Source: Selenomonas sputigena
GTDB taxonomy: Bacteria; Bacillota; Negativicutes; Selenomonadales; Selenomonadaceae
Length of the DNA: 64,000 bases
Direction of reading: 5' to 3'
Assembly (NCBI RefSeq): GCF_026015965.1
Contig: NZ_CP110383.1
Coordinates: 186,001 to 250,000, forward strand
In this document: positions 1 through 64,000 of the stretch, in pieces
Layout of the letters: each line of letters opens with the position of its first letter
How positions within the stretch are numbered: position 1 is the stretch's first letter
Made by a program: the position numbers and the translations under genes
Notes under the pieces: model-generated
What the model was told of the DNA's origin: nothing
What the model saw: only the letters and a program-made list of their open reading frames with translations
Databases searched by the model: none

Positions 1-312
1 ACGATTATCGAGGGGCCTTTTTTTGCCGATGGAACGGGAAATCATGATCCTGCCGGCTACAACTTCGCCGAGGTTTTTATCAAAAACTATCTCGATATCC
101 TGACGGCATGCGTCGAGATTCCACCGGAGCAGATGACGATGGAAAAGAAGCGGCTGATGGAGCAGATGATTTTTCCTTGGTGCGAGAAGATCAAGAGGGA
201 AAAACTCGATCTTTCCCTGGAAGGAATCTTCGACATCGTGCGTGATTATTACGGGAATGAATCATACTATGCACAGGTCGTTTCGATACTCAGAGACAAT
301 ATATTGAAATGA
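1..312 (+). CDS. C-terminal end of a modular glycosyltransferase (5' truncated by window)
   Basis: The frame is open from base 1 to a TGA at 310-312 and gives 103 residues. They match the C-terminal tails of the complete paralogues downstream: a FAEVFIKNY segment, an EKKRLMEQ-type helix, then a SLEGIFDIVRDYYG-type motif close to the stop. This is therefore the end of another member of the tandem family, and its GT2 catalytic part lies outside the window. Function is inferred only from the paralogues, namely transfer of sugars to a surface glycan or glycoprotein. The IS110-type element lies immediately downstream. Confidence 0.85.
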   Translation, partial: TIIEGPFFADGTGNHDPAGYNFAEVFIKNYLDILTACVEIPPEQMTMEKKRLMEQMIFPWCEKIKREKLDLSLEGIFDIVRDYYGNESYYAQVVSILRDNILK

Positions 313-450
313 TCCGAACATGTGATTTAAGCCTGCAAATAAAAAGTCAAGCCCTTAGATGAAAAAAGATGAGGAGTTGTGGCAAGTGGAATTTGAGCAA
401 CACAAATAGGTCGCCGCAGGAGCGCCGACCAAAGGGACGGTAGTGAAATG
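313..450. other. Noncoding flank, transposase-distal end of the IS110-type element
   Basis: These 138 bases separate the glycosyltransferase stop from the transposase stop. No ORF is convincing. A GC-rich hairpin (GGTCG...CGACC, arms with inner CGC/GCG pairs) sits at 409-430. It could be a transposase terminator or part of the element's right end. The exact boundary of the insertion cannot be fixed from one copy. Confidence 0.4.
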
Positions 451-1662
451 CTATTCTTGTTCTTTGGAAAGGCTTGCCAAATACTCATTTACGCGCCCGT
501 AGTAGATGCGCAGGAACTTATTCGCTCCTGCCGTCATATAGACGTAGTAAGGCTTTCCCTCGGAGCGTTTCTTGTCCATGAAGTTGTAGACTGCATCATC
601 GGGAGAACGCATCAAGAGTCCTGAAACAATCTGAAACAGTGCCTTTCGAAGATGCGGAGAACCTGCCTTGGATGTCTTGTTGCTCTTTAACTGCATTGTC
701 CCTGACTGTTTTGCCCCGGGATCAACGCCCGCGAAAGCAGTCAACGAGCCGCGCCGAGGAAAACGGGTGATGTCGCCGATCTCTGCGATCAGCTGGCTTG
801 CAAGTGTCGGACCGACACCGTTCATGTCAATCACAACGGGGTATTCCGGCAGCTGCTCGGCAAGAGCGACCATCTGCGTGCGCAAGGCTTCTACTGTCTT
901 AGACAGTACATTGAGCTGGGCGATGGAGGTCTGCACCAACATCTTCGTCGTCTTGTCCATCGGGAGCATCGCAATGAGATCCTTTGCCTTTTCCATGAGC
1001 AGCCTCGGTTTGTCCGGCTGGAAGTTGTAGCCGTGGCGATGACACCATTTGCGGTAACGCTCTGTAAAGGTACTGAGGCTCATAGAGCAGACATAATCGA
1101 CGTGCCAAAACGCACGTACATAATCCACCCATTTCTGCGAGCCATCCGCTCTGGCAGGGCTTTCAAAATAGGTGTTGGCACCGGGATAGACCTGATCGAT
1201 GAGCGCGATGAGATTGTTCTTGCAGGCAGTCTTCTGCTTCATGCAGAAGGCAAACTGTCGATTCAAGGTTTTGAGTTGTGTACGTGTGGTATCCATGCCT
1301 GTATGCTGACGCAAATCGCACCAATTGTCAAGGGCATACCGCGCAATCTTCTTGGCATCGGCTTTATCCGTCTTGACCTTGCGCAGCGTGTTATTCCCAA
1401 AGTCCTTGATGAGCTTAGGATTGACGGCGGTGACGAAAAGATCGGAGGCGGCAAGCCGTTGGAGCAGCGGCTCGTAGTAACGTCCTGTGTGCTCCATGAC
1501 GATGCGCGTATCTCCACCAAGAGTGTGGGCAAAGGAGATGAGTTCCTTAATGCCGCTCTTGGTGTGGAGCACCTCGAAGGGGCGAGCAAGGAGCTTTCCA
1601 CCGGGCTGGAGTGCAGCGACCATGCTTTTGCCCTTGGAGACATCAATACCGACAGCGTTCAT
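451..1662 (-). CDS. IS110-family transposase (DEDD recombinase)
   Basis: The protein has 403 residues. The N-terminal RuvC-like DEDD domain opens with GIDVSKGKS (Asp7) and carries the EHTGRYYEP segment and a KTDKADAKKIARY motif. The C-terminal Transposase_20 domain has the helix-hairpin-helix-like GVGPTLASQLIAEIGD followed by FAGVDPGAKQSG, the region that carries the serine nucleophile in this family. I start at the ATG at 1662-1660, which is preceded by a strong GGAGGGATT ribosome site; an upstream in-frame start at 1695 has none. Length is normal for IS110 and the frame is intact, so the element may be active. Known IS110 relatives use a bridge (seek) RNA encoded in a noncoding end. Confidence 0.93.
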   Translation of the reverse strand: MNAVGIDVSKGKSMVAALQPGGKLLARPFEVLHTKSGIKELISFAHTLGGDTRIVMEHTGRYYEPLLQRLAASDLFVTAVNPKLIKDFGNNTLRKVKTDKADAKKIARYALDNWCDLRQHTGMDTTRTQLKTLNRQFAFCMKQKTACKNNLIALIDQVYPGANTYFESPARADGSQKWVDYVRAFWHVDYVCSMSLSTFTERYRKWCHRHGYNFQPDKPRLLMEKAKDLIAMLPMDKTTKMLVQTSIAQLNVLSKTVEALRTQMVALAEQLPEYPVVIDMNGVGPTLASQLIAEIGDITRFPRRGSLTAFAGVDPGAKQSGTMQLKSNKTSKAGSPHLRKALFQIVSGLLMRSPDDAVYNFMDKKRSEGKPYYVYMTAGANKFLRIYYGRVNEYLASLSKEQE

Positions 1663-1936
1663 GTGAATCCCTCCAAAACAATAGATTTGTAGCAATGGTA
1701 AACCAAACTCCTCATTGCCGATTCGATCTATTGAGGGTTGACACGAACGTGCAGAAGCGCAGTTCTACCTGCATAAAACGAACTGCTGGGAATGGGAGGA
1801 TGGATGACGGACTTAATTGCGGACGTAACGTTCCAGGAATCGCGCGTCAGACCAATGCACTCTCATTCTACAGCTTAGGTAATGAGGTAGACAAGGGGCG
1901 GTCGCGTACCGCTTCCCTGGTCTATAAATCTATTGT
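1663..1936 (-). ncRNA. Candidate IS110 noncoding end / bridge-RNA region bounded by an inverted repeat
   Basis: The 274 bases upstream of the transposase start hold no credible gene. A 15-bp inverted repeat (ACAATAGATTTGTAG at 1678-1692 against CTATAAATCTATTGT at 1922-1936, 14 of 15 pairs) brackets the region. In IS110 elements of the IS621 type the bridge RNA is encoded upstream of the transposase, which is where this lies. That this stretch encodes such an RNA is inference from position only. Confidence 0.35.
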
Positions 1937-2130
1937 AATAGGAATCGAATACTCCCCGTACATCCTTTTTCGGCAGCGTATGGATGCGTTGCGCGGGATT
2001 TCCTGCCTGGGAAAGCGCGGCAGAAGGAAAAGGCGTTGCAGAAGAATCTTCGGATCAATGCGCTGTCGCCGCAGTAGTCATTTGGATGACGGCATGGAAT
2101 CAGTGAGAGATTTGTTTAGGAGAGAGAAGA
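1937..2130. other. Intergenic region upstream of the first complete glycosyltransferase gene
   Basis: There is no recognisable gene. Short open stretches in this interval have no ribosome site or recognisable protein. The final bases hold the AGGAGAG ribosome site for the gene at 2131. The left boundary of the IS element probably lies near 1936-2000. Confidence 0.3.
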
Positions 2131-5094
2131 ATGAGCCATAAGACGAGCATCATTATTCTGAGTTACAACACATTGGACCTTCTGCAGCTCTGCATCAAAA
2201 GCATACGCGAATATACTGAGGAAGGAACGTACGAAATCGTTGTCATCGAGAATGGCTCGAAGGACGGATCGGCCGAGTGGCTCAAGGAACAGGATGATAT
2301 TAAAGGCGTTTACAACGAGGAGAATCAAGGTTTCCCCAAGGGGTGCAATCAAGGGCTTGAGATTGCGACGGGAACGGATTTGCTGCTTCTTAAGAGCGAT
2401 ACCGTAGTCACGAAGAACTGGTTGAAGAATTTGCGCTGCGCCCTTTACAGCAGCCCAAAGGTCGGTGCTGTGAGCTGCGTTACGAACTGCTGCTCCAACG
2501 GCCAACAGATTGAGACAAGCTATAAAAGCATAGAGGATATGCAGGCGTTCGCCGCAGACTACAATAAGTCGAATCCCATGCTTTGGGAGAAAAAAACAAC
2601 GCTTGTGGGCTTTTGCTATCTCTTCAAGAGAGAAATTTTCCATAAGATAGGCTTCCTCGATGAACAGTTCAGCCCCGGTAACTTCGAGGATGATGATTAC
2701 TCTTTGCGTATCTTGCAGCAGGGCTATGATCTGCTCGTCTGCCGCGATACTTTCATCCATCATTTTGGTCATGCGAGTTTCTCCCAAGGATACGACGATC
2801 AAGATGAGGCAGAAAAAGCCAAACGCTTTCAAGCTTTGAATGAACGAAACGCAGCCTTGTTTTTAAAAAAATGGCATGTATCTGAGATGTATAAGGTTAT
2901 GGATGTGGAAGAACTTCGCCGCTGCCTGCAGAATCAAGAAGGTGCAGGGAAACCGGTTTATGAGCACTATCCCTCAAAAGAAAAAAAGATCGCCGTAATC
3001 ATCCGCAAAAGTCACGCGGGACGCTATGAAGTTTGCATGGAAACCCTAAAAAATGTGAAGTGGCCGCAAGGATATGATGTGCAGGCGTTCACTCTGGATG
3101 CGGCAAAGCCTTATGCAGCGCAGGTCAACGAAATTTTGACGGAAACGGATGCCAAGTACAAAGTCTACATCAATGACGAGATGTGCGTCGTTCATCCGCA
3201 AGTGATCGAGGAGATGCTGGCGATTTTTCAAGATGAAAGCATCGGCATGGTTGGCATTCTCGGCAGTCAATCATTGCCCGTGAGCGGCAATCTCATGGAT
3301 TCACCGTATAAGCGTGGCACCGTCTATGTACCGTCGGAAGACGACTTCTCCGAGCTGCGTTTTGGAGATGCGACAGGAGAAGCTGCGGACGTTCGCGGCC
3401 TCCTGCCGTCGTTCTTTGCGACGCAGCGGGACGTTCCTTGGGACGAAGCCTACGAAAAGCAGTATTACGCCGTGCTGGATCATTGCTGCGCGATGGAGGA
3501 CGTTGGTGTGCGCGTCGTCGTTCCCTTGCCCGAAAACATCTGGTGTGCCTGCCAGATGAAAAGCATTTCCTTTGATGCTGATGAAGTTGATCGGAAAAAG
3601 TTTTTGGGAAAATACCATGCATACCTCGACGGCACAGAGCCGAAGGAAATCAGCATGCTCTATGCATGTGGCGAAGGAAGCGAGGTCTGCTCCTGGCAGG
3701 ATTTTTCCCATCCAGAAGGAATTGCCGTCGGCAAGGAGACGCATATCCACAAGACGGCTTTGTGCCGTCTTGCCATATCCAACTTCGCGGGAAAGCCGCG
3801 CATCATCGTCGGTGATTGTTGTGAGATCGGAGATTGCAGCACGCTCGCGGCGGCGCAGTGCATCGAGATTGAAAACGCTGTGAGCGTGGCGGAGAATGTC
3901 CATATCAAGGATTTTGCGTACGATGACAGCGGCATCGGACTATCGCTCAAAGACTGCGAGATCATCGCAAAAGAGAGAGGCGTCCATATTGAGCGCGGCG
4001 TGTGCATTGAGGAGAACGTGTTGATCAAGGGCGCTGTGCGCATCGGGCGCGGCAGCGTCGTGCGCGCGGGAAGCTGTGTGCAGCAGGATATCCCTGCTTA
4101 CTGTATTGCCGAAGGGAGCCCCGCGCGCGTCACTTTCGCTTTTTCGCCGAAATCAGGCAAGTGGTTGCCGACAGCGGGGACGAAGATGCTGAAGAGGCTG
4201 CTCGCAGAAAGAGAAAAGACGCCGCCGCTTCTCACCGTTTCCTTCATCACCTACAATCGCAGCAAATACTTGAGGCGGTCGCTGCCATGCGTATTGAACC
4301 AGCTCGGCAACGACCCGCTGGCGGAAATCCTCGTCTCGGACAATGCCTCGACGGATGATACGCATCTCTTTGTCGAAGAGATGCAGAAGACGTACAGGAA
4401 TCTTCGCTACCACTGCAACGAGAAGAATATCGGCACAGAGGCGAACCTTCATCGGGCGATTTTGGAAAGCAAGGGCGAGTACGTGCTCGTCGCAGGGGAT
4501 GACGATTACTTTGTCGACGGTTCTTTGCTGATGCTCCTGAGTAGCATCGTCCGCTATCGTGAGAGCGCTCTCTTTTATCTGGGACAAGGCGATGGCCCTC
4601 TGCACATATATAAGGATGCGGGGTGCTTGGCCTATATCGCAAGGGTGAGCTATCAGATGACATGGGACACTGCGATCGTCATGCGCCGCGAGCTGTACGC
4701 ACGGATTCCGGAGCCGCACAAGTATGATGCCACACGTCTGCCGCAAGTCTATCTGCAGTTGGAAATGCTGAAGCAAAAGCCGGAATTCACCATACTTCAT
4801 GGGAATTTCTTCCTGGAGGAAACAGGGAACTGCCAGCCGGACGGCTACGATTTCGCTGAGATATTCATCAAGAATTATTTCGACATCCTGCAGGATGTTG
4901 TCGATCTGCCGCCCGATCGGCTTTCCAATGATAAGAAATGGGTCATGGAGCGGCTGATCATCCCCCGTTGCAGGAAGATCAGAGAAAAGCATATAAATTT
5001 GTCCTTGGAGGGTATTCTTCCGCTCATCCGAGAGTACTACGGCAAAGAGCCGTACTACGCGCAGCTCGTCGAATTGTTCAAGAGCATGTTGTAG
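2131..5094 (+). CDS. Four-domain glycosyltransferase: GT2 - StrF-like GT - beta-helix acyltransferase-like - GT2
   Basis: The protein has 987 residues. Residues 1-250 form a GT2 domain (IIILSYN 7-13; KSDT with Asp90 at the DXD position, where the paralogue at 10508 has NSDT; FEDDDYSLRIL near 186). Residues 285-480 resemble the StrF/Glyco_tranf_2_5 family (DAKYKVYINDE, GMVGILGSQSLP). Residues 533-670 form a left-handed beta-helix with hexapeptide turns ending in the acyltransferase-type AGSCVQQDIPAYCIAEGSPAR. Residues 698-987 form a second GT2 domain (FITYNRS, SDNAST near 737, AGDDDYF near 788). The likely role is building and perhaps acylating a surface glycan or glycoprotein; donor and acceptor are unknown. 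No signal peptide is seen, so it should act in the cytoplasm. The start follows AGGAGAG. Confidence 0.85.
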   Translation: MSHKTSIIILSYNTLDLLQLCIKSIREYTEEGTYEIVVIENGSKDGSAEWLKEQDDIKGVYNEENQGFPKGCNQGLEIATGTDLLLLKSDTVVTKNWLKNLRCALYSSPKVGAVSCVTNCCSNGQQIETSYKSIEDMQAFAADYNKSNPMLWEKKTTLVGFCYLFKREIFHKIGFLDEQFSPGNFEDDDYSLRILQQGYDLLVCRDTFIHHFGHASFSQGYDDQDEAEKAKRFQALNERNAALFLKKWHVSEMYKVMDVEELRRCLQNQEGAGKPVYEHYPSKEKKIAVIIRKSHAGRYEVCMETLKNVKWPQGYDVQAFTLDAAKPYAAQVNEILTETDAKYKVYINDEMCVVHPQVIEEMLAIFQDESIGMVGILGSQSLPVSGNLMDSPYKRGTVYVPSEDDFSELRFGDATGEAADVRGLLPSFFATQRDVPWDEAYEKQYYAVLDHCCAMEDVGVRVVVPLPENIWCACQMKSISFDADEVDRKKFLGKYHAYLDGTEPKEISMLYACGEGSEVCSWQDFSHPEGIAVGKETHIHKTALCRLAISNFAGKPRIIVGDCCEIGDCSTLAAAQCIEIENAVSVAENVHIKDFAYDDSGIGLSLKDCEIIAKERGVHIERGVCIEENVLIKGAVRIGRGSVVRAGSCVQQDIPAYCIAEGSPARVTFAFSPKSGKWLPTAGTKMLKRLLAEREKTPPLLTVSFITYNRSKYLRRSLPCVLNQLGNDPLAEILVSDNASTDDTHLFVEEMQKTYRNLRYHCNEKNIGTEANLHRAILESKGEYVLVAGDDDYFVDGSLLMLLSSIVRYRESALFYLGQGDGPLHIYKDAGCLAYIARVSYQMTWDTAIVMRRELYARIPEPHKYDATRLPQVYLQLEMLKQKPEFTILHGNFFLEETGNCQPDGYDFAEIFIKNYFDILQDVVDLPPDRLSNDKKWVMERLIIPRCRKIREKHINLSLEGILPLIREYYGKEPYYAQLVELFKSML

Positions 5095-5123
5095 GAACAG
5101 AAGCGTTGAGCGATAATCGTGCA

Positions 5124-5152
5124 TTGACGATAAATATACGGCGGAGTATGCT
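5124..5152 (+). promoter_or_regulatory. Predicted sigma-A-type promoter for the cytidylyltransferase gene
   Basis: TTGACG at 5124-5129 and TATGCT at 5147-5152 are separated by 17 bases, 67 bases upstream of the TTG start at 5220. This suggests a transcription start inside the glycosyltransferase array. Confidence 0.45.
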
Positions 5153-5219
5153 ACTAGATGTCAGCGGCAGGTAGTAATGAGATTTTCGGCGATATGCGAT
5201 CAACAAAGGAGATGAAGAT

Positions 5220-5993
5220 TTGAAAACAGTGCTTTTGGCGGGCGGATTCGGTACGCGAATCACCGAGGAGTCGGAAAGACGACCCAAGCCCATGGTGGAG
5301 ATCGGCGGCATGCCGATCCTCTGGCACATCATGAAGGGATACAGCTATTTTGGCTTCAACGATTTCATTATATGCGCGGGCTACAAACAGCATATGATCA
5401 AGGAATGGTTCGCTGACTACTTCCTGCATACGTCCGACATCACGTTCGATTTCACGCAGGAAAACCGCATGATCGTGCACAACCAGCATACGGAGCCGTG
5501 GAAGGTTACGATCGTCGATACGGGACTCGATACCTTGACGGGCGGGCGCATCCGCCGCATTCGCAAGTATGTGGGGGATGAGACGTTCATGATGACATAC
5601 GGCGACGGCGTGGCGGATGTCGATATCGGTGAACTTGTGCGCTTTCACAAGGCGCACGGCAAGGCAGCGACCTTGACGGCGATCATGCAAAAACAGCAGA
5701 AGGGCATCCTGGACATCGGCTTTGATAATTCCGTGCATGCTTTTCGTGAGAAGGCTATGGAGGACAGCGCGCCGATCAACGCGGGCTACATGGTGCTTGA
5801 GCCTTCCGTTTTTGAATTGATCGAGGATGATTCTACGGTGTTCGAACAGAGGCCGTTGGAGGAGTTGGCGAAGAAAAGCGAGCTCAAGTGCTATCTGCAC
5901 AGCGGTTTCTGGCAGTGCATGGATACGCTGCGCGAAAAGATTTTGCTCGAGCGCTTGTGGCAAAGCGGCAAAGCGCCTTGGAAGCTCTGGTGA
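5220..5993 (+). CDS. rfbF: Glucose-1-phosphate cytidylyltransferase
   Basis: The 257-residue enzyme makes CDP-glucose from CTP and glucose-1-phosphate (EC 2.7.7.33), the entry to CDP-deoxy and CDP-branched sugars. It carries the nucleotidyltransferase signature LAGGFGTR (6-13), RPKPM (22-26), a TYGDGVADVD metal-binding segment, and the family's NAGYMVLEP and GFWQCMDTLREK motifs. The start is a TTG behind AAAGGAG. It lies between two modular glycosyltransferases. The usual partners (CDP-glucose 4,6-dehydratase, the C3 deoxygenase) are not in the window and may lie upstream. Confidence 0.93.
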   Translation: MKTVLLAGGFGTRITEESERRPKPMVEIGGMPILWHIMKGYSYFGFNDFIICAGYKQHMIKEWFADYFLHTSDITFDFTQENRMIVHNQHTEPWKVTIVDTGLDTLTGGRIRRIRKYVGDETFMMTYGDGVADVDIGELVRFHKAHGKAATLTAIMQKQQKGILDIGFDNSVHAFREKAMEDSAPINAGYMVLEPSVFELIEDDSTVFEQRPLEELAKKSELKCYLHSGFWQCMDTLREKILLERLWQSGKAPWKLW

Positions 5994-6028
5994 CTTTCAG
6001 TGATGGATGTTTGCAGGAAGGGAATGAT

Positions 6029-8173
6029 ATGAAAAAAGAAAAGAAAGTTGCATTTTTCGTACGTAAGTCGAATGAGGCGCTTTACCGCACCTGTTTGGAA
6101 TCGCTGCAGGCGCTTCATCTGCCTGCGGGATATGAGGCGGAACTTTTTACGTTGACAGCGGGAAAGCCGTATGCTGTGCAGGCGAACAAAGCATTGGCTC
6201 TTTCCGATGCCAAATACAAGATCTATATCAATGATGATATGTGTCTTGTTCAGCCCCGGTTCTTTGGAGAATTGCTGGCAATCTTCAAGAACGCCGCCGT
6301 CGGTATGATTGGAGCATGGGGCAGTCAGTCCTTGCCTGTGGACGGCAATGTGCTGTCTTCTGTCTATAAGCGCGGCGCTGTCTATGTGCCGGCGGAAGAT
6401 GGCTTCTCCGAGCTGCGCTTTGGAGAAGCGACGGGAAAGGCCGCAGACGTTCGCTGCATTCTGCCGTCCTTCTTTGCGACACAATGGGACATCTCTTGGG
6501 ATGAATCTTATGAAAAGCAGTATTACGCTGTGCTGGCACATTGCCGCGCCTTTGAGGAAGAGGGGGGCAGGATTGTCGTTCCTCTGACTAAGAATATCTG
6601 GTGCGCCTATCAAGTGAAGGACATCTCCTTCGATGGATCTGAAGCTGATCGGAAAAAGTTTTTTACGAGGTATCATTCCTATATCGACGGCACGGAGCCG
6701 AAGGGAATCAGCACACTCTATGCGTGCGGCGAGGGAAGCGAGATTCCTTCATGGAAGGAATTTTCCCATCCCGAGGGGATCGCCGTCGGCAGGGAGACGC
6801 ACATCCACAAGACGGCTATGTGCCGCTTTGTCATGCCCAATTTCACGGGAAAGCCCCGCATCATCGTTGGCGATCGGTGTGAAATTGGAGCTTGCAGTAC
6901 CCTTGCGGCGGTGAACCGCATCGTGCTGGAAAACACTGTGCGTGTAGCGGAGAATGTCCATATCAAGGATTATGTGCATGATGACAGAGACATAGGACTT
7001 TCATTCAAAGATCGTGCAATCATCGCGGCAGAGAGCGGCATCCAGATCGAGCGCGGCGTGCGCATCGAAGAGAACGTGCTGATCAGGGGTGCTGTGCACA
7101 TCGGCCGCGGCAGCATCGTGCGAGCGGGAAGTACCGTAGAATCGGACATTCCTGCCTATTGTATCGCCGAAGGGAGCCCTGCGCGCGTTGTCGCAGCCTT
7201 TTCTCCGAAGGCTGGGAAGTGGCTGCCTACAGCGGGGGAAAAGGCTCTGGAAAGGGTACGCGCAGAACGGGAGAAGACGCCGCCGCTTCTTACCGTTGCC
7301 TTCATTACCTATAACCGCAGTGAATATTTGAAGAAGTCCCTGCGATGTGTTCTGCAGCAGCTTGGAAACGACGAGCTGGTGGAAGTCCTCGTTTCGGACA
7401 ATGTCTCGACGGATGACACAAAGGCGTTTGTCCAAAAGATGCAGAAAACGTACAAAAATTTGCGCTACCACTGTAACGAGGAGAATATCGGTGCGGAGGG
7501 GAATATCCATCGAGCGATTCAAGAAAGCAGGGGCGAGTATGTACTCGTTGCGGGCGATGATGATTACTTTGCCGACGGCGCACTGCTTTTCCTGCTCAGC
7601 AACATTGTCCGATATAGGGGATCGGCGCTCTTCTTTTTGGGAAACAACTTCGATTCCTACGAAGTGCAGCGAGGTTCGGGCTGCGCGGAATATATCGCAA
7701 GTGTGGGCTTCTTCGTGACGTGGATCAGCGGTATCGTCCTGCAGCGCACATTGTACGATCTCATAGAGAATCCGCAAAAATACGATGATACGCATATACC
7801 GCAGGTATATCTGCAAATAGAGATATTGAAGCGAAATCCGAAGTTTGTTGTATTGTATGGAACTTTCATCCTTAAAGCGTCGGGGGATAGAGCGCCGGCC
7901 GGCGTGAACTTCGCCGAGGTGTTCATCAAGCATTACCTTGATATGCTGCAGTTTGAGGCAAAAATCCCGCAGGAATTGCTGTCTGCGGAAAAAAAGCGCT
8001 TGATGGAGAACCATGTGTATCTGTGGCTCGCTAGAATAAGGGGAGAGCACATAGATGTCTCCCTCGACGGATTTTTTGATATTGTTGAGACGTATTATAA
8101 GGATGAGCCATACTATGAAGATGTTCTTGCGACATTAAATGGAATCGTGCAAATCACCGGCAGTGAAATGTAA
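6029..8173 (+). CDS. Three-domain glycosyltransferase: StrF-like GT - beta-helix acyltransferase-like - GT2
   Basis: The protein has 714 residues. It lacks the N-terminal GT2 domain of its neighbours and begins directly at the StrF-like domain (KKVAFFVRKSNEA; DAKYKIYINDDM; GMIGAWGSQSLP). A left-handed beta-helix follows at about 250-385 (ENVHIKDY, RIEENVLIRGAV, AGSTVESDIPAYCIAEGSPAR), then a C-terminal GT2 domain from about 416 (FITYNRS, AGDDDYF). I start at the ATG at 6029 behind AGGAAGGGA; the frame is open further upstream, but only inside rfbF. The gene begins 35 bases after rfbF ends, so the two are probably cotranscribed. Substrates are unknown. Confidence 0.85.
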   Translation: MKKEKKVAFFVRKSNEALYRTCLESLQALHLPAGYEAELFTLTAGKPYAVQANKALALSDAKYKIYINDDMCLVQPRFFGELLAIFKNAAVGMIGAWGSQSLPVDGNVLSSVYKRGAVYVPAEDGFSELRFGEATGKAADVRCILPSFFATQWDISWDESYEKQYYAVLAHCRAFEEEGGRIVVPLTKNIWCAYQVKDISFDGSEADRKKFFTRYHSYIDGTEPKGISTLYACGEGSEIPSWKEFSHPEGIAVGRETHIHKTAMCRFVMPNFTGKPRIIVGDRCEIGACSTLAAVNRIVLENTVRVAENVHIKDYVHDDRDIGLSFKDRAIIAAESGIQIERGVRIEENVLIRGAVHIGRGSIVRAGSTVESDIPAYCIAEGSPARVVAAFSPKAGKWLPTAGEKALERVRAEREKTPPLLTVAFITYNRSEYLKKSLRCVLQQLGNDELVEVLVSDNVSTDDTKAFVQKMQKTYKNLRYHCNEENIGAEGNIHRAIQESRGEYVLVAGDDDYFADGALLFLLSNIVRYRGSALFFLGNNFDSYEVQRGSGCAEYIASVGFFVTWISGIVLQRTLYDLIENPQKYDDTHIPQVYLQIEILKRNPKFVVLYGTFILKASGDRAPAGVNFAEVFIKHYLDMLQFEAKIPQELLSAEKKRLMENHVYLWLARIRGEHIDVSLDGFFDIVETYYKDEPYYEDVLATLNGIVQITGSEM

Positions 8174-8190
8174 TTTTGGGGGCAGACCAT

Positions 8191-10323
8191 ATGAGGGAAA
8201 AGAAACTTGCGTTCTTCGTACGCAAGTCGGATGAAGTGTGCTATAGCGCCTGCTTGGAATCGCTGCAGGCGCTTCATCTGCCCGCAGGATATGAGGCGGA
8301 ACTTTTCACGTTGGCAGCGGAAAGTCCGTATGCTGCGCAGGCGAACAAAGCGTTGACGCTTTCGGATGCCAAGTACAAGATCTATATCAACGATGATGTG
8401 CGTCTTGTCCGATCGCAGTTGATCGAGGAATTGCTGACAGTTTTCAAGGATGCCTCCATCGGTATGGTCGGAGTGTTGGGAAGTCAGTCCCTGCCTCGCG
8501 ATGGCAATGTGCTGGAATCGGACTACAAGCGGGGCGTTGTCTATGTGCCGACGGGACGAGAACTATCCGAGATGCGATTCGGAGAAGTTTCGGAAGAAGA
8601 GACAGCGGATGTCCGCTTCGTTCTGCCCTCATTCTTTGCGACGCAGATGGATTTGCCGTGGGATGAAGAGTATGAAACACAATATTATGCCTTGCTGGCA
8701 CAGTGCCGAAGCTTTGAGGAAATCGGAAGTCGGATTGTGACGTCCTTGGCAAAGGAGGCTTGGTGCGCCTATCAGTCACGAGATATCTCCTTCGATGCCG
8801 AAGAAGCGGATCACGCGAAATTTTTTGCAAGATATCATCCTTATCTGGATCTTGCGGAGACGGAGGGAACGCAGGCTGTTTTGTATGCGTGCGGCGAGGG
8901 AACGACGCTTCCATCTTGGCGAGATTTTTCCCATCCTGAGGGCATTGTTGTCGGACGCGATACACATGTGCATCGGACGGCGAGCTGCGGCTTTGCCCTG
9001 TCGAATTTTGCCGGTCGCCCCAAGCTCCTTCTTGGTGATCATTGTACAATTGGTGCCGGCAGCACGATCACGGCGCTCTATGGCATCCGATTGGAAAACA
9101 ATGTGACAGTGGCGGAGAATGTCCACATCAAGGACTATGCTTACGATGAGACGGTGATTGGCCTTTCCCTCGAAGCGCAGATGGATTCGAGCGAGGGAGG
9201 CGGCATTCGGATTGAAAGCGGCGTGCGGATCGAGGAAGGGGTTCGGATCAAGGGCGCCGTGCAGATCGGACGCGGCAGTTTCATACGGGCGGGCAGCACC
9301 GTGTGTGGGAATATCCCTGCTTATTGCATAGTAGCGGGGAGTCCTGCACGCGTCGTCAAAGCATTTTCCTTGAAAGAACGGAAATGGCTTCCTGTGGCGA
9401 ATGAACAAGTATTGGCACGACTGCTCGCAGAACGTAAGGTAGCAGCGCCGCTTCTGACGTTTGCCATTATTACGTACAACCGCTGTGAATACTTGCGGAA
9501 ATCTCTGGACTGTGTTTTACGACAGTTGGGAAACGATGATCTGGTGGAAATCCTTGTTTCGGACAATGCATCGACAGATGATACGAAAGATTTTGTCGAA
9601 GAGATGCAAAAGACGTACAGGAATCTGCGTTACCATCGCAACGAAATGAATGTCGGTGCGGAAGCAAATATTCACGTGGCTATCAGAAAGAGCCGCGGCG
9701 AGTATGTGCTTGTTGCAGGAGATGACGATTATTTCACCGATGGGTCTTTGCTTGCCGTGCTCGGAAGGCTTCTCCAACACCGAGGGAGAGCGATCTTTCA
9801 TCTGAGAAGGGCGCATGAGCCGTATCGCGTGCATACAGGAAGCGGAATCACGGAGTACGTTCATATGGTTGGCTATCATATGACGTGGATTACGAGCACC
9901 ATCATGCGGCGAGACATTTATGCGCGGATCAAAGAGCCGCAGAAGTATGATGCTACGCGCATCCCTCAGGTATACTTGCAAATGGAGATGCTGAAGCAGG
10001 AGCCGGACTTCGCTGTCATTGCGGCGCCTTTCATGCGTTTGGGGTCGGGTGAGCATACGACGTCGGGGTTCAACTTTGTCGAAGTGTTCATCAAGAATTA
10101 TTTTGATCTGCTCAAAACGGCGGGGGAGATTCCGCCGACGGTTCTGTCAGAAGAAAAAAAGAGGCTGATGGAAGAATGCATATATTTTCAATGCGAAAGA
10201 ATCAAGGCGCAGCAGCTGCAGATTTCCTTGGATGGACTTTTTGATATCGTTCGAGAGTATTATGGCAGCGAATCGTTCTATCCGCAAGTTGCTGCAAATC
10301 TCAGACGTATCCTGCAGAAATAA
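8191..10323 (+). CDS. Three-domain glycosyltransferase, tandem paralogue
   Basis: The protein has about 710 residues and the same order as the previous gene: StrF-like domain (KLAFFVRKSDEV, DAKYKIYINDDV), beta-helix (GGIRIESGVRIEEGVRIKGAV, AGSTVCGNIPAYCIVAGSPAR), GT2 (FAIITYNRCEYL, SDNAST, AGDDDYF). A GGGGG tract in front of the ATG at 8191 favours that start; an in-frame TTG at 8176 would add five residues. The gene begins 17 bases after the preceding stop, consistent with cotranscription. The sequence differs enough from its neighbours to suggest a different donor or acceptor, but this cannot be read from sequence alone. Confidence 0.84.
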   Translation: MREKKLAFFVRKSDEVCYSACLESLQALHLPAGYEAELFTLAAESPYAAQANKALTLSDAKYKIYINDDVRLVRSQLIEELLTVFKDASIGMVGVLGSQSLPRDGNVLESDYKRGVVYVPTGRELSEMRFGEVSEEETADVRFVLPSFFATQMDLPWDEEYETQYYALLAQCRSFEEIGSRIVTSLAKEAWCAYQSRDISFDAEEADHAKFFARYHPYLDLAETEGTQAVLYACGEGTTLPSWRDFSHPEGIVVGRDTHVHRTASCGFALSNFAGRPKLLLGDHCTIGAGSTITALYGIRLENNVTVAENVHIKDYAYDETVIGLSLEAQMDSSEGGGIRIESGVRIEEGVRIKGAVQIGRGSFIRAGSTVCGNIPAYCIVAGSPARVVKAFSLKERKWLPVANEQVLARLLAERKVAAPLLTFAIITYNRCEYLRKSLDCVLRQLGNDDLVEILVSDNASTDDTKDFVEEMQKTYRNLRYHRNEMNVGAEANIHVAIRKSRGEYVLVAGDDDYFTDGSLLAVLGRLLQHRGRAIFHLRRAHEPYRVHTGSGITEYVHMVGYHMTWITSTIMRRDIYARIKEPQKYDATRIPQVYLQMEMLKQEPDFAVIAAPFMRLGSGEHTTSGFNFVEVFIKNYFDLLKTAGEIPPTVLSEEKKRLMEECIYFQCERIKAQQLQISLDGLFDIVREYYGSESFYPQVAANLRRILQK

Positions 10324-10507
10324 AAGGTCTGTTTTATATGGAGTTATGTGCTGCCGCTGCAACAGCCTTGCAGATAGGGTGTGTTTTTAGAACAAGAAAC
10401 AGATGCAGAGCGAACGACGGCCTTGAGGGGAATCGCTGCAGGGCTGCAGGAATGTACCTTGGGCATCGGCATGTGTTTGGAAGAAGATTCGGCGGGGAGG
10501 AGAAAAC

Positions 10508-13486
10508 ATGTGTCATAAGACGAGCATCATTATTTTGAGTTACAATACGTTGGAGATGCTGCAGCTTTGCATCGCGAGTATACGTGAGTATACGGAAGCC
10601 GGAACATATGAGATCATTGTCGTCGAAAATGCCTCAAAGGACGGCTCGGCCGAGTGGCTCAAAGAGCAGGGGGATCTTCGATGCATCTACAACGAGGAAA
10701 ATCAGGGCTTCCCCAGGGGCTGCAATCAAGGCTTGAAAATTGCGGAAGGAACGGAGATCCTGCTCCTCAATAGCGACACCATCGTCACGAAGGATTGGCT
10801 GTCGAATCTGCGCCGTGCGCTTTACAGTGATCCTGTGGTCGGCGCTGTGAGCTGTGTCACGAATTATTGCTCCAATAATCAGCAGATTGAGGTTTCTTAC
10901 CGGGGCATGGAGGAAATGCAGGCATTTGCTGCGGACTACAACAAATCGAATCCTGCATCTTGGGAGAAGAAGACGACACTTGTGGGATTTTGCTATCTCT
11001 TCAAGCGGGAAGTGTTCGACAAGGTAGGGTTTCTTGATGAACAGTTCAGCCCCGGCAACTTCGAGGATGACGACTACTCTCTGCGCATCTTGCAGCAGGG
11101 ATGGGATCTTCTCCTCTGCCATGACACATTTATTCATCATTTCGGGCATGCAAGTTTCTCGAAAGGATATGGCGACCAAAAGGCGGCGGAAAAAGCTCGG
11201 CGCTCCAATGCATTGATTGAACGAAATGCGGCTTTGTTCCTGAAAAAATGGCATGTGCCTGAGAGGTATAAGTTCATGGCGGCGGAGGAGGTTCGCCGTT
11301 TGCTGCAGAGCCGTGCAGGGGCAGACGAGGCGGTGCATGAGCGTCACCTGCCGAGTGAAAAGAAGATCGCGGTGCTCCTGCGGGACAGCCATACAGGGCA
11401 GCACGAAGTTTGCCTCGAAGCTCTCAAGAATGTGAAGTGGCCCGACGGCTATGAAGTGGAAGTATTTACAATCGATGCTCAAAAGCCCTATGCGGCACAG
11501 GTCAACGAAGTCTTGGCGGACACCGATGCCAAGGTTAAAATCTATATCAATGACGATCTTTTCCTCGTCCATGCGCAGGCGATCGAAGAGCTGCTGAAGA
11601 TTTTCCAAGACGAGAGCATTGGCATGGTCAGTTTCCTTGGCAGTGCGTCGCTCCCCGTGAGCGGCAGTCTTATGGATTCTCCCTATAAATACGGCGCTGT
11701 CTATGTGCCGACAGAAGAAGATTTTTCCGAGATGCGCTTCGGCACGGCAGTGCAAGCAGCGGCTGATGTCCGTTATATCCTGCCGTCCTTCTTTGCGACA
11801 CAATGGGATATCCCTTGGGATGAATCTTATGAAAAGCAGTATTATGCCGTGCTGGCATATTGTCGAGCATTTGAGGAAGAAGGGCACAGGATTGTCGTTC
11901 CCTTGCCTGAGAACATTTGGTGCGCCTATCAGGTGAAAAATATTTCCTTTGATGCATCGGAAGCTGATCAGAAAAAGTTTTTCACCCGTTACTATACATA
12001 TCTCCACGGTACGGAGTCGAAGGAAAGCAGCACGCTTTATGCGTGCGGCGAAGGGAGCAAAATTCCTTCATGGCAGGAATTTTCTTTTCCAGAAGGAATC
12101 GCTGTCGGCAGAGAGACGCACATCTGCAAGACGGCGCTCTGCCGACTCGTCCGGCCCAATTTCGCAGGAAAGCCGCGCATCATCGTCGGCGATTATTGTG
12201 AGATCGGTATCGGCAGCACGCTTGCGGCGGTAAATTGCATCGAATTGGAAAATGCCGTAAGTGTGGCGGAGAATGTACATATCAAAGATTACGTCCTCGA
12301 TGAAAGCGGTGTCGGAATATCCACTGCTGATCGTGAGCTCCTCACGGAGAAAGGCGGCATTCATGTCGAGCGCGGCGTGCGCATCGAGGAGAACGTTCTC
12401 ATCAGGGGGGCCGTGCGCATAGGCCGCGGCAGTATCGTGCGTGCAGGAAGCTGCGTGCAGCAGGATATTCCCGCTTACTGCATCGCTGAGGGAAGCCCTG
12501 CGCACATCGTCAAAGCCTTTTCACCGCGAGCGGGGAAGTGGCTGCCCGTCACAGGTGACAAGGCACTGAGAAAGCTGCTATCGGAAAGGGAAAAAACGCC
12601 GCCCCTGCTGACATACGCTTTCATCACCTATAATCGCAGTCGGTATTTGAAAAGGTCGCTTCGATGCGTGCTGCAGCAACTTGGCAACGACGAACTCGTG
12701 GAAATTCTTGTTTCAGACAATGCTTCGACGGATGATACACGGGCATTTGTCCAAGAGATGCAAAAGACGTACGGGAATCTGCGCTACCGCTGCAACGAGA
12801 AAAATATCGGTACGGAAGCGAATATTCATACTGCCATACAGGAGAGTCGAGGCGAATATGTGCTCGTCGCGGGTGATGACGATTATTTTGTCGACGGTGC
12901 TTTGCTCGTCCTGCTCACGAAGCTCGTACAGCATCGCGGAGCGGCGTTGTTTTATCTGAGACAAGGAGAAGATGCCCTTCGCGTATATGAAGGGCATGGT
13001 CCATTGGAATATCTCAGACAAGTGAGCTTCTTCATGACATGGATCACCGCCGTTGTTATGCGTCGCGATCTGTATGCTCGTATATCGGATCCACAGAAAT
13101 ATGATTATACACATATTCCTCAGGTATATGTGCAAATGGAGATATTGAAGCGAAGAGGGGATTTTGTCGTACTTCATGGAAACTTCTTTGCTGAAGGAAC
13201 GGGAAACTGCCCGTTGGGTGGAACCAATCTTGGTGAGGTCTTTATTAAGAACTATTTTGATGTCTTGCAAGAGGTCGTGGATGTTCCCGCCGCCCAGCTT
13301 TCGCAGGAGAAAAAATGGGTCATGGATCGATTGATCATTCCCCGGTGCAGAAAGGTCAAAGAAGAGCAGATCCATCTGTCGTTGGACAGGCTGCTTGATA
13401 TCGTTCGCGACTATTATGGCGAGGAGCCGTACTATGAAGAGATCTGCAAGAGACTTGAAGATGTCCTGAAGGAACGGCAGAGTTGA
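10508..13486 (+). CDS. Four-domain glycosyltransferase: GT2 - StrF-like GT - beta-helix acyltransferase-like - GT2
   Basis: The 992-residue protein is closely related along its full length to the one at 2131. It has an N-terminal GT2 domain (IIILSYN, ILLLNSDTIVT with the usual Asn-Ser-Asp, FEDDDYSLRIL), a StrF-like domain (DAKVKIYINDD, GMVSFLGSASLP), a beta-helix (RIEENVLIRGAV, AGSCVQQDIPAYCIAEGSPA) and a C-terminal GT2 domain (AFITYNRSRYL, AGDDDYF). The ATG follows GGGGAGGAG. A 184-base spacer upstream holds nothing recognisable. It is the last intact member of the array. Confidence 0.85.
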   Translation: MCHKTSIIILSYNTLEMLQLCIASIREYTEAGTYEIIVVENASKDGSAEWLKEQGDLRCIYNEENQGFPRGCNQGLKIAEGTEILLLNSDTIVTKDWLSNLRRALYSDPVVGAVSCVTNYCSNNQQIEVSYRGMEEMQAFAADYNKSNPASWEKKTTLVGFCYLFKREVFDKVGFLDEQFSPGNFEDDDYSLRILQQGWDLLLCHDTFIHHFGHASFSKGYGDQKAAEKARRSNALIERNAALFLKKWHVPERYKFMAAEEVRRLLQSRAGADEAVHERHLPSEKKIAVLLRDSHTGQHEVCLEALKNVKWPDGYEVEVFTIDAQKPYAAQVNEVLADTDAKVKIYINDDLFLVHAQAIEELLKIFQDESIGMVSFLGSASLPVSGSLMDSPYKYGAVYVPTEEDFSEMRFGTAVQAAADVRYILPSFFATQWDIPWDESYEKQYYAVLAYCRAFEEEGHRIVVPLPENIWCAYQVKNISFDASEADQKKFFTRYYTYLHGTESKESSTLYACGEGSKIPSWQEFSFPEGIAVGRETHICKTALCRLVRPNFAGKPRIIVGDYCEIGIGSTLAAVNCIELENAVSVAENVHIKDYVLDESGVGISTADRELLTEKGGIHVERGVRIEENVLIRGAVRIGRGSIVRAGSCVQQDIPAYCIAEGSPAHIVKAFSPRAGKWLPVTGDKALRKLLSEREKTPPLLTYAFITYNRSRYLKRSLRCVLQQLGNDELVEILVSDNASTDDTRAFVQEMQKTYGNLRYRCNEKNIGTEANIHTAIQESRGEYVLVAGDDDYFVDGALLVLLTKLVQHRGAALFYLRQGEDALRVYEGHGPLEYLRQVSFFMTWITAVVMRRDLYARISDPQKYDYTHIPQVYVQMEILKRRGDFVVLHGNFFAEGTGNCPLGGTNLGEVFIKNYFDVLQEVVDVPAAQLSQEKKWVMDRLIIPRCRKVKEEQIHLSLDRLLDIVRDYYGEEPYYEEICKRLEDVLKERQS

Positions 13487-13701
13487 GTGCGGAAGCGGCG
13501 ATGCTGCAGGTGATGCCGGCTGAGAAATGGCGTTTGATGAGAGAAGAGATTCTTCCTGCATATGAAAAAATCTGATTGAAGGATCAAGCTTTATCTTTCC
13601 GAAAAAAATTCGATATCATTGAGGAGTATTATACGAAAGAGCTGTATGATCCACAGATTGTCGAGAGGCTTTGGAAAATATCACAGGATGTCTTCGAATG
13701 A
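13486..13701 (+). pseudogene. Decayed C-terminal remnant of another array glycosyltransferase
   Basis: From 13486 one reading frame runs to a TGA at 13699-13701, interrupted by a single TGA at 13573-13575. The translation is a degenerate copy of the family's C-terminal tail: MPAEKWRLMREEILPAYEKI, the stop, then RKKFDIIEEYYTKELYDPQI. Compare the EKKRLMEQ...DIVRDYYGNESYYAQV tail at 1-312. The region is a relic of a deleted or recombined extra copy, with no catalytic part left. Confidence 0.7.
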
Positions 13702-13731
13702 GACTGTCGGTGCGCATTTCAAGAAAGAAGG

Positions 13732-14703
13732 ATGACGGATACGATGAAACTGGAAAAGCTCTATGATTTATACGAAGCGGGGAAGGTGTCAAAGCGCCTG
13801 TATTGGGAATTGGCGCGCGAGCGACTCGTGCCTTTGCTTGAGGTGCAGAAGATTATCAAGAAGAATCCTTATTGCAAAAGTGTCGAGATCCGAGAGGACG
13901 GCATCGTACTCAAGACACAGGACATCGAACTCTTCTTTGATATGGAACAGAATATTTGCCGGGCGGAAACCATTTTGATCGGCACGGAAGGCGAGGAGAT
14001 TTCCCTTATGAGCCGCTTCGTTCCGGCGGGTGCGACGATCTTCGATATCGGCGCGAATGTTGGGCGCGTGAGTCTTGGCTTGGCGAAGGCGCATGAGGAC
14101 TCGACGATTTACGCTTTCGAACCTGTGGAAGATACCTTCCATGGCTTGGAGAAGAATCTTCGACTGAATGGCGAAGAGACGCATATCAAGGCGTACCACA
14201 TGGGGTTCTACAGCGAGAGCGGCGACCTGAAATTCTTTGTACCTGCGGCGAACGAGGCGGCATCTCTGCGTCCTGTTACCGATACGTACTATTTCAAAGA
14301 CGGTGATCAGGGCCAGGGTGAGCGCAAGGAACGTCTGGATGAGATCATCTGCCCCGTCGATACGCTCGATCACTTCGTGGCAGCGAACGGTATTGCGCGT
14401 CTCGATTTCATCAAGTGCGATACCGAGGGCGCGGAGAAGATGGTCTTTGCAGGCGGCGCGCGTGTGTTCAGTGAACTGCAACCTGTTGTCTATACAGAGA
14501 TGCTCAGAAAGCATGCGGCGCGTTTTGATTATCACCCGAACGAGATCATCGAGATGTTCAAAGGCTGGGGGTATAACTGCTATATGTCTGATGGCGAACG
14601 GCTGCTTCCTTTCGAGAATATGGATGAATCGACGCAGGAGACGAACTTTTTCTTCCTGCACGAGGAGAAGCATCGGGAGCTTTTGAAGCAGTATGGCAGC
14701 TGA
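13732..14703 (+). CDS. FkbM family SAM-dependent methyltransferase
   Basis: The 323-residue protein has SAM-binding motif I FDIGANVG (104-111), YAFEPVEDTFHGLEKNL, and the FkbM hallmark IKCDTEGAE (about 227-235). FkbM enzymes O-methylate sugar or polyketide hydroxyls. Next to the glycosyltransferases it probably methylates a glycan residue, which is inference. The ATG at 13732 directly abuts GAAGG; an in-frame ATG at 13744 has better spacing to that site, so the true start may be four codons later. Confidence 0.88.
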   Translation: MTDTMKLEKLYDLYEAGKVSKRLYWELARERLVPLLEVQKIIKKNPYCKSVEIREDGIVLKTQDIELFFDMEQNICRAETILIGTEGEEISLMSRFVPAGATIFDIGANVGRVSLGLAKAHEDSTIYAFEPVEDTFHGLEKNLRLNGEETHIKAYHMGFYSESGDLKFFVPAANEAASLRPVTDTYYFKDGDQGQGERKERLDEIICPVDTLDHFVAANGIARLDFIKCDTEGAEKMVFAGGARVFSELQPVVYTEMLRKHAARFDYHPNEIIEMFKGWGYNCYMSDGERLLPFENMDESTQETNFFFLHEEKHRELLKQYGS

Positions 14704-14801
14704 AGATTTTTGTTCAAAGGCGTGCTTCATTTGCCGGCGCAGACCGCAGGGAAAATTTTTGCATGGTTCAGGCGCATCCTTGATGACTTGAGGTGAAGTT
14801 T

Positions 14802-15821
14802 ATGATGGAGTACGTGATCTATGCCGACGTGCCGGAGAGAAACCAGCATGTCAGAGATTTTATTTCTCGTTCCGGTGGAGAGTATCTTGGCTGCGTTGAT
14901 CGAAACCCGGCAAAATGGGATTCGGACAAGAAGATGTATGCCCCTTCTTTTATCGCAAAGCATCCGCGGGCGAAAATTGTTATCACAAGTTTTGATATCG
15001 AACGGATTGCTCAATATATCCGTCAGCAAGGCTGGATGAATGAGATTCTTGTCTATCCGTATTGGCGGACGCCGTTTTTTGTTGATGCAGAGCACGAGCC
15101 GAGATGTTGGGGCGAGGCGAATCGAGAGCGGCTGCTGAAGATTTATGACAAAAGGGATTCCTGCAATTTGGCCTATATCGAGGAACTTGTTCGGCAGCGA
15201 GTTGAAGAGTTTGCGCCGATTCGTTTGCAGGATGTATGGGATTACCTTCCGTACGAGCGTTATTTTGTGGATGATGCTCTGATCTCCCGGGAAGACGATG
15301 TGACTTTTGTGGATTGCGGTGCTTATGACGGCGATACGATTGCTGATTTTCAATGGAATTTTGGCAAGCGTTTGAAAAAAGTATATGCTTTTGAGCCGAA
15401 TCCTCAAACGTACAGCTCCTTGCAGCAAAATCTGAGACGCATGGGATTGTGCGAGCTGTCGGAGACTTTCTGCTGCGGGGTTTCTGATCAGTCGGGAAGT
15501 GTACGGTTCACGCAGAATAAGACGATGAGCTTCATCGACCCGAACGGGACGATAGAGATCGCCATTCGCACTCTTGATGATTGTGTAGGAGAAGTGACGG
15601 GGAGTCTTTATATCAAGATGGATATCGAAGGCTTTGAGATTCCGGCGCTTCGGGGAGCGGCGCGCCTTATTGAAAAATATCATCCGTACATGGCGATTTG
15701 TACCTATCATAAATGGGATGATTATATAGAAATCCCTGAAACCATAAAGGAAATCCGTGATGACTATGAATTTTATCTTCGCGGAGGAATGCATTCCATA
15801 TGCCATGCTGTGCCTAGATGA
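14802..15821 (+). CDS. FkbM family SAM-dependent methyltransferase with N-terminal extension
   Basis: The 339-residue protein has SAM motif FVDCGAYDGDT from about residue 168, YAFEPNPQTYSSLQQNL, and the FkbM signature KMDIEGFEIPAL (about 271-282). About 165 residues precede the methyltransferase fold. They include a Rossmann-like start (GGEYLGCVDRNP, AKIVITSF) similar to nucleotide- or sugar-binding domains in other surface-glycan proteins. The start at ATG 14802 follows GAGGTGA; a GTG at 14793 is also in frame. It probably modifies the same glycan as the preceding gene. Confidence 0.86.
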   Translation: MMEYVIYADVPERNQHVRDFISRSGGEYLGCVDRNPAKWDSDKKMYAPSFIAKHPRAKIVITSFDIERIAQYIRQQGWMNEILVYPYWRTPFFVDAEHEPRCWGEANRERLLKIYDKRDSCNLAYIEELVRQRVEEFAPIRLQDVWDYLPYERYFVDDALISREDDVTFVDCGAYDGDTIADFQWNFGKRLKKVYAFEPNPQTYSSLQQNLRRMGLCELSETFCCGVSDQSGSVRFTQNKTMSFIDPNGTIEIAIRTLDDCVGEVTGSLYIKMDIEGFEIPALRGAARLIEKYHPYMAICTYHKWDDYIEIPETIKEIRDDYEFYLRGGMHSICHAVPR

Positions 15822-15934
15822 GGGCAGGTGATATTTACAGAGGCGCGGCGTCTTGGAGTATGCGAATATATGTCGCGATGAAAGATGCGTTGATTTGAGG
15901 ACTCTGCTTCACTGAAAGGATGGGAGGGATTGTT

Positions 15935-17551
15935 TTGGGAGAGCGGCTGCTGCTTGATTGTACGTTGCGTGACGGCGGCTATGTAAACAATTGGGAGTTT
16001 GGCTACGATCAGATTGTAGAAATCTTTGAGCGTCTCGTAAGTTCGGGCGTGGAGTTCATTGAGGTGGGCTTCCTCGATGAAAAGAGCAGCTTCGACCGCG
16101 GGCGTACGGTCTTGCCCGACACGGCTTCCGTCAGCCGCATGTTCGAAGGAGTTTCCAAGGGGAACTCGCTCGTTCTCGGCATGATCGACTACGGTGCCTG
16201 CAGTATTGAGCGTTTGGAGCCGTGCGAAGAGACGTTCCTCGACGGCATCCGCGTGATCTTCAAGGAATCTAAGATGGAAGCTGCCTTGAAGTTCTGCGCT
16301 GAGGTCAAGAAGCTCGGCTACAAGGTCTTTGCACAGATGGTTTCCGTCACGACGTATACGGATGAGAAGCTCGCCGAGTATGCGAAGCTTGTCAACGAGG
16401 TCATGCCCTATGCGACGTCGATGGTCGACACCTACGGACTGCTCGACGAGGAGCATTTGTGCCATATATATGGCATCCTGGACGCGAATCTCGACCCGCA
16501 GATTCGTGTCGGTTACCACGCGCACAACAATTTCCAGCTCGGCTATGCGAATGCGAAGCACTTTCTCTCGCTCGATTCGAAGCGCGGTCTCTTGGCGGAC
16601 GGAACGCTCTATGGCATGGGAAAGAGCGCGGGCAATGCGCCGCTGGAACTTCTGCTGATGTTCCGTAACGACAAGCAGGGGGCAGGCTACCATGTGACGC
16701 AGGCGCTTGAAGCCATCGACAACGTCATCATGGAGATCTATCAGAGGCAGTATTGGGGCTACAATCTCTTCTACTACATCGCGTCCTCGATGCACTGTCA
16801 TCCGAACTATGTGAGTCGTCTCATGAACAAGCGCACGCTGTCGGTCAAGCAGATCCGCGACATTTTGAAAACCCTTGAGCCAGCGAAGAGCCTGCTCTAC
16901 GACGAGGCGTACATCGAAAGGCTCTATCGCGAGTATCAGAGCATTGAGTGCGACGATCAGGAGACTCTTCGCATCCTGAAAGAGAAGCTAGGGCGGCGTC
17001 CGCTGTTGCTCCTTGGTCCTGCGCGCAGCATGATGAAGGAACGTGTGAAGGTGAAGCGGTTTATCGAGGAGAAAAAGCCGCGCGTCATCGCCGTGAACTA
17101 CGCGCCGCCGACCATCGAGGTCGATGCCATCTTCATGGCGAAATCGAAGCGCTACATGCAGCTTTTTAGCGATCTGCAGCACAACGTCAATCGAGCGAAG
17201 CCGATCGTCGCGACATCGAACATGACGAAGTCGGAGGGATCTTTCCCCTATGTGCTCAACTACGGTTCGCTCATTGACAGGGATGCTGAAATCATCGATA
17301 ATGCTCTCGTCATGATCTTGAAGGCGGTTCTTCGCATGGGCGTTCCTGCGGTGACGCTCGCAGGATTCGACGGCTACTCGAAGCGCAGCCGCAATTACTT
17401 CGATGAGAATAAGGAGTACCGCGTCGACGGCAGCCGCGCCGAATATCTGAACAAGTACATCGGCGGCTTCCTGCGCAGCATCAGCGACAAGATTGAGCTG
17501 GACTTCATCACGAAGACGCGCTACAAATGGCAGGGAAAGGACGGTGAGTGA
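15935..17551 (+). CDS. DRE-TIM metallolyase (HMG-CoA lyase/4-hydroxy-2-oxovalerate aldolase-like) with C-terminal extra domain
   Basis: The protein has about 538 residues. Residues 1-300 form a DRE-TIM barrel with DCTLRDGGY (8-16) and the divalent-metal motif HAHNN (195-199). This family makes or breaks C-C bonds with pyruvate- or acyl-CoA-type donors. The last 200 residues (LLLLGPARSMMKE, VIAVNYAPPTIEVDAIFM) look like a Rossmann-type domain that I cannot assign with confidence. I prefer the TTG at 15935, which has GGGAGGG six bases upstream; the in-frame ATG at 15920 lies inside that site. It opens a seven-gene operon and overlaps the next gene by one base. The substrate is unknown. Confidence 0.82.
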   Translation: MGERLLLDCTLRDGGYVNNWEFGYDQIVEIFERLVSSGVEFIEVGFLDEKSSFDRGRTVLPDTASVSRMFEGVSKGNSLVLGMIDYGACSIERLEPCEETFLDGIRVIFKESKMEAALKFCAEVKKLGYKVFAQMVSVTTYTDEKLAEYAKLVNEVMPYATSMVDTYGLLDEEHLCHIYGILDANLDPQIRVGYHAHNNFQLGYANAKHFLSLDSKRGLLADGTLYGMGKSAGNAPLELLLMFRNDKQGAGYHVTQALEAIDNVIMEIYQRQYWGYNLFYYIASSMHCHPNYVSRLMNKRTLSVKQIRDILKTLEPAKSLLYDEAYIERLYREYQSIECDDQETLRILKEKLGRRPLLLLGPARSMMKERVKVKRFIEEKKPRVIAVNYAPPTIEVDAIFMAKSKRYMQLFSDLQHNVNRAKPIVATSNMTKSEGSFPYVLNYGSLIDRDAEIIDNALVMILKAVLRMGVPAVTLAGFDGYSKRSRNYFDENKEYRVDGSRAEYLNKYIGGFLRSISDKIELDFITKTRYKWQGKDGE

Positions 17552-18291
17552 TGGGGCGGCTCGCGAGAAAGATCGCGCTCATCACGGGCGCGACCTCGGG
17601 CATCGGCCATGCGTCGGCGCGGCTCTTTGCCTCTGAGGGAGCGCACGTCATCGCTGTGGGCAGAGATGCGGAGCGCGGCGAGACGCTTGCCGCTGAGGTT
17701 GAGAAGAAACATGCGGGGCGCGTACGCTTCGTCCGTGCAGATGTGACGGATGCCGACGATGTGGCGCGGCTTCTTGCTGTTGTGCAGGAAGAGCTCGGAC
17801 GGCTCGACGTCCTCTTCAACAATGCGGGCATCTTCGTGACGCGGGCGATCGACGAGATCGACGATGTGGCGTGGGAGCGTGTCTTTCGTACGAATACGAA
17901 GGCGGCGATGGATATGACGGCGGCGTTTTTGCCGCTCCTGCAAAGGGCAAAGGGCGCGATCCTGAACACGGCCTCGATCGGCGGTCTTCCCTATCATATC
18001 GCGGGCAGCAAGACGTACCTCTACGCTTCGTCGAAGGCGGCGCTGATCCAGTTCACGAAGCTCTGTGCGCTGAACTTCGCGCCTGACGTGCGCGTGAACT
18101 GCCTCGCTCCCGGCATCACGGACACGCCGATCTATACGAATCGCGACTTCTCGCGCTTTTCGGGCATACCGATGGGGCGCGTTGCCGACGCTCTCGAAGT
18201 GGCGCGCGCGGCGCTCTTCCTCGTCTCGGATGAGGCTTCTTACATCACAGGCGCGGTGCTGCCCGTGGACGGCGGTGCGTCGCTGAAGTAG
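17551..18291 (+). CDS. Short-chain dehydrogenase/reductase
   Basis: This is a classical SDR of 246 residues: cofactor motif TGATSGIG (12-19), NNAG (90-93), catalytic Tyr158 and Lys162 in YASSK with an upstream serine (NTASIGG), and the C-terminal GAVLPVDGG signature. It should oxidise or reduce a hydroxyl or keto group with NAD(P)(H). The ATG overlaps the stop of the aldolase gene (TGATG), which implies translational coupling and a shared pathway. The substrate is unknown. Confidence 0.9.
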   Translation: MGRLARKIALITGATSGIGHASARLFASEGAHVIAVGRDAERGETLAAEVEKKHAGRVRFVRADVTDADDVARLLAVVQEELGRLDVLFNNAGIFVTRAIDEIDDVAWERVFRTNTKAAMDMTAAFLPLLQRAKGAILNTASIGGLPYHIAGSKTYLYASSKAALIQFTKLCALNFAPDVRVNCLAPGITDTPIYTNRDFSRFSGIPMGRVADALEVARAALFLVSDEASYITGAVLPVDGGASLK

Positions 18292-18303
18292 CGGAGGTGC
18301 TTC

Positions 18304-20118
18304 ATGAAGGTCAAAGTATCGGACTATATCGCGGATTTTCTTGTCAAAAAAGGCATCACGCACGTATTCACCGTCGTTGGCGGCGGCGCCATGCACCTCA
18401 ACGATTCTCTCGGGCACCACGAGAAGATTACGTCGATATATTGCCATCATGAGCAGGCGGCGGCAATGGCGGCGGAAGCCTATGCGCGTGTCCATGGGCG
18501 CATGGCGGCGCTCTGCGTGACGAGCGGGCCGGGCGCGATCAATGCCCTGAACGGCGTTGCGGGCGCTTATCAGGATTCGATTCCGCTGCTCGTGCTCTCG
18601 GGGCAGATGAAATCCTCTCTGACGGTGCGGGCGAGCGGTCTGCCGCTTCGCACACTGGGCGGACAGGAGTTCGACATCGTGTCAGCGCTTGATAATATGA
18701 CGAAGTACGCGGAGATGATCACCGAGCCGCAGAAGATTCCCTTCGCGCTCGGAAAAGCGTATCACTTGGCGAAGAGCGGCCGCCCCGGCCCTTCCTGGCT
18801 CGATTTGCCGCTTGACATACAGGGGGGCTTCATTGACGACGATCTGCCGGGCTTCAAGACTCATGCGCAGGAGGAATATGCAGACGTCGAGAAGGCTGCG
18901 CATCATGTGCTGGAAAAGCTCAAGAGCGCCGAGCGTCCCGTGCTCTACGCGGGCAACGGCATCCGCCTCGCGGGTGCGGCGCCGCTCGTCGAGGAACTGG
19001 CGCAGCGCCTGTCAATGCCTGTCGTCACATGTTGGGACAGCATCGACCTCATCGCGACCGAGCATCCATACTACTGCGGCAGGGGCGGTACGATGGGGGA
19101 CCGCGCGGGCAACTTCGCCGTGCAGAACAGCGACCTTCTGCTCTCGATCGGTAGCCGACTGAGCATCTATCAGGTCGGCTACGACGTGCGTCTCTGGGCG
19201 CGTGCGGCATATACGATCGTCAACGACATCGACCCCGCTGAACTGAAAAAGCCGACGATCCGCGTCGATTATCCCGTTTGCGCCGATGCGGCGGACTTCA
19301 TGCGCGCGCTTCTCTCGGCGGCGAAAGCTGAGCCGCCGAAGGAAAACGGGACATGGCTCGCGCAGTGCCGCAGGTGGAAGGGCGAGTACCCTGTCGTGCG
19401 GCCCGAGCAGAAGGAAGCGGCGGGCAAGACGAATGTCTATGCTTTCATGGATGCTTTGAGCCGCGCTCTGCCCGAGGGCAGCATCACGGTCGTCACCAAC
19501 GGATCTGCGAGCGTCGTCGGCAGCCAGTCGTACTTCATCAAGGAGGGCAGCCGATTCCTCATGAACTGCGGCATCTCGTCGATGGGCTACGGCCTGCCCG
19601 CTGCCGTCGGCGCAGCCGTCGCGAGCGGCGAGAGCGTCGTCTGCCTTGAGGGCGACGGCAGCATCATGATGAACCTGCAGGAATTGCAGACCGTCGTCAC
19701 GAATCGGCTGCCCGTCAAACTCTTCGTCATCAACAACAACGGCTATCATCAGATTCGCCAGACGCAGAAGAACGTCTTCGGCAATGCGCTCATCGGCGTC
19801 GGCCCCGAGAGCGGCGATCTCGGTTTCCCGTCGTTTGATCGAATCGCGCAGGCGTTCGAGATGCCCTACATCAAGATTTCTTCCAATGCGGAGCTGCACG
19901 AAAAGATCGCGCAGGCGCTCAGAGAACCGGGCTATGTGCTCACGGAAGTATTCGTGACGGAAGAGCAGAAATTCGAGCCGAAGTCCGCGACGAAGCGACT
20001 GCCCGACGGGCGGCTTACGAGTCCCCCGCTGGAAGATCTCGCACCGTTTTTGCCGCGCGAGGAGCTGGCACGCAATATGTATATCCCGCTCATCGAGCCG
20101 GACGGAGGAAAAGCATGA
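18304..20118 (+). CDS. Thiamine pyrophosphate-dependent enzyme, acetolactate synthase-like
   Basis: The 604-residue protein has the full three-domain TPP fold: N-terminal pyrimidine-binding domain with the conserved glutamate in HHEQAAAMAAEA (about 48), a central Rossmann-like domain (VLYAGNGIRLAGA), and a C-terminal diphosphate-binding domain with GDGSIMMN (450-457) and the downstream NNNGYHQ. Such enzymes ligate or decarboxylate 2-oxoacids. In sugar loci, relatives such as YerE attach a two-carbon unit to a keto-sugar. The context here (aldolase, SDR, cyclase, epimerase) supports small-molecule sugar or cyclitol synthesis rather than branched-chain amino acid synthesis. A GGAGGTG site precedes the ATG. 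Confidence 0.85.
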   Translation: MKVKVSDYIADFLVKKGITHVFTVVGGGAMHLNDSLGHHEKITSIYCHHEQAAAMAAEAYARVHGRMAALCVTSGPGAINALNGVAGAYQDSIPLLVLSGQMKSSLTVRASGLPLRTLGGQEFDIVSALDNMTKYAEMITEPQKIPFALGKAYHLAKSGRPGPSWLDLPLDIQGGFIDDDLPGFKTHAQEEYADVEKAAHHVLEKLKSAERPVLYAGNGIRLAGAAPLVEELAQRLSMPVVTCWDSIDLIATEHPYYCGRGGTMGDRAGNFAVQNSDLLLSIGSRLSIYQVGYDVRLWARAAYTIVNDIDPAELKKPTIRVDYPVCADAADFMRALLSAAKAEPPKENGTWLAQCRRWKGEYPVVRPEQKEAAGKTNVYAFMDALSRALPEGSITVVTNGSASVVGSQSYFIKEGSRFLMNCGISSMGYGLPAAVGAAVASGESVVCLEGDGSIMMNLQELQTVVTNRLPVKLFVINNNGYHQIRQTQKNVFGNALIGVGPESGDLGFPSFDRIAQAFEMPYIKISSNAELHEKIAQALREPGYVLTEVFVTEEQKFEPKSATKRLPDGRLTSPPLEDLAPFLPREELARNMYIPLIEPDGGKA

Positions 20119-20591
20119 TCAACCTGCGACATACAGGAATCTACGTCAGGGACTTGGCGCGCATGGCATCGTTTTACCGCGAGGTCTTCTACATGCACGC
20201 GATATGCGAAAACGTCGAGCAGGGGGACGCGCTGCTTGCCGACCTCTTTGGGGCGGCGGGGGCGAAGGTTCGGATCACGAAGCTCATCACGGAGCAGGGA
20301 AAGGCGAGCGGCGTCGGCGATATGCTGGAGCTTCTGGAAGTCATCGTACCCGAAGGACGGGAAAAGAAGACGAACTTGCCGATCGAGGCGGGGCTGCACA
20401 TCGCCTTCGGCGTGCGCGATATGGAAGCGACTCGCATGGCGATTACCGCGCATGGCGGCGCATGCGCGACGCGCGTGCACGATATGGGAAACGGCAACCT
20501 TTGCTGCTTCTGCCTCGATCCCGAGGGGAATTGGCTGGAGCTGATCGCGCGGCGAGATGCGCAGGAGGATGGCTTGAGTCCTGGCAGATGA
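20115..20591 (+). CDS. VOC superfamily (glyoxalase/epimerase fold) protein
   Basis: The 158-residue protein has two beta-alpha-beta-beta-beta repeats typical of the vicinal-oxygen-chelate fold: LRHTGIYVRDLARMASFY at the N terminus (candidate metal ligand His6) and LHIAFGVRDMEATR later, with a terminal DPEGNWLELI that supplies the usual glutamate ligand. Family members include lyases, epimerases and dioxygenases. Its ATG overlaps the TGA of the TPP enzyme gene (ATGA), so the two are translationally coupled. It may isomerise or epimerise an operon intermediate, which is inferred from position only. Confidence 0.8.
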   Translation: MINLRHTGIYVRDLARMASFYREVFYMHAICENVEQGDALLADLFGAAGAKVRITKLITEQGKASGVGDMLELLEVIVPEGREKKTNLPIEAGLHIAFGVRDMEATRMAITAHGGACATRVHDMGNGNLCCFCLDPEGNWLELIARRDAQEDGLSPGR

Positions 20592-20634
20592 GGGGGATTC
20601 GTCTGCAGCGAGACATGGGAAAGGAGAAGGCGGC

Positions 20635-21708
20635 ATGAAGATCAAGTCGGCGTTCAAGGAATACAGCGTGGATTTTTGCAGGGATTTGTCCCTGCTGCAG
20701 GATTTGGCGGCGGCGAAGGACACGTTTTTTGTGCTTGACCGTACGGTTTACGAGATTTATAAAGACCGCCTGCCGGATTTTCCGAAGGAGCGATTCTTCC
20801 TGCTTGAAGCTGTCGAGGAGAAGAAGGATATGGCGGCAATGCTCGCAATCTGTGAGCGCATGACGGAGATGAGCGCCAAGCGCAATTCGCATCTCGTGTC
20901 CTTGGGCGGCGGCATCACGCAGGACGTCACGGGCTTTGTCGCCACGGCGCTCTATCGCGGCATTCGCTGGACGTTCTTCCCGACGACGCTCCTCGCTGCC
21001 TGCGACAGCTGCATCGGCGGCAAGTCGTCACTGAACTACAAGGGCTTCAAGAACCTTCTCGGCTCCTTCTATCCGCCCGACGAGATCTTCATCTATCCCG
21101 AGTTTTTCCGGAGTCTCAGCCCGCGGGACTATTGCAGCGGCTTAGGCGAAGTCGTGAAGTTCAACGTCATTGCGGGCGCGTCGGGCATCGACGGCATGGA
21201 GCGTGATATGGAGGCGATTCTTGCGCACGATTACGAGAAGCTGCTGCAGTATGTGAGGACGTCGCTCGACTTCAAGCGCGGCTTCATCGAGGAGGACGAG
21301 TTTGATCGCGGCAAGAGGGTTCTGCTCAATTACGCGCACACCTTCGGACATGCCTTCGAGAGTGTCAGCTCCTATGAGATTCCGCACGGATCTGCCGTTG
21401 CGCTCGGTATGATTACGGCGAATGCGGTATCGGTCAAGCGCGGCTTCATCGAAGAAGCGTATGCGGCGCGCATCGCGGCGCTCTGTATGAAGATCCTCGC
21501 GCACATTCCCTGGCGCGAGGAGTGGTTCGCGCCTGCGGGCATCATCGCCGCCATTCACAAGGATAAGAAGCAGACGAGCGAGAGAATCACGGCAGTGCTT
21601 TTGAACGAAGCGCATGAGCTCAGTGTCTATCGCGATGTTGAGGAAGAAGAAATCCGGCAGGCGCTTGCGTGTCTGCTGCAATATTGGAGGAATCATCGTG
21701 GAAAATGA
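20635..21708 (+). CDS. Sugar-phosphate cyclase, 3-dehydroquinate synthase-like
   Basis: The 357-residue protein belongs to the 3-dehydroquinate synthase superfamily: NAD-binding SLGGGITQD (90-98), PTTLLAACDSCIGGKSS, and metal ligands Glu172 (GEVVKF), His235 (HTFGH) and His251 (PHGSAVALG). Dehydroquinate synthases normally read HGEAVA at the last site, so Ser253 replaces a conserved glutamate. With no other shikimate genes nearby, a specialised cyclase of the cyclitol or valiolone type is more likely than housekeeping aroB. It overlaps the next gene by 11 bases. Confidence 0.82.
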   Translation: MKIKSAFKEYSVDFCRDLSLLQDLAAAKDTFFVLDRTVYEIYKDRLPDFPKERFFLLEAVEEKKDMAAMLAICERMTEMSAKRNSHLVSLGGGITQDVTGFVATALYRGIRWTFFPTTLLAACDSCIGGKSSLNYKGFKNLLGSFYPPDEIFIYPEFFRSLSPRDYCSGLGEVVKFNVIAGASGIDGMERDMEAILAHDYEKLLQYVRTSLDFKRGFIEEDEFDRGKRVLLNYAHTFGHAFESVSSYEIPHGSAVALGMITANAVSVKRGFIEEAYAARIAALCMKILAHIPWREEWFAPAGIIAAIHKDKKQTSERITAVLLNEAHELSVYRDVEEEEIRQALACLLQYWRNHRGK

Positions 21709-22783
21709 AGTTGTGCCTTTTTCCGAGGCGTATCAGAAGAATCGCCTGACACTGCGCGAGGTCGTGCCGCTCGCGGTACCTCTGTGCGTGTGCATCGAGC
21801 CGACGAACATCTGCAACTTCAAGTGCCTGATGTGCTGGCAGAGCACACAGGAATACACGAATCACGGCGGTCCTTTCGGCAATATGACAGACGAGCTTTT
21901 TGACAAGCTCCTGCAGGATATGAAGGGCTTCTGCCGCCATCAGGGCAAGAAGATCAAACTCATCAAGCTTTACTCGACAGGCGAGCCGCTTCTTCACAAG
22001 GGCGTCTGCCGTATGGTGAAGAAGGTCAAGGAAGCCGATGTCTGTCACGAGATGGAGATCACGACGAATGCGTCTCTTCTGACGAAGGAAGTGGCGGAGG
22101 AACTCGTCGATCTTGGACTCGACTACCTGCGCGCTTCCATCTACTCCGTGCGCACGGATGGGCAGGCGCGCATCACGCAGTCGCGCGTCACGCCGCACGA
22201 GATTCGCGAGAACATCGCCTACTTGAAGAAGTACCGCGACGAGAAGGGAGCGAAGAAGCCCTTCATCTGTGCGAAGATCATGGACACGCACGGCGAGGAA
22301 AACGACGAGTTTTATCGCATGTACGAGGATGTGTCCGACGAGCAGCTGATTGACACACCGTGGATTTTGCCGAAGCTTGAGGAAAATGCCCTCGACCGAC
22401 TCTACGGCAGCGAGGAAAAGGGCGAGGAAGCGCAGGCGGCGTACTTGGAGCAGGCGCTTTACAAGGAGCGCAAGGTCTGCCGCTACCCGTTCACGCACAT
22501 GACGGTGCGCAGCAACGGTGACGTCGTCGTCTGCTGTACGGACTGGTCGCGCGACACCTTGGTCGGCAGCATCTGTGACAATACGCTGGAAGAAATCTGG
22601 AACTCGAAGAAGCTCTATGATTTTCGCTGTATGCAGCTGAAGACGAAGGGGGCGCACCACGCGCTCTGCGCAACGTGCGAAATTCCGCTGAAAGATACGA
22701 GCGAGGACAATCTCGACGATTTCCCTGTGGAGAAGCTCCATTATTGGGGGGAAGGCGATGGAAAGAAGAGCGTTTCTAAATAG
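21698..22783 (+). CDS. Radical SAM/SPASM domain protein
   Basis: The 361-residue protein has the 4Fe-4S radical SAM motif at Cys39, Cys43 and Cys46 (CNFKCLMC), and a C-terminal SPASM-type cysteine set (VCRYPFTHMT, VVCCTDWS, CATCEIP) for auxiliary clusters. I start at GTG 21698 behind GGAGG, inside the end of the cyclase gene; the frame is open further upstream without a ribosome site. Radical SAM enzymes in glycan loci can dehydrogenate, epimerise or rearrange sugars. The substrate here is unknown. It overlaps the downstream epimerase gene by 26 bases. Confidence 0.85.
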   Translation: MENEVVPFSEAYQKNRLTLREVVPLAVPLCVCIEPTNICNFKCLMCWQSTQEYTNHGGPFGNMTDELFDKLLQDMKGFCRHQGKKIKLIKLYSTGEPLLHKGVCRMVKKVKEADVCHEMEITTNASLLTKEVAEELVDLGLDYLRASIYSVRTDGQARITQSRVTPHEIRENIAYLKKYRDEKGAKKPFICAKIMDTHGEENDEFYRMYEDVSDEQLIDTPWILPKLEENALDRLYGSEEKGEEAQAAYLEQALYKERKVCRYPFTHMTVRSNGDVVVCCTDWSRDTLVGSICDNTLEEIWNSKKLYDFRCMQLKTKGAHHALCATCEIPLKDTSEDNLDDFPVEKLHYWGEGDGKKSVSK

Positions 22784-23870
22784 TCCGATCATCGAAGAGG
22801 ACATGCAGGACATCTACGCGCGCGGGCTGGATTGGCAAAAGCTCAAGGGCAAGACCGTACTGCTCACGGGTGCGACGGGAATGCTCGCGTCCTACGTCGC
22901 GTTCTTCCTCTTCTACTTGAACGAGGAACACGCGATGGGGATGCGGTTGCTGCTCCATGTGCGAAGCGAGGAAAAGGCGCGCGCACGCTTCGGCGAGTAC
23001 GCAGAGAAGTCCTATGTCTCGTTCGTGCAGCACGACCTCAGAGAGCCATGGCAGATTGAAGGGGCAGTCGACTTCATCATCCATGCCGCAAGCCTCGCGA
23101 ATCCTGCCTACTACAAGACAACGCCCGTCGAGGTTGCCGAGCCGAACGTGCTTGGCACATACCATCTGCTGCGCTTGGCAAGGGAGAAGGGGACGCAGTC
23201 CTTCCTCTTTTTCAGCAGCGGTGACGTCTACGGCAAGATGCAAGAGGGCGCGAGCGAGATCCACGAGGCAGACGTCGGCGCGGCAGATCCGCTCGATCTT
23301 TTAAGCTGCTACGGCGGCAGCAAGCGCATGGGCGAGACGTGGTGCCGGCTCTTCTCCGTCGAATATGGCGTGAACGCGAAGATCGCACGCATCGCGCACA
23401 CCTACGCGCCAACGATGGATATTGAGAGAGATCCGCGCGTCTTCTCCTCCTTCATGAAGTGCGTTTCGGCGGGCACGGACATCGTCATGCACAGCGACGG
23501 CAGCGCCTGCCGCCCCTTCTGCTACATCGCCGATGCTGTTTCGGCGTTCTTCCTCATCCTCTTTGAGGGCGCGTCGGGTGAGGCGTACAACGTGTCGAAC
23601 GACAGGGTGTTCTTGAGCATCCGCGAGCTTGCGGAAATCCTCGTGAAATTGCGTCCCGAACTGAGTTTGAAGGTCATCTTGAAGGAGCGGCCGAAGGGCG
23701 CGGCGTATCTGGAAAACAATTTCAACAAGGCGAACCGCCCCAGTGCCGACAAACTTCGCGAACTCGGCTGGCAATGCCGCTTCGACGCGGCGGCGGGATT
23801 CGCACGCGTCTGGCGATACCTGCGCGATGTGCAAACATCTTGCCAAGCGAGCGGAAAAAGGGTAGAATAA
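22758..23870 (+). CDS. NAD-dependent epimerase/dehydratase (extended SDR)
   Basis: The 370-residue extended SDR has a glycine-rich NAD motif TGATGML (37-43), catalytic YGGSK with Tyr185 and Lys189, and FFSSGDVYG just before. The pattern is closest to UDP-glucuronate decarboxylase or dTDP-glucose dehydratase-type enzymes acting on nucleotide sugars. It is the last gene of the aldolase-to-epimerase operon, which suggests the pathway product is nucleotide-activated or fed into a nucleotide sugar. The SCIFF promoter lies inside its 3' end. Confidence 0.87.
   Translation: MERRAFLNSPIIEEDMQDIYARGLDWQKLKGKTVLLTGATGMLASYVAFFLFYLNEEHAMGMRLLLHVRSEEKARARFGEYAEKSYVSFVQHDLREPWQIEGAVDFIIHAASLANPAYYKTTPVEVAEPNVLGTYHLLRLAREKGTQSFLFFSSGDVYGKMQEGASEIHEADVGAADPLDLLSCYGGSKRMGETWCRLFSVEYGVNAKIARIAHTYAPTMDIERDPRVFSSFMKCVSAGTDIVMHSDGSACRPFCYIADAVSAFFLILFEGASGEAYNVSNDRVFLSIRELAEILVKLRPELSLKVILKERPKGAAYLENNFNKANRPSADKLRELGWQCRFDAAAGFARVWRYLRDVQTSCQASGKRVE
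23840..23868 (+). promoter_or_regulatory. Predicted promoter of the SCIFF gene
   Basis: TTGCCA at 23840-23845 and TAGAAT at 23863-23868 with a 17-base spacer, about 30 bases upstream of the SCIFF ATG. It overlaps the last codons of the epimerase gene and would allow SCIFF to be expressed apart from the sugar operon. Confidence 0.55.
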
Positions 23871-23899
23871 GGGAAAGACGGCAAGAAGGGGGTCATACG

Positions 23900-24049
23900 A
23901 TGAAACACATCAAGACGGTCAACAAGCCGACGATGCAGAAGACGCTGAAGACGGGCGGCTGCGGCGAATGCCAGGCGTCGTGCCAGTCGGCATGCAAGAC
24001 GTCCTGCACGGTGGGCAATCAGGTCTGTGAGAGCAGGAAGCAAGCGTGA
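23900..24049 (+). CDS. SCIFF (six-cysteine) ranthipeptide precursor
   Basis: The 49-residue peptide matches the SCIFF family: MKHIKTVNKP leader start, then GGCGECQASCQSACKTSC with six cysteines at 21, 24, 28, 32, 36 and 43. In known systems the partner radical SAM enzyme links cysteine sulfurs to other residues by thioether bonds at non-alpha carbons, giving a ranthipeptide. Start at ATG 23900 behind an AAGGGGG site. It is small and near-universal in Clostridia and some Negativicutes. Its physiological role is unsettled; quorum sensing has been proposed. The maturase gene follows after 263 bases. Confidence 0.95.
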   Translation: MKHIKTVNKPTMQKTLKTGGCGECQASCQSACKTSCTVGNQVCESRKQA

Positions 24050-24090
24050 GATTCTGGAAAGGGCGATTCTGCTGAAGCCGATGTTTCGGT

Positions 24091-24265
24091 GGTGACGCAC
24101 TGCCCAACACGAACACGGAATCTCGCAAGCTAAAGCCCGTCCATTCCCCTAACAACCGACCAAAATTCAAACGCGCTTCGCTTGAACGAGAATTTTGGTC
24201 GAGGGGGAATGGGCGGGCTTCTTCACGCTTGCTCAAAACGGTTCGCTTATGGGCAGTGCATCACC
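24091..24265. repeat. Long imperfect palindrome between SCIFF and its maturase gene
   Basis: Three nested arms are visible: 24091-24106 with 24250-24265 (15 of 16 pairs), 24133-24149 with 24204-24220 (16 of 17), and 24156-24168 with 24189-24201 (12 of 13). The loop is about 20 bases. As RNA it would be a very long hairpin and could end or attenuate transcription after the precursor gene. As DNA it resembles a MITE-like or palindromic repeat. Which of these applies cannot be told from a single copy. Confidence 0.65.
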
Positions 24266-24312
24266 CCATCCTTGAAGCATGACCTTTCTGCCGCAGCATA
24301 TATGGAGGAATT

Positions 24313-25716
24313 ATGAAAGAGAGAATACATAAGTTCAAGCAGGCGGACAGCTTCATCCTGCTTGACGTCAATAGCGGCGCCGTCCATGTCGTCGACGAGA
24401 TGATCTACGACATCATGGACGTCTTCGACGGCACGAACGATCGGGCGGTCGTCGATGCGCTCGGGGCGAAGTACCCGAGGGCGGAACTTTCCGAAGCGCT
24501 TGAAGAGCTGCACGAACTCATGGCGCTTGGCGAGCTTTTCGCGCCCGACATCGACGTGCCGCCGACGTTTTCCCAGAAGGGACTCGTGAAGTCGCTGTGC
24601 CTGATGGTCGCGCAGGACTGCAACCTGCGCTGCAAATACTGCTTCGGCGACGGCGGCAACTACGGCATGGAGCGTGCCGTCATGTCGCCCGAGGTCGGAT
24701 GTCGCGCCGTCGATTTCCTCATCGAGGGTTCAGGGCCGCGCAAACACTGCGAGATTGACTTCTTCGGCGGTGAGCCGCTCCTCAACATGAAGACGATCAA
24801 GAAGGTGACGGAGCATATAAGGAAGCGCGAGAAGGAGACGGGCAAGATCTTCAAGCTCACGCTGACGACGAACGGCATGCTCTTGAACGATGCGAACATC
24901 GCGTGGCTCAACGCGAACGATTTCTCGCTCGTCCTGTCGCTCGACGGGCGCAGGGAGACGAACGACGCCATGCGCCCCGACGTCGGAGGGCACGGCACTT
25001 ATGACCGCATCGTGGAAAACTTCCGAAGGTGTCTTGCGAGCCGCGCGGGCGGCGACTGGGACTATCGCGGCGTCTATACCTATCTTCGCGGCACTTACAC
25101 GAAGCGCAATCTCGACTTCACCGAGGACGTGCTCTCGATGCACGATGCGGGATTCAATATCCTCTCGGTCGAGCCCGTCGTCTTGAAGGACAGCCCGCTC
25201 GCCCTCATGGAAGAAGATTTGCCGCGCATCCGCGAGGAGTACGACCGCCTCGCCGCCGCTTACATGGAGCGGCATCGCGCGGGCAGGGGATTCTTCTTCT
25301 TCCACTTCAACATGGACTTGTCGAACGGCCCTTGCGTCGCCAAGCGCCTCTCGGGCTGCGGCGCGGGTCACGAATACTTCGCCGTCGCGGAAAACGGCGA
25401 CCTCTACCCGTGTCATCAATTCGTCGGCAGAAAGCGCTACAAGCTCGGCAGCATCTACGACGGAGTGACGGACGAAGAACTGCCGCCGTACTTTCGCGAG
25501 TCGCACGTCCTCAACAAGGAAAAATGCGCCGACTGCTGGGCACGCTTCTTCTGCAGCGGCGGCTGTCATGCCAACGCCGACCTATTCCACGGCGACATAA
25601 GGAAGCCTTACGAGGTCGGCTGCGAGATCCAGAAAAAACGCCTCGAATGTGCGCTCTACGTGCAGGCGCTGCTGGCGTTGGAGAAGGAAGAGCAGGTGCA
25701 CACGGCTGCTCTGTAG
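24313..25716 (+). CDS. Radical SAM SCIFF (ranthipeptide) maturase
   Basis: The 467-residue protein has an N-terminal peptide-binding (RRE-like) segment (about 1-85), a radical SAM core with Cys103, Cys107 and Cys110 (CNLRCKYCFGDGG), the FFGGEPLLN motif, and a C-terminal SPASM domain rich in cysteines (GCGAGHEYF, PCHQF, CADCWARFFCSGGCH, VGCEIQ). This matches the thioether-forming CteB-type enzymes that act on SCIFF peptides. It should bind the adjacent 49-residue precursor and install its thioether links. Start at ATG 24313 behind GGAGGAATT. Confidence 0.95.
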   Translation: MKERIHKFKQADSFILLDVNSGAVHVVDEMIYDIMDVFDGTNDRAVVDALGAKYPRAELSEALEELHELMALGELFAPDIDVPPTFSQKGLVKSLCLMVAQDCNLRCKYCFGDGGNYGMERAVMSPEVGCRAVDFLIEGSGPRKHCEIDFFGGEPLLNMKTIKKVTEHIRKREKETGKIFKLTLTTNGMLLNDANIAWLNANDFSLVLSLDGRRETNDAMRPDVGGHGTYDRIVENFRRCLASRAGGDWDYRGVYTYLRGTYTKRNLDFTEDVLSMHDAGFNILSVEPVVLKDSPLALMEEDLPRIREEYDRLAAAYMERHRAGRGFFFFHFNMDLSNGPCVAKRLSGCGAGHEYFAVAENGDLYPCHQFVGRKRYKLGSIYDGVTDEELPPYFRESHVLNKEKCADCWARFFCSGGCHANADLFHGDIRKPYEVGCEIQKKRLECALYVQALLALEKEEQVHTAAL

Positions 25717-25806
25717 GATGATTTCACTGACAGATGGGGGAATCTGTCTGCACAAGCGCCCGCGCTGCACATGTTTGTGTTGCTCGTACATGAAAATGGA
25801 GGTGAG

Positions 25807-27642
25807 ATGACTTTGAATCGAATTGTCGTTGTGTCCATGGTGCGCAATGAAGAGGACATCATTGAGAGTTTCGTGCGCTGGCATTGTGCGATTGCAGATG
25901 CTGTGATCGTGCTCGATCATAGAAGTACGGATCGTACAAAGGAAATCTTGTGCGCACTGCGCGATGAGGGTCTGCCTCTTATCCTTACAGAGGCGGAGGA
26001 TATGGCGTATAGGCAGTGGGAATATACGACGGAGCTTGTGGTTCGTGCGTTCCGCGAGTTTTCCGCGGATGTCGTATGCCCGCTAGATGCGGATGAGTTT
26101 TTACTGGCTGATACCGAGGATGTCTTTCAGAGTCGCCGCATTCTGCAAAATTTGGAGCTTGGAGTTTATTATCACTTGGCATGGATTGATCATTTCCTTA
26201 CGCGCCCCGAGGAAGATCGGGACATGTTCCTTCTCGCACGCGACCATGTGCGAGAACGGAGTCCCAGAATGGAAAGCAAGGTTTTGTTGACTCGCAGAGA
26301 CGAGGATATTCCCCTTTGGCTGGAGGGAAGGATGTCCATTGCGCAGGGAAATCATTTCGTGGCGATTCGTGAAAACGGCAGGTCAGTATCTTGTCCGATG
26401 CGCGAAGTAGCAGGACTATACCTTGCACATTTCCCAGAACGCAGCATAGAGCAGATCCTATCCAAAAACATTGTTGGCTGGCTCACGAATGTAGCAAAGT
26501 TTTCCGGCGGAACTGTTATGGCAATCCATTGGCGTCTTATTTTTCAAGCATACCTCGCGCATGAACGGTTCGAAATGTCAACGGCAAGCGATCCCTTACC
26601 GAGTCGGCAGAACGCTTTTCGAGGACGTTTCCCGCTTCGTTTCACACGGGAGGAAGTTCCCGAGCATAAGCTGCTGCGCAACATCATGCTGACGGCGGAA
26701 GGCATTGCGGAGGCCAATGCGCAGAAGGAAGCCGTTCTCCGCATAGTGGAAAGAGATGGTCGAAAGTGTGTAGAACCGCCCGTGGTCAGTGTGCTTATTC
26801 CTTTTTATGCCGACATACAGGCGCTTCGCCTTTCTCTTAGCGATCTTGCTTTGCAAAAATATCCTTTTTATGAATGCATCCTCCTGTGCTTTTCTCCCGT
26901 GGAAAAGGAGCGCCTCCGCGTCCTTGCCGAAGAGGCGGGGATATCGCATCCTATTATTCTGACAGAGGCTGAGGTTCAGCATGTGCCGCAGCATGTCCGT
27001 GGCACCTATGTGCAGTATTTCCTGCCGGACGTTTCCCACAATAGCGCCTGCTTGCAGCAGATGGTGACCTCGCTTGCACTGAACGATGATATTTCTTTTG
27101 TGATGGCGGATGCTGAAGTATCGGAGGGAGATGTTCCTGAGCCGCCCGTTTATTTGGAGTTTGCCACGTATGGACTGCCGTTTTATGTTTTTGAAAGTGA
27201 CGACCTGCGAAAGACAATTCTCAAACAGGGGAAATTTCCTAAAGGCGGCATGTCCGAAGCGCTCTTTCGACGTGAGACGATGGAATCTTGCAATTATCTT
27301 CTAAGAGAACTGCAAGATATGAGTCTGCAAAGGCTTTCTCTATGGCTCTCAATCTTTGAGAAAACAAGCCGCGTCGGCTTCTTTAAGAAAGCGCTCGTTC
27401 AGGTTCGGCGAAGGCTCAGTTCAGAGGAAAAACTCCTTTGCCACATGGAATGGCTATTGTTGCTTGAGCAGGAGATTCAAACGAGAAAACGGGGGATTTC
27501 TTCAGAAGAACTGAAAGTTGCCGTTACGCTTGCCATAGATGGCAACCGCGATGGAATCCTCGCCGTCCGGTCTGGCGTAAGTTCTGGACTTTATGAAGCG
27601 TGCAGCAGACTTCGGTCAGAACTGGCGCAGCAGGTATGCTGA
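25807..27642 (+). CDS. Glycosyltransferase, Glyco_tranf_2_4-like with a second C-terminal GT-like region
   Basis: The 611-residue protein starts with MVRNEEDIIESFVRWH, then ADAVIVLDHRSTDRT and VVCPLDADEFLL, the pattern of the Glyco_tranf_2_4 (PF13704-like) family, with DADEF as the metal/nucleotide site. From about residue 320 a second GT2-like stretch begins (VVSVLIPFYADIQALRLSL) but lacks a clear DXD, so it may be degenerate or a binding domain. The start at ATG 25807 has GGAGGTG. Base composition is less GC-rich than its neighbours, like the array at the window start. A strong terminator follows. Confidence 0.78.
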   Translation: MTLNRIVVVSMVRNEEDIIESFVRWHCAIADAVIVLDHRSTDRTKEILCALRDEGLPLILTEAEDMAYRQWEYTTELVVRAFREFSADVVCPLDADEFLLADTEDVFQSRRILQNLELGVYYHLAWIDHFLTRPEEDRDMFLLARDHVRERSPRMESKVLLTRRDEDIPLWLEGRMSIAQGNHFVAIRENGRSVSCPMREVAGLYLAHFPERSIEQILSKNIVGWLTNVAKFSGGTVMAIHWRLIFQAYLAHERFEMSTASDPLPSRQNAFRGRFPLRFTREEVPEHKLLRNIMLTAEGIAEANAQKEAVLRIVERDGRKCVEPPVVSVLIPFYADIQALRLSLSDLALQKYPFYECILLCFSPVEKERLRVLAEEAGISHPIILTEAEVQHVPQHVRGTYVQYFLPDVSHNSACLQQMVTSLALNDDISFVMADAEVSEGDVPEPPVYLEFATYGLPFYVFESDDLRKTILKQGKFPKGGMSEALFRRETMESCNYLLRELQDMSLQRLSLWLSIFEKTSRVGFFKKALVQVRRRLSSEEKLLCHMEWLLLLEQEIQTRKRGISSEELKVAVTLAIDGNRDGILAVRSGVSSGLYEACSRLRSELAQQVC

Positions 27643-27708
27643 TTGAGGCACTTCCGATGCTTGGAGAAAGAGAGCGGACGATGCTTTGGATATGCATTTT
27701 GTTGCAAT

Positions 27709-27750
27709 GGGTGCATGAAGTTGATAGACTTCATGCACCCGTTTTTTTTT
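27709..27750 (+). terminator. Rho-independent terminator
   Basis: A perfect stem GGGTGCATGAAG/CTTCATGCACCC (27709-27720 with 27729-27740) is followed by G and nine T. It ends the glycosyltransferase transcript and insulates the threonate operon. Confidence 0.93.
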
Positions 27751-27782
27751 GCAGCATAAAGACAATGCGTTTATTTTCTATA

Positions 27783-27811
27783 TTGACAGAAGAAAACGAC
27801 AGCTTTATAAT
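27783..27811 (+). promoter_or_regulatory. Promoter of the D-threonate operon
   Basis: Consensus TTGACA (27783-27788) and TATAAT (27806-27811) with 17-base spacing, 54 bases upstream of the DeoR-type regulator start. Confidence 0.85.
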
Positions 27812-27845
27812 AAGATAACAAAAGATAACAAAATATAAACTAAAT
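27812..27845 (+). promoter_or_regulatory. Candidate operator: direct repeats just after the -10 box
   Basis: AAGATAACAAAAGATAACAA is a tandem direct repeat of AAGATAACAA, followed by a degenerate third unit (AATATAAACT). It covers the transcription start and fits autoregulation by the adjacent DeoR-family repressor. Binding is inferred. Confidence 0.5.
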
Positions 27846-27864
27846 TAACATCAAGGGGGCGCAT

Positions 27865-28629
27865 ATGATTTCGATCGACAGGAAGAAATTTATTCTTGAC
27901 TACCTGCAGCAGAATGAAACGGTCACGAGCAGCGTCCTGGTGCAGGCGCTCAATGTCACGGCCATGACGATTAGCCGTGATCTCAAACAGTTGGAAGAGA
28001 AGGGGCTGCTCGTGCGCACGCACGGCGGAGCCATGCTGCCAAACTACATCGTGGAAGAGACTTCGTATGCGAAGAAGAAGGTGCGCGATATCGAAGTTAA
28101 GCGGCGCATCGCGGAGGCGGCGCTGCGGCAGATCCGTGCGGGTATGACGGTCTTCTTCGATGCAGGCACGACGACGTTCGAGATTGCTGACCGTTTGAAG
28201 AAATCAGCGCCCGCTAATATCACGGTTGTGACGAACGATTTGCACATAGGTGCGCATCTGTATTCTCAAACAGAGATTCGTACCATCCTCTTGGGCGGTG
28301 TCGTCTTGCCGGAGACAGGGGCTGTTGCGGGTGCTATGGCGACGGAGCAGCTTGTGCGTTACGGCATTGATCTCGCCTTTGTCGGCACGTCTGCCGTCAC
28401 GGAGGACTTCTTTCTTGTCGTACCGACGGAGAGCAAGTGCGTGTTCAAGCGGAAACTCCTTGAGATAAGCGAGGTTTCGATACTTGTCGCTGATCGATCG
28501 AAGTTCCGCAAGAAAAAGCTCTATAAGGCGGCTCATATGAGCGAACTGGATCGCGTCATCACGGATTATCCGTTTACGAAGACAGAGGTGAAGAAGGCGA
28601 TGCCGCGTGGAGAAATTATCGCGATTTGA
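27865..28629 (+). CDS. DeoR-family transcriptional regulator of the threonate operon
   Basis: The 254-residue protein has an N-terminal winged helix (RKKFILDYLQQN, TAMTISRDLKQLEEKGLLVRTHGGA, about 6-57) and a C-terminal DeoR sugar-phosphate sensor domain (FFDAGTTTFEIA, VVTNDL, LLGGVVLPETGAVAG). It probably represses its own operon until a phosphorylated four-carbon acid accumulates. It precedes the kinase gene by 27 bases and shares the promoter at 27783. The strong GGGGG ribosome site fixes the start. Confidence 0.9.
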   Translation: MISIDRKKFILDYLQQNETVTSSVLVQALNVTAMTISRDLKQLEEKGLLVRTHGGAMLPNYIVEETSYAKKKVRDIEVKRRIAEAALRQIRAGMTVFFDAGTTTFEIADRLKKSAPANITVVTNDLHIGAHLYSQTEIRTILLGGVVLPETGAVAGAMATEQLVRYGIDLAFVGTSAVTEDFFLVVPTESKCVFKRKLLEISEVSILVADRSKFRKKKLYKAAHMSELDRVITDYPFTKTEVKKAMPRGEIIAI

Positions 28630-28656
28630 TCGGCTTGCCGGGAAGGAGAAGATACG

Positions 28657-29934
28657 ATGAAAGGCGTGATTGTTGCTGACGATCTGACAGGGGCGAATGC
28701 ATCGGGCGTGCTCCTCAAGAAAATTGGACTTAGTGTGAGCAGTCTCTTTCGCCTGACTGGAGCGACAGAGCACAAGGCGGATGTGCTGGCCTACTCGACG
28801 GCGAGCCGCGGATTATCCTCCGAGGAGGCTTTCCGACGTGTCAGAGAAGCCTTTTTGCAGTTGAAGTCGGGTGGTGAATTTTTCAACAAGCGCATTGATT
28901 CGACGCTGCGCGGCAATATCGGAGCGGAGATTGACGGGGCACTTTCCGCCTTGGGCGACGACTTTACGGCGATTGTCGTACCCGCTTATCCCGACTCGGG
29001 ACGCATCGTCGCAAATCGAACGATGCTCGTGAACGGCATGCTTCTGACAGAGTCGGATGCGGGGCGCGATCCGAAGATGCCCGTTGCATCGGATGATGTT
29101 GTAGATCTTGTCGCGCAGCAAACGCGCCACGAGGTGCGATACTTTTCGTTGAAAGATTTGGCGCAGGACGTGGACTCGTTTGCCGCTGCCGTCAGAGAAG
29201 CGGCGAAGGAGGTGCGCGTTCTCGTCTTTGATGCGGTGCGCAATGAAGATGTGCAGAAGATCGCCAAAGCGGTGCTGCAGAGCGGCTGCCGCGTGCTGAC
29301 GGTCGATCCCGGGCCCTTGACCATGCAGTTTGTGTACGAGATGCAGGTGAAGGAAAAGCGCGAACAGAAGGTTTTGCTCGTCATCGGCAGCGTGACGGCG
29401 ACGACGAAGCGGCAGATTGCCGATTTGCTGCAAAAGAGGCGCGTATTCTTTGTCGACATGCGCGTGAAGGAGTTTTTCGAGAAGGAGCGGCGTGAGGCGG
29501 AAATTCGGCGGGTCGTCAATAAGATCTGTGATGCCGTAGACGCTGAAGACGTTCTCTTGCTGACGACGACGCCGCTTTCTGATGAGGGACATCTCGATCT
29601 CAAGGCGACTGCGAAGGCACTCGGTGTCACTCCGGAGGATGTGTCACGCATCCTTTCCGGCACATTGACCGAGGCTGCGGGCGAGATCTTGGAGAAGAGC
29701 GGCAAACTCGAGGGTATTTATTGTTCGGGTGGTGACATCACGATTGCTCTCTTGGAGAAGTTGGACGCCGACGGCATTGAGGTGCGTGACGAGGTTCTGC
29801 CGCTTGCTGTCTACGGGCGCATTCTTGGCGGTCGCCTGCCGAAGCTGCGCATTGTGACGAAGGGGGGGATGATCGGCGGCGATGATGCGATCGGGCTTTG
29901 CTTGGAAAAAATCGCCAAGGATATTGCCCTTTGA
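28657..29934 (+). CDS. dtnK: Four-carbon acid sugar kinase (DUF1537 family), probable D-threonate kinase
   Basis: The 425-residue protein has both DUF1537 halves: N-terminal substrate domain (VIVADDLTGANASG, FFNKRIDSTLRGNIGAE, VVPAYPDSGR) and C-terminal nucleotide domain (GIYCSGGDITIALLEKL, VTKGGMIGGDDAI). Characterised relatives phosphorylate D-threonate or D-erythronate with ATP at O4. Pairing with PdxA2 and a GntP permease points to the D-threonate route, giving DHAP and CO2 after oxidation. Which epimer is used cannot be settled from sequence. A GGAAGGAG site precedes the ATG. Confidence 0.9.
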   Translation: MKGVIVADDLTGANASGVLLKKIGLSVSSLFRLTGATEHKADVLAYSTASRGLSSEEAFRRVREAFLQLKSGGEFFNKRIDSTLRGNIGAEIDGALSALGDDFTAIVVPAYPDSGRIVANRTMLVNGMLLTESDAGRDPKMPVASDDVVDLVAQQTRHEVRYFSLKDLAQDVDSFAAAVREAAKEVRVLVFDAVRNEDVQKIAKAVLQSGCRVLTVDPGPLTMQFVYEMQVKEKREQKVLLVIGSVTATTKRQIADLLQKRRVFFVDMRVKEFFEKERREAEIRRVVNKICDAVDAEDVLLLTTTPLSDEGHLDLKATAKALGVTPEDVSRILSGTLTEAAGEILEKSGKLEGIYCSGGDITIALLEKLDADGIEVRDEVLPLAVYGRILGGRLPKLRIVTKGGMIGGDDAIGLCLEKIAKDIAL

Positions 29935-29965
29935 TGATTCTTGAAAGATAAAAGGAGTTGTGCGT

Positions 29966-30979
29966 ATGGAAAAGAATGTGATGGAAAAACCTCTGATCGG
30001 TGTGCCTATGGGCGATCCTGCCGGAGTCGGTGCGGAGATCACCGTCAAATCTTTGCTCGACAAGAAGGTGACGGATGTTGCGAGGGTCATCGTCGTCGGC
30101 GATAAGGGCACGATGGAGCAAGCAATCGGTGTCTGCGGTGTAAAAGCGCGCATCCATACGGTGGAGGATCCTGCGGCTGCCGTCGATGAGGCGGGCGTCA
30201 TCAATCTTATTGATCTCAAAAATGTCGATATGGCGAAGCTGAAGATGGGCGAAGTCCAAGCGATGTGCGGACAGGCGGCATTTGATTACATCAAGAAGTG
30301 CGTGGAGCTGGCGATGGCGCACAAGATTGATGCGATTGCCACGACGCCGATCAATAAGGAGTCTCTGCGTGCGGCGAAGATTAACTACATCGGACATACG
30401 GAGATTCTTGGCGGACTGTCGAACTCGCGTGATCCGCTGACGATGTTCGAGGTTGACGAGATGCGCGTATTCTTCCTCACGCGTCACATGTCACTGCGCG
30501 ATGCCTGTGATGCCATTACGAAGGAGCGCGTGCTTGAGTATATCCGCCGCTGCACGAAAGCATTGAAGCAGCTCGGCGTTGAGGGAAAGATGGCCGTCGC
30601 GGGACTCAATCCGCACTCGGGTGAGCATGGGCTCTTCGGTTGGGAAGAAGTCAAGGAAATTGCGCCTGCTGTGGAAGAGGCGCAGAAGGAAGGCTATGAT
30701 GTCGTGGGCCCGATCGGTCCAGACTCCGTCTTTCATCAGGCGTTGCAGGGACGCTATCAGGCGGTTCTTTCCCTCTATCACGATCAAGGTCATATCGCGA
30801 CGAAGACGTATGACTTCGAGCGTACGATCGCCGTCACACTCGATATGCCGTTCCTGCGCACGTCGGTCGATCACGGCACGGCTTTCGACATCGCCGGAAA
30901 GGGCATCGTGAGTGCCGTGAGCATGGTGGAGGCGATCCGCCTCGCAGCAAAATATGCCCCGAATTTCAAGCAGGGATGA
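29966..30979 (+). CDS. pdxA2: 4-phospho-D-threonate 3-dehydrogenase (PdxA2 family)
   Basis: The 337-residue protein is a PdxA-family enzyme: [36 protein letters not shown], and metal-site histidines in the [19 protein letters not shown] and [12 protein letters not shown] motifs. PdxA itself oxidises 4-phosphohydroxy-L-threonine in vitamin B6 synthesis; PdxA2 paralogues act on 4-phospho-D-threonate or -erythronate, and the neighbouring DUF1537 kinase and GntP permease favour that role here. ATG 29966 has AAAGGAG upstream; a GTG two codons earlier is less well placed. Confidence 0.88.
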
Positions 30980-31031
30980 ACGGGGCAGTTCCGCAGAAGT
31001 AATGATTTCATGAACAAGGAGATGAATCCTC

Positions 31032-32396
31032 ATGGCTGCAGAAACGCAAATACTCATAGGTCTTGGCTTTGGTATTGCCTGCTTGATTTTCATGATCATG
31101 AAGACCAAGATTCATACATTCTTGGCGCTGATCTTGGCAACCGTCCTCGTCGGTGTGATCGGCGGCATCGAGTTCAAGCAGATTGTCGCGAGCATCACGA
31201 AGGGTTTCGGCGGTACGCTTGGGAGCATTGGCATCATCATCGGCTTCGGCGTCATGATGGGCCAGCTCTTCGAGGTATCGGGTGCGGCGAAGCGCATGGC
31301 TCTGTGCTTTCTCAAGCTTTTCGGCAAGGGACGTGAAGAAATCGCTATGGCGTTGACGGGCTTCCTCGTCTCCATCCCGATTTTCTGTGATTCGGGTTTT
31401 GTCATCTTGACGCCTCTGGCTAAGGCGATTTCTACAGAAGCGCGCAAGTCGATCGTATCCATCGGCATCGCTCTCGCCACCGGTCTCGTTATCACGCATA
31501 CGATGGTGCCGCCGACCCCGGGACCTGTGGGAGTCGCAGGTATCTTTGAAGTGAGCGTCGGATCCTTGATTCTTTGGGGACTCGTGCTCTCCGTGCCGAT
31601 GCTCATCGGGCCTTTGCTCTTTGCGAAGTGGGCGGGCGAAAGGATTTGGCAGATTCCGACAGCGGATGGCGGTTGGACGCGTGACAGATCGTATACGGCA
31701 TCGAACCAGGGAAGCAGCATCTACGATGACGCGCATCTGCCTTCGGCCTTCATTTCGTTTGCGCCGATCGTCGTTCCGATCCTTTTGATTCTTATTGGTA
31801 CAGTGGCGGCTGCCATGGGGATGAAAGGGCAGATTGCCGATGCCATTCAGTTCTTCGGTACACCGGTTATTGCCGTCGGCATCGGGCTTCTCCTGACGAT
31901 CTATGGTCTGACGGGAAGTCTCGACAGGAAACGCGTGTTGGAAGAAATGGAGACAGGCATCAAGTCGGCGGGCATCATCATCCTCATCACAGGCGGCGGC
32001 GGTGCTTTCGGCATGTTGATCCGCGACAGCGGCGTCGGCACGGTTTTGGCCGAAGCCATGCTGCAGACGAGCATTCCTGCCATCTTGCTGCCGTTCTTCA
32101 TCGCGACGATCGTGCGCTTCATCCAAGGCAGCGGCACGGTGGCGATGATTACGGCGGCCTCGATCACGGCGCCGATTATCGCGAATCTCTCCGTGAACCC
32201 CGTCTTCGCGGCTCTCGCCGCCTGTGTGGGATCGCTCTTCTATTCGTACTTTAACGACAGCTTCTTCTGGGTCGTCAACCGCTCCATCGGTATCACTGAA
32301 GGTAAGGAGCAGCTGCGCCTCTACTCTGTCGCCAGCACGATTGCTTGGGCTACCGGTATCATCGTGCTCCTGATTCTCAACGCGATGTTCGGTTGA
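31032..32396 (+). CDS. GntP-family gluconate/sugar-acid permease
   Basis: The 454-residue polytopic membrane protein has roughly 11-13 hydrophobic segments. GntP features include FLVSIPIFCDSGFVIL, HTMVPPTPGPVGVAG and the C-terminal AACVGSLFYSYFNDSFFWVVNR. It likely imports D-threonate or a similar acid into the cytoplasm by proton symport for the kinase upstream. It is the last gene of the operon and is followed by a terminator at 32419. Confidence 0.9.
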   Translation: MAAETQILIGLGFGIACLIFMIMKTKIHTFLALILATVLVGVIGGIEFKQIVASITKGFGGTLGSIGIIIGFGVMMGQLFEVSGAAKRMALCFLKLFGKGREEIAMALTGFLVSIPIFCDSGFVILTPLAKAISTEARKSIVSIGIALATGLVITHTMVPPTPGPVGVAGIFEVSVGSLILWGLVLSVPMLIGPLLFAKWAGERIWQIPTADGGWTRDRSYTASNQGSSIYDDAHLPSAFISFAPIVVPILLILIGTVAAAMGMKGQIADAIQFFGTPVIAVGIGLLLTIYGLTGSLDRKRVLEEMETGIKSAGIIILITGGGGAFGMLIRDSGVGTVLAEAMLQTSIPAILLPFFIATIVRFIQGSGTVAMITAASITAPIIANLSVNPVFAALAACVGSLFYSYFNDSFFWVVNRSIGITEGKEQLRLYSVASTIAWATGIIVLLILNAMFG

Positions 32397-32418
32397 TATT
32401 TCTGTAGTTTTCATCGAA

Positions 32419-32460
32419 GTCTCCATGCTGCAGTTGATGTGGCATGGAGACCTTTATTTT
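32419..32460 (+). terminator. Rho-independent terminator of the threonate operon
   Basis: The stem GTCTCCATGC/GCATGGAGAC (32419-32428 with 32442-32451) is followed by CTTTATTTTA, 23 bases after the permease stop. Confidence 0.85.
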
Positions 32461-32463
32461 AGC

Positions 32464-32560
32464 GTGAAATCCCAAGAGATCAAGCCGAAGCGCAGATCGA
32501 TTGACTAGGTTTCTGTAACGGCGTACAATGTCCGCAAAGTAGACTTTTGTGCGTGTAGTT
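32464..32560 (+). promoter_or_regulatory. Three-copy structured RNA-like element, copy A (orphan)
   Basis: It has the same two-part fold as the copies at 45628 and 49320. An outer stem (TGAAA...TTTC) encloses a small GC hairpin, and a second long hairpin follows (GTACAA...TTGTGC around TGTCC/AGAC). The last 38 bases of the fold match copy C at 34 positions, with differences in the long stem keeping pairs (including G-U). Unlike the other copies, no gene follows on this strand: there is a GGAGG, a four-codon ORF, and then the terminator at 32631. Confidence 0.65.
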
Positions 32561-32630
32561 TACTGATCATGTGTGTGGTAGTTGCAGGAGGGCGAAGAAG
32601 CTGATGCAGCAGCCATGAAACAGCCCATAG

Positions 32631-32663
32631 AAAAAGCGACCCTTGGGGAAAGGGTCGCTTTTT
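32631..32663. terminator. Bidirectional Rho-independent terminator
   Basis: AAAAAGCGACCCT/AGGGTCGCTTTTT is a near-perfect palindrome with A and T tracts, so it can work on both strands. It closes the short transcript carrying element copy A. Bases 32664-32799 hold no recognisable feature. Confidence 0.9.
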
Positions 32664-32799
32664 GGGAGTGGTCGGGGATTGGGGAAATCCCCTCTGGATA
32701 GTGGTTATGGGGTTTGAGAAGGTTTTAGAAAGCACGGATGAATCGAGAGCGCCGATGGGACGGACTCATCGTTATCCGTGATTTCTTTATGGGGAAGTT

Positions 32800-32829
32800 C
32801 TCGGGGCGGTTCAAGATCCCCGCCCCGAG
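32800..32829 (-). terminator. Hairpin downstream of the rubrerythrin gene
   Basis: CTCGGGGCGG/CCGCCCCGAG forms a ten-pair GC stem ten bases beyond the rubrerythrin stop on the minus strand. The following tract is not T-rich, so it may be a weak terminator or an mRNA-stabilising 3' end. Confidence 0.5.
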
Positions 32830-32838
32830 GGAAAGTCA

Positions 32839-33387
32839 TTACTTATTGCCGAAGTAGCGGTCAAAGAGCCCCTTGAAGCCGCGGCCGTGACGCGCCTCGT
32901 CCTTGCACATCTCGTGCACGGTGTCGTGGATGGCGTCGAGGTTCAGCTGCTTCGCGAGCGTAGCGAGCTCCTTCTTGCCTGCGCAGGCGCCGTGCTCGGC
33001 GTCGACGCGCATCTTGAGGTTCTCCTTCGTGCTGTTCGTCAGAACCTCGCCGAGAAGCTCCGCGAACTTCGCTGCATGCTCGGCTTCCTCGAAAGCGTAG
33101 CGCTTGAAGGCCTCGGCGATCTCGGGATAGCCTTCGCGGTCTGCCTGGCGGCTCATCGCGAGGTACATGCCGACCTCGGAACACTCGCCCGTGAAGTTCA
33201 TGCGCAGGCCTTCGATGACCTTTTCATCTGCGCCCTTGGCGGCGCCGACATGATGCTCGTCCGCATACTGCATGTCGCCCGTCTGCTCGACGAACTTGGA
33301 AGCGGGAGCATGACAGATCGGACACTCTGCCGGAGCCTGGTCGCCCTCGTGAACATAACCGCAAACCGTGCAAACAAACTTTTTCAT
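32839..33387 (-). CDS. Reverse rubrerythrin
   Basis: The 182-residue protein has an N-terminal rubredoxin-type iron site (Cys6, Cys9, Cys22, Cys25) followed by a ferritin-like diiron four-helix domain with ExxH-type ligands ([42 protein letters not shown]). The rubredoxin-first order defines reverse rubrerythrins, which act as NADH-linked peroxide and oxygen reductases protecting anaerobes. It is monocistronic, with its own promoter and a long leader. The ribosome site GGGAGGTAA precedes the ATG at 33387. Confidence 0.93.
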
Positions 33388-33496
33388 TTTACATTACCTC
33401 CCAAAATATCGTGGATGTTTTTCTTTTTCTTGGTAGTGGCTCGCGATTCACCGTGCGGGGGTGTTCCCCCATGTGCTTGTCGCTTGCTGTGCCCTT

Positions 33497-33524
33497 ATTA
33501 TAGGCGAAGCGTCCCAAGAAGGAA
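33497..33524 (-). promoter_or_regulatory. Predicted promoter of the rubrerythrin gene
   Basis: On the minus strand TATAAT (33502-33497) has a weak TTCCTT -35 (33524-33519) 16 bases away. The transcript would carry about 100 bases of leader. Confidence 0.5.
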
Positions 33525-33785
33525 ATATCGAAAAAATGCTAAATAACAAAGATATAGGCATATATCGTGAAATATCTCCGTATATCTCGTGTTTTTATAC
33601 TTTTTCAAAATAAATACTATTGGATAATTATTATTGATAAGAAGTATCGCTATACTTGCGCGAAGCGTTTCAAAAAACGGCGGGCTTGTGGTATGATAGG
33701 CAGAGAAACGACGGAGGGCTTCGGCAAAAAGTTCGGCGCGATGGCTGAGGGACGCGGCGCTCTCCTATGGAAAGGTGTTGCAGCA
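33525..33785. other. AT-rich intergenic region with a probable tsaE promoter
   Basis: This divergent spacer is AT-rich at 33525-33665. TATGAT at 33694-33699 with TTTCAA 18 bases upstream is a candidate promoter for the tsaE operon. An in-frame N-terminal extension of tsaE is open here but has no ribosome site and no resemblance to TsaE proteins, so I treat it as leader. Confidence 0.4.
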
Positions 33786-34295
33786 ATGTTTACGGTGCAA
33801 ACGGCTTCCCCCGAGGAGACGGCGGCGCTCGCCGAGCGCATCGGGGCGCTTTGCCCGGCGGGAACGGTCTTCGCGCTCGCGGGCGATCTCGGCGCGGGAA
33901 AGACGCTCTTCGTGCAGGGATTGGCGCGCGGTTTGGGTTTTTCGGGCGAGGTCACGAGTCCGACGTTCAACTTGATGAACGTATATGAAGGGAAGATGCG
34001 CCTTACGCATTTCGACGTCTATCGCTTGGAGCGTGCCGAGGAGCTTTATGACATCGGCTTCTATGAGTATGCAGACGATTCCGAGGGCGTCGTCGTCGTC
34101 GAATGGTTCGACAAGTTCAGCGAGGAGATGCCCGCAGACTATGTGCGCGTGACGATCGAGCGCGTGGCGTCTTCGTCGGGGGAGGTCGATTCAGAGGAGG
34201 CGGCGGATCGCCGCCGGCTGTGTTTTTCGCTTGTGGGAGTGCAGCTCAAGGAATTTTTTGAGGAGATGAGGGACGTTGTCGATTCTGGCGATTGA
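33786..34295 (+). CDS. tsaE: tRNA t6A biosynthesis ATPase TsaE
   Basis: The 169-residue P-loop protein has Walker A GDLGAGKT (33-40), the SPTFNLMNVY switch region and HFDVYRLE, then VVVVEWFDKF. With TsaB and TsaD it drives transfer of threonylcarbamoyl to A37 of ANN-decoding tRNAs. I start at ATG 33786, which gives normal TsaE length. The gene overlaps tsaB by 20 bases, and the order tsaE-tsaB-rimI-tsaD is a common Firmicute arrangement. Confidence 0.94.
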   Translation: MFTVQTASPEETAALAERIGALCPAGTVFALAGDLGAGKTLFVQGLARGLGFSGEVTSPTFNLMNVYEGKMRLTHFDVYRLERAEELYDIGFYEYADDSEGVVVVEWFDKFSEEMPADYVRVTIERVASSSGEVDSEEAADRRRLCFSLVGVQLKEFFEEMRDVVDSGD

Positions 34296-35001
34296 TACGG
34301 CAAGCTCGGTGTCGAGCGTCGCCGTGGCGAGCGAGGGGAAACTGCAGGCGGAAGTGACGGTTGAGGCGGGGCGCACGCATTCGGAGACGCTTCTTTCGCA
34401 TATCGAGGGGGCGCTCTCCTTCGCGGGCGTCGAGCGCTCGGCTCTTACGGGCGTCGCCGTGGGCATCGGTCCCGGCTCTTTCACGGGGCTTCGCATCGGC
34501 TTGGCGACAGCGAAGGCTATCGCTTACGGTCTGGGCATCCCGCTCGTCGGCGTCTCGACCTTGGCGGCGCTCGCACTCGCCTTCCCCGTGCCGGACGTTC
34601 ATACGCTCGCCCTGATGGACGCGCAGAAGGGAAACGCCTATGCAGGTCTCTACGAGTGGCGTGACGGGAGTTTGCACGAGGTGCGTCCCGTGCGCGTCGC
34701 GCCGCTTGCCGAGGCGATCGCCGAGGCGGCGGACAGGGGAAAGCCTGTATTGCTGACGGGCGAACTCGCCGTGAAGAAGCGGGCGCGTCTCGGAAATTTG
34801 CCCGACAATGTCACGCTCGCGCCCGCGCATCTTCTGACGGCGCGCGCCTCGCACGTTGCATGGCTCGGTATCGCGCGGCTTGCGGCGGGCGAGTGCGATG
34901 ATCCCATGACGCTGGAGCCGTTCTACATTCGGCGCTCGGAGGCGGAGGTGCTTTGGGAAAAGCGTCATGGCAAAGAGAAGACGGAGGGGGCGTCATGCTG
35001 A
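34276..35001 (+). CDS. tsaB: tRNA t6A biosynthesis protein TsaB
   Basis: The 241-residue ASKHA-fold protein has LAIDTASSVSSVAV at the N terminus, THSETLL, and the family hallmark GIGPGSFTGLRIGL. TsaB scaffolds and activates TsaD in the t6A complex. Translation starts at a TTG (34276) inside the end of tsaE, with a GAGG site upstream. It overlaps rimI by seven bases. Confidence 0.94.
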   Translation: MSILAIDTASSVSSVAVASEGKLQAEVTVEAGRTHSETLLSHIEGALSFAGVERSALTGVAVGIGPGSFTGLRIGLATAKAIAYGLGIPLVGVSTLAALALAFPVPDVHTLALMDAQKGNAYAGLYEWRDGSLHEVRPVRVAPLAEAIAEAADRGKPVLLTGELAVKKRARLGNLPDNVTLAPAHLLTARASHVAWLGIARLAAGECDDPMTLEPFYIRRSEAEVLWEKRHGKEKTEGASC

Positions 35002-35492
35002 CCTTTCGCAAGATGCTGCCCACGGACGCCGCTGCCGTCGAGAAGGTGGAGCTGGCGTGCTTTTCCATGCCGTGGTCGCGCGAGTCTTTCTGGGAGGAGG
35101 CCGCGCAGGAAGCGGCTTACTACTTGTTGGCGCTCGACGACGGAGAAGTCATCGGCTACGTCGGCGTCTGGCTGCTCGGCGAGGAGGGCCACATCACGAA
35201 CGTCGCCGTTGCGCCCGAGATGCGCCGGCGCGGCGTCGGCGCAGCGCTGCTCGCAGAACTCATGCGGATTGTTTTGGAGCGCAGCGTGCGCAGCATGACG
35301 CTTGAAGTGCGTCCGTCGAACGAGGCGGCGCTCGCGCTCTACAAGAAGTTCGGCTTTCGGAGCGTCGGCAGGCGGCCGCACTACTATACGGATAATGCGG
35401 AGGATGCGGAAATCCTCTGGAACACGGACATTGAAGCGACGCTCGCCACACTCGGCGGGACGGACGGAAAAGGAGATGAGGCGCATGGATAA
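34995..35492 (+). CDS. rimI: GNAT N-acetyltransferase, RimI-like
   Basis: The 165-residue GNAT protein has FSMPWSRESFWEE, VIGYVGVWLLGEEGHITNVAV and the acetyl-CoA loop MRRRGVGAALL, then TLEVRPSNEAALALYKKFGF. RimI acetylates the N-terminal alanine of ribosomal protein S18 in E. coli; clustering with tsaB and tsaD is typical. Start at ATG 34995 overlapping tsaB; the GGGGG tract upstream serves as ribosome site. The last eight bases overlap tsaD. Confidence 0.9.
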   Translation: MLTFRKMLPTDAAAVEKVELACFSMPWSRESFWEEAAQEAAYYLLALDDGEVIGYVGVWLLGEEGHITNVAVAPEMRRRGVGAALLAELMRIVLERSVRSMTLEVRPSNEAALALYKKFGFRSVGRRPHYYTDNAEDAEILWNTDIEATLATLGGTDGKGDEAHG

Positions 35493-36516
35493 GGACATCT
35501 TGACGCTCGCCATCGAGACGAGCTGCGACGAGACGTCCGCCGCCGTGCTGCGCGGCGGGCGCGAAATCTTGTCGAACATCATTGCGACGCAGATCCCCGT
35601 GCATCAAAAGTACGGCGGCGTCGTGCCCGAGATCGCGTCGCGCTGTCATATTGTGAACATCGTGCCCGTCATCGACGAGGCGCTCAAGGAGGCGGGCGTC
35701 GCCAAGGAGGAGGTCGGTCAAGTTGCCGTCACCTACGGACCGGGGCTTGTCGGCGCGCTGCTCGTCGGCGTCGCCGCCGCCAAGGGGCTTTCCTTCTCGC
35801 TCGGCGTGCCGCTCATCGGCGTCAATCATCTCGAAGGCCATATCTTTGCGAATTTCTTGAGTTCGCCGGAGCTTGCGCCGCCGTTTGTGGCGCTCGTCGC
35901 TTCGGGAGGGCACACGGCGCTCGTCCACGTCAAGGATTACAACCATTTCACCTTGCTCGGGCAGACGCGCGACGATGCGGCGGGCGAGGCGTTTGACAAG
36001 GTGGCTCGCGTGCTCGGGCTGCCGTATCCGGGCGGCCCCGAGATCGACCGCCTCGCGAAAGAAGGCGATGCCGCGGCCATTGACTTTCCGCGCGCCTTGG
36101 AAGAAGAGGGCAACTACGAGTTCAGTTTCAGCGGTCTGAAATCTGCCGTCTTAAACTATCTGAACTCGATGAAGCTCAAGAAGATCGAGGTCAATGCCGC
36201 CGACGTCGCAGCGTCGTTTCAGAACGCCGTCATCGAGACGCTCGTCGAGAAGTCGCTCGCGGCTCTGCGTGAGACGGGGCTGAGGACGCTGGTTTTGGCG
36301 GGCGGCGTCGCGGCGAACAGCTCGCTCGAAGGGCGGCTTCGCCAGGCGGCAGCGGAGAGTGGCGTCGAGTTCCATTATCCGGGGCTTCGGCTCTGCACGG
36401 ACAATGCGGCGATGATCGGCTGCCGCGCCTACTATCAGGCTCTGGCGGGCGGCTTCTCAGACTCTCATCTGAATGCCGTGCCGGGGCTTTCGCTGCGCGA
36501 TGTGGGCGGGGCGTGA
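35485..36516 (+). CDS. tsaD: tRNA N6-adenosine threonylcarbamoyltransferase TsaD
   Basis: The 343-residue ASKHA enzyme has AIETSCDETSAAV, iron-ligand HLEGH (His115, His119), ASGGHT, GEAFDKVAR, FSGLKSAV, and GGVAANSSL near the C terminus. It transfers the threonylcarbamoyl group to A37. I place the start at ATG 35485 (AAAGGAG upstream), within the end of rimI; the frame is open further upstream only because of the overlap. Bases 36517-36622 downstream have no clear terminator. Confidence 0.95.
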   Translation: MDKDILTLAIETSCDETSAAVLRGGREILSNIIATQIPVHQKYGGVVPEIASRCHIVNIVPVIDEALKEAGVAKEEVGQVAVTYGPGLVGALLVGVAAAKGLSFSLGVPLIGVNHLEGHIFANFLSSPELAPPFVALVASGGHTALVHVKDYNHFTLLGQTRDDAAGEAFDKVARVLGLPYPGGPEIDRLAKEGDAAAIDFPRALEEEGNYEFSFSGLKSAVLNYLNSMKLKKIEVNAADVAASFQNAVIETLVEKSLAALRETGLRTLVLAGGVAANSSLEGRLRQAAAESGVEFHYPGLRLCTDNAAMIGCRAYYQALAGGFSDSHLNAVPGLSLRDVGGA

Positions 36517-36622
36517 AGCATGTTTCCGATGCTCGCTGCACGATGGACGAAAGACGAGGCAAGAGCGATGATTCCTAGCATTTCGCTTGGTCATCCTCCA
36601 AGAAATGGCAAAATAATTTCAG

Positions 36623-36651
36623 TTGCGCTTTTTGTTTGAATCTGCTAGAAT
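36623..36651 (+). promoter_or_regulatory. Predicted promoter of the zinc-ribbon gene
   Basis: TTGCGC (36623-36628) and TAGAAT (36646-36651) with a 17-base spacer, about 97 bases upstream of the ATG at 36748. Confidence 0.6.
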
Positions 36652-36747
36652 GGGTAGGCAAGCGCAGGTTTGGACATGCCAAACCGTCGGTGCGTGCAGC
36701 GTCCGAGAGGGACGTTTTCACATAATTATCAGCAAGGGAGATATTTC

Positions 36748-37035
36748 ATGGAGTTCCAGGACAGGACATTGGTTTGCAAGGATTGTGGCAAGGAGTTCAC
36801 GTTCACCGCAGGTGAGCAGGAGTTCTACAAGGAGAAGGGGTTTGAGAATGATCCGGTTCGCTGCCGCGACTGCCGCGGAAAGAGACGCCGCAGCCATGAT
36901 GGCGACAGCGGTGAGCGCACGATGTTCCAGGTGACATGCGCTGCCTGCGGCAAGGAGACGGAAGTTCCGTTCGAGCCGAAGGATGACCGCCCGGTCTACT
37001 GCCGCGATTGCTTCGCTGCCAGAAGGGGCAGGTAA
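36748..37035 (+). CDS. Small zinc-ribbon protein
   Basis: The 95-residue protein has four CxxC pairs: Cys10/13 (CKDC), Cys39/42 (CRDC), Cys64/67 (CAAC) and Cys85/88 (CRDC), which would build two zinc ribbons. The first half (LVCKDCGKEFTFTAGEQEFY) matches the probable zinc-ribbon (zf-trcl-like) family common in Firmicutes, and the second repeats the pattern. Molecular function is unknown; nucleic-acid or protein binding is likely. The GGGAG site before ATG 36748 sets the start. Confidence 0.85.
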   Translation: MEFQDRTLVCKDCGKEFTFTAGEQEFYKEKGFENDPVRCRDCRGKRRRSHDGDSGERTMFQVTCAACGKETEVPFEPKDDRPVYCRDCFAARRGR

Positions 37036-37123
37036 GCCGAAGCTTTGCACGCCTTTGTCCGATGGAAGCCTGCGGGATGGTTTCCTTATCTCGGATAAGA
37101 CGCAAACTTTCGTAGCATAAGGT

Positions 37124-37187
37124 ACAGTCTCCTCTTGTTTTATATGCTAAGATGGTAAGGATGGCATATAAGATGAGAGGAGACTGT
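37124..37187 (+). promoter_or_regulatory. Nested inverted repeat covering the flavodoxin ribosome site
   Basis: The outer arms ACAGTCTCCTCT (37124-37135) and AGAGGAGACTGT (37176-37187) pair perfectly over 12 bases. The inner arms TTATATGC (37140-37147) and GCATATAA (37164-37171) pair over eight. The 3' outer arm contains the GAGGAG ribosome site of the gene starting at 37193. In RNA the fold would hide that site; as DNA it could be an operator. Confidence 0.7.
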
Positions 37188-37192
37188 TTTTT

Positions 37193-37738
37193 ATGAAAGA
37201 ATGGTGCGTGATTTATTCGTCGCTTACGGGAAATACGAAGCTCGTCGCCGAAGCGATGGCGGAGGAAGCAGACGCCGACATCTTCTCTGTGGCAGAAGCG
37301 CCGGAAGACCTCTCGGGCTACGAGGCCGTGGCGCTCGGCTACTGGCTGCGGCTCGGTGCGCCCGATCCGAAGATGCTCGCGCTCCTGCCAAAGATCGAGG
37401 GAAAGGACGTCGTGTTTTTCCAGACGCACGGCACAGATCCAGGCAGTGAGCATGCCGTCACGGCGTTCGCGCGTGCAGGATATGCGCTCGGCGCGGACTG
37501 CTATATCGCGGGCACATTCTCTTGCCAGGGCAAGATCAATCCGAAGATCGTCGAAAAGCGCAAGAAGGAAGCTGCCGCAGAGGATGACCCGCACGCGGGA
37601 AAGAAGGCGCAGGCGCGTTGGCAGAGAGCCGCGAGCCACCCCGACGCAGAGGATCTGCAAAGGGCGCACGATTTCATGCGCGTGATGCTGGAAAAGCGGT
37701 TGAAGCGAAAGGCGCGGCTCGAAGCAGGCAAGATGTAA
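37193..37738 (+). CDS. Flavodoxin-family protein
   Basis: The 181-residue protein has a flavodoxin-like FMN loop YSSLTGNTKLVAEA (9-22), a GYWLRLGAPDPKML segment and VVFFQTHGTDPGSEHAV. It should carry electrons or bind FMN in the cytoplasm. Members of this flavodoxin group lack fused oxidase domains, and the C-terminal 50 residues are highly charged. It is single-gene, with the inverted repeat over its ribosome site and a hairpin downstream at 37754. The exact redox partner is unknown. Confidence 0.85.
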   Translation: MKEWCVIYSSLTGNTKLVAEAMAEEADADIFSVAEAPEDLSGYEAVALGYWLRLGAPDPKMLALLPKIEGKDVVFFQTHGTDPGSEHAVTAFARAGYALGADCYIAGTFSCQGKINPKIVEKRKKEAAAEDDPHAGKKAQARWQRAASHPDAEDLQRAHDFMRVMLEKRLKRKARLEAGKM

Positions 37739-37753
37739 TACGGATGGAATGCA

Positions 37754-37784
37754 GGGGGAGTGTACATGGACGCTTCCCCTTTTC
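37754..37784 (+). terminator. Probable Rho-independent terminator
   Basis: GGGGGAGTGT and ACGCTTCCCC form an imperfect stem (about 8 of 10 pairs) followed by TTTTC, 15 bases after the flavodoxin stop. Confidence 0.55.
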
Positions 37785-37835
37785 ATGTTCTTGTGCTATA
37801 CTTTCCTTAATGATTTCTTATGGAGGCGGTGGCTG

Positions 37836-38951
37836 ATGGAGAGGAAGATCCTCTTGAATCCGGGTCCGGCGACGACGACGGATACGGTGAAGATGGCACA
37901 GGTCGTGCCCGATATTTGTCCGCGCGAAGAAGAGTTCGGCGATGTCATGCGCGAGGTGGCGCAGGGGCTTTTGAAGATCGTTCATGCCGATGCGAAGGAG
38001 TTTTCGTGCGTGCTCTTCTGCGGCTCGGGCACGCTCAACATGGACGTGTGCCTGAACTCGCTTCTGCCTGCGCGAAAGAAGGTGCTCGTCGTCAACAACG
38101 GCGCGTATTCTGCGCGTGCCGTTGCTATCTGCCGCGCATACGGACTTCCCCATATCGACCTTCGCTCGTCGGTCGAAGACGTGCCCAATCTTGCGGCGAT
38201 CGAGCGTGCGCTCGCGGACGATCCCGACATCGCTCTCGTCTATACGACGCACCACGAGACGGGCACGGGCGTCCTAAACCCCGTCCGCGAGATCGGTGCG
38301 CTCGCGCATGCGCACGGCGCGGCGTTCGTCGTCGATACGACTTCGACCTATGCGATGCTGCCCTTTTCGATGGAAGAGGCGAACATCGACTTCTGCATGG
38401 CGTCGGCGCAGAAGGGACTGCAGGCGATGACGGGGCTTTCCTTTGTCATCGGCCGCACCTCGCTCATCGAGGAGTCGAAGGATTATCCCGTGCGCTCGTA
38501 TTACTGCAATCTCTACCAGCAGTATGCGTACTTTGAAAAGACGGGTCAGATGCAGTTCACACCGCCCGTGCAGACGATCTATGCGGCGAAGCAGGCGCTC
38601 GCCGAATACTTCGCCGAGGGCGAGGCGGCGAAGGCGGCGCGCCATGCGCGGGTGGCGCAGGCGATTCATCGCGGGCTTGCGGCTCTGGGGCTGAAGGAGG
38701 CGATCCGCCCGGAGATTCAGTCGGGACTCGTCGTCTCCGTGCTTTATCCTGCGGATGAGCACTGGGATTTTGACCGCGTGCACGACTACTGCTATGCGCA
38801 TGGCTTCACGATCTATCCGGGCAAGATGCAGGAGAAGGGGACGTTTCGCCTGTGCGCGCTCGGCGCGATCGACGAGGCGGATATTGAGAAGTTTTTCCGC
38901 GTGCTGAGAGAAGCTCTTGCGGAATTGGGTATGGTTTTGCCGAAGGAATGA
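37836..38951 (+). CDS. 2-aminoethylphosphonate-pyruvate transaminase family enzyme
   Basis: The 371-residue fold-type I PLP enzyme opens with LLNPGPATTTDTVK, has SGTLNMDVCLNSLL, YTTHHETGTGVLNPVREIG, VVDTTSTYAM and the PLP lysine Lys193 in SAQKGLQAM. It interconverts 2-aminoethylphosphonate and phosphonoacetaldehyde. With the phosphonopyruvate decarboxylase 790 bases downstream the direction is probably biosynthetic (AepZ-like), supplying aminoethylphosphonate for surface decoration. No PhnX hydrolase is present to suggest catabolism. The start follows GGAGGCGG; a weak TATACT -10 lies at 37797. Confidence 0.88.
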   Translation: MERKILLNPGPATTTDTVKMAQVVPDICPREEEFGDVMREVAQGLLKIVHADAKEFSCVLFCGSGTLNMDVCLNSLLPARKKVLVVNNGAYSARAVAICRAYGLPHIDLRSSVEDVPNLAAIERALADDPDIALVYTTHHETGTGVLNPVREIGALAHAHGAAFVVDTTSTYAMLPFSMEEANIDFCMASAQKGLQAMTGLSFVIGRTSLIEESKDYPVRSYYCNLYQQYAYFEKTGQMQFTPPVQTIYAAKQALAEYFAEGEAAKAARHARVAQAIHRGLAALGLKEAIRPEIQSGLVVSVLYPADEHWDFDRVHDYCYAHGFTIYPGKMQEKGTFRLCALGAIDEADIEKFFRVLREALAELGMVLPKE

Positions 38952-38987
38952 AACGGCAATGAATGGGACAGGAGAGACAGAAGAGAG

Positions 38988-39716
38988 ATGAATCGCTGGC
39001 AGGAAATCTGGAATAAGAGAAGTGCACAGCTTGCAGGCATTGATCGCTCGGACAAGCGGGCGATGCTCTTGGAACTCAAGCGCATCAATGGCTTTGATGT
39101 GACGGGTGGCGGCATACCGTATGAATCACTTCTAAAGCAGTATGAGGAAACGAAGGCGGCGCTTCGTTTGCCCGCAGGTGGCAGCATATTCGAGGTCGGC
39201 TGCGGTGCAGGAGCAAATCTTTGGCTTTTTCGACTCGATGGGTTCGCTGTCGGCGGTCTCGATTATTCGGAGAAGCTTATTTCTATCATGAGGGACGTAT
39301 TTGCTGAAGGAACTCTGCGGGAAAGCCTTTGTGATGAAGCGAAAAATCTGCCCACGAAAGAAAAATATGACGGCGTGCTGGCGAATAGTGTCTTCTCCTA
39401 TTTTCCCGATGAATCCTATGCGGAAACTGTGCTGGAAAAAATGCTCGAAAAGACATGCGGCAGCATCGTCCTCCTCGATGTGCATGACGTCGAGAAGAGA
39501 GCGGATTTTCTGAGTGCGCGCCGTATGATCGATCCGGACTACGACGAGCGGTATAAGAACCTTGACAAGTTCTTTTACCGGAGGTCGTTCTTTGATGAAT
39601 TTGCCAAAAAGCATGATCTTTCCATTGTCTTTGCAGATTCGACAATCGAAGGTTATTGGAACAATCCGTTCATCTATCATGTATATTTCCATCGCAAGGA
39701 AGAGTCAGAGAGATGA
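38988..39716 (+). CDS. Class I SAM-dependent methyltransferase
   Basis: The 242-residue protein has motif I IFEVGCGAGANLWLF (about 64-78), the acidic strand-2 end GGLDYS, and VLANSVFSYFPD as motif IV. The C-terminal half is family-specific and has no assignable substrate. It lies between the two aminoethylphosphonate genes (36 and 24 bases away), so N-methylation of aminoethylphosphonate or of its conjugate is a reasonable inference. It could equally be a passenger gene. Confidence 0.8.
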   Translation: MNRWQEIWNKRSAQLAGIDRSDKRAMLLELKRINGFDVTGGGIPYESLLKQYEETKAALRLPAGGSIFEVGCGAGANLWLFRLDGFAVGGLDYSEKLISIMRDVFAEGTLRESLCDEAKNLPTKEKYDGVLANSVFSYFPDESYAETVLEKMLEKTCGSIVLLDVHDVEKRADFLSARRMIDPDYDERYKNLDKFFYRRSFFDEFAKKHDLSIVFADSTIEGYWNNPFIYHVYFHRKEESER

Positions 39717-39740
39717 TCTGCGGGAGAAGGGGGAGGTATT

Positions 39741-40859
39741 ATGCAGGCGACGGAGTTTTTGGACATCTTGGGCGCGGACTTTTTCGTCGGCGTGCCCGAC
39801 TCGCAGCTGCGCGCTCTTTGCGACGCTTTGATGGAGCGATACGGCAATCATGCGCCGCACATCATCGCGGCGAACGAGGGGACGGCGGCGGGAATCGCGG
39901 CGGGGCATTATCTCGCGACGGGGCGCTCGCCGCTCGTCTATTTGCAGAACAGCGGTGAGGGCAACATCGTCAATGCACTCGCGTCGCTGCTGCACGAGAA
40001 GGCGTACGCGATCCCGCTGATCTTCGTCATCGGCTGGCGCGGCGAGCCGGGCGTGAAGGACGAGCCGCAGCACGCCTATCAGGGCGAGGTGACGCTTCCG
40101 CTGCTCGAACTTCTGCAGGTCGAGCATTTCGTGCTCGCGAAGGAGACGGGAGGAGAAGACGTGCGCGCTGCCATGGAACGTTTCCGCTCGTCTTTGGAGG
40201 CAGGGCGTTCGGTGGCCTTTGTCGTTCGAAAGGGCGCGCTCACGCACGACACGAAGGTTTCCTACAAAAACGGCTATGCGCTGCGCCGTGAGGAGGCGAT
40301 TCGCACGATCCTCGACGCCGCAGACGAGAGCGATGTCTTCGTCTCGACGACAGGCAAGGCGAGCCGCGAGCTTTTCGAGCTTCGCGAGGAGCGCGGCGAG
40401 GGGCACGAGCGCGATTTTTTGACGATCGGCTCGATGGGGCACAGCTCGTCCATCGCGCTCGGCATTGCGCTCGAAAGGAAGGGGCGGCGCACGTGGTGCC
40501 TCGACGGCGACGGCGCCTTCCTCATGCACATGGGCGCGGCCGCTGTCATCGCTGCCGCAAAGCCATCGAACTTTTGCCACGTCGTCTTGAACAACGAGGC
40601 GCACGAGAGCGTCGGCGGCATGCCGACGGCGGCTTCCTACATCGACTTTCCGGCGCTCGCGCGTGCGCTTGGCTACGCCGCCGCACAGCGTGCGAAAGAT
40701 GGCGAGGAGCTTGCCGCCGCCTTGGAGGAGATGAAAGGGCAGGCAGGATCGTGCTTTTTGGAGGTGCGATGCGCCGTCGGCTCGCGTGCCGACCTCGGCC
40801 GGCCGACGATCCCTCCAAAGGCCAACAAGCTAGCAATGATGCGTTTTCTCAGCCTTTAA
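39741..40859 (+). CDS. aepY: Phosphonopyruvate decarboxylase
   Basis: The 372-residue TPP enzyme is the compact two-domain type: FFVGVPDSQLRALCD and the conserved glutamate in ANEGTAAGIAAG, VYLQNSGEGN, GWRGEPGVKDEPQH, then the TPP site WCLDGDGAFLMHMG and NNEAHESVGG. This pattern is specific for phosphonopyruvate decarboxylase, which makes phosphonoacetaldehyde and pulls the unfavourable PEP mutase step forward. No PEP mutase gene is visible in the window. The ATG follows GGGGGAGG. Confidence 0.92.
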   Translation: MQATEFLDILGADFFVGVPDSQLRALCDALMERYGNHAPHIIAANEGTAAGIAAGHYLATGRSPLVYLQNSGEGNIVNALASLLHEKAYAIPLIFVIGWRGEPGVKDEPQHAYQGEVTLPLLELLQVEHFVLAKETGGEDVRAAMERFRSSLEAGRSVAFVVRKGALTHDTKVSYKNGYALRREEAIRTILDAADESDVFVSTTGKASRELFELREERGEGHERDFLTIGSMGHSSSIALGIALERKGRRTWCLDGDGAFLMHMGAAAVIAAAKPSNFCHVVLNNEAHESVGGMPTAASYIDFPALARALGYAAAQRAKDGEELAAALEEMKGQAGSCFLEVRCAVGSRADLGRPTIPPKANKLAMMRFLSL

Positions 40860-40887
40860 TTGATAGCAGATACTGTCCGGTATACCC

Positions 40888-40916
40888 TTGACAAATGGTA
40901 GGATAATCGGTATGAT
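40888..40916 (+). promoter_or_regulatory. Promoter of the HMA2/ATPase operon
   Basis: Consensus TTGACA (40888-40893) and TATGAT (40911-40916) with 17-base spacing, 29 bases after the aepY stop. The second HMA2 operon has an equally strong TTGACA/TATAAT promoter at 54788. Confidence 0.8.
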
Positions 40917-40998
40917 AGGAAAAGACGTTGACGCGAAGAAAGTGCCGAAGAAGCGGTCTTTCGAGTCGACACTTTTGAATTTTAGGAGGATGAATATT

Positions 40999-41217
40999 AT
41001 GGGTACGATTTTCTCTAAGAGCGATTTCTGGATTGGTCTTGCTGTCGGCGCTGTCGCAGGCGTTTTTGGCTATCGCTTCATGCAGGAGCGCGAGCAGCAG
41101 ATGATGGCGATTCAGCAGGGTGCTCCTGCAGCGCAGGTGCCGCTTGCTGAGCTTCAGCGCCAGAAGGAAGAGCTTGAGGACCTCATCGCTGCGCAGGAAG
41201 CCGGCGCGAACCAGTAA
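40999..41217 (+). CDS. Small membrane protein with C-terminal coiled coil, linked to HMA2 genes
   Basis: The 72-residue protein has one N-terminal hydrophobic helix (WIGLAVGAVAGVFGYRF) and a Gln/Glu-rich helical tail (LAELQRQKEELEDLIAAQEA). A clear paralogue sits at 54932, also directly upstream of an HMA2 gene, so the pairing is functional rather than accidental. It may anchor or scaffold the metal-binding partners at the membrane, which is inference. TAGGAGG nine bases before ATG 40999 fixes the start. Confidence 0.75.
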   Translation: MGTIFSKSDFWIGLAVGAVAGVFGYRFMQEREQQMMAIQQGAPAAQVPLAELQRQKEELEDLIAAQEAGANQ

Positions 41218-41229
41218 GGGAAACATAAG

Positions 41230-41296
41230 AGGGGCTGCGACAGGCAAATGCTCGTATCGTCATGGCATATTGCGTGCGCAGCCCCTTTCCTGTTTT
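41230..41296 (+). terminator. Hairpin/attenuator between the small membrane protein and HMA2 genes
   Basis: AGGGGCTGCG (41230-41239) pairs perfectly with CGCAGCCCCT (41277-41286) and is followed by TTCCTGTTTT. Placed 12 bases after the first gene, it should reduce read-through so that the small protein is made in excess. Confidence 0.65.
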
Positions 41297-41330
41297 GCTG
41301 TTGATAACGAATTGCATGAAGGAGGACGCT

Positions 41331-41855
41331 ATGGCAAAGATTTCTTTAGGCTTGCCGCTGGCAGCGGCTGCCGCAGGCACGGTCGTGACGCTCTTTGTTC
41401 CGGCGAAGCGTCTGCATATCGTCTGTGGCACGGCGTGGGCGGCACTCTCGCTCGTTCACGCTTGGCAGTATCGCAAAAAGCTCGCGAAAGATCTTGCGAT
41501 GCCGTTCGGCGCAAGTCTCAAGCAAAATGTGATGAAGAAGATTGACGAGGGGCTTCAGAAGCTGCCGCTGCCGCCGACGAAGCTCGGCGCACTCATCGGC
41601 TCGATGCGCCCTGCCGCCTATACGCCGGGCAGGATGCGCCTCTACAGCCGTTCACTCATGGGAAACGAGAAGCTTAGAGAGCAGATTCTTGCGTACTTCG
41701 CCGACTGTCCCGAGGTGGACAAGGTCGAGTGCAGTACGCTCACCGGCTCCGTGCTCATCACCTATGAGCCGGAATTTTTTGCTGAGAACGAAGAGCTTTC
41801 ACAGATTGAAACGTATGTGAAGCATCATGTGCAGATGGCACAGGGGAGGAGTTAA
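41331..41855 (+). CDS. HMA2-type domain membrane protein
   Basis: The 174-residue protein has two hydrophobic segments near the N terminus (LGLPLAAAAAGTVVTLFVP; IVCGTAWAALSLVHAW), then a ferredoxin-fold HMA2-like domain (TPGRMRLYSRSLMGNEKLREQI, VDKVECSTLTGSVLITYEP). The canonical CxxC metal site of HMA domains is absent. It probably serves the P-type ATPase encoded downstream as a docking or regulatory partner. Start at ATG 41331 behind AAGGAGGA. Confidence 0.75.
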   Translation: MAKISLGLPLAAAAAGTVVTLFVPAKRLHIVCGTAWAALSLVHAWQYRKKLAKDLAMPFGASLKQNVMKKIDEGLQKLPLPPTKLGALIGSMRPAAYTPGRMRLYSRSLMGNEKLREQILAYFADCPEVDKVECSTLTGSVLITYEPEFFAENEELSQIETYVKHHVQMAQGRS

Positions 41856-41861
41856 ATCTTT

Positions 41862-42698
41862 ATGTCTTATATGTCTGGTTTGATGATCGGCACGGCCCTT
41901 GTCCAAGGCCTCGGCAGCATGCTTTCGGGCGGCGCTTCTGCAGGCATGGGCGGCGGCATGGGCATGGGCAGGAGCGCGGGCATGAGCGGTCTTTTCGGCA
42001 TGGCGTCCGGCATGGGGCGGGGCGGCATGGGCAGAAGTTCCGGCATGAGCGGACTCTTTAACATGATGCCGACGGGCATGGGCAGCGGCATGAGCAGCAT
42101 GTTCGGTCAAGGCAGGGGACGCGGCAAGGGCATGGCGCAGGACGCGTCCGGCTCTGCAGCCGTGTCTGCACCGGCAATGCCAGCTTTCGCGCTGAAGAGT
42201 GCCGTGCCCGGGCGCAGGCGCTACTATGCGGCGGCCCTGCAGGGGAACGAGGAGCTGGCAAAGCTTCTGGAGAAGAACCTTGGCCGCATCGCCTTCATCG
42301 ATTCCGTCAAGGCGTCGAGTGTCACGGGCAGTCTGCTCGTCTGCTATACGGGCGATGAGGGAGCTGTCGATCGCCTGATGGCGGATCTTGGCAAGCGCGT
42401 CTTTGGTGCTACGGAGCATGCGGGTTTTAATCTGCCGCAGGGGCTTTCCGATTTGCTCCCTGCGGCAGGCGTCACTCAGCCGCTCGCTGAACTCGGTGCA
42501 AGCATCCGCCGCGCAGCAGGCGCGGCGAACGTATGGCTGCACGAGAAGACGCATGGCTGGCTCGATTTCCCGTCGGTATTCGCTCTCGGCTTCATCGTGC
42601 GCGGCTTGCGCAAGATCCTGCTCTATGAACAGCGGCCGTCGGGTCCTCAGATGCTTTGGTGGGCATTCTCGATCTTGAAAGGATGGAAGATGATATGA
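41862..42698 (+). CDS. Gly/Met-rich HMA2-type domain protein
   Basis: The 278-residue protein has a low-complexity N-terminal region (about 20-95) made of repeated GMG, SGMSGLF and GMGRG units with some 20 methionines. An HMA2-like domain follows (about 110-185; PGRRRYYAAALQGNEELAKLL, VKASSVTGSLLVCY), then a C-terminal hydrophobic segment. Methionine-rich stretches often bind Cu(I) or other soft metals, so metal capture for the adjacent ATPase is plausible but not shown. The gene overlaps the ATPase gene by four bases (ATGA). Confidence 0.72.
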   Translation: MSYMSGLMIGTALVQGLGSMLSGGASAGMGGGMGMGRSAGMSGLFGMASGMGRGGMGRSSGMSGLFNMMPTGMGSGMSSMFGQGRGRGKGMAQDASGSAAVSAPAMPAFALKSAVPGRRRYYAAALQGNEELAKLLEKNLGRIAFIDSVKASSVTGSLLVCYTGDEGAVDRLMADLGKRVFGATEHAGFNLPQGLSDLLPAAGVTQPLAELGASIRRAAGAANVWLHEKTHGWLDFPSVFALGFIVRGLRKILLYEQRPSGPQMLWWAFSILKGWKMI

Positions 42699-44785
42699 CG
42701 TATGGGACATGCTCGCTCCGCCTATCGGCGGATCTTGCTCAGGATAAGCGCGCCCTCTTGGGTGCACAGCTTCGAAGCATAAAGGGCGTCGTCGCCGCTT
42801 CGGTCGGCGACAAGGCGCTGACGGTCTGGTACAAGGAAGAATTGCCCCTCGCACTCGTGCGTCGGCTCGTCAAGCGCATGGAAGAAGAGTGCGCACCGAG
42901 CGATCCCGAGCTTGACATGGCGGGCTATCGGCGCGAAGCAATCTTCTCGCTCGCGAGCTTCGCGGGCATGAAGGCGCTTGAAAAGCTCGCGCCTGAAGCT
43001 TTTGCGGGAATGAAGGTGTTTCGCAGTCTCCTCGTCTTGGCCATCGCGCGCAACTTCCTCAAGAACGGCGTCGTGGGCATGGTGAAAGAGCGCCGCCCGA
43101 ACGCCGACACGCTGACGAGTACGGCGGTTATCGCCTCCGTGCTCGCAGGCAAGCCCGAATCGAGCCTCACGCTGCTGACGCTGTCGAACGGCGCTGAGAT
43201 GCTGACGGCTTACGCAGCGGAGCGCGCGAAGAAGCAGATTTCCGGCCTTCTGAACATGAACCAGCGCTTTGTTTGGCTCATTGACGGCGGCGTCGAGCGC
43301 AAGGTCGCGGTCGAGTCCGTGCAGGTCGGCGACCGCATCGCGGCACATTCGGGTGAGATGATCTGCGTCGACGGCCGCGTCGTCAGCGGCAAGGCGTCCG
43401 TGAACCAGGCGTCGATCACGGGCGAGTCGAATCCCGCGATGAAGCGCGAGAAGTCGCCTGTCTACGCAGGCTCTGTCATCGAGGTCGGCGAGATCGTCAT
43501 CGAGGTCGAGAAGACGGGCAAGGACACGTCGCTCGCGCACATCGTCCACCTCGTCGAAGAGGCGCAGTCGAGACGTGCGCCCGTGCAGAACTTCGCCGAC
43601 AACATGGCGAACATGCTCGTGCCGATCTCGTTCCTCGGCGCGGCGATCGTCTACGGCGCGACGCGCGATTGGCAGAGGGTGCTGAACCTCCTGTTCATCG
43701 ACTTCTCGTGCGGCTTGAAGCTCTCGACAGCGACGGCGATTTCCGCTTCGATTGCGGCGGCGGCGAAGAAGGGCATTCTCGTCAAGGGCGGCAACTATAT
43801 GGAAGCGCTCGCTAATACCGATACTGTCGTCCTCGACAAGACAGGCACGATCACGGTCGGCATCCCGCAGATCTCCTCCATCAAGACGGCGGAGGGCGTG
43901 ACGGAGAAGGAGATGATCCTTCTGGCAGCGTCGGCGGAGATGCACTCCGTGCATCCTCTGGCTGTTGCCATTCAGAAGTACGTCAAGGACAACAACTGGG
44001 AAGTGCCGCAGCACCGCTCGTCGAAGACGATCGTCGCACGCGGCATGCAGGCGGTCGTGCCTGATTTCGACGGCTTCAAGGGCGGCGACGTGATCGTCGG
44101 CAGCTACAAGTTCATGAAGGAGCGCGGCGTGCAGGGCGCGGGCGAGCTCGTCGTCGAGGACACGACGGAAAACTTCCTCTACATCGCGCGGAACGGCTCG
44201 CTCATGGGCATCATCGGCATCACCGATCCCGTGCGCCCGAAGATGAAGAAGACGCTGAACCAGATGCGCCGTTACGGCGTCGACGAGATCGTGATGCTCA
44301 CGGGCGACTCGGAGAAGGTCGCCGATCATGTGGCGCGTCAGATGGACATCGACTCCTACCATGCCGAGGTCTTGCCCGAAGACAAGGCGAACTACGTCAT
44401 GAAGCTCAAGGAGCGCGGCGGCAGAGTCATGATGGTCGGCGACGGCATCAACGACGCGCCGGCGCTTGCCTTTGCCGACGTCGGCGTGACGCTCGGCGGC
44501 CGCCAGACGGACATTGCCGCCGAGTCTTCGGCAGTGACGATCCGCTCGGAAGATCCTGAAGGCCTCGTCGACGCTCTGCGTCTCGGCAAGCGCACGATGG
44601 GATTGATCCATCAGAATTTCCGCGCGACGATCCTCGTCAACTCGGGCGCCATGCTCATGGGCGCCTTGGGCATGATCAGCCCGCTGTGGGCGGCTGTCAT
44701 CCACAACACGGCGACGCTCGCCGTCGTCTTAAACAGCGCGCGCATCCTCTCGACAGGCAAAAAGCCTGTAAGGCGCGTCGGCTGA
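42695..44785 (+). CDS. P1B-like heavy-metal P-type ATPase lacking the CPx motif
   Basis: The protein has about 696 residues: an N-terminal HMA-like domain without CxxC, then a P-type core with TGES (about 242), phosphorylation motif DKTGT (Asp381), the P1B-specific HP dipeptide (HSVHPLAVA, about 418), GDGINDAPALA (about 582), and C-terminal membrane helices. The metal-selecting motif in the sixth helix, usually CPC, SPC or TPC, reads DFSCGLKLST (336-345), so the proline is missing. Metal specificity cannot be inferred. Start at ATG 42695 (ATGA overlap); an ATG at 42683 is an alternative. Confidence 0.87.
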   Translation: MTYGTCSLRLSADLAQDKRALLGAQLRSIKGVVAASVGDKALTVWYKEELPLALVRRLVKRMEEECAPSDPELDMAGYRREAIFSLASFAGMKALEKLAPEAFAGMKVFRSLLVLAIARNFLKNGVVGMVKERRPNADTLTSTAVIASVLAGKPESSLTLLTLSNGAEMLTAYAAERAKKQISGLLNMNQRFVWLIDGGVERKVAVESVQVGDRIAAHSGEMICVDGRVVSGKASVNQASITGESNPAMKREKSPVYAGSVIEVGEIVIEVEKTGKDTSLAHIVHLVEEAQSRRAPVQNFADNMANMLVPISFLGAAIVYGATRDWQRVLNLLFIDFSCGLKLSTATAISASIAAAAKKGILVKGGNYMEALANTDTVVLDKTGTITVGIPQISSIKTAEGVTEKEMILLAASAEMHSVHPLAVAIQKYVKDNNWEVPQHRSSKTIVARGMQAVVPDFDGFKGGDVIVGSYKFMKERGVQGAGELVVEDTTENFLYIARNGSLMGIIGITDPVRPKMKKTLNQMRRYGVDEIVMLTGDSEKVADHVARQMDIDSYHAEVLPEDKANYVMKLKERGGRVMMVGDGINDAPALAFADVGVTLGGRQTDIAAESSAVTIRSEDPEGLVDALRLGKRTMGLIHQNFRATILVNSGAMLMGALGMISPLWAAVIHNTATLAVVLNSARILSTGKKPVRRVG

Positions 44786-44799
44786 AAGTAAAAAGAAAG

Positions 44800-44833
44800 G
44801 GATACCGCAGGGATTTGTGCGGTATCCTTTTTT
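44800..44833 (+). terminator. Rho-independent terminator of the ATPase operon
   Basis: GGATACCGCA (44800-44809) pairs with TGCGGTATCC (44818-44827) and is followed by six T. Confidence 0.93.
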
Positions 44834-44916
44834 GATGCTGCGGTGCATGTGCGCGTCGCTCGCTTCTCTTTGCAAGACCAAGACAAAAGTTATACGAATC
44901 CCCCTTTATTATGGAC

Positions 44917-44945
44917 TTGACAATCATTCTCATCTCATTTATAAT
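44917..44945 (+). promoter_or_regulatory. Promoter with overlapping Fur-box-like sequence
   Basis: TTGACA (44917-44922) and TATAAT (44940-44945) have perfect 17-base spacing. The spacer reads ATCATTCTCATCTCATT, a run of hexamers resembling the Fur box and lying where a bound repressor would block RNA polymerase. Iron control is inferred. Confidence 0.6.
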
Positions 44946-45002
44946 TATGTCATAAAGATGAGTGATATTCATATTCAAGGATAAAAGAAAGGGAGAGTGG
45001 TT

Positions 45003-45287
45003 ATGAGCAGTGTGGTGATTCTTGGGGGGAACGAGTGTATGGAGTGCCGTTATCGTGAGGCATGCAAGAGCTGCGGGTTCAAGGCGAAGGTTTTTCCGAA
45101 GATGTGTCGAGACCTCAGGAGGAAGATCGGCTCGCCTGATCTCATCATTCTTTTCACGAGCACGGCATCACACCAGCTTGCCATGCACGCGCAGGAAGAG
45201 GCGAAGAAGTGCAATGCGAAGATCGCTTTCTGCCACTCGGCAAGCATGGCGGCGTTGCAGAACGTCCTCGCTGAGCACTCAGCATGA
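45003..45287 (+). CDS. DUF2325-like protein
   Basis: The 94-residue protein begins SSVVILGGNECMECRYREACKSCG and continues SPDLIILFTSTASHQLAMHA and KIAFCHSASMAALQN, matching the DUF2325 pattern of a short Rossmann-like fold. It has seven cysteines, including a CMECRYREACKSC cluster that could bind a metal. Its promoter carries a Fur-like box and the next operon is feoAB, so a role in iron or redox homeostasis is plausible. No catalytic function is known. Confidence 0.75.
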   Translation: MSSVVILGGNECMECRYREACKSCGFKAKVFPKMCRDLRRKIGSPDLIILFTSTASHQLAMHAQEEAKKCNAKIAFCHSASMAALQNVLAEHSA

Positions 45288-45335
45288 GGGCGGAACGCGT
45301 CATGGTGATGCGATGTCTTCCGTGATGTTTTAACG

Positions 45336-45372
45336 AAAGCGCAGGAGCGAAGGGGACGCTCCTGCGCTTTTT
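45336..45372 (+). terminator. Rho-independent terminator
   Basis: AAAGCGCAGGAGCG and CGCTCCTGCGCTTT form a 14-pair stem with a short loop, followed by TT. It separates the DUF2325 gene from feoAB. Bases 45373-45549 hold no recognisable feature. Confidence 0.93.
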
Positions 45373-45549
45373 GTGTGCAGGAGCGTCGTCGGTCTCAAGG
45401 CGGAGCTTTTGGGGAGGCTGCGCATTTGCATCCCTGCAGTATTTTTTACGGGAAGGGTGCAATTTCTTCGGCGGAACGTCCGCCCGCTGTTTGATTAAAT
45501 GAGAATATTTATAAATTGATAGAAAAAGTTCAAATCGCGCCTTATTTCC

Positions 45550-45623
45550 TTGACAGCATGAGCTGGATAGAGTATTATTATCTCTGCCGATGAACTGGAT
45601 TCAGTTTCATTGTCGTTCTCATT
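45550..45623 (+). promoter_or_regulatory. feoAB promoter with downstream Fur-box-like site
   Basis: TTGACA (45550-45555) and TATTAT (45573-45578), 17-base spacer. TTTCATTGTCGTTCTCATT at 45605-45623 resembles a Fur box read in reverse (AATGAGAA...) just past the likely transcription start. The transcript then runs through element copy B before feoA. Confidence 0.6.
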
Positions 45624-45627
45624 TTTT

Positions 45628-45730
45628 ATGAAACCCCAAGCGATTGAGCCGTAGGCGTAGGCCGATTGGCTGGGTTTCACTAAAGGAGACGTGCAATGTC
45701 CGCAATATGGACGTTTGTGCGTGCAGTTTG
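45628..45730 (+). promoter_or_regulatory. Three-copy structured RNA-like element, copy B (feoA leader)
   Basis: The outer stem TGAAACCC...GGGTTTCA encloses GCC-GTA-GGC. A second hairpin has GTGCAA pairing TTGTGC (through G-U pairs) around GTCC/GGAC. It ends 15 bases before the feoA ribosome site, the position of a leader that controls translation or transcription. An in-frame ATG (ATGGACGTTTGTGCGTG) lies inside the second hairpin and could encode a short leader continuing into feoA. Confidence 0.7.
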
Positions 45731-45757
45731 TTGTCTTATTTAATGGAGGTAAGAAAG

Positions 45758-45997
45758 ATGACGTTGAAAGACGGAAAGACAGGAATGTCTCTTCGTGTCG
45801 ACAAGGTGGGCGATTCGGAGCTCAAGCAGCGCCTGATGACGATGGGGCTGATTCCGGGCACGCGCATCAAGGTGCTGCCGTCGGCGCCGATGGGCGATCC
45901 GATGGCGATCGGGCTTCGCTCGTACAATCTCGCGCTTCGCCGCGCTGATGCGGAGAAGATTGAAGTGACGGAAATCAAGGAAGGAGCGGGAGCCTGA
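45758..45997 (+). CDS. feoA: Ferrous iron transport protein FeoA
   Basis: The 79-residue SH3-like protein has SLRVDKVGDSELKQRLMTMGLIPGTRIKV and PMAIGLRSYNLALRR, the FeoA pattern. It is thought to regulate or stabilise FeoB at the inner face of the membrane. GGAGGT seven bases upstream supports ATG 45758. An in-frame upstream extension through the leader element is open, but it has no family similarity. feoA and feoB share an ATGA overlap. Confidence 0.93.
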   Translation: MTLKDGKTGMSLRVDKVGDSELKQRLMTMGLIPGTRIKVLPSAPMGDPMAIGLRSYNLALRRADAEKIEVTEIKEGAGA

Positions 45998-47898
45998 TGA
46001 GCACCATGAGCGTCGCCCTGACGGGCAACCCGAACACGGGAAAATCGACCATATTCAACGAATTGACGGGCATGCGCCAGAAGATCGGCAACTGGCCGGG
46101 CGTCACCGTCGACAAGAAGATGGGCGTCGTCAACTACAAGGATCGCGTGATCACAGTCGTCGACCTGCCCGGTACCTACAGTATCAATGCGCGCTCGGCG
46201 GAAGAGCAGGTCGTCATCGACTACTTCAAGACGACGATGCCCGACCTCGCCGTCGATGTCATTGACTCCTCGAATATCGAGCGCAATCTCTTCCTCACAG
46301 TGCAGCTCCTCGAAGAGGGAATTCCTCTGCTCATCGACCTCAACATGCAGGACGAGGCGGAAAGAAAGGGCATTCGCATCAACATCCAGAAGCTCGAAGA
46401 GGCTCTGGGCATGCCTGTCGTGCAGACAGTTGGCCGCAGCAAGAAGAGCATCCAGAAGCTCATCGAAATCTTCACGACGACTGTCATGTCGAACTACCGT
46501 CCGAGTGCGATGGTTGAAGAGCACAAGGCGAAGGCGACGGAACTCAAGAAGAGCGGCCTTTCCGCCGAAGAGCTGGACGAAAAGCTCATCGAGATGCGCT
46601 ATGATCTCATCGACAAGATCATGAAGAAGGCGGTTGTCGTCGGAAACGTCGGGCTGTCGACTTCGGAGAAGATCGACCGCGTGCTCGCGAACGGCGTCTT
46701 GGCGCTGCCTATTCTCCTCGGCATTCTCTACTTGGTGTTCTGTATCGCCTTCACGTGGATTGGTCAGCCGCTCGCAGATGCCGTCGGCGACTGGATCGGC
46801 GGACCGTTCACCGACTGGATCAATGACGCGATGGAATCTGCGGGCGTCGCCGAGTGGCTGAAATCCTTGATTGCAGACGGTATCGTCGCGGGTGTCGGCA
46901 ACGTCATCAACTTCGTGCCGCTCATTTTCACACTGTTCTTCATGCTGTCCTTCCTCGACGGTACGGGATATATGGCGCGCGTCGCTTTCATCATGGATCC
47001 GATCATGCGCCGCGTCGGCCTCACGGGCAAGGGCATCATGCCGCTGATGGTCGGCTTCGGCTGCGGCGTGCCGGCCATCATGGGTGCGCGTGCGCTCGAC
47101 TCGGAAAAGGACAGGCTCACGTCGATTCTCATCACGCCTTTTTTGACATGCTCGGCGAAGCTGCCGATCATGGCGCTCTTCGCTGCGATGTTCTTCCCTG
47201 AACATGCCGCGAATCTCGTATTCTCGATGTACATCATCGGCATCGTCGTCGCCATCATCATGGCGAAGGTTCTGGGCATCACGGCGTTCAGGAGCCAGGG
47301 ATCGACGTTCCTCCTCGAACTGCCGCCGTACCGCATGCCGGACATGAAGACGGTGCTCCTGGAGACTTGGGACAAGGGCAAGGGATACCTGATCAAAGCC
47401 GGTACGATCATCTTCGCAATGAGCGTAGCCATCTGGTTCTTGTCGAACTACAATGCGGACGGCGCTACGGATGAGATGAGCGAGTCCTTCCTCGCATCGA
47501 TCGGCGGCGGTATGAGCCATCTCTTCGCGCTGCACGGCTTCGAGACTTGGGAGTCGGGCGCGGCCGTCGTCACGGGCATCATGGCGAAGGAGTCCGTCGT
47601 CTCGACGCTCGGTATCCTCTATGGCGTCGGCGATGTCTCGACCGAGGCGGAGGACGCCGCAGAGACGGCGACACAGCTCGCCGGCTCGATGGGCACGGCG
47701 TTCACGGCAGCCTCGGCGCTCGCCTTCATGGTATTCTCGCAGCTCTACACGCCGTGCATGACTTCGCTCGGCACGATCAAGAAGGAGACGGGCAAGTGGA
47801 GCTGGATGCTCTTCGCCGCCCTCTACACCTTCGGCGTCGCCTGGGTCGTCTCACTTCTTGTCTACTGGGGAGCCTGCGCCTTCGGCATGAACGGCTAG
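45997..47898 (+). CDS. feoB: Ferrous iron transporter FeoB
   Basis: The 633-residue protein has an N-terminal G domain with GNPNTGKST (10-18), DLPGTYS and NMQDEAERKGI (G4), a helical linker, and a polytopic membrane domain with two Gate motifs (MPLMVGFGCGVPAI; YTPCMTSLGTIKKE). It imports Fe2+ using nucleotide-regulated gating. It overlaps feoA and is followed after 45 bases by its Cys-rich partner gene. A Fur-box-like site and the leader element upstream suggest iron control. Confidence 0.96.
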   Translation: MSTMSVALTGNPNTGKSTIFNELTGMRQKIGNWPGVTVDKKMGVVNYKDRVITVVDLPGTYSINARSAEEQVVIDYFKTTMPDLAVDVIDSSNIERNLFLTVQLLEEGIPLLIDLNMQDEAERKGIRINIQKLEEALGMPVVQTVGRSKKSIQKLIEIFTTTVMSNYRPSAMVEEHKAKATELKKSGLSAEELDEKLIEMRYDLIDKIMKKAVVVGNVGLSTSEKIDRVLANGVLALPILLGILYLVFCIAFTWIGQPLADAVGDWIGGPFTDWINDAMESAGVAEWLKSLIADGIVAGVGNVINFVPLIFTLFFMLSFLDGTGYMARVAFIMDPIMRRVGLTGKGIMPLMVGFGCGVPAIMGARALDSEKDRLTSILITPFLTCSAKLPIMALFAAMFFPEHAANLVFSMYIIGIVVAIIMAKVLGITAFRSQGSTFLLELPPYRMPDMKTVLLETWDKGKGYLIKAGTIIFAMSVAIWFLSNYNADGATDEMSESFLASIGGGMSHLFALHGFETWESGAAVVTGIMAKESVVSTLGILYGVGDVSTEAEDAAETATQLAGSMGTAFTAASALAFMVFSQLYTPCMTSLGTIKKETGKWSWMLFAALYTFGVAWVVSLLVYWGACAFGMNG

Positions 47899-47943
47899 GG
47901 AAGCCGTCCGTGCTTCTCTGACTCTTGAAAGGAGATCTTTGCC

Positions 47944-48108
47944 ATGGCAAGCATCATTGTCGGCGCAATTGTCGCCGTCCTGCTCTTCTTCGCGCTGCGC
48001 CACGTCTATCACAATGTGAAGGCGGGCAAGGAAGACTGCTGCGGCGGAAGCTGCAGCGGCGGCTGCGGAGGCTGCGGCGGCAGCTGCAGCACGGGGCAGG
48101 AAAAGTAA
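47944..48108 (+). CDS. FeoB-associated Cys-rich small membrane protein
   Basis: The 54-residue protein has a single N-terminal helix (IIVGAIVAVLLFFALRHVYHNV) and a C-terminal Gly/Cys tail with six cysteines at 32, 33, 37, 41, 44 and 48. This matches the FeoB-associated Cys-rich membrane protein family that stands in for FeoC in many Firmicutes. It probably binds iron or an Fe-S cluster near FeoB. The AAAGGAG site before ATG 47944 and the terminator right after confirm it as the end of the feo operon. Confidence 0.9.
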   Translation: MASIIVGAIVAVLLFFALRHVYHNVKAGKEDCCGGSCSGGCGGCGGSCSTGQEK

Positions 48109-48120
48109 ACCGATGGATAT

Positions 48121-48156
48121 AAGAAAAGCGTCGAGAGATTCTCGGCGCTTTTCTTG
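48121..48156 (+). terminator. Rho-independent terminator of the feo operon
   Basis: AAGAAAAGCG (48121-48130) pairs with CGCTTTTCTT across a loop containing a smaller CGAGA/TCTCG stem. Confidence 0.88.
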
Positions 48157-48247
48157 TTCGAGCGAATTGTTTATCGTATGTGTTTGGAGGAGTCGTAAAA
48201 ATATACGAAACGTTACCGCAGACTTTTTCAAGACATCCCGCGGCGAT

Positions 48248-49054
48248 TCAGCGGGCTGCGAAATGAAGGCAGGCAATCTTGTCGTTGCAGTTCTTGTTCC
48301 ACCAAGGAATCACGGAGAGGAGTCCGAACAAGCCCCAGCGGCTGCGGAATCCCTCGTAGAGGGTTCGCTCCTTGAGGAAGGTGATGGCAGGATGGAGTCG
48401 TTCTATCTCCTTGCCGCTTTTTACGCCCCATTGAAAGGGCGCTTTCTGCGTATCTACGGAATCGTGGCGCTTTTGCTGACCGATGAGAAAAGGCGGCATG
48501 ATTTCGATGAGCATGGAAGCATCGGCAAAGGCCTCGGCGAGCATGGCGAAGAGACTGCGCATCTCTTGTTCGCTGAAGTACATGGCCGCGCCTTCCAGAA
48601 GAATGAGGACGGGGCGACCTTCATGCTCGACTTTTTCTAGCCAGGCGGAATCGAAGACGGAGGCGGCGAGATTGTGAATGCGCGCGCCTGCTTCTGCGAG
48701 TAAGTTTTGGCGCAGTTCCATGACATCGGGCAGGTCGAGGTTGTACCAATCAATCTGTCCGTTGTCGATGCGGTAGAAGCGGGTGTCGAGACCGCAGGCG
48801 AGATTGATGCATACCGCATCGGGCTGCTTTTCGATGAATGCCTTTGTTTCATGGTCGAGGATGTAGCTGCGCACGGCGACTCCCGTTTGCGAGTGCTTGG
48901 CGCGGGCGAACTTGGCGAAGTCGTAGTCGATCTGCTCGACGAGCCGCACGGCGAAATCGTCTCGGATCAAGGCGTCTGAGCGCTTCGTTTCTTCTGCTCG
49001 CGCCCACAGGGGAATGAGCAAGGTTTCCGCTACACCGCTGAGCTTTGTTTTCAT
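48248..49054 (-). CDS. Leucine carboxyl methyltransferase-family (LCM) SAM methyltransferase
   Basis: The 268-residue protein has GVAETLLIPLWARAEE at its start, VAVRSYILDHETKAFI, motif I NLACGLDTRFYR, DLPDVMELRQNLL, and LLEGAAMYFSEQE, the order of LCM/PPM2-type methyltransferases. Bacterial members O-methylate small carboxylates or polyketide products; the substrate is unknown. ATG 49054 has AAGGAGG; an upstream in-frame ATG at 49123 lies in the promoter. The gene runs opposite to feoAB and fumC. Confidence 0.85.
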   Translation of the reverse strand: MKTKLSGVAETLLIPLWARAEETKRSDALIRDDFAVRLVEQIDYDFAKFARAKHSQTGVAVRSYILDHETKAFIEKQPDAVCINLACGLDTRFYRIDNGQIDWYNLDLPDVMELRQNLLAEAGARIHNLAASVFDSAWLEKVEHEGRPVLILLEGAAMYFSEQEMRSLFAMLAEAFADASMLIEIMPPFLIGQQKRHDSVDTQKAPFQWGVKSGKEIERLHPAITFLKERTLYEGFRSRWGLFGLLSVIPWWNKNCNDKIACLHFAAR

Positions 49055-49103
49055 GAAAGGCCTCCTTATGAATAATTGATATAGAATCTCAATATCTACA
49101 AAC

Positions 49104-49132
49104 ATATTATGATGCTTGTTCATCTATGTCAA
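49104..49132 (-). promoter_or_regulatory. Promoter of the LCM methyltransferase gene
   Basis: On the minus strand TTGACA (49132-49127) and TAATAT (49109-49104) are 17 bases apart, 50 bases upstream of the ATG. Confidence 0.75.
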
Positions 49133-49232
49133 GGGTGAATACTCATGCTTGTACGGAAGCATAAACTCGGATTGGAGAACCGTGCGGAAGTAGCGATGCA
49201 GAAGTATGATATTCATTCCTCATAAAACATTA

Positions 49233-49261
49233 TTGAAAAATATTTTCATATATGTTACACT
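49233..49261 (+). promoter_or_regulatory. Predicted fumC promoter
   Basis: TTGAAA (49233-49238) and TACACT (49256-49261), 17-base spacer. Upstream, ATGCTTGTACGGAAGCAT at 49143-49160 is a small inverted repeat that could be an operator; the rest of 49133-49232 shows nothing. The transcript would include element copy C. Confidence 0.6.
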
Positions 49262-49290
49262 AAAAGCGTCGGAAAAATTCCGGCGCTTTT
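49262..49290 (+). terminator. Terminator-like hairpin at the start of the fumC leader
   Basis: AAAAGCGTCGG (49262-49272) pairs with CCGGCGCTTTT (49280-49290), followed by CTTTCC. The likely transcription start falls inside the 5' arm, so the hairpin may be only partly transcribed from the promoter at 49233. Its role is unclear. Confidence 0.45.
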
Positions 49291-49319
49291 CTTTCCACTT
49301 GCGGACGGGAGTTTTTACT

Positions 49320-49420
49320 ATGAAAGTCCAAGAAGTCAAGCCCGAAGGGCGCAGACTGATTGGGTAACTTTCATTAAGGGCGGCGCACAATGTCCACAAA
49401 GTGGACGTTTGTGCGTGTAG
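49320..49420 (+). promoter_or_regulatory. Three-copy structured RNA-like element, copy C (fumC leader)
   Basis: The outer stem TGAAAGT...ACTTTCA encloses AGTC...GACT and GCCC-GAA-GGGC. The second hairpin CGCACAA...TTGTGCG contains GTCC/GGAC. It ends 25 bases before the fumC ATG, close to the spacing of copy B to feoA. Stem bases differ between copies in ways that keep pairing (GATC/GATC in copy A, AGTC/GACT here). Confidence 0.7.
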
Positions 49421-49445
49421 CTTGCAGATGAAGGAGGAGACGTTT

Positions 49446-50810
49446 ATGGAGTACAAGATCGAGCATGATTCTCTCGGAGAGGTTCGCGTACCGAAGGATC
49501 GCTATTGGGGGGCACAGACGCAGAGGAGCTTCGAGAATTTCCCCATCGGCACGGAAAAGATGCCGAAGGAGATCATCCGCGCCTTTGCCATCTTGAAGAA
49601 GTCGGCGGCGTTTGCCAACGCGACGCTCGGGCGGCTCGACGAGAAGCGCCGTGACGCCATCGCGAAGGCGGCGGACGAAATCCTCGCGGGTGATCTGGAC
49701 GGGCACTTCCCGCTCGCCGTGTGGCAGACGGGCAGCGGCACGCAGTCGAACATGAACGTCAACGAGGTGCTGGCGAATCGCGGCAATGAGATTGCGGGCG
49801 AGAAGCTTCTGCATCCGAACGACCATTGCAATATGTCGCAAAGCTCGAACGACACGTTCCCGACGGCAATGCACATCGCCGCCGTCGTCGCCATCGAGGA
49901 CAAGCTCCTGCCGTCGATCGACAAGCTCGCCTCGACCTTCGAGCGTTTGATGAAGGAGAATGAAGGAATCGTCAAGACGGGCAGGACGCATTTGCAGGAT
50001 GCCGTGCCCATTTCCTTCACGCAGGAGATCAGCGGCTGGCGCGCCATGCTCAAGGAGTCGCGTGCACAGATCGAGGCGACGCTGCCGTTCTTGAAGGAGC
50101 TGGCCTTGGGCGGCACGGCGGTCGGCACGGGACTCAATGCGCCCGAGGGCTTTGCCGAGGAAGTCGCACGCGTCGTCAGCGACATCACGGGACTCGATTT
50201 CCGTACAGCGCCGAACAAGTTCCACGCGCTCTCGGCGAAGGATGAGATGGTCTTCGCGCACGGCGCCTTGAAGGGGCTGGCGACGAACCTCATGAAGATC
50301 GCCAACGATGTGCGCTGGCTCGCGAGCGGCCCGCGCTGCGGCCTTGGCGAGATCACGATCCCGTCGAACGAGCCGGGAAGCTCCATCATGCCGGGCAAGG
50401 TCAATCCGACGCAGTGCGAGTCGGCGACGATGGTGGCGGTGCAGGTCATGGCGAACGATGCGGCTGTCGCTATCGCGGCTTCGCAGGGCAATTTCGAGCT
50501 GAACGTCTACATGCCCGTGACGATCTACAACTTCCTGCAGTCGGTGCGCCTCCTGGCGGATTCCCTGCGTTCCTTCGATGAGCGCTGCGTATCGGGCATC
50601 AAGGCGAACAAGGAGAAGATGCACGAGAATCTGCACCGCTCGCTGATGCTCGTGACGGCGCTGAATCCTGTCATCGGCTACGAGAAGGCGGCGAAGACGG
50701 CGCACAAGGCGTACGAGGAGAACATCTCGCTCAAGGAGGCGTGCGTCGCGCTCGGCTTCCTCGCGCCTGAGAAGTTCGACGAGGTCTTCCATCCCGAGGA
50801 GATGGTCTAA
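49446..50810 (+). CDS. fumC: Class II fumarase (iron-independent)
   Basis: The 454-residue enzyme interconverts fumarate and malate. Signatures are RYWGAQTQRS, TGSGTQSNMNVNEV, HPNDHCNMSQSSNDTFPTAMH, GRTHLQDAVPI and the SS-loop GSSIMPGKVNPTQ with the catalytic serine. Class II enzymes need no Fe-S cluster, unlike FumA/B. I start at ATG 49446 (AAGGAGGAG upstream); the frame continues upstream through the leader element. The next gene begins right after the stop. Confidence 0.96.
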   Translation: MEYKIEHDSLGEVRVPKDRYWGAQTQRSFENFPIGTEKMPKEIIRAFAILKKSAAFANATLGRLDEKRRDAIAKAADEILAGDLDGHFPLAVWQTGSGTQSNMNVNEVLANRGNEIAGEKLLHPNDHCNMSQSSNDTFPTAMHIAAVVAIEDKLLPSIDKLASTFERLMKENEGIVKTGRTHLQDAVPISFTQEISGWRAMLKESRAQIEATLPFLKELALGGTAVGTGLNAPEGFAEEVARVVSDITGLDFRTAPNKFHALSAKDEMVFAHGALKGLATNLMKIANDVRWLASGPRCGLGEITIPSNEPGSSIMPGKVNPTQCESATMVAVQVMANDAAVAIAASQGNFELNVYMPVTIYNFLQSVRLLADSLRSFDERCVSGIKANKEKMHENLHRSLMLVTALNPVIGYEKAAKTAHKAYEENISLKEACVALGFLAPEKFDEVFHPEEMV

Positions 50811-51668
50811 GTGACGGATGTCGGCAAGAGTCCGGCCGTACCGGAAGCGGGCGCGGAGAAATCGCCCGAGGACGGCACGGGCAGAAAGCCGAACTACAAG
50901 AACTGGCTGCCGCGCCGCATGATTGCGGCGGCGCTCCTGGCAGCTGTCCTCTTCTGGGCATTTTTCGCGCTCGCGCTCGCTTTTTTGCCGCGTGCGGGCG
51001 CGTGGCTTGCCCTCGACGGCTTCCTCGCGCTCGCGGCTCTCGCTTCGACGCTCCTCACATTTTGGTTCTGCGCCCTCTACCGCATGTTTTCTTACGACGG
51101 CAAGCGGCAGTTGGCGCGGCAGATCGTTGAGGGAACGGCGGCATTTGTCAAGCTTCCCGTAGGCGGGCGCATCCTCGACGTCGGCTGCGGCAGCGGCGCT
51201 CTGACGATCGCCTGCGCGAAGGGGAATCCCGCGTGCCAGGCGATCGGCGTCGACCTCTGGCGCGGCGTCTACGCCTCGTTCAGTCAGCGGATCTGCGAGG
51301 AGAATGCGGCGGCTGAGGGCGTGACGAATGTGGAGTTCCGCCCGGGCGACGCCCTCAAGCTCGATTTCCCCGACGAGAGTTTCGATGCGGTGACGAGCAA
51401 CTATGTCTATCACAATATCCCAAAGATCTCGGGGCAGACGATGCTCGAAGAGACATTTCGCGTCCTGAAGAAGGGCGGCGTCTTCGCGATTCATGACATT
51501 ATGGAGCGCGGCAAGTACGGCGATATGGAAGCGTTCGCCGCCAAGCTGAAGGATGAGGGCTACGAGGAGGTCGAACTTCTCGACACGGCCAAGGGCATGT
51601 TCATGAGTCAAGGAGAGGCGCGCTTCATGTGCTGCAGCGCCTCCAAGCTGCTTGTCGGCAGGAAGTGA
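50811..51668 (+). CDS. Membrane-anchored class I SAM methyltransferase
   Basis: The 285-residue protein has two N-terminal hydrophobic helices (MIAAALLAAVLFWAFFALAL; LDGFLALAALASTLLTFWFC), then a Rossmann methyltransferase with motif I ILDVGCGSGALTIA, GVDLWRGVYASFSQR, and VTSNYVYHNIPK. The membrane anchor suggests a lipid, quinone or membrane-protein substrate. The GTG start at 50811 directly follows the fumC stop, so it is cotranscribed with fumC. The ribosome site GAGGAG lies within the fumC end. Confidence 0.82.
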   Translation: MTDVGKSPAVPEAGAEKSPEDGTGRKPNYKNWLPRRMIAAALLAAVLFWAFFALALAFLPRAGAWLALDGFLALAALASTLLTFWFCALYRMFSYDGKRQLARQIVEGTAAFVKLPVGGRILDVGCGSGALTIACAKGNPACQAIGVDLWRGVYASFSQRICEENAAAEGVTNVEFRPGDALKLDFPDESFDAVTSNYVYHNIPKISGQTMLEETFRVLKKGGVFAIHDIMERGKYGDMEAFAAKLKDEGYEEVELLDTAKGMFMSQGEARFMCCSASKLLVGRK

Positions 51669-51690
51669 AGTCGTCGTAACAGAAAAGTGG

Positions 51691-51732
51691 AAGGCTGTGC
51701 ATGAGTCGGTTCGACTCGTGCGCAGCCTTTTT
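51691..51732 (+). terminator. Rho-independent terminator of fumC operon
   Basis: AAGGCTGTGCATGAGTCG pairs with CGACTCGTGCGCAGCCTT with few mismatches, followed by a T tract. Confidence 0.92.
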
Positions 51733-52057
51733 TGCAGGAGGGGCGGCGCACGATGCCCGATAGGCGGGTGCTGCGTGCATATTTTGCACGCAAGCGACAT
51801 GGGGCAAACGTCCTTTAAATATTGTTAGAAATTACTCATGAAATTCGTCTGCGGAGTTTTGATTGCTCGTATTTCTTTCTTTTACAGCAGAAAGTCGTTT
51901 CCTTCTATGCAGATTCATCGCAATTCATGTATATTGGAATCAACTGTCAGGGAGTTTTCTTGTTTTGCCTGAATTATCAGAAAAAACTTTCTTCTCGCAA
52001 AGAGAGATTTTTGTTCTATAATAAAAGAAAGGTTGGGAGAGAAAGAGGAGGTATCTT
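51733..52057. other. Intergenic region upstream of the chemoreceptor gene
   Basis: No gene is seen. GGCGGCGCACGATGCCC...GCTGCGTG at 51745-51780 faintly resembles the second hairpin of the three-copy element but lacks its first stem. TGCGTGCA...TGCACGCA (51772-51792) is a small inverted repeat. TATAAT at 52017-52022 is a likely -10 for the chemoreceptor gene, with no clear -35. The right half is AT-rich. Confidence 0.35.
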
Positions 52058-54025
52058 ATGAAACTGAAACCGAAGATGCTCTTGGGTATCGGAATCCCGC
52101 TCGTTGCGGTCTTCCTCATCGTGGGATTCGCGATCAGCACGATGGCAAGCTCGGCGCTGTCGGAGTCGAAGCAGAGAAGCATGTATGAGATGGGCGAGCA
52201 TTATGCTAATGCCATCGACAAGATCGTGGAGATGAACCGCGTCGCTGTCGAAACGGCGACGGTGAATTGGGATGAGGCGATGCCCGAGGGCGAGGCGCTG
52301 CACGAGGCGCTGCTGCACATGGCGGAACGCCCGGGCGTCGTCTCCGCCTATATCGGCAGGGCGGACGGCAGCGCGGCGACGAGCGCGTCCTTCCGCGCGG
52401 GCTACGACCCGAGGGAGCGCCCGTGGTACAAGGAGGCGGCCGCTGCTCCTGACAAGACGATCATATCCAAGCCGTACAAGGCGGCGTCCACGGGCAAGCC
52501 CGTCTTGACGATCAGCCGTGCCATCGAGAAGAACGGGGAGATCAAGGGCGTCGCCGCCATTGATATTTCGCTCGAAGCTGTCGGGGACATCGTACGGGAC
52601 GTCAAGGTCGGTGAGACGGGGTCGCTCGTCATCTTAGGGCCGGAGACGGAGTACATCTACCACACGAAGTATACGGTGGACGACCGACTCAACGAGATCG
52701 ACGGCGGCGCTTACAAGGATCTGGCGGCGAAGCTTACGACAGGCAAGCCCGAGCAGATCGAAGCCGAATATCAGGGCAGCAAGAAGTTTTATGCAGGCGT
52801 TCCCGTCGGGGAGACGGGCTGGACGGTGCTCATCGCCCTGCCGCGCGACGAGGCGAATGCCGCCGTCACGCACATGAGCATGCTCGTCGTCGCGATCTGC
52901 CTCGCGGCTCTCGCGCTGCTTCTCGGCATCACCTATGTATTGCTCCATGCGGTGACGACGCCGATCGGCGTCCTGTGCTCGCTGATGGAGAAGATCGCGG
53001 GCGGCGACCTCACGACGCATCTTCCCGCGAGCAGCCGCTCCGATGAGATCGGCACCCTGCAGAACAGCTGCCGCGACATGATGACGAGCCTGCAGACGAT
53101 GGTCAAGACGACGAAGGAAGCCGCCGACCATGTGTCGGAGTCGAGCGAGGAATTGACGGCAAGCTCCTCGCAGTCGGCGGACGCGGCGCAGTCGGCGGCG
53201 GAAGCCGTCGTCGTCATCGCCGAGGAAAGTGCGCGTCAGAGTACGATCGTTGAGGATGCAACAGGAAAGGTCATGGGCGTCAACGATGAGATGAAGACGA
53301 TTCGCTCGGCGGTCGACAAGGCGCAGCAGGCGGTTGCCTCGACAGGCGAGGCTACCGAGGAAGGCGCGGAAAAGCTCAGGGGTGCGATCAAGGGCGTCGA
53401 AGGGCTGGCCGATGGCTCGGCAAAGACGAGCGCGGCGGTCGAAAAGCTCTACGAGGGCTCGAAGAACATCGCTGAGATCAACGAGCTGATCACGAGCATC
53501 GCAGGACAGACGAAACTCCTCGCGCTCAACGCGGCGATCGAGGCGGCGCGCGCGGGCGAGCAGGGCAAGGGATTCGCCGTCGTCGCCGACGAGGTGCGAA
53601 AGCTCGCCGAGCAGAGCGAGCAGGCGGCGCAGGAGATCGGCACAGTCATCGGCAAGAACTCGGAAGAGATCGAGCATGTATTCTCGCTGACGAAGAGCCA
53701 GCAGGACGATGTGCGCGAGAATGTGCGAGAGGTCAAAGAAGCAGGCGAGAAGTTCCGCCGCATTATGGGGCTTGTCGAGGAGCTTGAGGGCGAGATCGAA
53801 TCCGTCGTCAAGATCAGCGAGAAGGTGCAGAAGAGCTGCGCCGAGACGGCGGCCGCCGTGCAGGAGATCAATGAGGTCTCGCATACGGTGCAGCAGAAGG
53901 CGACCGACGTCTCCGCCGTATCGGAGGAGCAGGCGGCCTCGACCGAGGAGATCGCCGCCGCCAGCCAGACGCTCGCGCATCTGGCGGAGCAGCTGCAGCA
54001 AGGCGTGCAGAAGTTCCGACTGTGA
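52058..54025 (+). CDS. Methyl-accepting chemotaxis protein with dCache-like sensor
   Basis: The 655-residue protein has a first transmembrane helix at about 8-30, a periplasmic dCache_1-like ligand domain (about 35-275; [44 protein letters not shown]), a second helix (276-298), HAMP (about 300-350), and a long signalling coiled coil with the hairpin tip ([49 protein letters not shown]). It senses an extracellular ligand, possibly an amino or organic acid, and controls CheA. The C-terminal tail is duplicated at 54608. Confidence 0.95.
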
Positions 54026-54065
54026 GATGGAGCCTGCGGCATGCGGGCGCAAGACAAAAGGGAAT

Positions 54066-54116
54066 AAGGCAAGGGACGAGAGCGGTGAAGCGCATCTTGC
54101 CCCTTGTTCTTTTTTA
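54066..54116 (+). terminator. Probable terminator after the chemoreceptor gene
   Basis: AAGGCAAG (54066-54073) pairs with CTTGCCCCTT across a long loop, followed by GTTCTTTTTT. Confidence 0.6.
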
Positions 54117-54140
54117 GAAGGAAAAGGAAGGAGCTGGAAG

Positions 54141-54608
54141 ATGGAAAGAATGAGCACGCTTTGCTATATCGAGCGCGAGGGCAAGTATCTGATGCTGCAC
54201 CGCACAATCAAGGAGAACGATGTCAATCACGGCAAGTGGATCGGCGTCGGCGGTCACTTCGAGGCGGACGAGTCGCCCGAGGAATGCCTGCTGCGCGAGG
54301 TGGAGGAGGAGACGGGATATCGGCTCGTTCGCTGGCAGTTCCGCGCACTCGTCACGTTCGTTTCAGGCGACGGAGTGACGGAGTACATGCATCTTTTCAC
54401 GGCGGATCGCTTCACGGGAGAGCCGATCTCTTGCGACGAGGGAGAACTCGCCTGGGTGGAAAAGGAGCGCATAGAGAGTTTGGAACTTTGGGAGGGCGAC
54501 CGCATCTTTCTGCGCCTTCTGGCGCAAGATGTGCCGTTTTTCACATTGAAGCTCGTCTACGATGGTGCGGGCGGGCTGCTTGAGCATTGTCTGCATCGCT
54601 ATGCGTGA
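54141..54608 (+). CDS. Nudix hydrolase, MutT-like
   Basis: The 155-residue protein carries a full Nudix box, GGHFEADESPEECLLREVEEETGY (GX5EX7REUXEEXGU), after VNHGKWIGVG. It likely hydrolyses 8-oxo-dGTP or another nucleoside diphosphate derivative. Start at ATG 54141 behind AAGGAG; a larger in-frame ORF upstream is antisense-like noise over the chemoreceptor gene. Its stop overlaps the ATG of the duplicated chemoreceptor tail (TGATG). Confidence 0.88.
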   Translation: MERMSTLCYIEREGKYLMLHRTIKENDVNHGKWIGVGGHFEADESPEECLLREVEEETGYRLVRWQFRALVTFVSGDGVTEYMHLFTADRFTGEPISCDEGELAWVEKERIESLELWEGDRIFLRLLAQDVPFFTLKLVYDGAGGLLEHCLHRYA

Positions 54609-54739
54609 TGAAAGCGACGGACGTCTCCGCCGTATCGGAGGAGCAGGCGGCATCGAACGAGGAAATCGCCGCCGCCAGCCAGACGCTCGCCGATCTCGCC
54701 GAACGTCTGCAGGCGGGCGTGGAAAAGTTTCGCCTGTGA
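54608..54739 (+). pseudogene. Detached duplicate of the chemoreceptor C-terminal tail
   Basis: A 43-codon frame reads [14 protein letters not shown]...LQAGVEKFRL and ends with a stop. It is nearly identical to the last 42 residues of the chemoreceptor ending at 54025 and is conserved at the DNA level. It lacks the sensor, HAMP and signalling tip, so it is a relic of a second receptor gene or of a recombination event. Because its ATG overlaps the Nudix stop, it may still be translated. Confidence 0.8.
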
Positions 54740-54787
54740 TGAGGATGAAAATCGCTCAAAGCCTTGAAAATAAAGGCTTTGCGGCAC

Positions 54788-54816
54788 TTGACAGGGACGG
54801 ATTCTGCGCTTATAAT
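54788..54816 (+). promoter_or_regulatory. Promoter of the second HMA2 operon
   Basis: Consensus TTGACA (54788-54793) and TATAAT (54811-54816), 17-base spacer. A stem AAAGCCTT/AAGGCTTT at 54758-54780 just upstream may end transcripts from the Nudix/tail region. Confidence 0.85.
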
Positions 54817-54931
54817 AAGCGGAAATGCGAGGATATGGACGCGGTCTGCTCACGGGGCGGATCGCCTCCTGCGAGGAGGCGTTTGCCGCTTCGTTCCTCA
54901 AGGAAATCAAAGGATATATGGAGGTAACATC

Positions 54932-55135
54932 ATGGGTGATCTTGGATTTGGCAAGCCGATTTTCTGGGTGGGTCTCGCTGCGGGCATCGTGGCGGGTGCG
55001 CTCGGCTATCGCTGCGTGCAGAAGCGCTGCGCGGCGAAGAAGGCGGCTGCTGCCGCACTGCCGCAGGCATCGCTCGAAGAGCTTCTGCAGCAGAAGGCGG
55101 AGATCGAGGCTCTGATCGAGGCGCAGCAGGCGTAA
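54932..55135 (+). CDS. Small membrane protein with C-terminal coiled coil (paralogue of the 40999 gene)
   Basis: The 67-residue protein has one hydrophobic helix (WVGLAAGIVAGALGYRC) then a helical tail (LEELLQQKAEIEALIEAQQA). Helix and tail align with the protein at 40999, though here two cysteines (YRCVQKRC) follow the helix. It pairs with the adjacent HMA2 gene one base downstream. Function is unknown but clearly tied to the HMA2 module. Confidence 0.75.
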   Translation: MGDLGFGKPIFWVGLAAGIVAGALGYRCVQKRCAAKKAAAAALPQASLEELLQQKAEIEALIEAQQA

Positions 55136-55136
55136 G

Positions 55137-55439
55137 ATGGGCATTCTCTCGGCGTTGGGCATACCAACGAACAAGTTCGAGCTCTTCCTGCGTTCCGTCG
55201 AGGTTTCGTCCTACATCCCCGGGCGCATACGGCTGCACAGCAAGATGCTCGTCGGCAGCCCCAAGGTGGAGAAGGAACTTCTGGCGTACCTTCGCTCGTA
55301 TTCGGAGCTGAGCGAGGTGGAGACGAGCACGGCGACAGGCTCGATCCTCATCAAGTACACGCCGCAGCTTCTCCATACGAACGAGGAGCTGACGCGTGCG
55401 GAAGCGTACATCAAGGAGCACGCGAAGAATCGCAAATGA
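55137..55439 (+). CDS. HMA2-type domain protein, short form
   Basis: The 100-residue protein is essentially one HMA2-like domain: YIPGRIRLHSKMLVGSPKVEKELLAYL, SEVETSTATGSILIKYTPQ. It lacks the membrane helices of the paralogue at 41331 and has no CxxC. It starts one base after the previous stop, so translation is probably coupled. It may bind the same ATPase or act as a soluble partner. Confidence 0.75.
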   Translation: MGILSALGIPTNKFELFLRSVEVSSYIPGRIRLHSKMLVGSPKVEKELLAYLRSYSELSEVETSTATGSILIKYTPQLLHTNEELTRAEAYIKEHAKNRK

Positions 55440-55443
55440 GCGG

Positions 55444-55494
55444 AAAAATCCGCCTGCCCCGCTGTATCGGACAGCGAGACGGGCGGATTTTTTT
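55444..55494 (+). terminator. Rho-independent terminator
   Basis: AAAAATCCGCC and GGCGGATTTTT form the outer stem around an inner GCTG/CAGC stem, followed by T residues. Confidence 0.92.
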
Positions 55495-55561
55495 AGGAAG
55501 CGCTGATAAAATGAGGTTGCTCGAATTTGACAGGCGGGCGGCGGCCTTTATTCACGGTTTT

Positions 55562-56038
55562 TCAATAGAGCTGCGCCTTCCAGTAGGCGAGGTCAGGCTC
55601 GTTCAAGGGCAGGTCGACGCTGTAGCCGTTGTCGTAGCGGATCTTGACGCGAACCTCGTCGGCCTTTCTGAGGAGCGGCAGCAGCTGGGGGGAGACGTTG
55701 AGGAAGAATTTGTTCGTGTTCTTCAGCGAGGTCTCGGGGCTGTATTCCTTGAGGTCGTAGCTTGGCGGCTCCTGCTTGACGATAGCGTCGATGTCCCAGG
55801 CGTCGCCATCGGCGCTTATGGTCACGAGCGGCTTTGGCTTCGCGCTGCTGTAGCGGTAGTCCCACATCGTGAGCGTCGCGCCTTCGACGCGGCCGCTTTC
55901 GTCGTAGGAGCCTTGGAAGTCGATCTTGCAGTAGGCGGAGAGGCTCTTTGCCGTGCGGTGGTCGGCGGTGTAGGTGTAGCCGAAGCCGAAGGCGCCGCAG
56001 AGGATGAGGAGGAGGCCGAAGTAGAGGAAGATTTTCAT
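55562..56038 (-). CDS. Hypothetical secreted or membrane-anchored protein
   Basis: The 158-residue protein begins MKIFLYFGLLLILCGAFGFGYTYT, a signal peptide or anchor with a possible lipobox-like cysteine at residue 14. The remainder is a mixed, probably beta-rich domain (KIDFQGSYDESGRVEGATLTMWDY; VRVKIRYDNGYSVDLPL) that I cannot assign. ATG 56038 has GGAG upstream, and longer in-frame upstream residues lack the signal sequence at their start. It is divergent from the ROK kinase gene. Confidence 0.7.
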   Translation of the reverse strand: MKIFLYFGLLLILCGAFGFGYTYTADHRTAKSLSAYCKIDFQGSYDESGRVEGATLTMWDYRYSSAKPKPLVTISADGDAWDIDAIVKQEPPSYDLKEYSPETSLKNTNKFFLNVSPQLLPLLRKADEVRVKIRYDNGYSVDLPLNEPDLAYWKAQLY

Positions 56039-56121
56039 AGGGGTTCTCCGTTCCGCCCGCGCCGCTTCTGCACGTCTTTCGGAGAGAGCTGTTCGCGATG
56101 CGGGCATGTTTTCTTCCTCTT

Positions 56122-56184
56122 ATTATACTTTATGCGCCGCGCCTTGTCACTACCATTGCGCCCGTGCGCCTCCTGTGCTATAGT
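56122..56184. promoter_or_regulatory. Divergent promoter pair
   Basis: Plus strand: TTGCGC (56156-56161) and TATAGT (56179-56184), 17-base spacer, for the ROK gene. Minus strand: GTGACA (56150-56145) and TATAAT (56127-56122), 17-base spacer, for the secreted protein. The two -35 boxes are only five bases apart, so one regulator could affect both. Confidence 0.65.
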
Positions 56185-56223
56185 GGTAGGAACGATGTTC
56201 AATATTTTCGAGGATGGGAGTCC

Positions 56224-57159
56224 ATGGAAGAAAATTTCATTTGCTTGGATATTGGCGGCACTTCGATCAAGTATGCGCTTGCCGCGGGAGGCAGGCTGCG
56301 CGAGAAAGGTTCTGTGCCGACGGAAGGGCGGACGGCGGGGGCGCAGGGCGTAGCCGAGAAGGTGCTCGCCATCGTCGATGCTTTTCGGGGAAGAGGCGTC
56401 TCGGGCGTCGCGATCTCGACGCTCGGCATCGTCGATCCGGTCGCGGGCAAGGTCATCTATGCAGGTTCTAGCATCAAGGACTACACGGGATTTGCCCTCA
56501 AGGCTCTTGTCGAGGAGTCGACGGGGATTCCCTGCACGGTTGAGAACGATGTGAACTGCGCGGGGCTTGGCGAGTATTGGCTCGGTGCAGGCCGCGGCGT
56601 GCGTTCGCTTGTCTGTTTGACGGTCGGCACGGACGTCGGGGCTTCCATCCTTTTCAACGGCAGGCTCTGGCGCGGCGCGAACTACAGCGCGGGCGAGGCC
56701 GGCAGCATGAGGCTCGCGGGCGGCAGGTTCGGCGATCTCGCTTCCGTACGCCGCATGGTGCAGCGCGCGGCGAAGGCGCACGGCATCGCCGAGGAGCTTG
56801 ATGGTGAGACGGTGTTCGCGTGGGCGCGCGCGGGTGACGCCGATGCGGTGAATGCTATCGCAGGGCTCATCGCTCCGCTCGCCGAGGGGATTGCGAATAT
56901 CTGCTACATACTCAATCCCGAGCGCATCGTTCTCGGCGGAGCGGTGATGGCGGAGAGGCAGTATCTGGCGCCGCGCATTCTTGCGGACTTGGAAGAGGCA
57001 GTGCCGCGTCCTTTCCGCTCCGCGACGCAGCTCGCTTTCGCTGAGCTGGGCAACGATGCAGGACTCATGGGCGCACTCTATCACTTCCTTCAGCGCCGCC
57101 AGGACACGCAGGAGAGGATGCAGAATTCAGGAACGGGAGAGGCGGGAAAGGTCAGATGA
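56224..57159 (+). CDS. ROK-family sugar kinase
   Basis: The 311-residue protein has the ATP motif CLDIGGTSIKYALA (8-21), a GIVDPVAGKVIYAGS segment, ENDVNCAGLGEYW and TVGTDVGASI, with a second half near VLGGAVMAE. The usual ROK zinc motif CxCGxxGC is not visible, so it resembles zinc-less ROK kinases. Overlap with nagA suggests N-acetyl-amino-sugar phosphorylation, for example N-acetylglucosamine or N-acetylmannosamine, before deacetylation. Confidence 0.85.
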   Translation: MEENFICLDIGGTSIKYALAAGGRLREKGSVPTEGRTAGAQGVAEKVLAIVDAFRGRGVSGVAISTLGIVDPVAGKVIYAGSSIKDYTGFALKALVEESTGIPCTVENDVNCAGLGEYWLGAGRGVRSLVCLTVGTDVGASILFNGRLWRGANYSAGEAGSMRLAGGRFGDLASVRRMVQRAAKAHGIAEELDGETVFAWARAGDADAVNAIAGLIAPLAEGIANICYILNPERIVLGGAVMAERQYLAPRILADLEEAVPRPFRSATQLAFAELGNDAGLMGALYHFLQRRQDTQERMQNSGTGEAGKVR

Positions 57160-58361
57160 AGGCGATCATCAATGGACGGCTCTTGCTGCCGAACATGGAG
57201 GGCGATTTCCGTGTCATGGAAGATATGGCGCTTCTCTACGACGAGCGCATCGAGCGGATCATTGACATGGATGAGGTGGAGGCGGAAGCGGGCATCGACG
57301 AGGTGCACGACGCGCATGGGCTGTTCGTCTCGCCGGGCTTCATCAACGTGCATGTGCACGGTGCATGCGGCTGGGATGTGATGGACGCGGCGGCGGAAGA
57401 GGCGCTGCCGGCCATCAGCCGTTACCTCGCACGCACGGGCGTCGCCTCGTGGCTCGCGACGACGATGACGGCGGGAGAGGACGCGGTGCACGCTGCCTTC
57501 GAGCGCGTGCGCAGTGCCATGCGCATGACGCCCGAGGGCGCGCGCATCCTCGGCGTGCACATGGAAGGCCCTTTCATCAGCAAGGCATATAAGGGAGCAC
57601 AGGCGGAGGAGGCGATTGTACGCGCCGACTACGATTGGATCGACTCCTTCGAGGATGTCGTGCGCATCGTGACCTTGGCGCCCGAGGAGCTGGACGGCAA
57701 GTATACGTTCATCGACCGCTGCCGCGATGCGGGCATCCTCGTTTCGATCGGCCATTCGAGCGCGGACTACGGGACGGCGCTCGAAGTCATAGAGAAGCAC
57801 GGCGTCACGCACATCACGCACTGCTTCAACGCCATGAGCGGACTGCACCAGCGTCATCCGGGCATCGTCGGCGCGGCGCTCGATACCAAGGTCAACTGCG
57901 AACTCATCGCTGACAATATCCACGTCGATCCTGCGGCGCAGCGCATCCTCTACCATGCGAAGGAGGGCAGGAACATCATCCTCGTGACAGATTCGATGCG
58001 TGCGGCCGGCATGGGCAGCGGCGTCTTCGAGCTGGGCGGGCAGGAGGTCACGGTCAAGGGAACGCGCGCAGAGTTGGCGGACGGCACGCTCGCGGGCAGT
58101 GTGCTCGCGATGAATGAGGCGGTTCGGAACTTCGCGCGGACGACGCGCGCGCCCATCGAGCGCGTCGTCGAGATGGTCACGCGCACGCCTGCTGAGGAAC
58201 TTGGCATCTATGAGGAGACGGGTTCTTTGGAGGAGGAGAAGCGAGCCGATCTCACGCTCTTTGATGATGATCTCAACATCGCCGCGACGATCGTTGGCGG
58301 GCGTCTCTCCTACATCGCCGCGCCTGACGCCTTGGACGGCGAGTGGAGGAACAGAGAGTAG
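57156..58361 (+). CDS. nagA: N-acetylglucosamine-6-phosphate deacetylase
   Basis: The 401-residue amidohydrolase has VSPGFINVHVHGACGWDVMD, GVHMEGPFIS with the metal-site glutamate, IGHSSADY, THCFNAMSGLHQR, and TDSMRAAGM with the catalytic aspartate. It makes glucosamine-6-phosphate and acetate. The ATG overlaps the ROK stop (ATGA), and the pair forms an amino-sugar salvage unit. No nagB is in view. Confidence 0.94.
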   Translation: MKAIINGRLLLPNMEGDFRVMEDMALLYDERIERIIDMDEVEAEAGIDEVHDAHGLFVSPGFINVHVHGACGWDVMDAAAEEALPAISRYLARTGVASWLATTMTAGEDAVHAAFERVRSAMRMTPEGARILGVHMEGPFISKAYKGAQAEEAIVRADYDWIDSFEDVVRIVTLAPEELDGKYTFIDRCRDAGILVSIGHSSADYGTALEVIEKHGVTHITHCFNAMSGLHQRHPGIVGAALDTKVNCELIADNIHVDPAAQRILYHAKEGRNIILVTDSMRAAGMGSGVFELGGQEVTVKGTRAELADGTLAGSVLAMNEAVRNFARTTRAPIERVVEMVTRTPAEELGIYEETGSLEEEKRADLTLFDDDLNIAATIVGGRLSYIAAPDALDGEWRNRE

Positions 58362-58400
58362 AGGGAAGGCTTCAAGAAGGCAAGGGAAGGGGTCTGGCGG

Positions 58401-59207
58401 ATGGCAATACGCATGATTGTGACGGATATGGACGGCACGTTGCTCGATGCGAAGAATGGCATCTCCGATGCGAATCGGACGGCGCTCAAGGAGGCGGCGG
58501 CAAAGGGCGTCCATGTGGCGATCGCCACGGGACGCATGCACCTCTCAGCTCTGCCCTACGCGAAGGAGATCAGCGTCACGGCGCCGATCGTTTCGTGCAA
58601 CGGTGCTCTCGTCAAGACGACGGCGGGCAAGGAGCTTTTCGCTTCGCCCATCGCACCTGACGTGGTGCGAGAAATTCTCGACTGCATGAAAGCGCGCGGT
58701 TGGTACGTGCAGCTCTATACGGACGAGGGGCTTTTCTTTTGCGAGCGTGACCGTCGCGCCTGCGCCTACGAGAAGAGCGCGGGCATCGAAGGAAAGGTCG
58801 TCGGCTGGGATGGCCTCTATGCACTGGGGACGCGCGTCTTCAAGCTGCTGTCGATCAGTGATCGCGCCGAGGAGACGGCGGCGCGTGCGGCGGAAATCTC
58901 GCGCATGTTCGAAGGCAAGGTTCGAGCCGTGCGCTCGAAGGAGAAGTACGTCGACATCATGGCTGTGGGCGTGTCGAAGGCGGCGAGCATCGAGCGCCTT
59001 GCTGCAAGTCTCGGCATCTCCCTGCAGGAGGTGCTGGCGCTCGGCGACTCGGACAACGACTGCGAGATGCTCGCTGCCGCGGGCATCGGCGTCGCCATGG
59101 CGACGGGCACGCCTGCAGCGCAGGAGGCGGCGGACTTTCTCGCAGAAAACGGAGCGGCGGACGGCGTGGCACGGGCTGTGCACGCCTATGTGCTGGAAGG
59201 AAAGTGA
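58401..59207 (+). CDS. Cof-type HAD-IIB phosphatase
   Basis: The 268-residue protein has the HAD nucleophile motif TDMDGTLLD (8-16), ATGRMHLSA, SCNGALVKT, and GDSDNDCEMLAAAGIGVAM near the C terminus, with the cap domain between. Cof-type enzymes dephosphorylate sugar phosphates, FMN or pyridoxal phosphate. It has a paralogue immediately downstream. The specific substrate is unknown. Confidence 0.9.
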   Translation: MAIRMIVTDMDGTLLDAKNGISDANRTALKEAAAKGVHVAIATGRMHLSALPYAKEISVTAPIVSCNGALVKTTAGKELFASPIAPDVVREILDCMKARGWYVQLYTDEGLFFCERDRRACAYEKSAGIEGKVVGWDGLYALGTRVFKLLSISDRAEETAARAAEISRMFEGKVRAVRSKEKYVDIMAVGVSKAASIERLAASLGISLQEVLALGDSDNDCEMLAAAGIGVAMATGTPAAQEAADFLAENGAADGVARAVHAYVLEGK

Positions 59208-59229
59208 AAGAAAGCATGAGGGATAGAGG

Positions 59230-60027
59230 ATGGCAATTCGGCTGATCGTGATGGATCTCGACGGCACGCTCTTGACTTCGGAAAAGATGGTGTCGGACTA
59301 CAGCAAGGATGTCTTGCGGCGGGCGATGGAAAAGGGCGTCGCTGTGACGCTGGCGACGGGGCGCATGCTGCTCTCGGCGAGCTACTTCGGCAGGATCATT
59401 GGGGCGAACGCGCCGATCATCTCGTGCAACGGTGCTCTGGTGCAGGCGCTCGATGCGACAGAGCCGCTCTTTTTGCGCGCTTTTTCGCCCGAGACGGTGG
59501 CGGAGCTTCTGACGTTTGCGCGGGAGAACGGCTGGTACGCGCAGTGGTACATCGGCGACGACATCTACGCTGAGGATTTCCGACCTGAGTATTTCACGGC
59601 CTACCGCACGGTGCAGGGCTTCGCCGTGCACGAGGTCGGCGAGGATTTCTCGCCGTACGTCGAGGGCGTTGCGCAGGTCGTCGTGCGCGACCTCGCGGGC
59701 GGCGTCGGCGCTATCGCCGCGTCGATCCGCGAGCGTTTCGCGGGACGCGTCGATCCGCAGCAGTCGAAGGGCTACACACTCGACCTTGTGCCGACGGGCG
59801 TATCGAAAGCGACGGGCATCGAGGCGATCCTGCGTGCGACGGGCATCGGGGCCGATGAGGTCATGGCATGTGGCGACTCGGACAATGACCTTTCCATGCT
59901 GCGTCTCGCAGGTACGAGTGTCGTCACGGCGAACGGACAGGAGGAAGCGAAGGCGCTCGCGACATACCTTGCGCCGAGCTGCGACGAGGACGGCGTGGCA
60001 AGGGCGATCGAGGAGCTTGTTCTTTAG
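59230..60027 (+). CDS. Cof-type HAD-IIB phosphatase, tandem paralogue
   Basis: The 265-residue protein has MDLDGTLLTSEKM (motif I), ATGRMLLSASYF, SCNGALVQA and GDSDNDLSMLRLAGTSVV. It has the same architecture as the gene 22 bases upstream, but a divergent cap (EDFRPEYFTAYRTVQG), so the pair likely arose by duplication and acts on different phosphates. It precedes the rapZ cluster. Confidence 0.9.
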   Translation: MAIRLIVMDLDGTLLTSEKMVSDYSKDVLRRAMEKGVAVTLATGRMLLSASYFGRIIGANAPIISCNGALVQALDATEPLFLRAFSPETVAELLTFARENGWYAQWYIGDDIYAEDFRPEYFTAYRTVQGFAVHEVGEDFSPYVEGVAQVVVRDLAGGVGAIAASIRERFAGRVDPQQSKGYTLDLVPTGVSKATGIEAILRATGIGADEVMACGDSDNDLSMLRLAGTSVVTANGQEEAKALATYLAPSCDEDGVARAIEELVL

Positions 60028-60074
60028 GGCTGGGTTTTTCAAGGGATTCTTATCAGTTTGCAGGGGTGGACAGC

Positions 60075-60980
60075 ATGACGAAAGAGAAGGAATTCAATTT
60101 TATCATCGTGACGGGGCTTTCGGGCAGCGGAAAGACGCAGGCGTGCCGCTTTCTGGAAGACCTCGGCTATTTCGTGGTGGACAATCTGCCGCCGGTGTTC
60201 ATCCCGAAATTTGCCGAGCTTTGCCGCCATTCGGCCGAGCATGTGAATCGTGTCGTGCTCGTCGTGGATACGCGTGGGCGCGAGTTCTTCGACACCTTCG
60301 TACATGTGCTTGAAGAGATGGATCAGGCGGGGACGCCCTACGAGATGCTCTTTATGGATGCCTCCGACGAGGCGATCATCCGTCGCTACAAGGAGACGCG
60401 CCGCCGCCATCCGATGGCGGCGAATGCACGCATCTCCGACGGAATTCAGAGGGAACGCCGCCGCTTGGAACCCGTGCGCAACAAGGCGACATACATCATT
60501 GACACATCTGTGTTGAGGAAGGTCGATCTCAAGGAAAAGATCTGGCGTCTCTTTGGCAGTGAGGACGGGCACAAGATGAGCATCAATGTCCTGTCCTTCG
60601 GCTTCAAGTTTGGCATGCCTTTGGACGCCGACATGGTACTCGATGTGCGCTTCCTGCCGAACCCCTTTTATATCGAGGACCTGCGCAGGAAGAGCGGCGC
60701 CGTCCCGGAGGTCGCCGAATACATCGGCAAGTGGCCCGTGACGCAGGAATTCGAGGAGAAGCTCGATGCTATGCTCGATTTTCTCATGCCGCAGTACATC
60801 AAGGAAGGCAAGCCGCAGTTCGTCATCGCCATCGGCTGCACGGGCGGCATGCATCGGAGCGTCTACATTGCCTGTCATATCTATCGTTTCTTGACAGCGC
60901 GCGGCTTCCAGGTGGAGCTTGAGCATCGCGATCTCATGAAGAACGAGGTCGCCGAACACCCGGAGGAACTGCCCGAATAG
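60075..60980 (+). CDS. rapZ: RNase adapter protein RapZ (YvcJ-type P-loop protein)
   Basis: The 301-residue protein has Walker A TGLSGSGKTQA, then LGYFVVDNLPP, VVLVVDTRG, and the C-terminal SFGFKFGMPLDADMVLDVRFLPNPFY and GCTGGMHRSVYIA segments typical of RapZ/YvcJ. E. coli RapZ controls amino-sugar synthesis by guiding RNase E to sRNAs; YvcJ of Firmicutes binds nucleotides and affects competence. It begins the rapZ-yvcK-whiA cluster. ATG 60075 follows GGGGTGG; a GTG three codons earlier is possible. Confidence 0.94.
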   Translation: MTKEKEFNFIIVTGLSGSGKTQACRFLEDLGYFVVDNLPPVFIPKFAELCRHSAEHVNRVVLVVDTRGREFFDTFVHVLEEMDQAGTPYEMLFMDASDEAIIRRYKETRRRHPMAANARISDGIQRERRRLEPVRNKATYIIDTSVLRKVDLKEKIWRLFGSEDGHKMSINVLSFGFKFGMPLDADMVLDVRFLPNPFYIEDLRRKSGAVPEVAEYIGKWPVTQEFEEKLDAMLDFLMPQYIKEGKPQFVIAIGCTGGMHRSVYIACHIYRFLTARGFQVELEHRDLMKNEVAEHPEELPE

Positions 60981-62330
60981 ATGGGCGTCGTTTCGCACCG
61001 TTTTTTTAGGAAAGGGTCGATCGGAAGAATGCACTTATTGAAATGGCTTTATCCGGGCATGCATTTCAAGCGTTGGATGTTCGTGTTCGGTGCGGGCGTC
61101 ATGATGGTCAGCCTGGGTCTCGCCCTCGTCTTCAACTACAAATATCTCGACATCATCGAGGAAGCCATCTTTCGCGCCGTCTATCTATGGCGCGGAAGTT
61201 TCGACTATGTGATCACGACGATCGTCGGCGTCGTCATCGTCGTCCTGGGACTCGCGCTGATGCTCTTTGCAACGCGTTTCGTCATACGTTCCGTCATCAG
61301 CGTGCTCCTGCCCGACAAATCGGAAAAGCTCGTCGACATCATCTATGAGAAGCGCCGCCTCGACAAGGGACCGCAGGTCACGGTCATCGGCGGTGGGCAT
61401 GGACTTTCCGTGCTTCTGCGCGGCATCAAGCAGGCGACGAGCAATGTGACGGCGGTTGTGACGGTCGCCGACGACGGCGGCTCTTCGGGAAGGCTGCGCG
61501 AGGAACTCGGTATCATACCGCCGGGCGATCTCAGGAACTGCCTCGTCGCGCTCGCCGATACGGAACCTCTGATGGAAAAGCTCTTCCAGTACCGCTTCCA
61601 AAACGGCACGGAACTCAAGGGGCACAGCTTCGGCAACCTCTTCATCGCCGCCATGGCGGAGGTCACGGGCGACATGGAAGAGGCGCTGAAGAAGTCGTCG
61701 AAGGTTCTCGCTGTCAAGGGGCGAGTGCTTCCGGCATCGACAGCACACGTGCGGCTCGACGCGGTCATGGAGGACGGCACCCTCGTCGAGGGTGAGTCGC
61801 ATATCCCCGAGGTGCACAAGCACATCCGGCGCGTGAAGCTTTTCCCCGAGCATGTCGAGCCGGTGGAGTCAGCGCTCGCGGCGATCCGCGAGGCGGACGT
61901 CGTGATCTTGGGGCCGGGCAGTCTCTATACGAGCATCATGCCGAATCTCCTCGTCGACGGTGTGGCGGAGGCCTTGAAAAAGAGCCGTGCTCTGAAGATC
62001 TACATCTGCAATGTGCTGACGCAGCCGGGCGAGACGGACGGCTACACGGCTTCCATGCACGCGAAGGCGATTCTCGATCATGCGGGCAGGGGCGCGATCG
62101 ACTACATGCTCGTCAATGCGACGCCGTTGCCACATGGGACGGCGCAGCTTTTGAAGAAGGAGGGCGTCGAACCCGTGGCGATCGATGAGGATGCCGTCAA
62201 CGCGCTCGGCATCGGTGTCGTCAAGGCCGACCTCGTGAATGACGACGATGTTGCGCATCACGATCCAGAAAAGCTCATGAAGAGCGTGATGAAGATGGCG
62301 TACAAACTGCATCCTGGCATCAGCAAGTGA
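60981..62330 (+). CDS. yvcK: YvcK/CofD-like gluconeogenesis factor with N-terminal membrane segments
   Basis: The 449-residue protein has a CofD-like core from about residue 130: VTVIGGGHGLSVLLRGIK, VTVADDGGSSGRLREELG, GHSFGNLFIAAM and ILGPGSLYTSIMPNLLVDG. It binds UDP-sugars and supports envelope growth on gluconeogenic carbon in B. subtilis. Residues 1-120 add two hydrophobic helices absent from B. subtilis YvcK, so this form is probably membrane-tethered. ATG 60981 directly follows the rapZ stop; an ATG at 61029 is an alternative start that keeps both helices. Confidence 0.92.
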   Translation: MGVVSHRFFRKGSIGRMHLLKWLYPGMHFKRWMFVFGAGVMMVSLGLALVFNYKYLDIIEEAIFRAVYLWRGSFDYVITTIVGVVIVVLGLALMLFATRFVIRSVISVLLPDKSEKLVDIIYEKRRLDKGPQVTVIGGGHGLSVLLRGIKQATSNVTAVVTVADDGGSSGRLREELGIIPPGDLRNCLVALADTEPLMEKLFQYRFQNGTELKGHSFGNLFIAAMAEVTGDMEEALKKSSKVLAVKGRVLPASTAHVRLDAVMEDGTLVEGESHIPEVHKHIRRVKLFPEHVEPVESALAAIREADVVILGPGSLYTSIMPNLLVDGVAEALKKSRALKIYICNVLTQPGETDGYTASMHAKAILDHAGRGAIDYMLVNATPLPHGTAQLLKKEGVEPVAIDEDAVNALGIGVVKADLVNDDDVAHHDPEKLMKSVMKMAYKLHPGISK

Positions 62331-62342
62331 GGAGGGACTCCT

Positions 62343-63284
62343 ATGGCGCAGCCATCGTTTTCAGCTGAGGTGAAGAACGATCTCGCGCGTCCCCTCGGGC
62401 GCAAGGCGTGCTGCCGTACGGCTGAACTGGCGGCGCTCCTGCGCATGGGCGCCGTCCTGACGCTCGGGGCGAAGCGTGCCGTCGGACTCGCGTTCACGAC
62501 GGAGAACGCTGCGGTCGCGCGCAAGGCCTTGATGCTCCTCAAAGGTTCGGCGGGCGTCCATACGGAATTGACGGTCAGCCGCTCGCGCCGTCTGAAGAAG
62601 AACAACAGCTACCGCGTGCACGTCCTGCCGTCGCGCGAGGTCGCCGCTCTCATGGAGCGCATGGGTCTCATGCACGGATCGGCGCTCAACATGGGCACGG
62701 ACAGCGCGCTCCTCAAGAGGGCGTGCTGCCGTCAGGCGTACTTGCGCGGCGCCTTCTTGGGCGGCGGCAGCGTCAGCCGCCCGGAGTCTGGCTATCATCT
62801 GGAATTGGTGACGGGGAGCTATTCCTTTGCGGAGCTTCTGCTCTCGCTCCTTCGCACGATGGGGTATCCGGCAGGGCTGACCGACCGCAAGGAAAGCTAC
62901 GTCGTCTACTTGAAGGAAAGCGACGCCATCATTGATTTTTTCTCTCTGCTCGGTGCGGAGAAGGCGGCTGAGGCATTCGAGGTCACGCGCAACTTGAAGG
63001 AAGTCAAGAATCAGGTCAACCGCCTCGTGAACTGCGAGACGGCGAACGTGCAGAAGTCGGTCGATGCCGCCGGCAGACAGATCGCGGCGATTCGCGCACT
63101 GGAGGCGGCGGATGCCGTCGCGGGGCTTTCTGCGGGACTCCGAAAGACGGCAGAGGTGCGCATGGAGCATCCGACGGCGACGCTCGCAGAGCTTGCGGGG
63201 CTTTTGGGCATAGGAAAATCGGGCGTCAATCATCGGTTGCGAAAGCTCGTCGCCTTGGCGGACGGGCAGGAAGGAGGAATCTGA
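62343..63284 (+). CDS. whiA: DNA-binding protein WhiA
   Basis: The 313-residue protein has an N-terminal degenerate LAGLIDADG-like half (FSAEVKNDLAR, CCRTAELAALLRMGAV, CCRQAYLRGAFLGGGSVSRPE) and a C-terminal helix-turn-helix (LAELAGLLGIGKSGVNHRLRKL). WhiA controls cell division genes and chromosome organisation in Firmicutes and Actinobacteria. It completes the conserved rapZ-yvcK-whiA set. The start is preceded by GAGGAGGGAC. Confidence 0.94.
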   Translation: MAQPSFSAEVKNDLARPLGRKACCRTAELAALLRMGAVLTLGAKRAVGLAFTTENAAVARKALMLLKGSAGVHTELTVSRSRRLKKNNSYRVHVLPSREVAALMERMGLMHGSALNMGTDSALLKRACCRQAYLRGAFLGGGSVSRPESGYHLELVTGSYSFAELLLSLLRTMGYPAGLTDRKESYVVYLKESDAIIDFFSLLGAEKAAEAFEVTRNLKEVKNQVNRLVNCETANVQKSVDAAGRQIAAIRALEAADAVAGLSAGLRKTAEVRMEHPTATLAELAGLLGIGKSGVNHRLRKLVALADGQEGGI

Positions 63285-63285
63285 G

Positions 63286-64000
63286 ATGGCAAGGCGCATG
63301 ATCTTGTATGCGGCAGGAATCGTTCTGCTCGTCGTCTTTTCGCTCGCCGTTTACGCGCATTTTCATCCGGCGCAGGGCGTGCTCGTTCTGGAGTATCACC
63401 ATATCGCCGACCACGTGGACGATCCCGAGGGGGCATTGGTGGAGCGCTACTATGTGCCGACGGAGGATTTTGCCGCGCAGCTCGACTATTTGAAGGCCGA
63501 GGGCTACGAGACGATCACCATGCTGGATTTTTCCAAGGCGGCGAAGGGGAAGGGAAATCTTCCCGAAAAGCCTGTGATCGTCACCTTCGATGACGGCTAC
63601 GAGGACAATTACACGCAGGCGCTGCCGCTCCTCGAAGAGCGAGGGATGAAGGGCGAGGTCTACGTGGTCACGAACTTTATCGGCAAGAAGGGCTATCTGA
63701 CGTGGGACGAACTGCGCGACATGCAGCAGCGCGGCATCGAGATCGGCTGCCACACGGCCGACCATCTGCCGCTCGTCGGCCTGTCCCGCGCCGAACAGGA
63801 GGATCAGGTGCGCTTATCGAAGCTGCTCCTGGAGTGGAACGGCATCAAGACGGTGTTCAGCTTCTCCTACCCGAACGGCAGCTGCAATGAAGAGATCGCC
63901 ACTCTTCTGCGCGACAGCAATTATCTGACGGCAGTCACGGGCGATGCGGGGTTCAACACGTTCCAGACTGATCCGATGTTCCTGCAGCGTGTCAACATCC
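63286..64000 (+). CDS. Polysaccharide deacetylase (NodB domain), truncated by window end
   Basis: At least 238 residues are visible with no stop. A signal anchor (about 4-22; MILYAAGIVLLVVFSLAVY) is followed by LVLEYHHIADHV and the NodB metal-site motif TFDDGYEDN, then HTADHLPL supplying the two histidines. Such enzymes remove acetyl groups from peptidoglycan or poly-N-acetylglucosamine on the outer face of the membrane; the family split cannot be settled without the C terminus. The ATG overlaps nothing and follows AAGGAGG one base after the whiA stop. Confidence 0.9.
   Translation, partial: MARRMILYAAGIVLLVVFSLAVYAHFHPAQGVLVLEYHHIADHVDDPEGALVERYYVPTEDFAAQLDYLKAEGYETITMLDFSKAAKGKGNLPEKPVIVTFDDGYEDNYTQALPLLEERGMKGEVYVVTNFIGKKGYLTWDELRDMQQRGIEIGCHTADHLPLVGLSRAEQEDQVRLSKLLLEWNGIKTVFSFSYPNGSCNEEIATLLRDSNYLTAVTGDAGFNTFQTDPMFLQRVNI

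Follow-up and report, generated by a model that had tools for sequence, protein, structure and literature searches.

P-type ATPases of the P1B6 group have an HN pair in their last core helix, and the CPC-bearing pump CtpC has been termed "P1B6-like" (PMC9374683). The substrate of P1B-6 pumps is given as Fe(II) (PMC7558416, Table 4). DUF6110 proteins are typical companions of P1B6 pumps and have been proposed to cluster them as PacL1 does; PacL1 and CtpC form membrane efflux platforms (PMC9374683). In C. difficile, the fezAB locus corresponds to CD630_05910-05920 (PMC11651100), and ferrosomes require both FezA and FezB, which are Fur-repressed (PMC12574912). FezB, a member of P1B-6, is a known constituent of ferrosomes, the iron-storage compartments that this group loads in other bacteria; no direct transport data for it were found in the literature searched.

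Here we analyze a four-gene operon in a 64,000-nucleotide stretch of the Selenomonas sputigena genome (hereafter the window). We consider it fairly probable that this operon is a Fur-linked, ferrosome-like module for the sequestration of Fe(II), whose pump belongs to a sister clade of FezB. That the pump carries Fe(II) and that vesicles form are functions that we infer. No paper linking Selenomonas and ferrosomes was found in the literature searched.

A conserved operon with a P1B-6 type ATPase

The operon extends from position 40999 to 44785, and all four of its genes lie on the plus strand. Its features are as follows.

40888..40916, plus strand: operon promoter TTGACA-17-TATGAT, from the sequence
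40901-40915, plus strand: weak Fur-box-like site GGATAATCGGTATGA (10/14, p 0.05-0.1)
40999..41217, plus strand: ORF1, FezA-like small protein of 72 aa with a glycine-rich TM helix and a C-terminal coil
41228..41288, plus strand: hairpin resembling a terminator or attenuator (12-bp stem, imperfect T-run), in the gap from ORF1 to ORF2
41331..41855, plus strand: ORF2, HMA_2 protein a, 174 aa, no CxxC (PF19991, E 9.5e-10)
41862..42698, plus strand: ORF3, HMA_2 protein b, 278 aa (PF19991, E 6.1e-28)
42695..44785, plus strand: ORF4, P1B-6 type ATPase (FezB-like), 696 aa (IDFSCGLKLST ... DKTGT ... GDGIND ... IHN)

A TTG start codon had been proposed at 40888, but these letters are the -35 hexamer of the promoter; ORF1 starts at 40999, behind an AGGAGG at 40984-40989. 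The ATPase most likely starts at 42695, where it overlaps ORF3 by ATGA. The order ORF1-2-3-4 is conserved in nearly all loci read, with the small gene last in a few, and the ATPase was found in 102 of the 189 genomes of the order. One genus has a further HMA_2 gene 3' of the ATPase (L148, L149, and L150).

As the original prediction described, the locus encodes a single P-type ATPase that retains DKTGT, HP, and GDGIND and lacks CPC/SPC. Its membership in the P1B type is evident from E1-E2 ATPase and HAD domains (Pfam) and from a TIGR01525 match of 508 bits (cut-off 346). The motif of the ion-binding helix is IDFSCGLKLSTATA. When the ATPase is aligned with CopA from its own genome (ISCPCALGLATP), C-P-C is replaced by F-S-C, followed by GLKLST, such that the second Cys is retained. 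The same helix reads IDFSCGLKLS in the window ATPase and VDFSCALKLS in C. difficile FezB, neither of which has CPC. Furthermore, the last core TM helix carries HN (AAVIHNTATLAVVLNSAR), which is conserved in the SCG loci examined. Judged by these features, the assignment of the ATPase to P1B-6 is firm, and comparison of the motifs indicates that SCG marks out a subgroup that is known but little studied (P1B-6). By analogy with this group, ferrous iron, and not some new metal, is the most likely substrate of the ATPase.

Cysteine-free HMA_2 partners

The two partners were originally described as HMA2-like proteins without CxxC, and this description is borne out: both match PF19991 above the gathering score of 30 (39.1 bits for protein a and 98.1 bits for protein b), and neither has CxxC. 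The motif occurs in 0 of the HMA_2 homologues listed. On the sequences compared, its absence is a property of the HMA_2 family, and we rejected it as an unusual feature because it is common to all homologues listed.

A Gly/Met-rich tail had also been noted. The richness is present (30 G and 18 M in 91 residues), but the region is the N-terminal third of ORF3 and not a tail. The combined G and M content is 45% in this genus, approximately 40% in one other genus, and 27% in a third, and nearly all other ORF3 orthologues have approximately 7-18%. As a metal site, the Met-rich region was rejected as a core feature because most orthologues lack it. The strangeness originally suggested for this locus is not supported: in this group, an SC(G/A) motif and CxxC-free HMA_2 partners are the rule, and the Met-rich region is a local expansion. 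This expansion (41862-42130 in the window; also in L146 and L147, and milder in L156) sits at the same place in each case, after the N-terminal helix and ahead of the HMA_2 domain.

ORF3 is composed of an N-terminal helix, the Gly/Met-rich linker, an HMA-like domain, and C-terminal hydrophobic helices. Its AlphaFold model (mean pLDDT 72, with values above 90 over about residues 110-180) predicts a beta-beta-alpha-beta-beta-alpha domain with helices at both ends. A Foldseek search of this model against the PDB yielded weak best matches, none below E 0.001, which include several HMA domains and metallochaperones.

A duplicate pair of small-protein and HMA_2 genes lies at 54932-55439, 10 kb 3' of the operon, without an ATPase:

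54932..55135, plus strand: second small FezA-like copy, 67 aa, without ATPase (sequence comparison)
55137..55439, plus strand: second HMA_2 copy, 100 aa, without ATPase (PF19991, E 7e-12)

A small FezA-like protein followed by a conserved hairpin

A small coiled-coil membrane protein had been predicted, and ORF1 does encode one: its 72 aa comprise a glycine-rich TM helix (DFWIGLAVGAVAGVFGYR) and a charged C-terminal coil (LAELQRQKEELEDLIAAQEA). This protein is the best conserved of the partners, with approximately 74-85% identity across most genera of the family. Comparison of its profile with FezA-like proteins gave an hhalign score of 30.9 (probability 79%), as compared to at most 14.3 (probability up to 1.1%) for 20 column-shuffled controls. 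The parts in common are the glycine-rich helix and a C-terminal ED(L/I)xAE. By this measure, the small protein appears to resemble FezA (DUF6110) weakly, yet well above shuffled controls.

No Pfam DUF6110 match was obtained for the small protein, and membership in either ZapG/YtxH or DUF6110 was rejected on sub-threshold or missing Pfam matches. Membership in PacL (DUF1490) was likewise rejected, as there is no DUF1490 match and the C-terminus, EAGANQ, has no metal motif. A PHROGs search returned nothing useful, and tblastn of the small protein against plasmids gave no match. Elsewhere (L060:433-970, minus strand), one protein seems, by eye, to combine a ferritin-like helical part with a TM and coil tail of the FezA/YtxH type, and this protein adjoins a CPCA_HN (CtpC-like) pump.

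The gap 3' of ORF1 folds at -47.1 kcal/mol (z -4.55) into a GC stem with an imperfect T-run. Among the 29 relatives in which the small gene comes first in the operon, 26 have a terminator-like hairpin 3' of this gene, compared to 2.1% of shuffles. The same count is 4/29 after HMA2a, 0/29 after HMA2b, and 14/29 after the ATPase. Because the stem sequences vary between genera, it is the structure that is conserved and not one sequence. Given its position 3' of the small gene, partial termination at the hairpin should cause the small protein to be made in excess, and the simplest meaning of the element would be that of a partial terminator giving surplus small protein.

Iron genes and Fur-box-like sites

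The genes downstream of the operon include those for ferrous iron uptake:

44917..44945, plus strand: promoter TTGACA-17-TATAAT, overlapped by the Fur-box-like TGACAATCATTCTCA
44918-44932, plus strand: Fur-box-like TGACAATCATTCTCA (12/14), the clearest site in the window, before the DUF2325 gene
45003..45287, plus strand: DUF2325 protein with its own promoter (PF10087, E 1.5e-30)
45758..45997, plus strand: FeoA (PF04023, E 7.9e-21)
45997..47898, plus strand: FeoB, Fe(II) importer (PF02421, E 4.8e-60; TIGR00437, 586 bits, cut-off 316)
47944..48108, plus strand: FeoB-associated Cys-rich membrane protein (PF12669, E 3.2e-9)

Linkage to feoB was assessed in a sample of 60 relatives, of which 33 genomes from 27 genera have an SCG pump. 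With a distance limit of 10 kb, feoB is found near this pump in 10 of the 33 genomes (8 of the 27 genera; G000, G141, G169, G039, G125, G187, G136, G038, G191, and G197), compared to approximately 0.4 expected from 1.4 feoB copies per genome. The corresponding P value is ~6e-12 if genomes are treated as independent and ~1e-9 by genus (28 genera entered). The arrangements vary, with feoB upstream or downstream and on the same or the opposite strand, which indicates that they are not one inherited block.

When scored over 30 homologous promoters, the Fur-box consensus exceeds every one of 393 shuffled palindromes; a shifted Fur box comes second. Three FUR-family proteins are encoded in the genome. 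Several observations count against the ferrosome-like reading: 23 of the 33 genomes with an SCG pump have no feoB neighbor, the Fur-like site of the window operon itself is weak (10/14), and the genome encodes a ferritin, so iron storage is not left to the operon alone. The presence of ferritin also led us to reject an argument based on its absence.

A DUF2325 gene lies between the P1B-6 operon and feoAB both in the window and in another family (L117 and L118). On an Arcobacter plasmid, a P1B-6 locus also has a DUF2325 gene nearby (L138:3105-3437), together with a DUF2202 gene and genes for TonB receptors.

Phylogenetic placement and alternative functions

In a first tree of 38 pumps, with the motif columns included, the SCG family of the window forms one clade (100/99) and joins the FezB (SCA) clade at 97/96, with the CPCA_HN pumps next. 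For a second tree, the motif columns were masked and pumps from plasmid records of Priestia, Fusobacterium, Deinococcus, Vibrio, Azospirillum, and Arcobacter were added. SCG, SCA, and CPCA_HN pumps then form one clade (100/99), in which SCG and SCA together are monophyletic in only 46% of bootstraps. The trees were built without the FezB proteins of D. magneticus and R. palustris. On these alignments the SCG clade is likely the sister of FezB, although, with the motif masked, pumps of the CtpC-like type may be equally close. By its features and phylogeny the window pump goes with P1B-6, a sparsely characterised subgroup. This partly refutes the original suggestion, which was to fall if the pump belonged to a characterised P1B subgroup with known specificity.

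The nearest rival is a plasma-membrane platform for Fe(II) efflux, in which the pump would export excess iron, the small protein would cluster pumps as PacL1 does, and no organelle would form. PacL1/CtpC provides the precedent, with a similar proposal for DUF6110 and P1B6 pumps (PMC9374683). Moreover, the window pump shares a clade with the CPCA_HN pumps, and nothing in the sequence proves vesicle formation. However, promoter-overlapping Fur-box-like sites and feo linkage suggest use alongside iron uptake rather than against excess, and FezAB, the nearest characterised system, makes organelles. We regard this explanation as unlikely, though worth keeping in mind.

That the masked tree does not separate SCG from CPCA_HN pumps would also suit a pump of the CtpC type that exports Zn(II) or Mn(II) and is related to P1B-6 by descent only. 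This possibility appears improbable because SC(G) replaces CPC, the helix has Asp and Lys as in FezB, feoB is linked, and three other P1B pumps with CPC are present in the genome to serve thiophilic metals. Finally, the literature searched yielded neither an experimental test nor a measured substrate for any member of the SCG clade, but a substrate new to P1B ATPases, as originally suggested, is very improbable given that the motif, HN, partners, and neighbors all fit the iron-linked P1B-6 group. The P1B-6 features, the phylogeny, and the surrounding iron genes do support the more general suggestion of a possible substrate other than a classical heavy metal.

A possible role in iron sequestration

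Proteins of the FeoAB family are established importers of Fe(II) into the cytoplasm. If the operon is a ferrosome-like module, the P1B-6 ATPase would then transfer Fe(II) through a membrane to a space outside the cytoplasm. By analogy with FezAB, this space would most likely be an intracellular vesicle of the FezA/FezB type. The small glycine-zipper/coil protein, presumably supplied in excess via the attenuator, might gather the pumps or give their membrane its shape, a role that has been proposed for DUF6110/PacL-type proteins. The two HMA_2 proteins, being cysteine-free, may provide the pump with membrane-tethered domains for docking or regulation and not be thiol chaperones, and expression of the operon would be tied to Fur.

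The kind of system (P1B-6, ferrosome-like) is ordinary; what is new is that the SCG clade is distinct, that its HMA_2 subunits are separate, and that an attenuator is conserved. It is possible, though we offer it only tentatively, that the SCG clade constitutes a vesicle system for Fe(II) in its own right, alongside FezAB, with the terminator setting a large excess of the membrane-shaping small protein over the pump and the HMA_2 domains acting as separate subunits.

If the ferrosome-like reading is true, approximately half of the genomes of the order carry such an iron module with built-in stoichiometry control, and it becomes possible to test directly what the FezA-type protein and the cysteine-free HMA domains do. 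What looks like an odd heavy-metal pump would be recast as an iron gene, and many genomes with generic or cadmium/copper-type annotations would be corrected accordingly.

Comparison with known systems

Strains HC132 and CD160 (L104/L105) served as C. difficile reference genomes. The best match to the window pump is a 699-aa ATPase (34% identity, VDFSCALKLS, HN) with an N-terminal HMA_2 domain, encoded directly 3' of a DUF6110 protein (E 1.5e-23). This pair fits fezAB, as assigned from gene order and type. Both systems have a pump with an SC(A/G)xKL motif and HN, HMA_2, and, encoded just upstream, a small protein with an N-terminal glycine-rich TM and a coil that ends in ExxED(I/L)xAE. Both also have a link to Fur, in the case of the window family through enriched Fur-box-like sites. 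They differ in that FezB has DFSCA and the window pump DFSCG, and in that HMA_2 is fused to FezB, whereas the window has two separate HMA_2 proteins. In addition, C. difficile FezA is a DUF6110 protein and the small protein of the window lacks that call, and no feo genes lie beside the fez genes in the stretches read, in contrast to the window operon, which adjoins feo.

The mycobacterial zinc efflux platform PacL1-CtpC likewise pairs a small TM and coil protein with an HN-type P1B pump, but CtpC, unlike the window pump, carries CPC, and this pump is needed for zinc resistance (PMC9374683).

Two plasmid loci are also similar. On Azospirillum brasilense p3, a six-gene locus (L137: HMA2, cation transporter, two hypotheticals, YtxH, and P-ATPase) shares a P1B-6 type pump (DYSCA there) with HMA2 and a small protein. 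It adjoins iron ABC transporter genes, its pump falls with the FezB (SCA) pumps in the tree, and it resembles the six fez genes of Rhodopseudomonas (PMC12016538) in gene number only. On Priestia megaterium pBM400, for which no function was found, the locus (L133) reads HMA2-HMA2-ATPase-HMA2-small protein. It has a DFICG motif and an extra HMA_2 and small gene 3' of the pump, but the gene types are the same as in the window, the pump is 46% identical, and the small protein has the same coil, EELQAQKERLEDMIAE.
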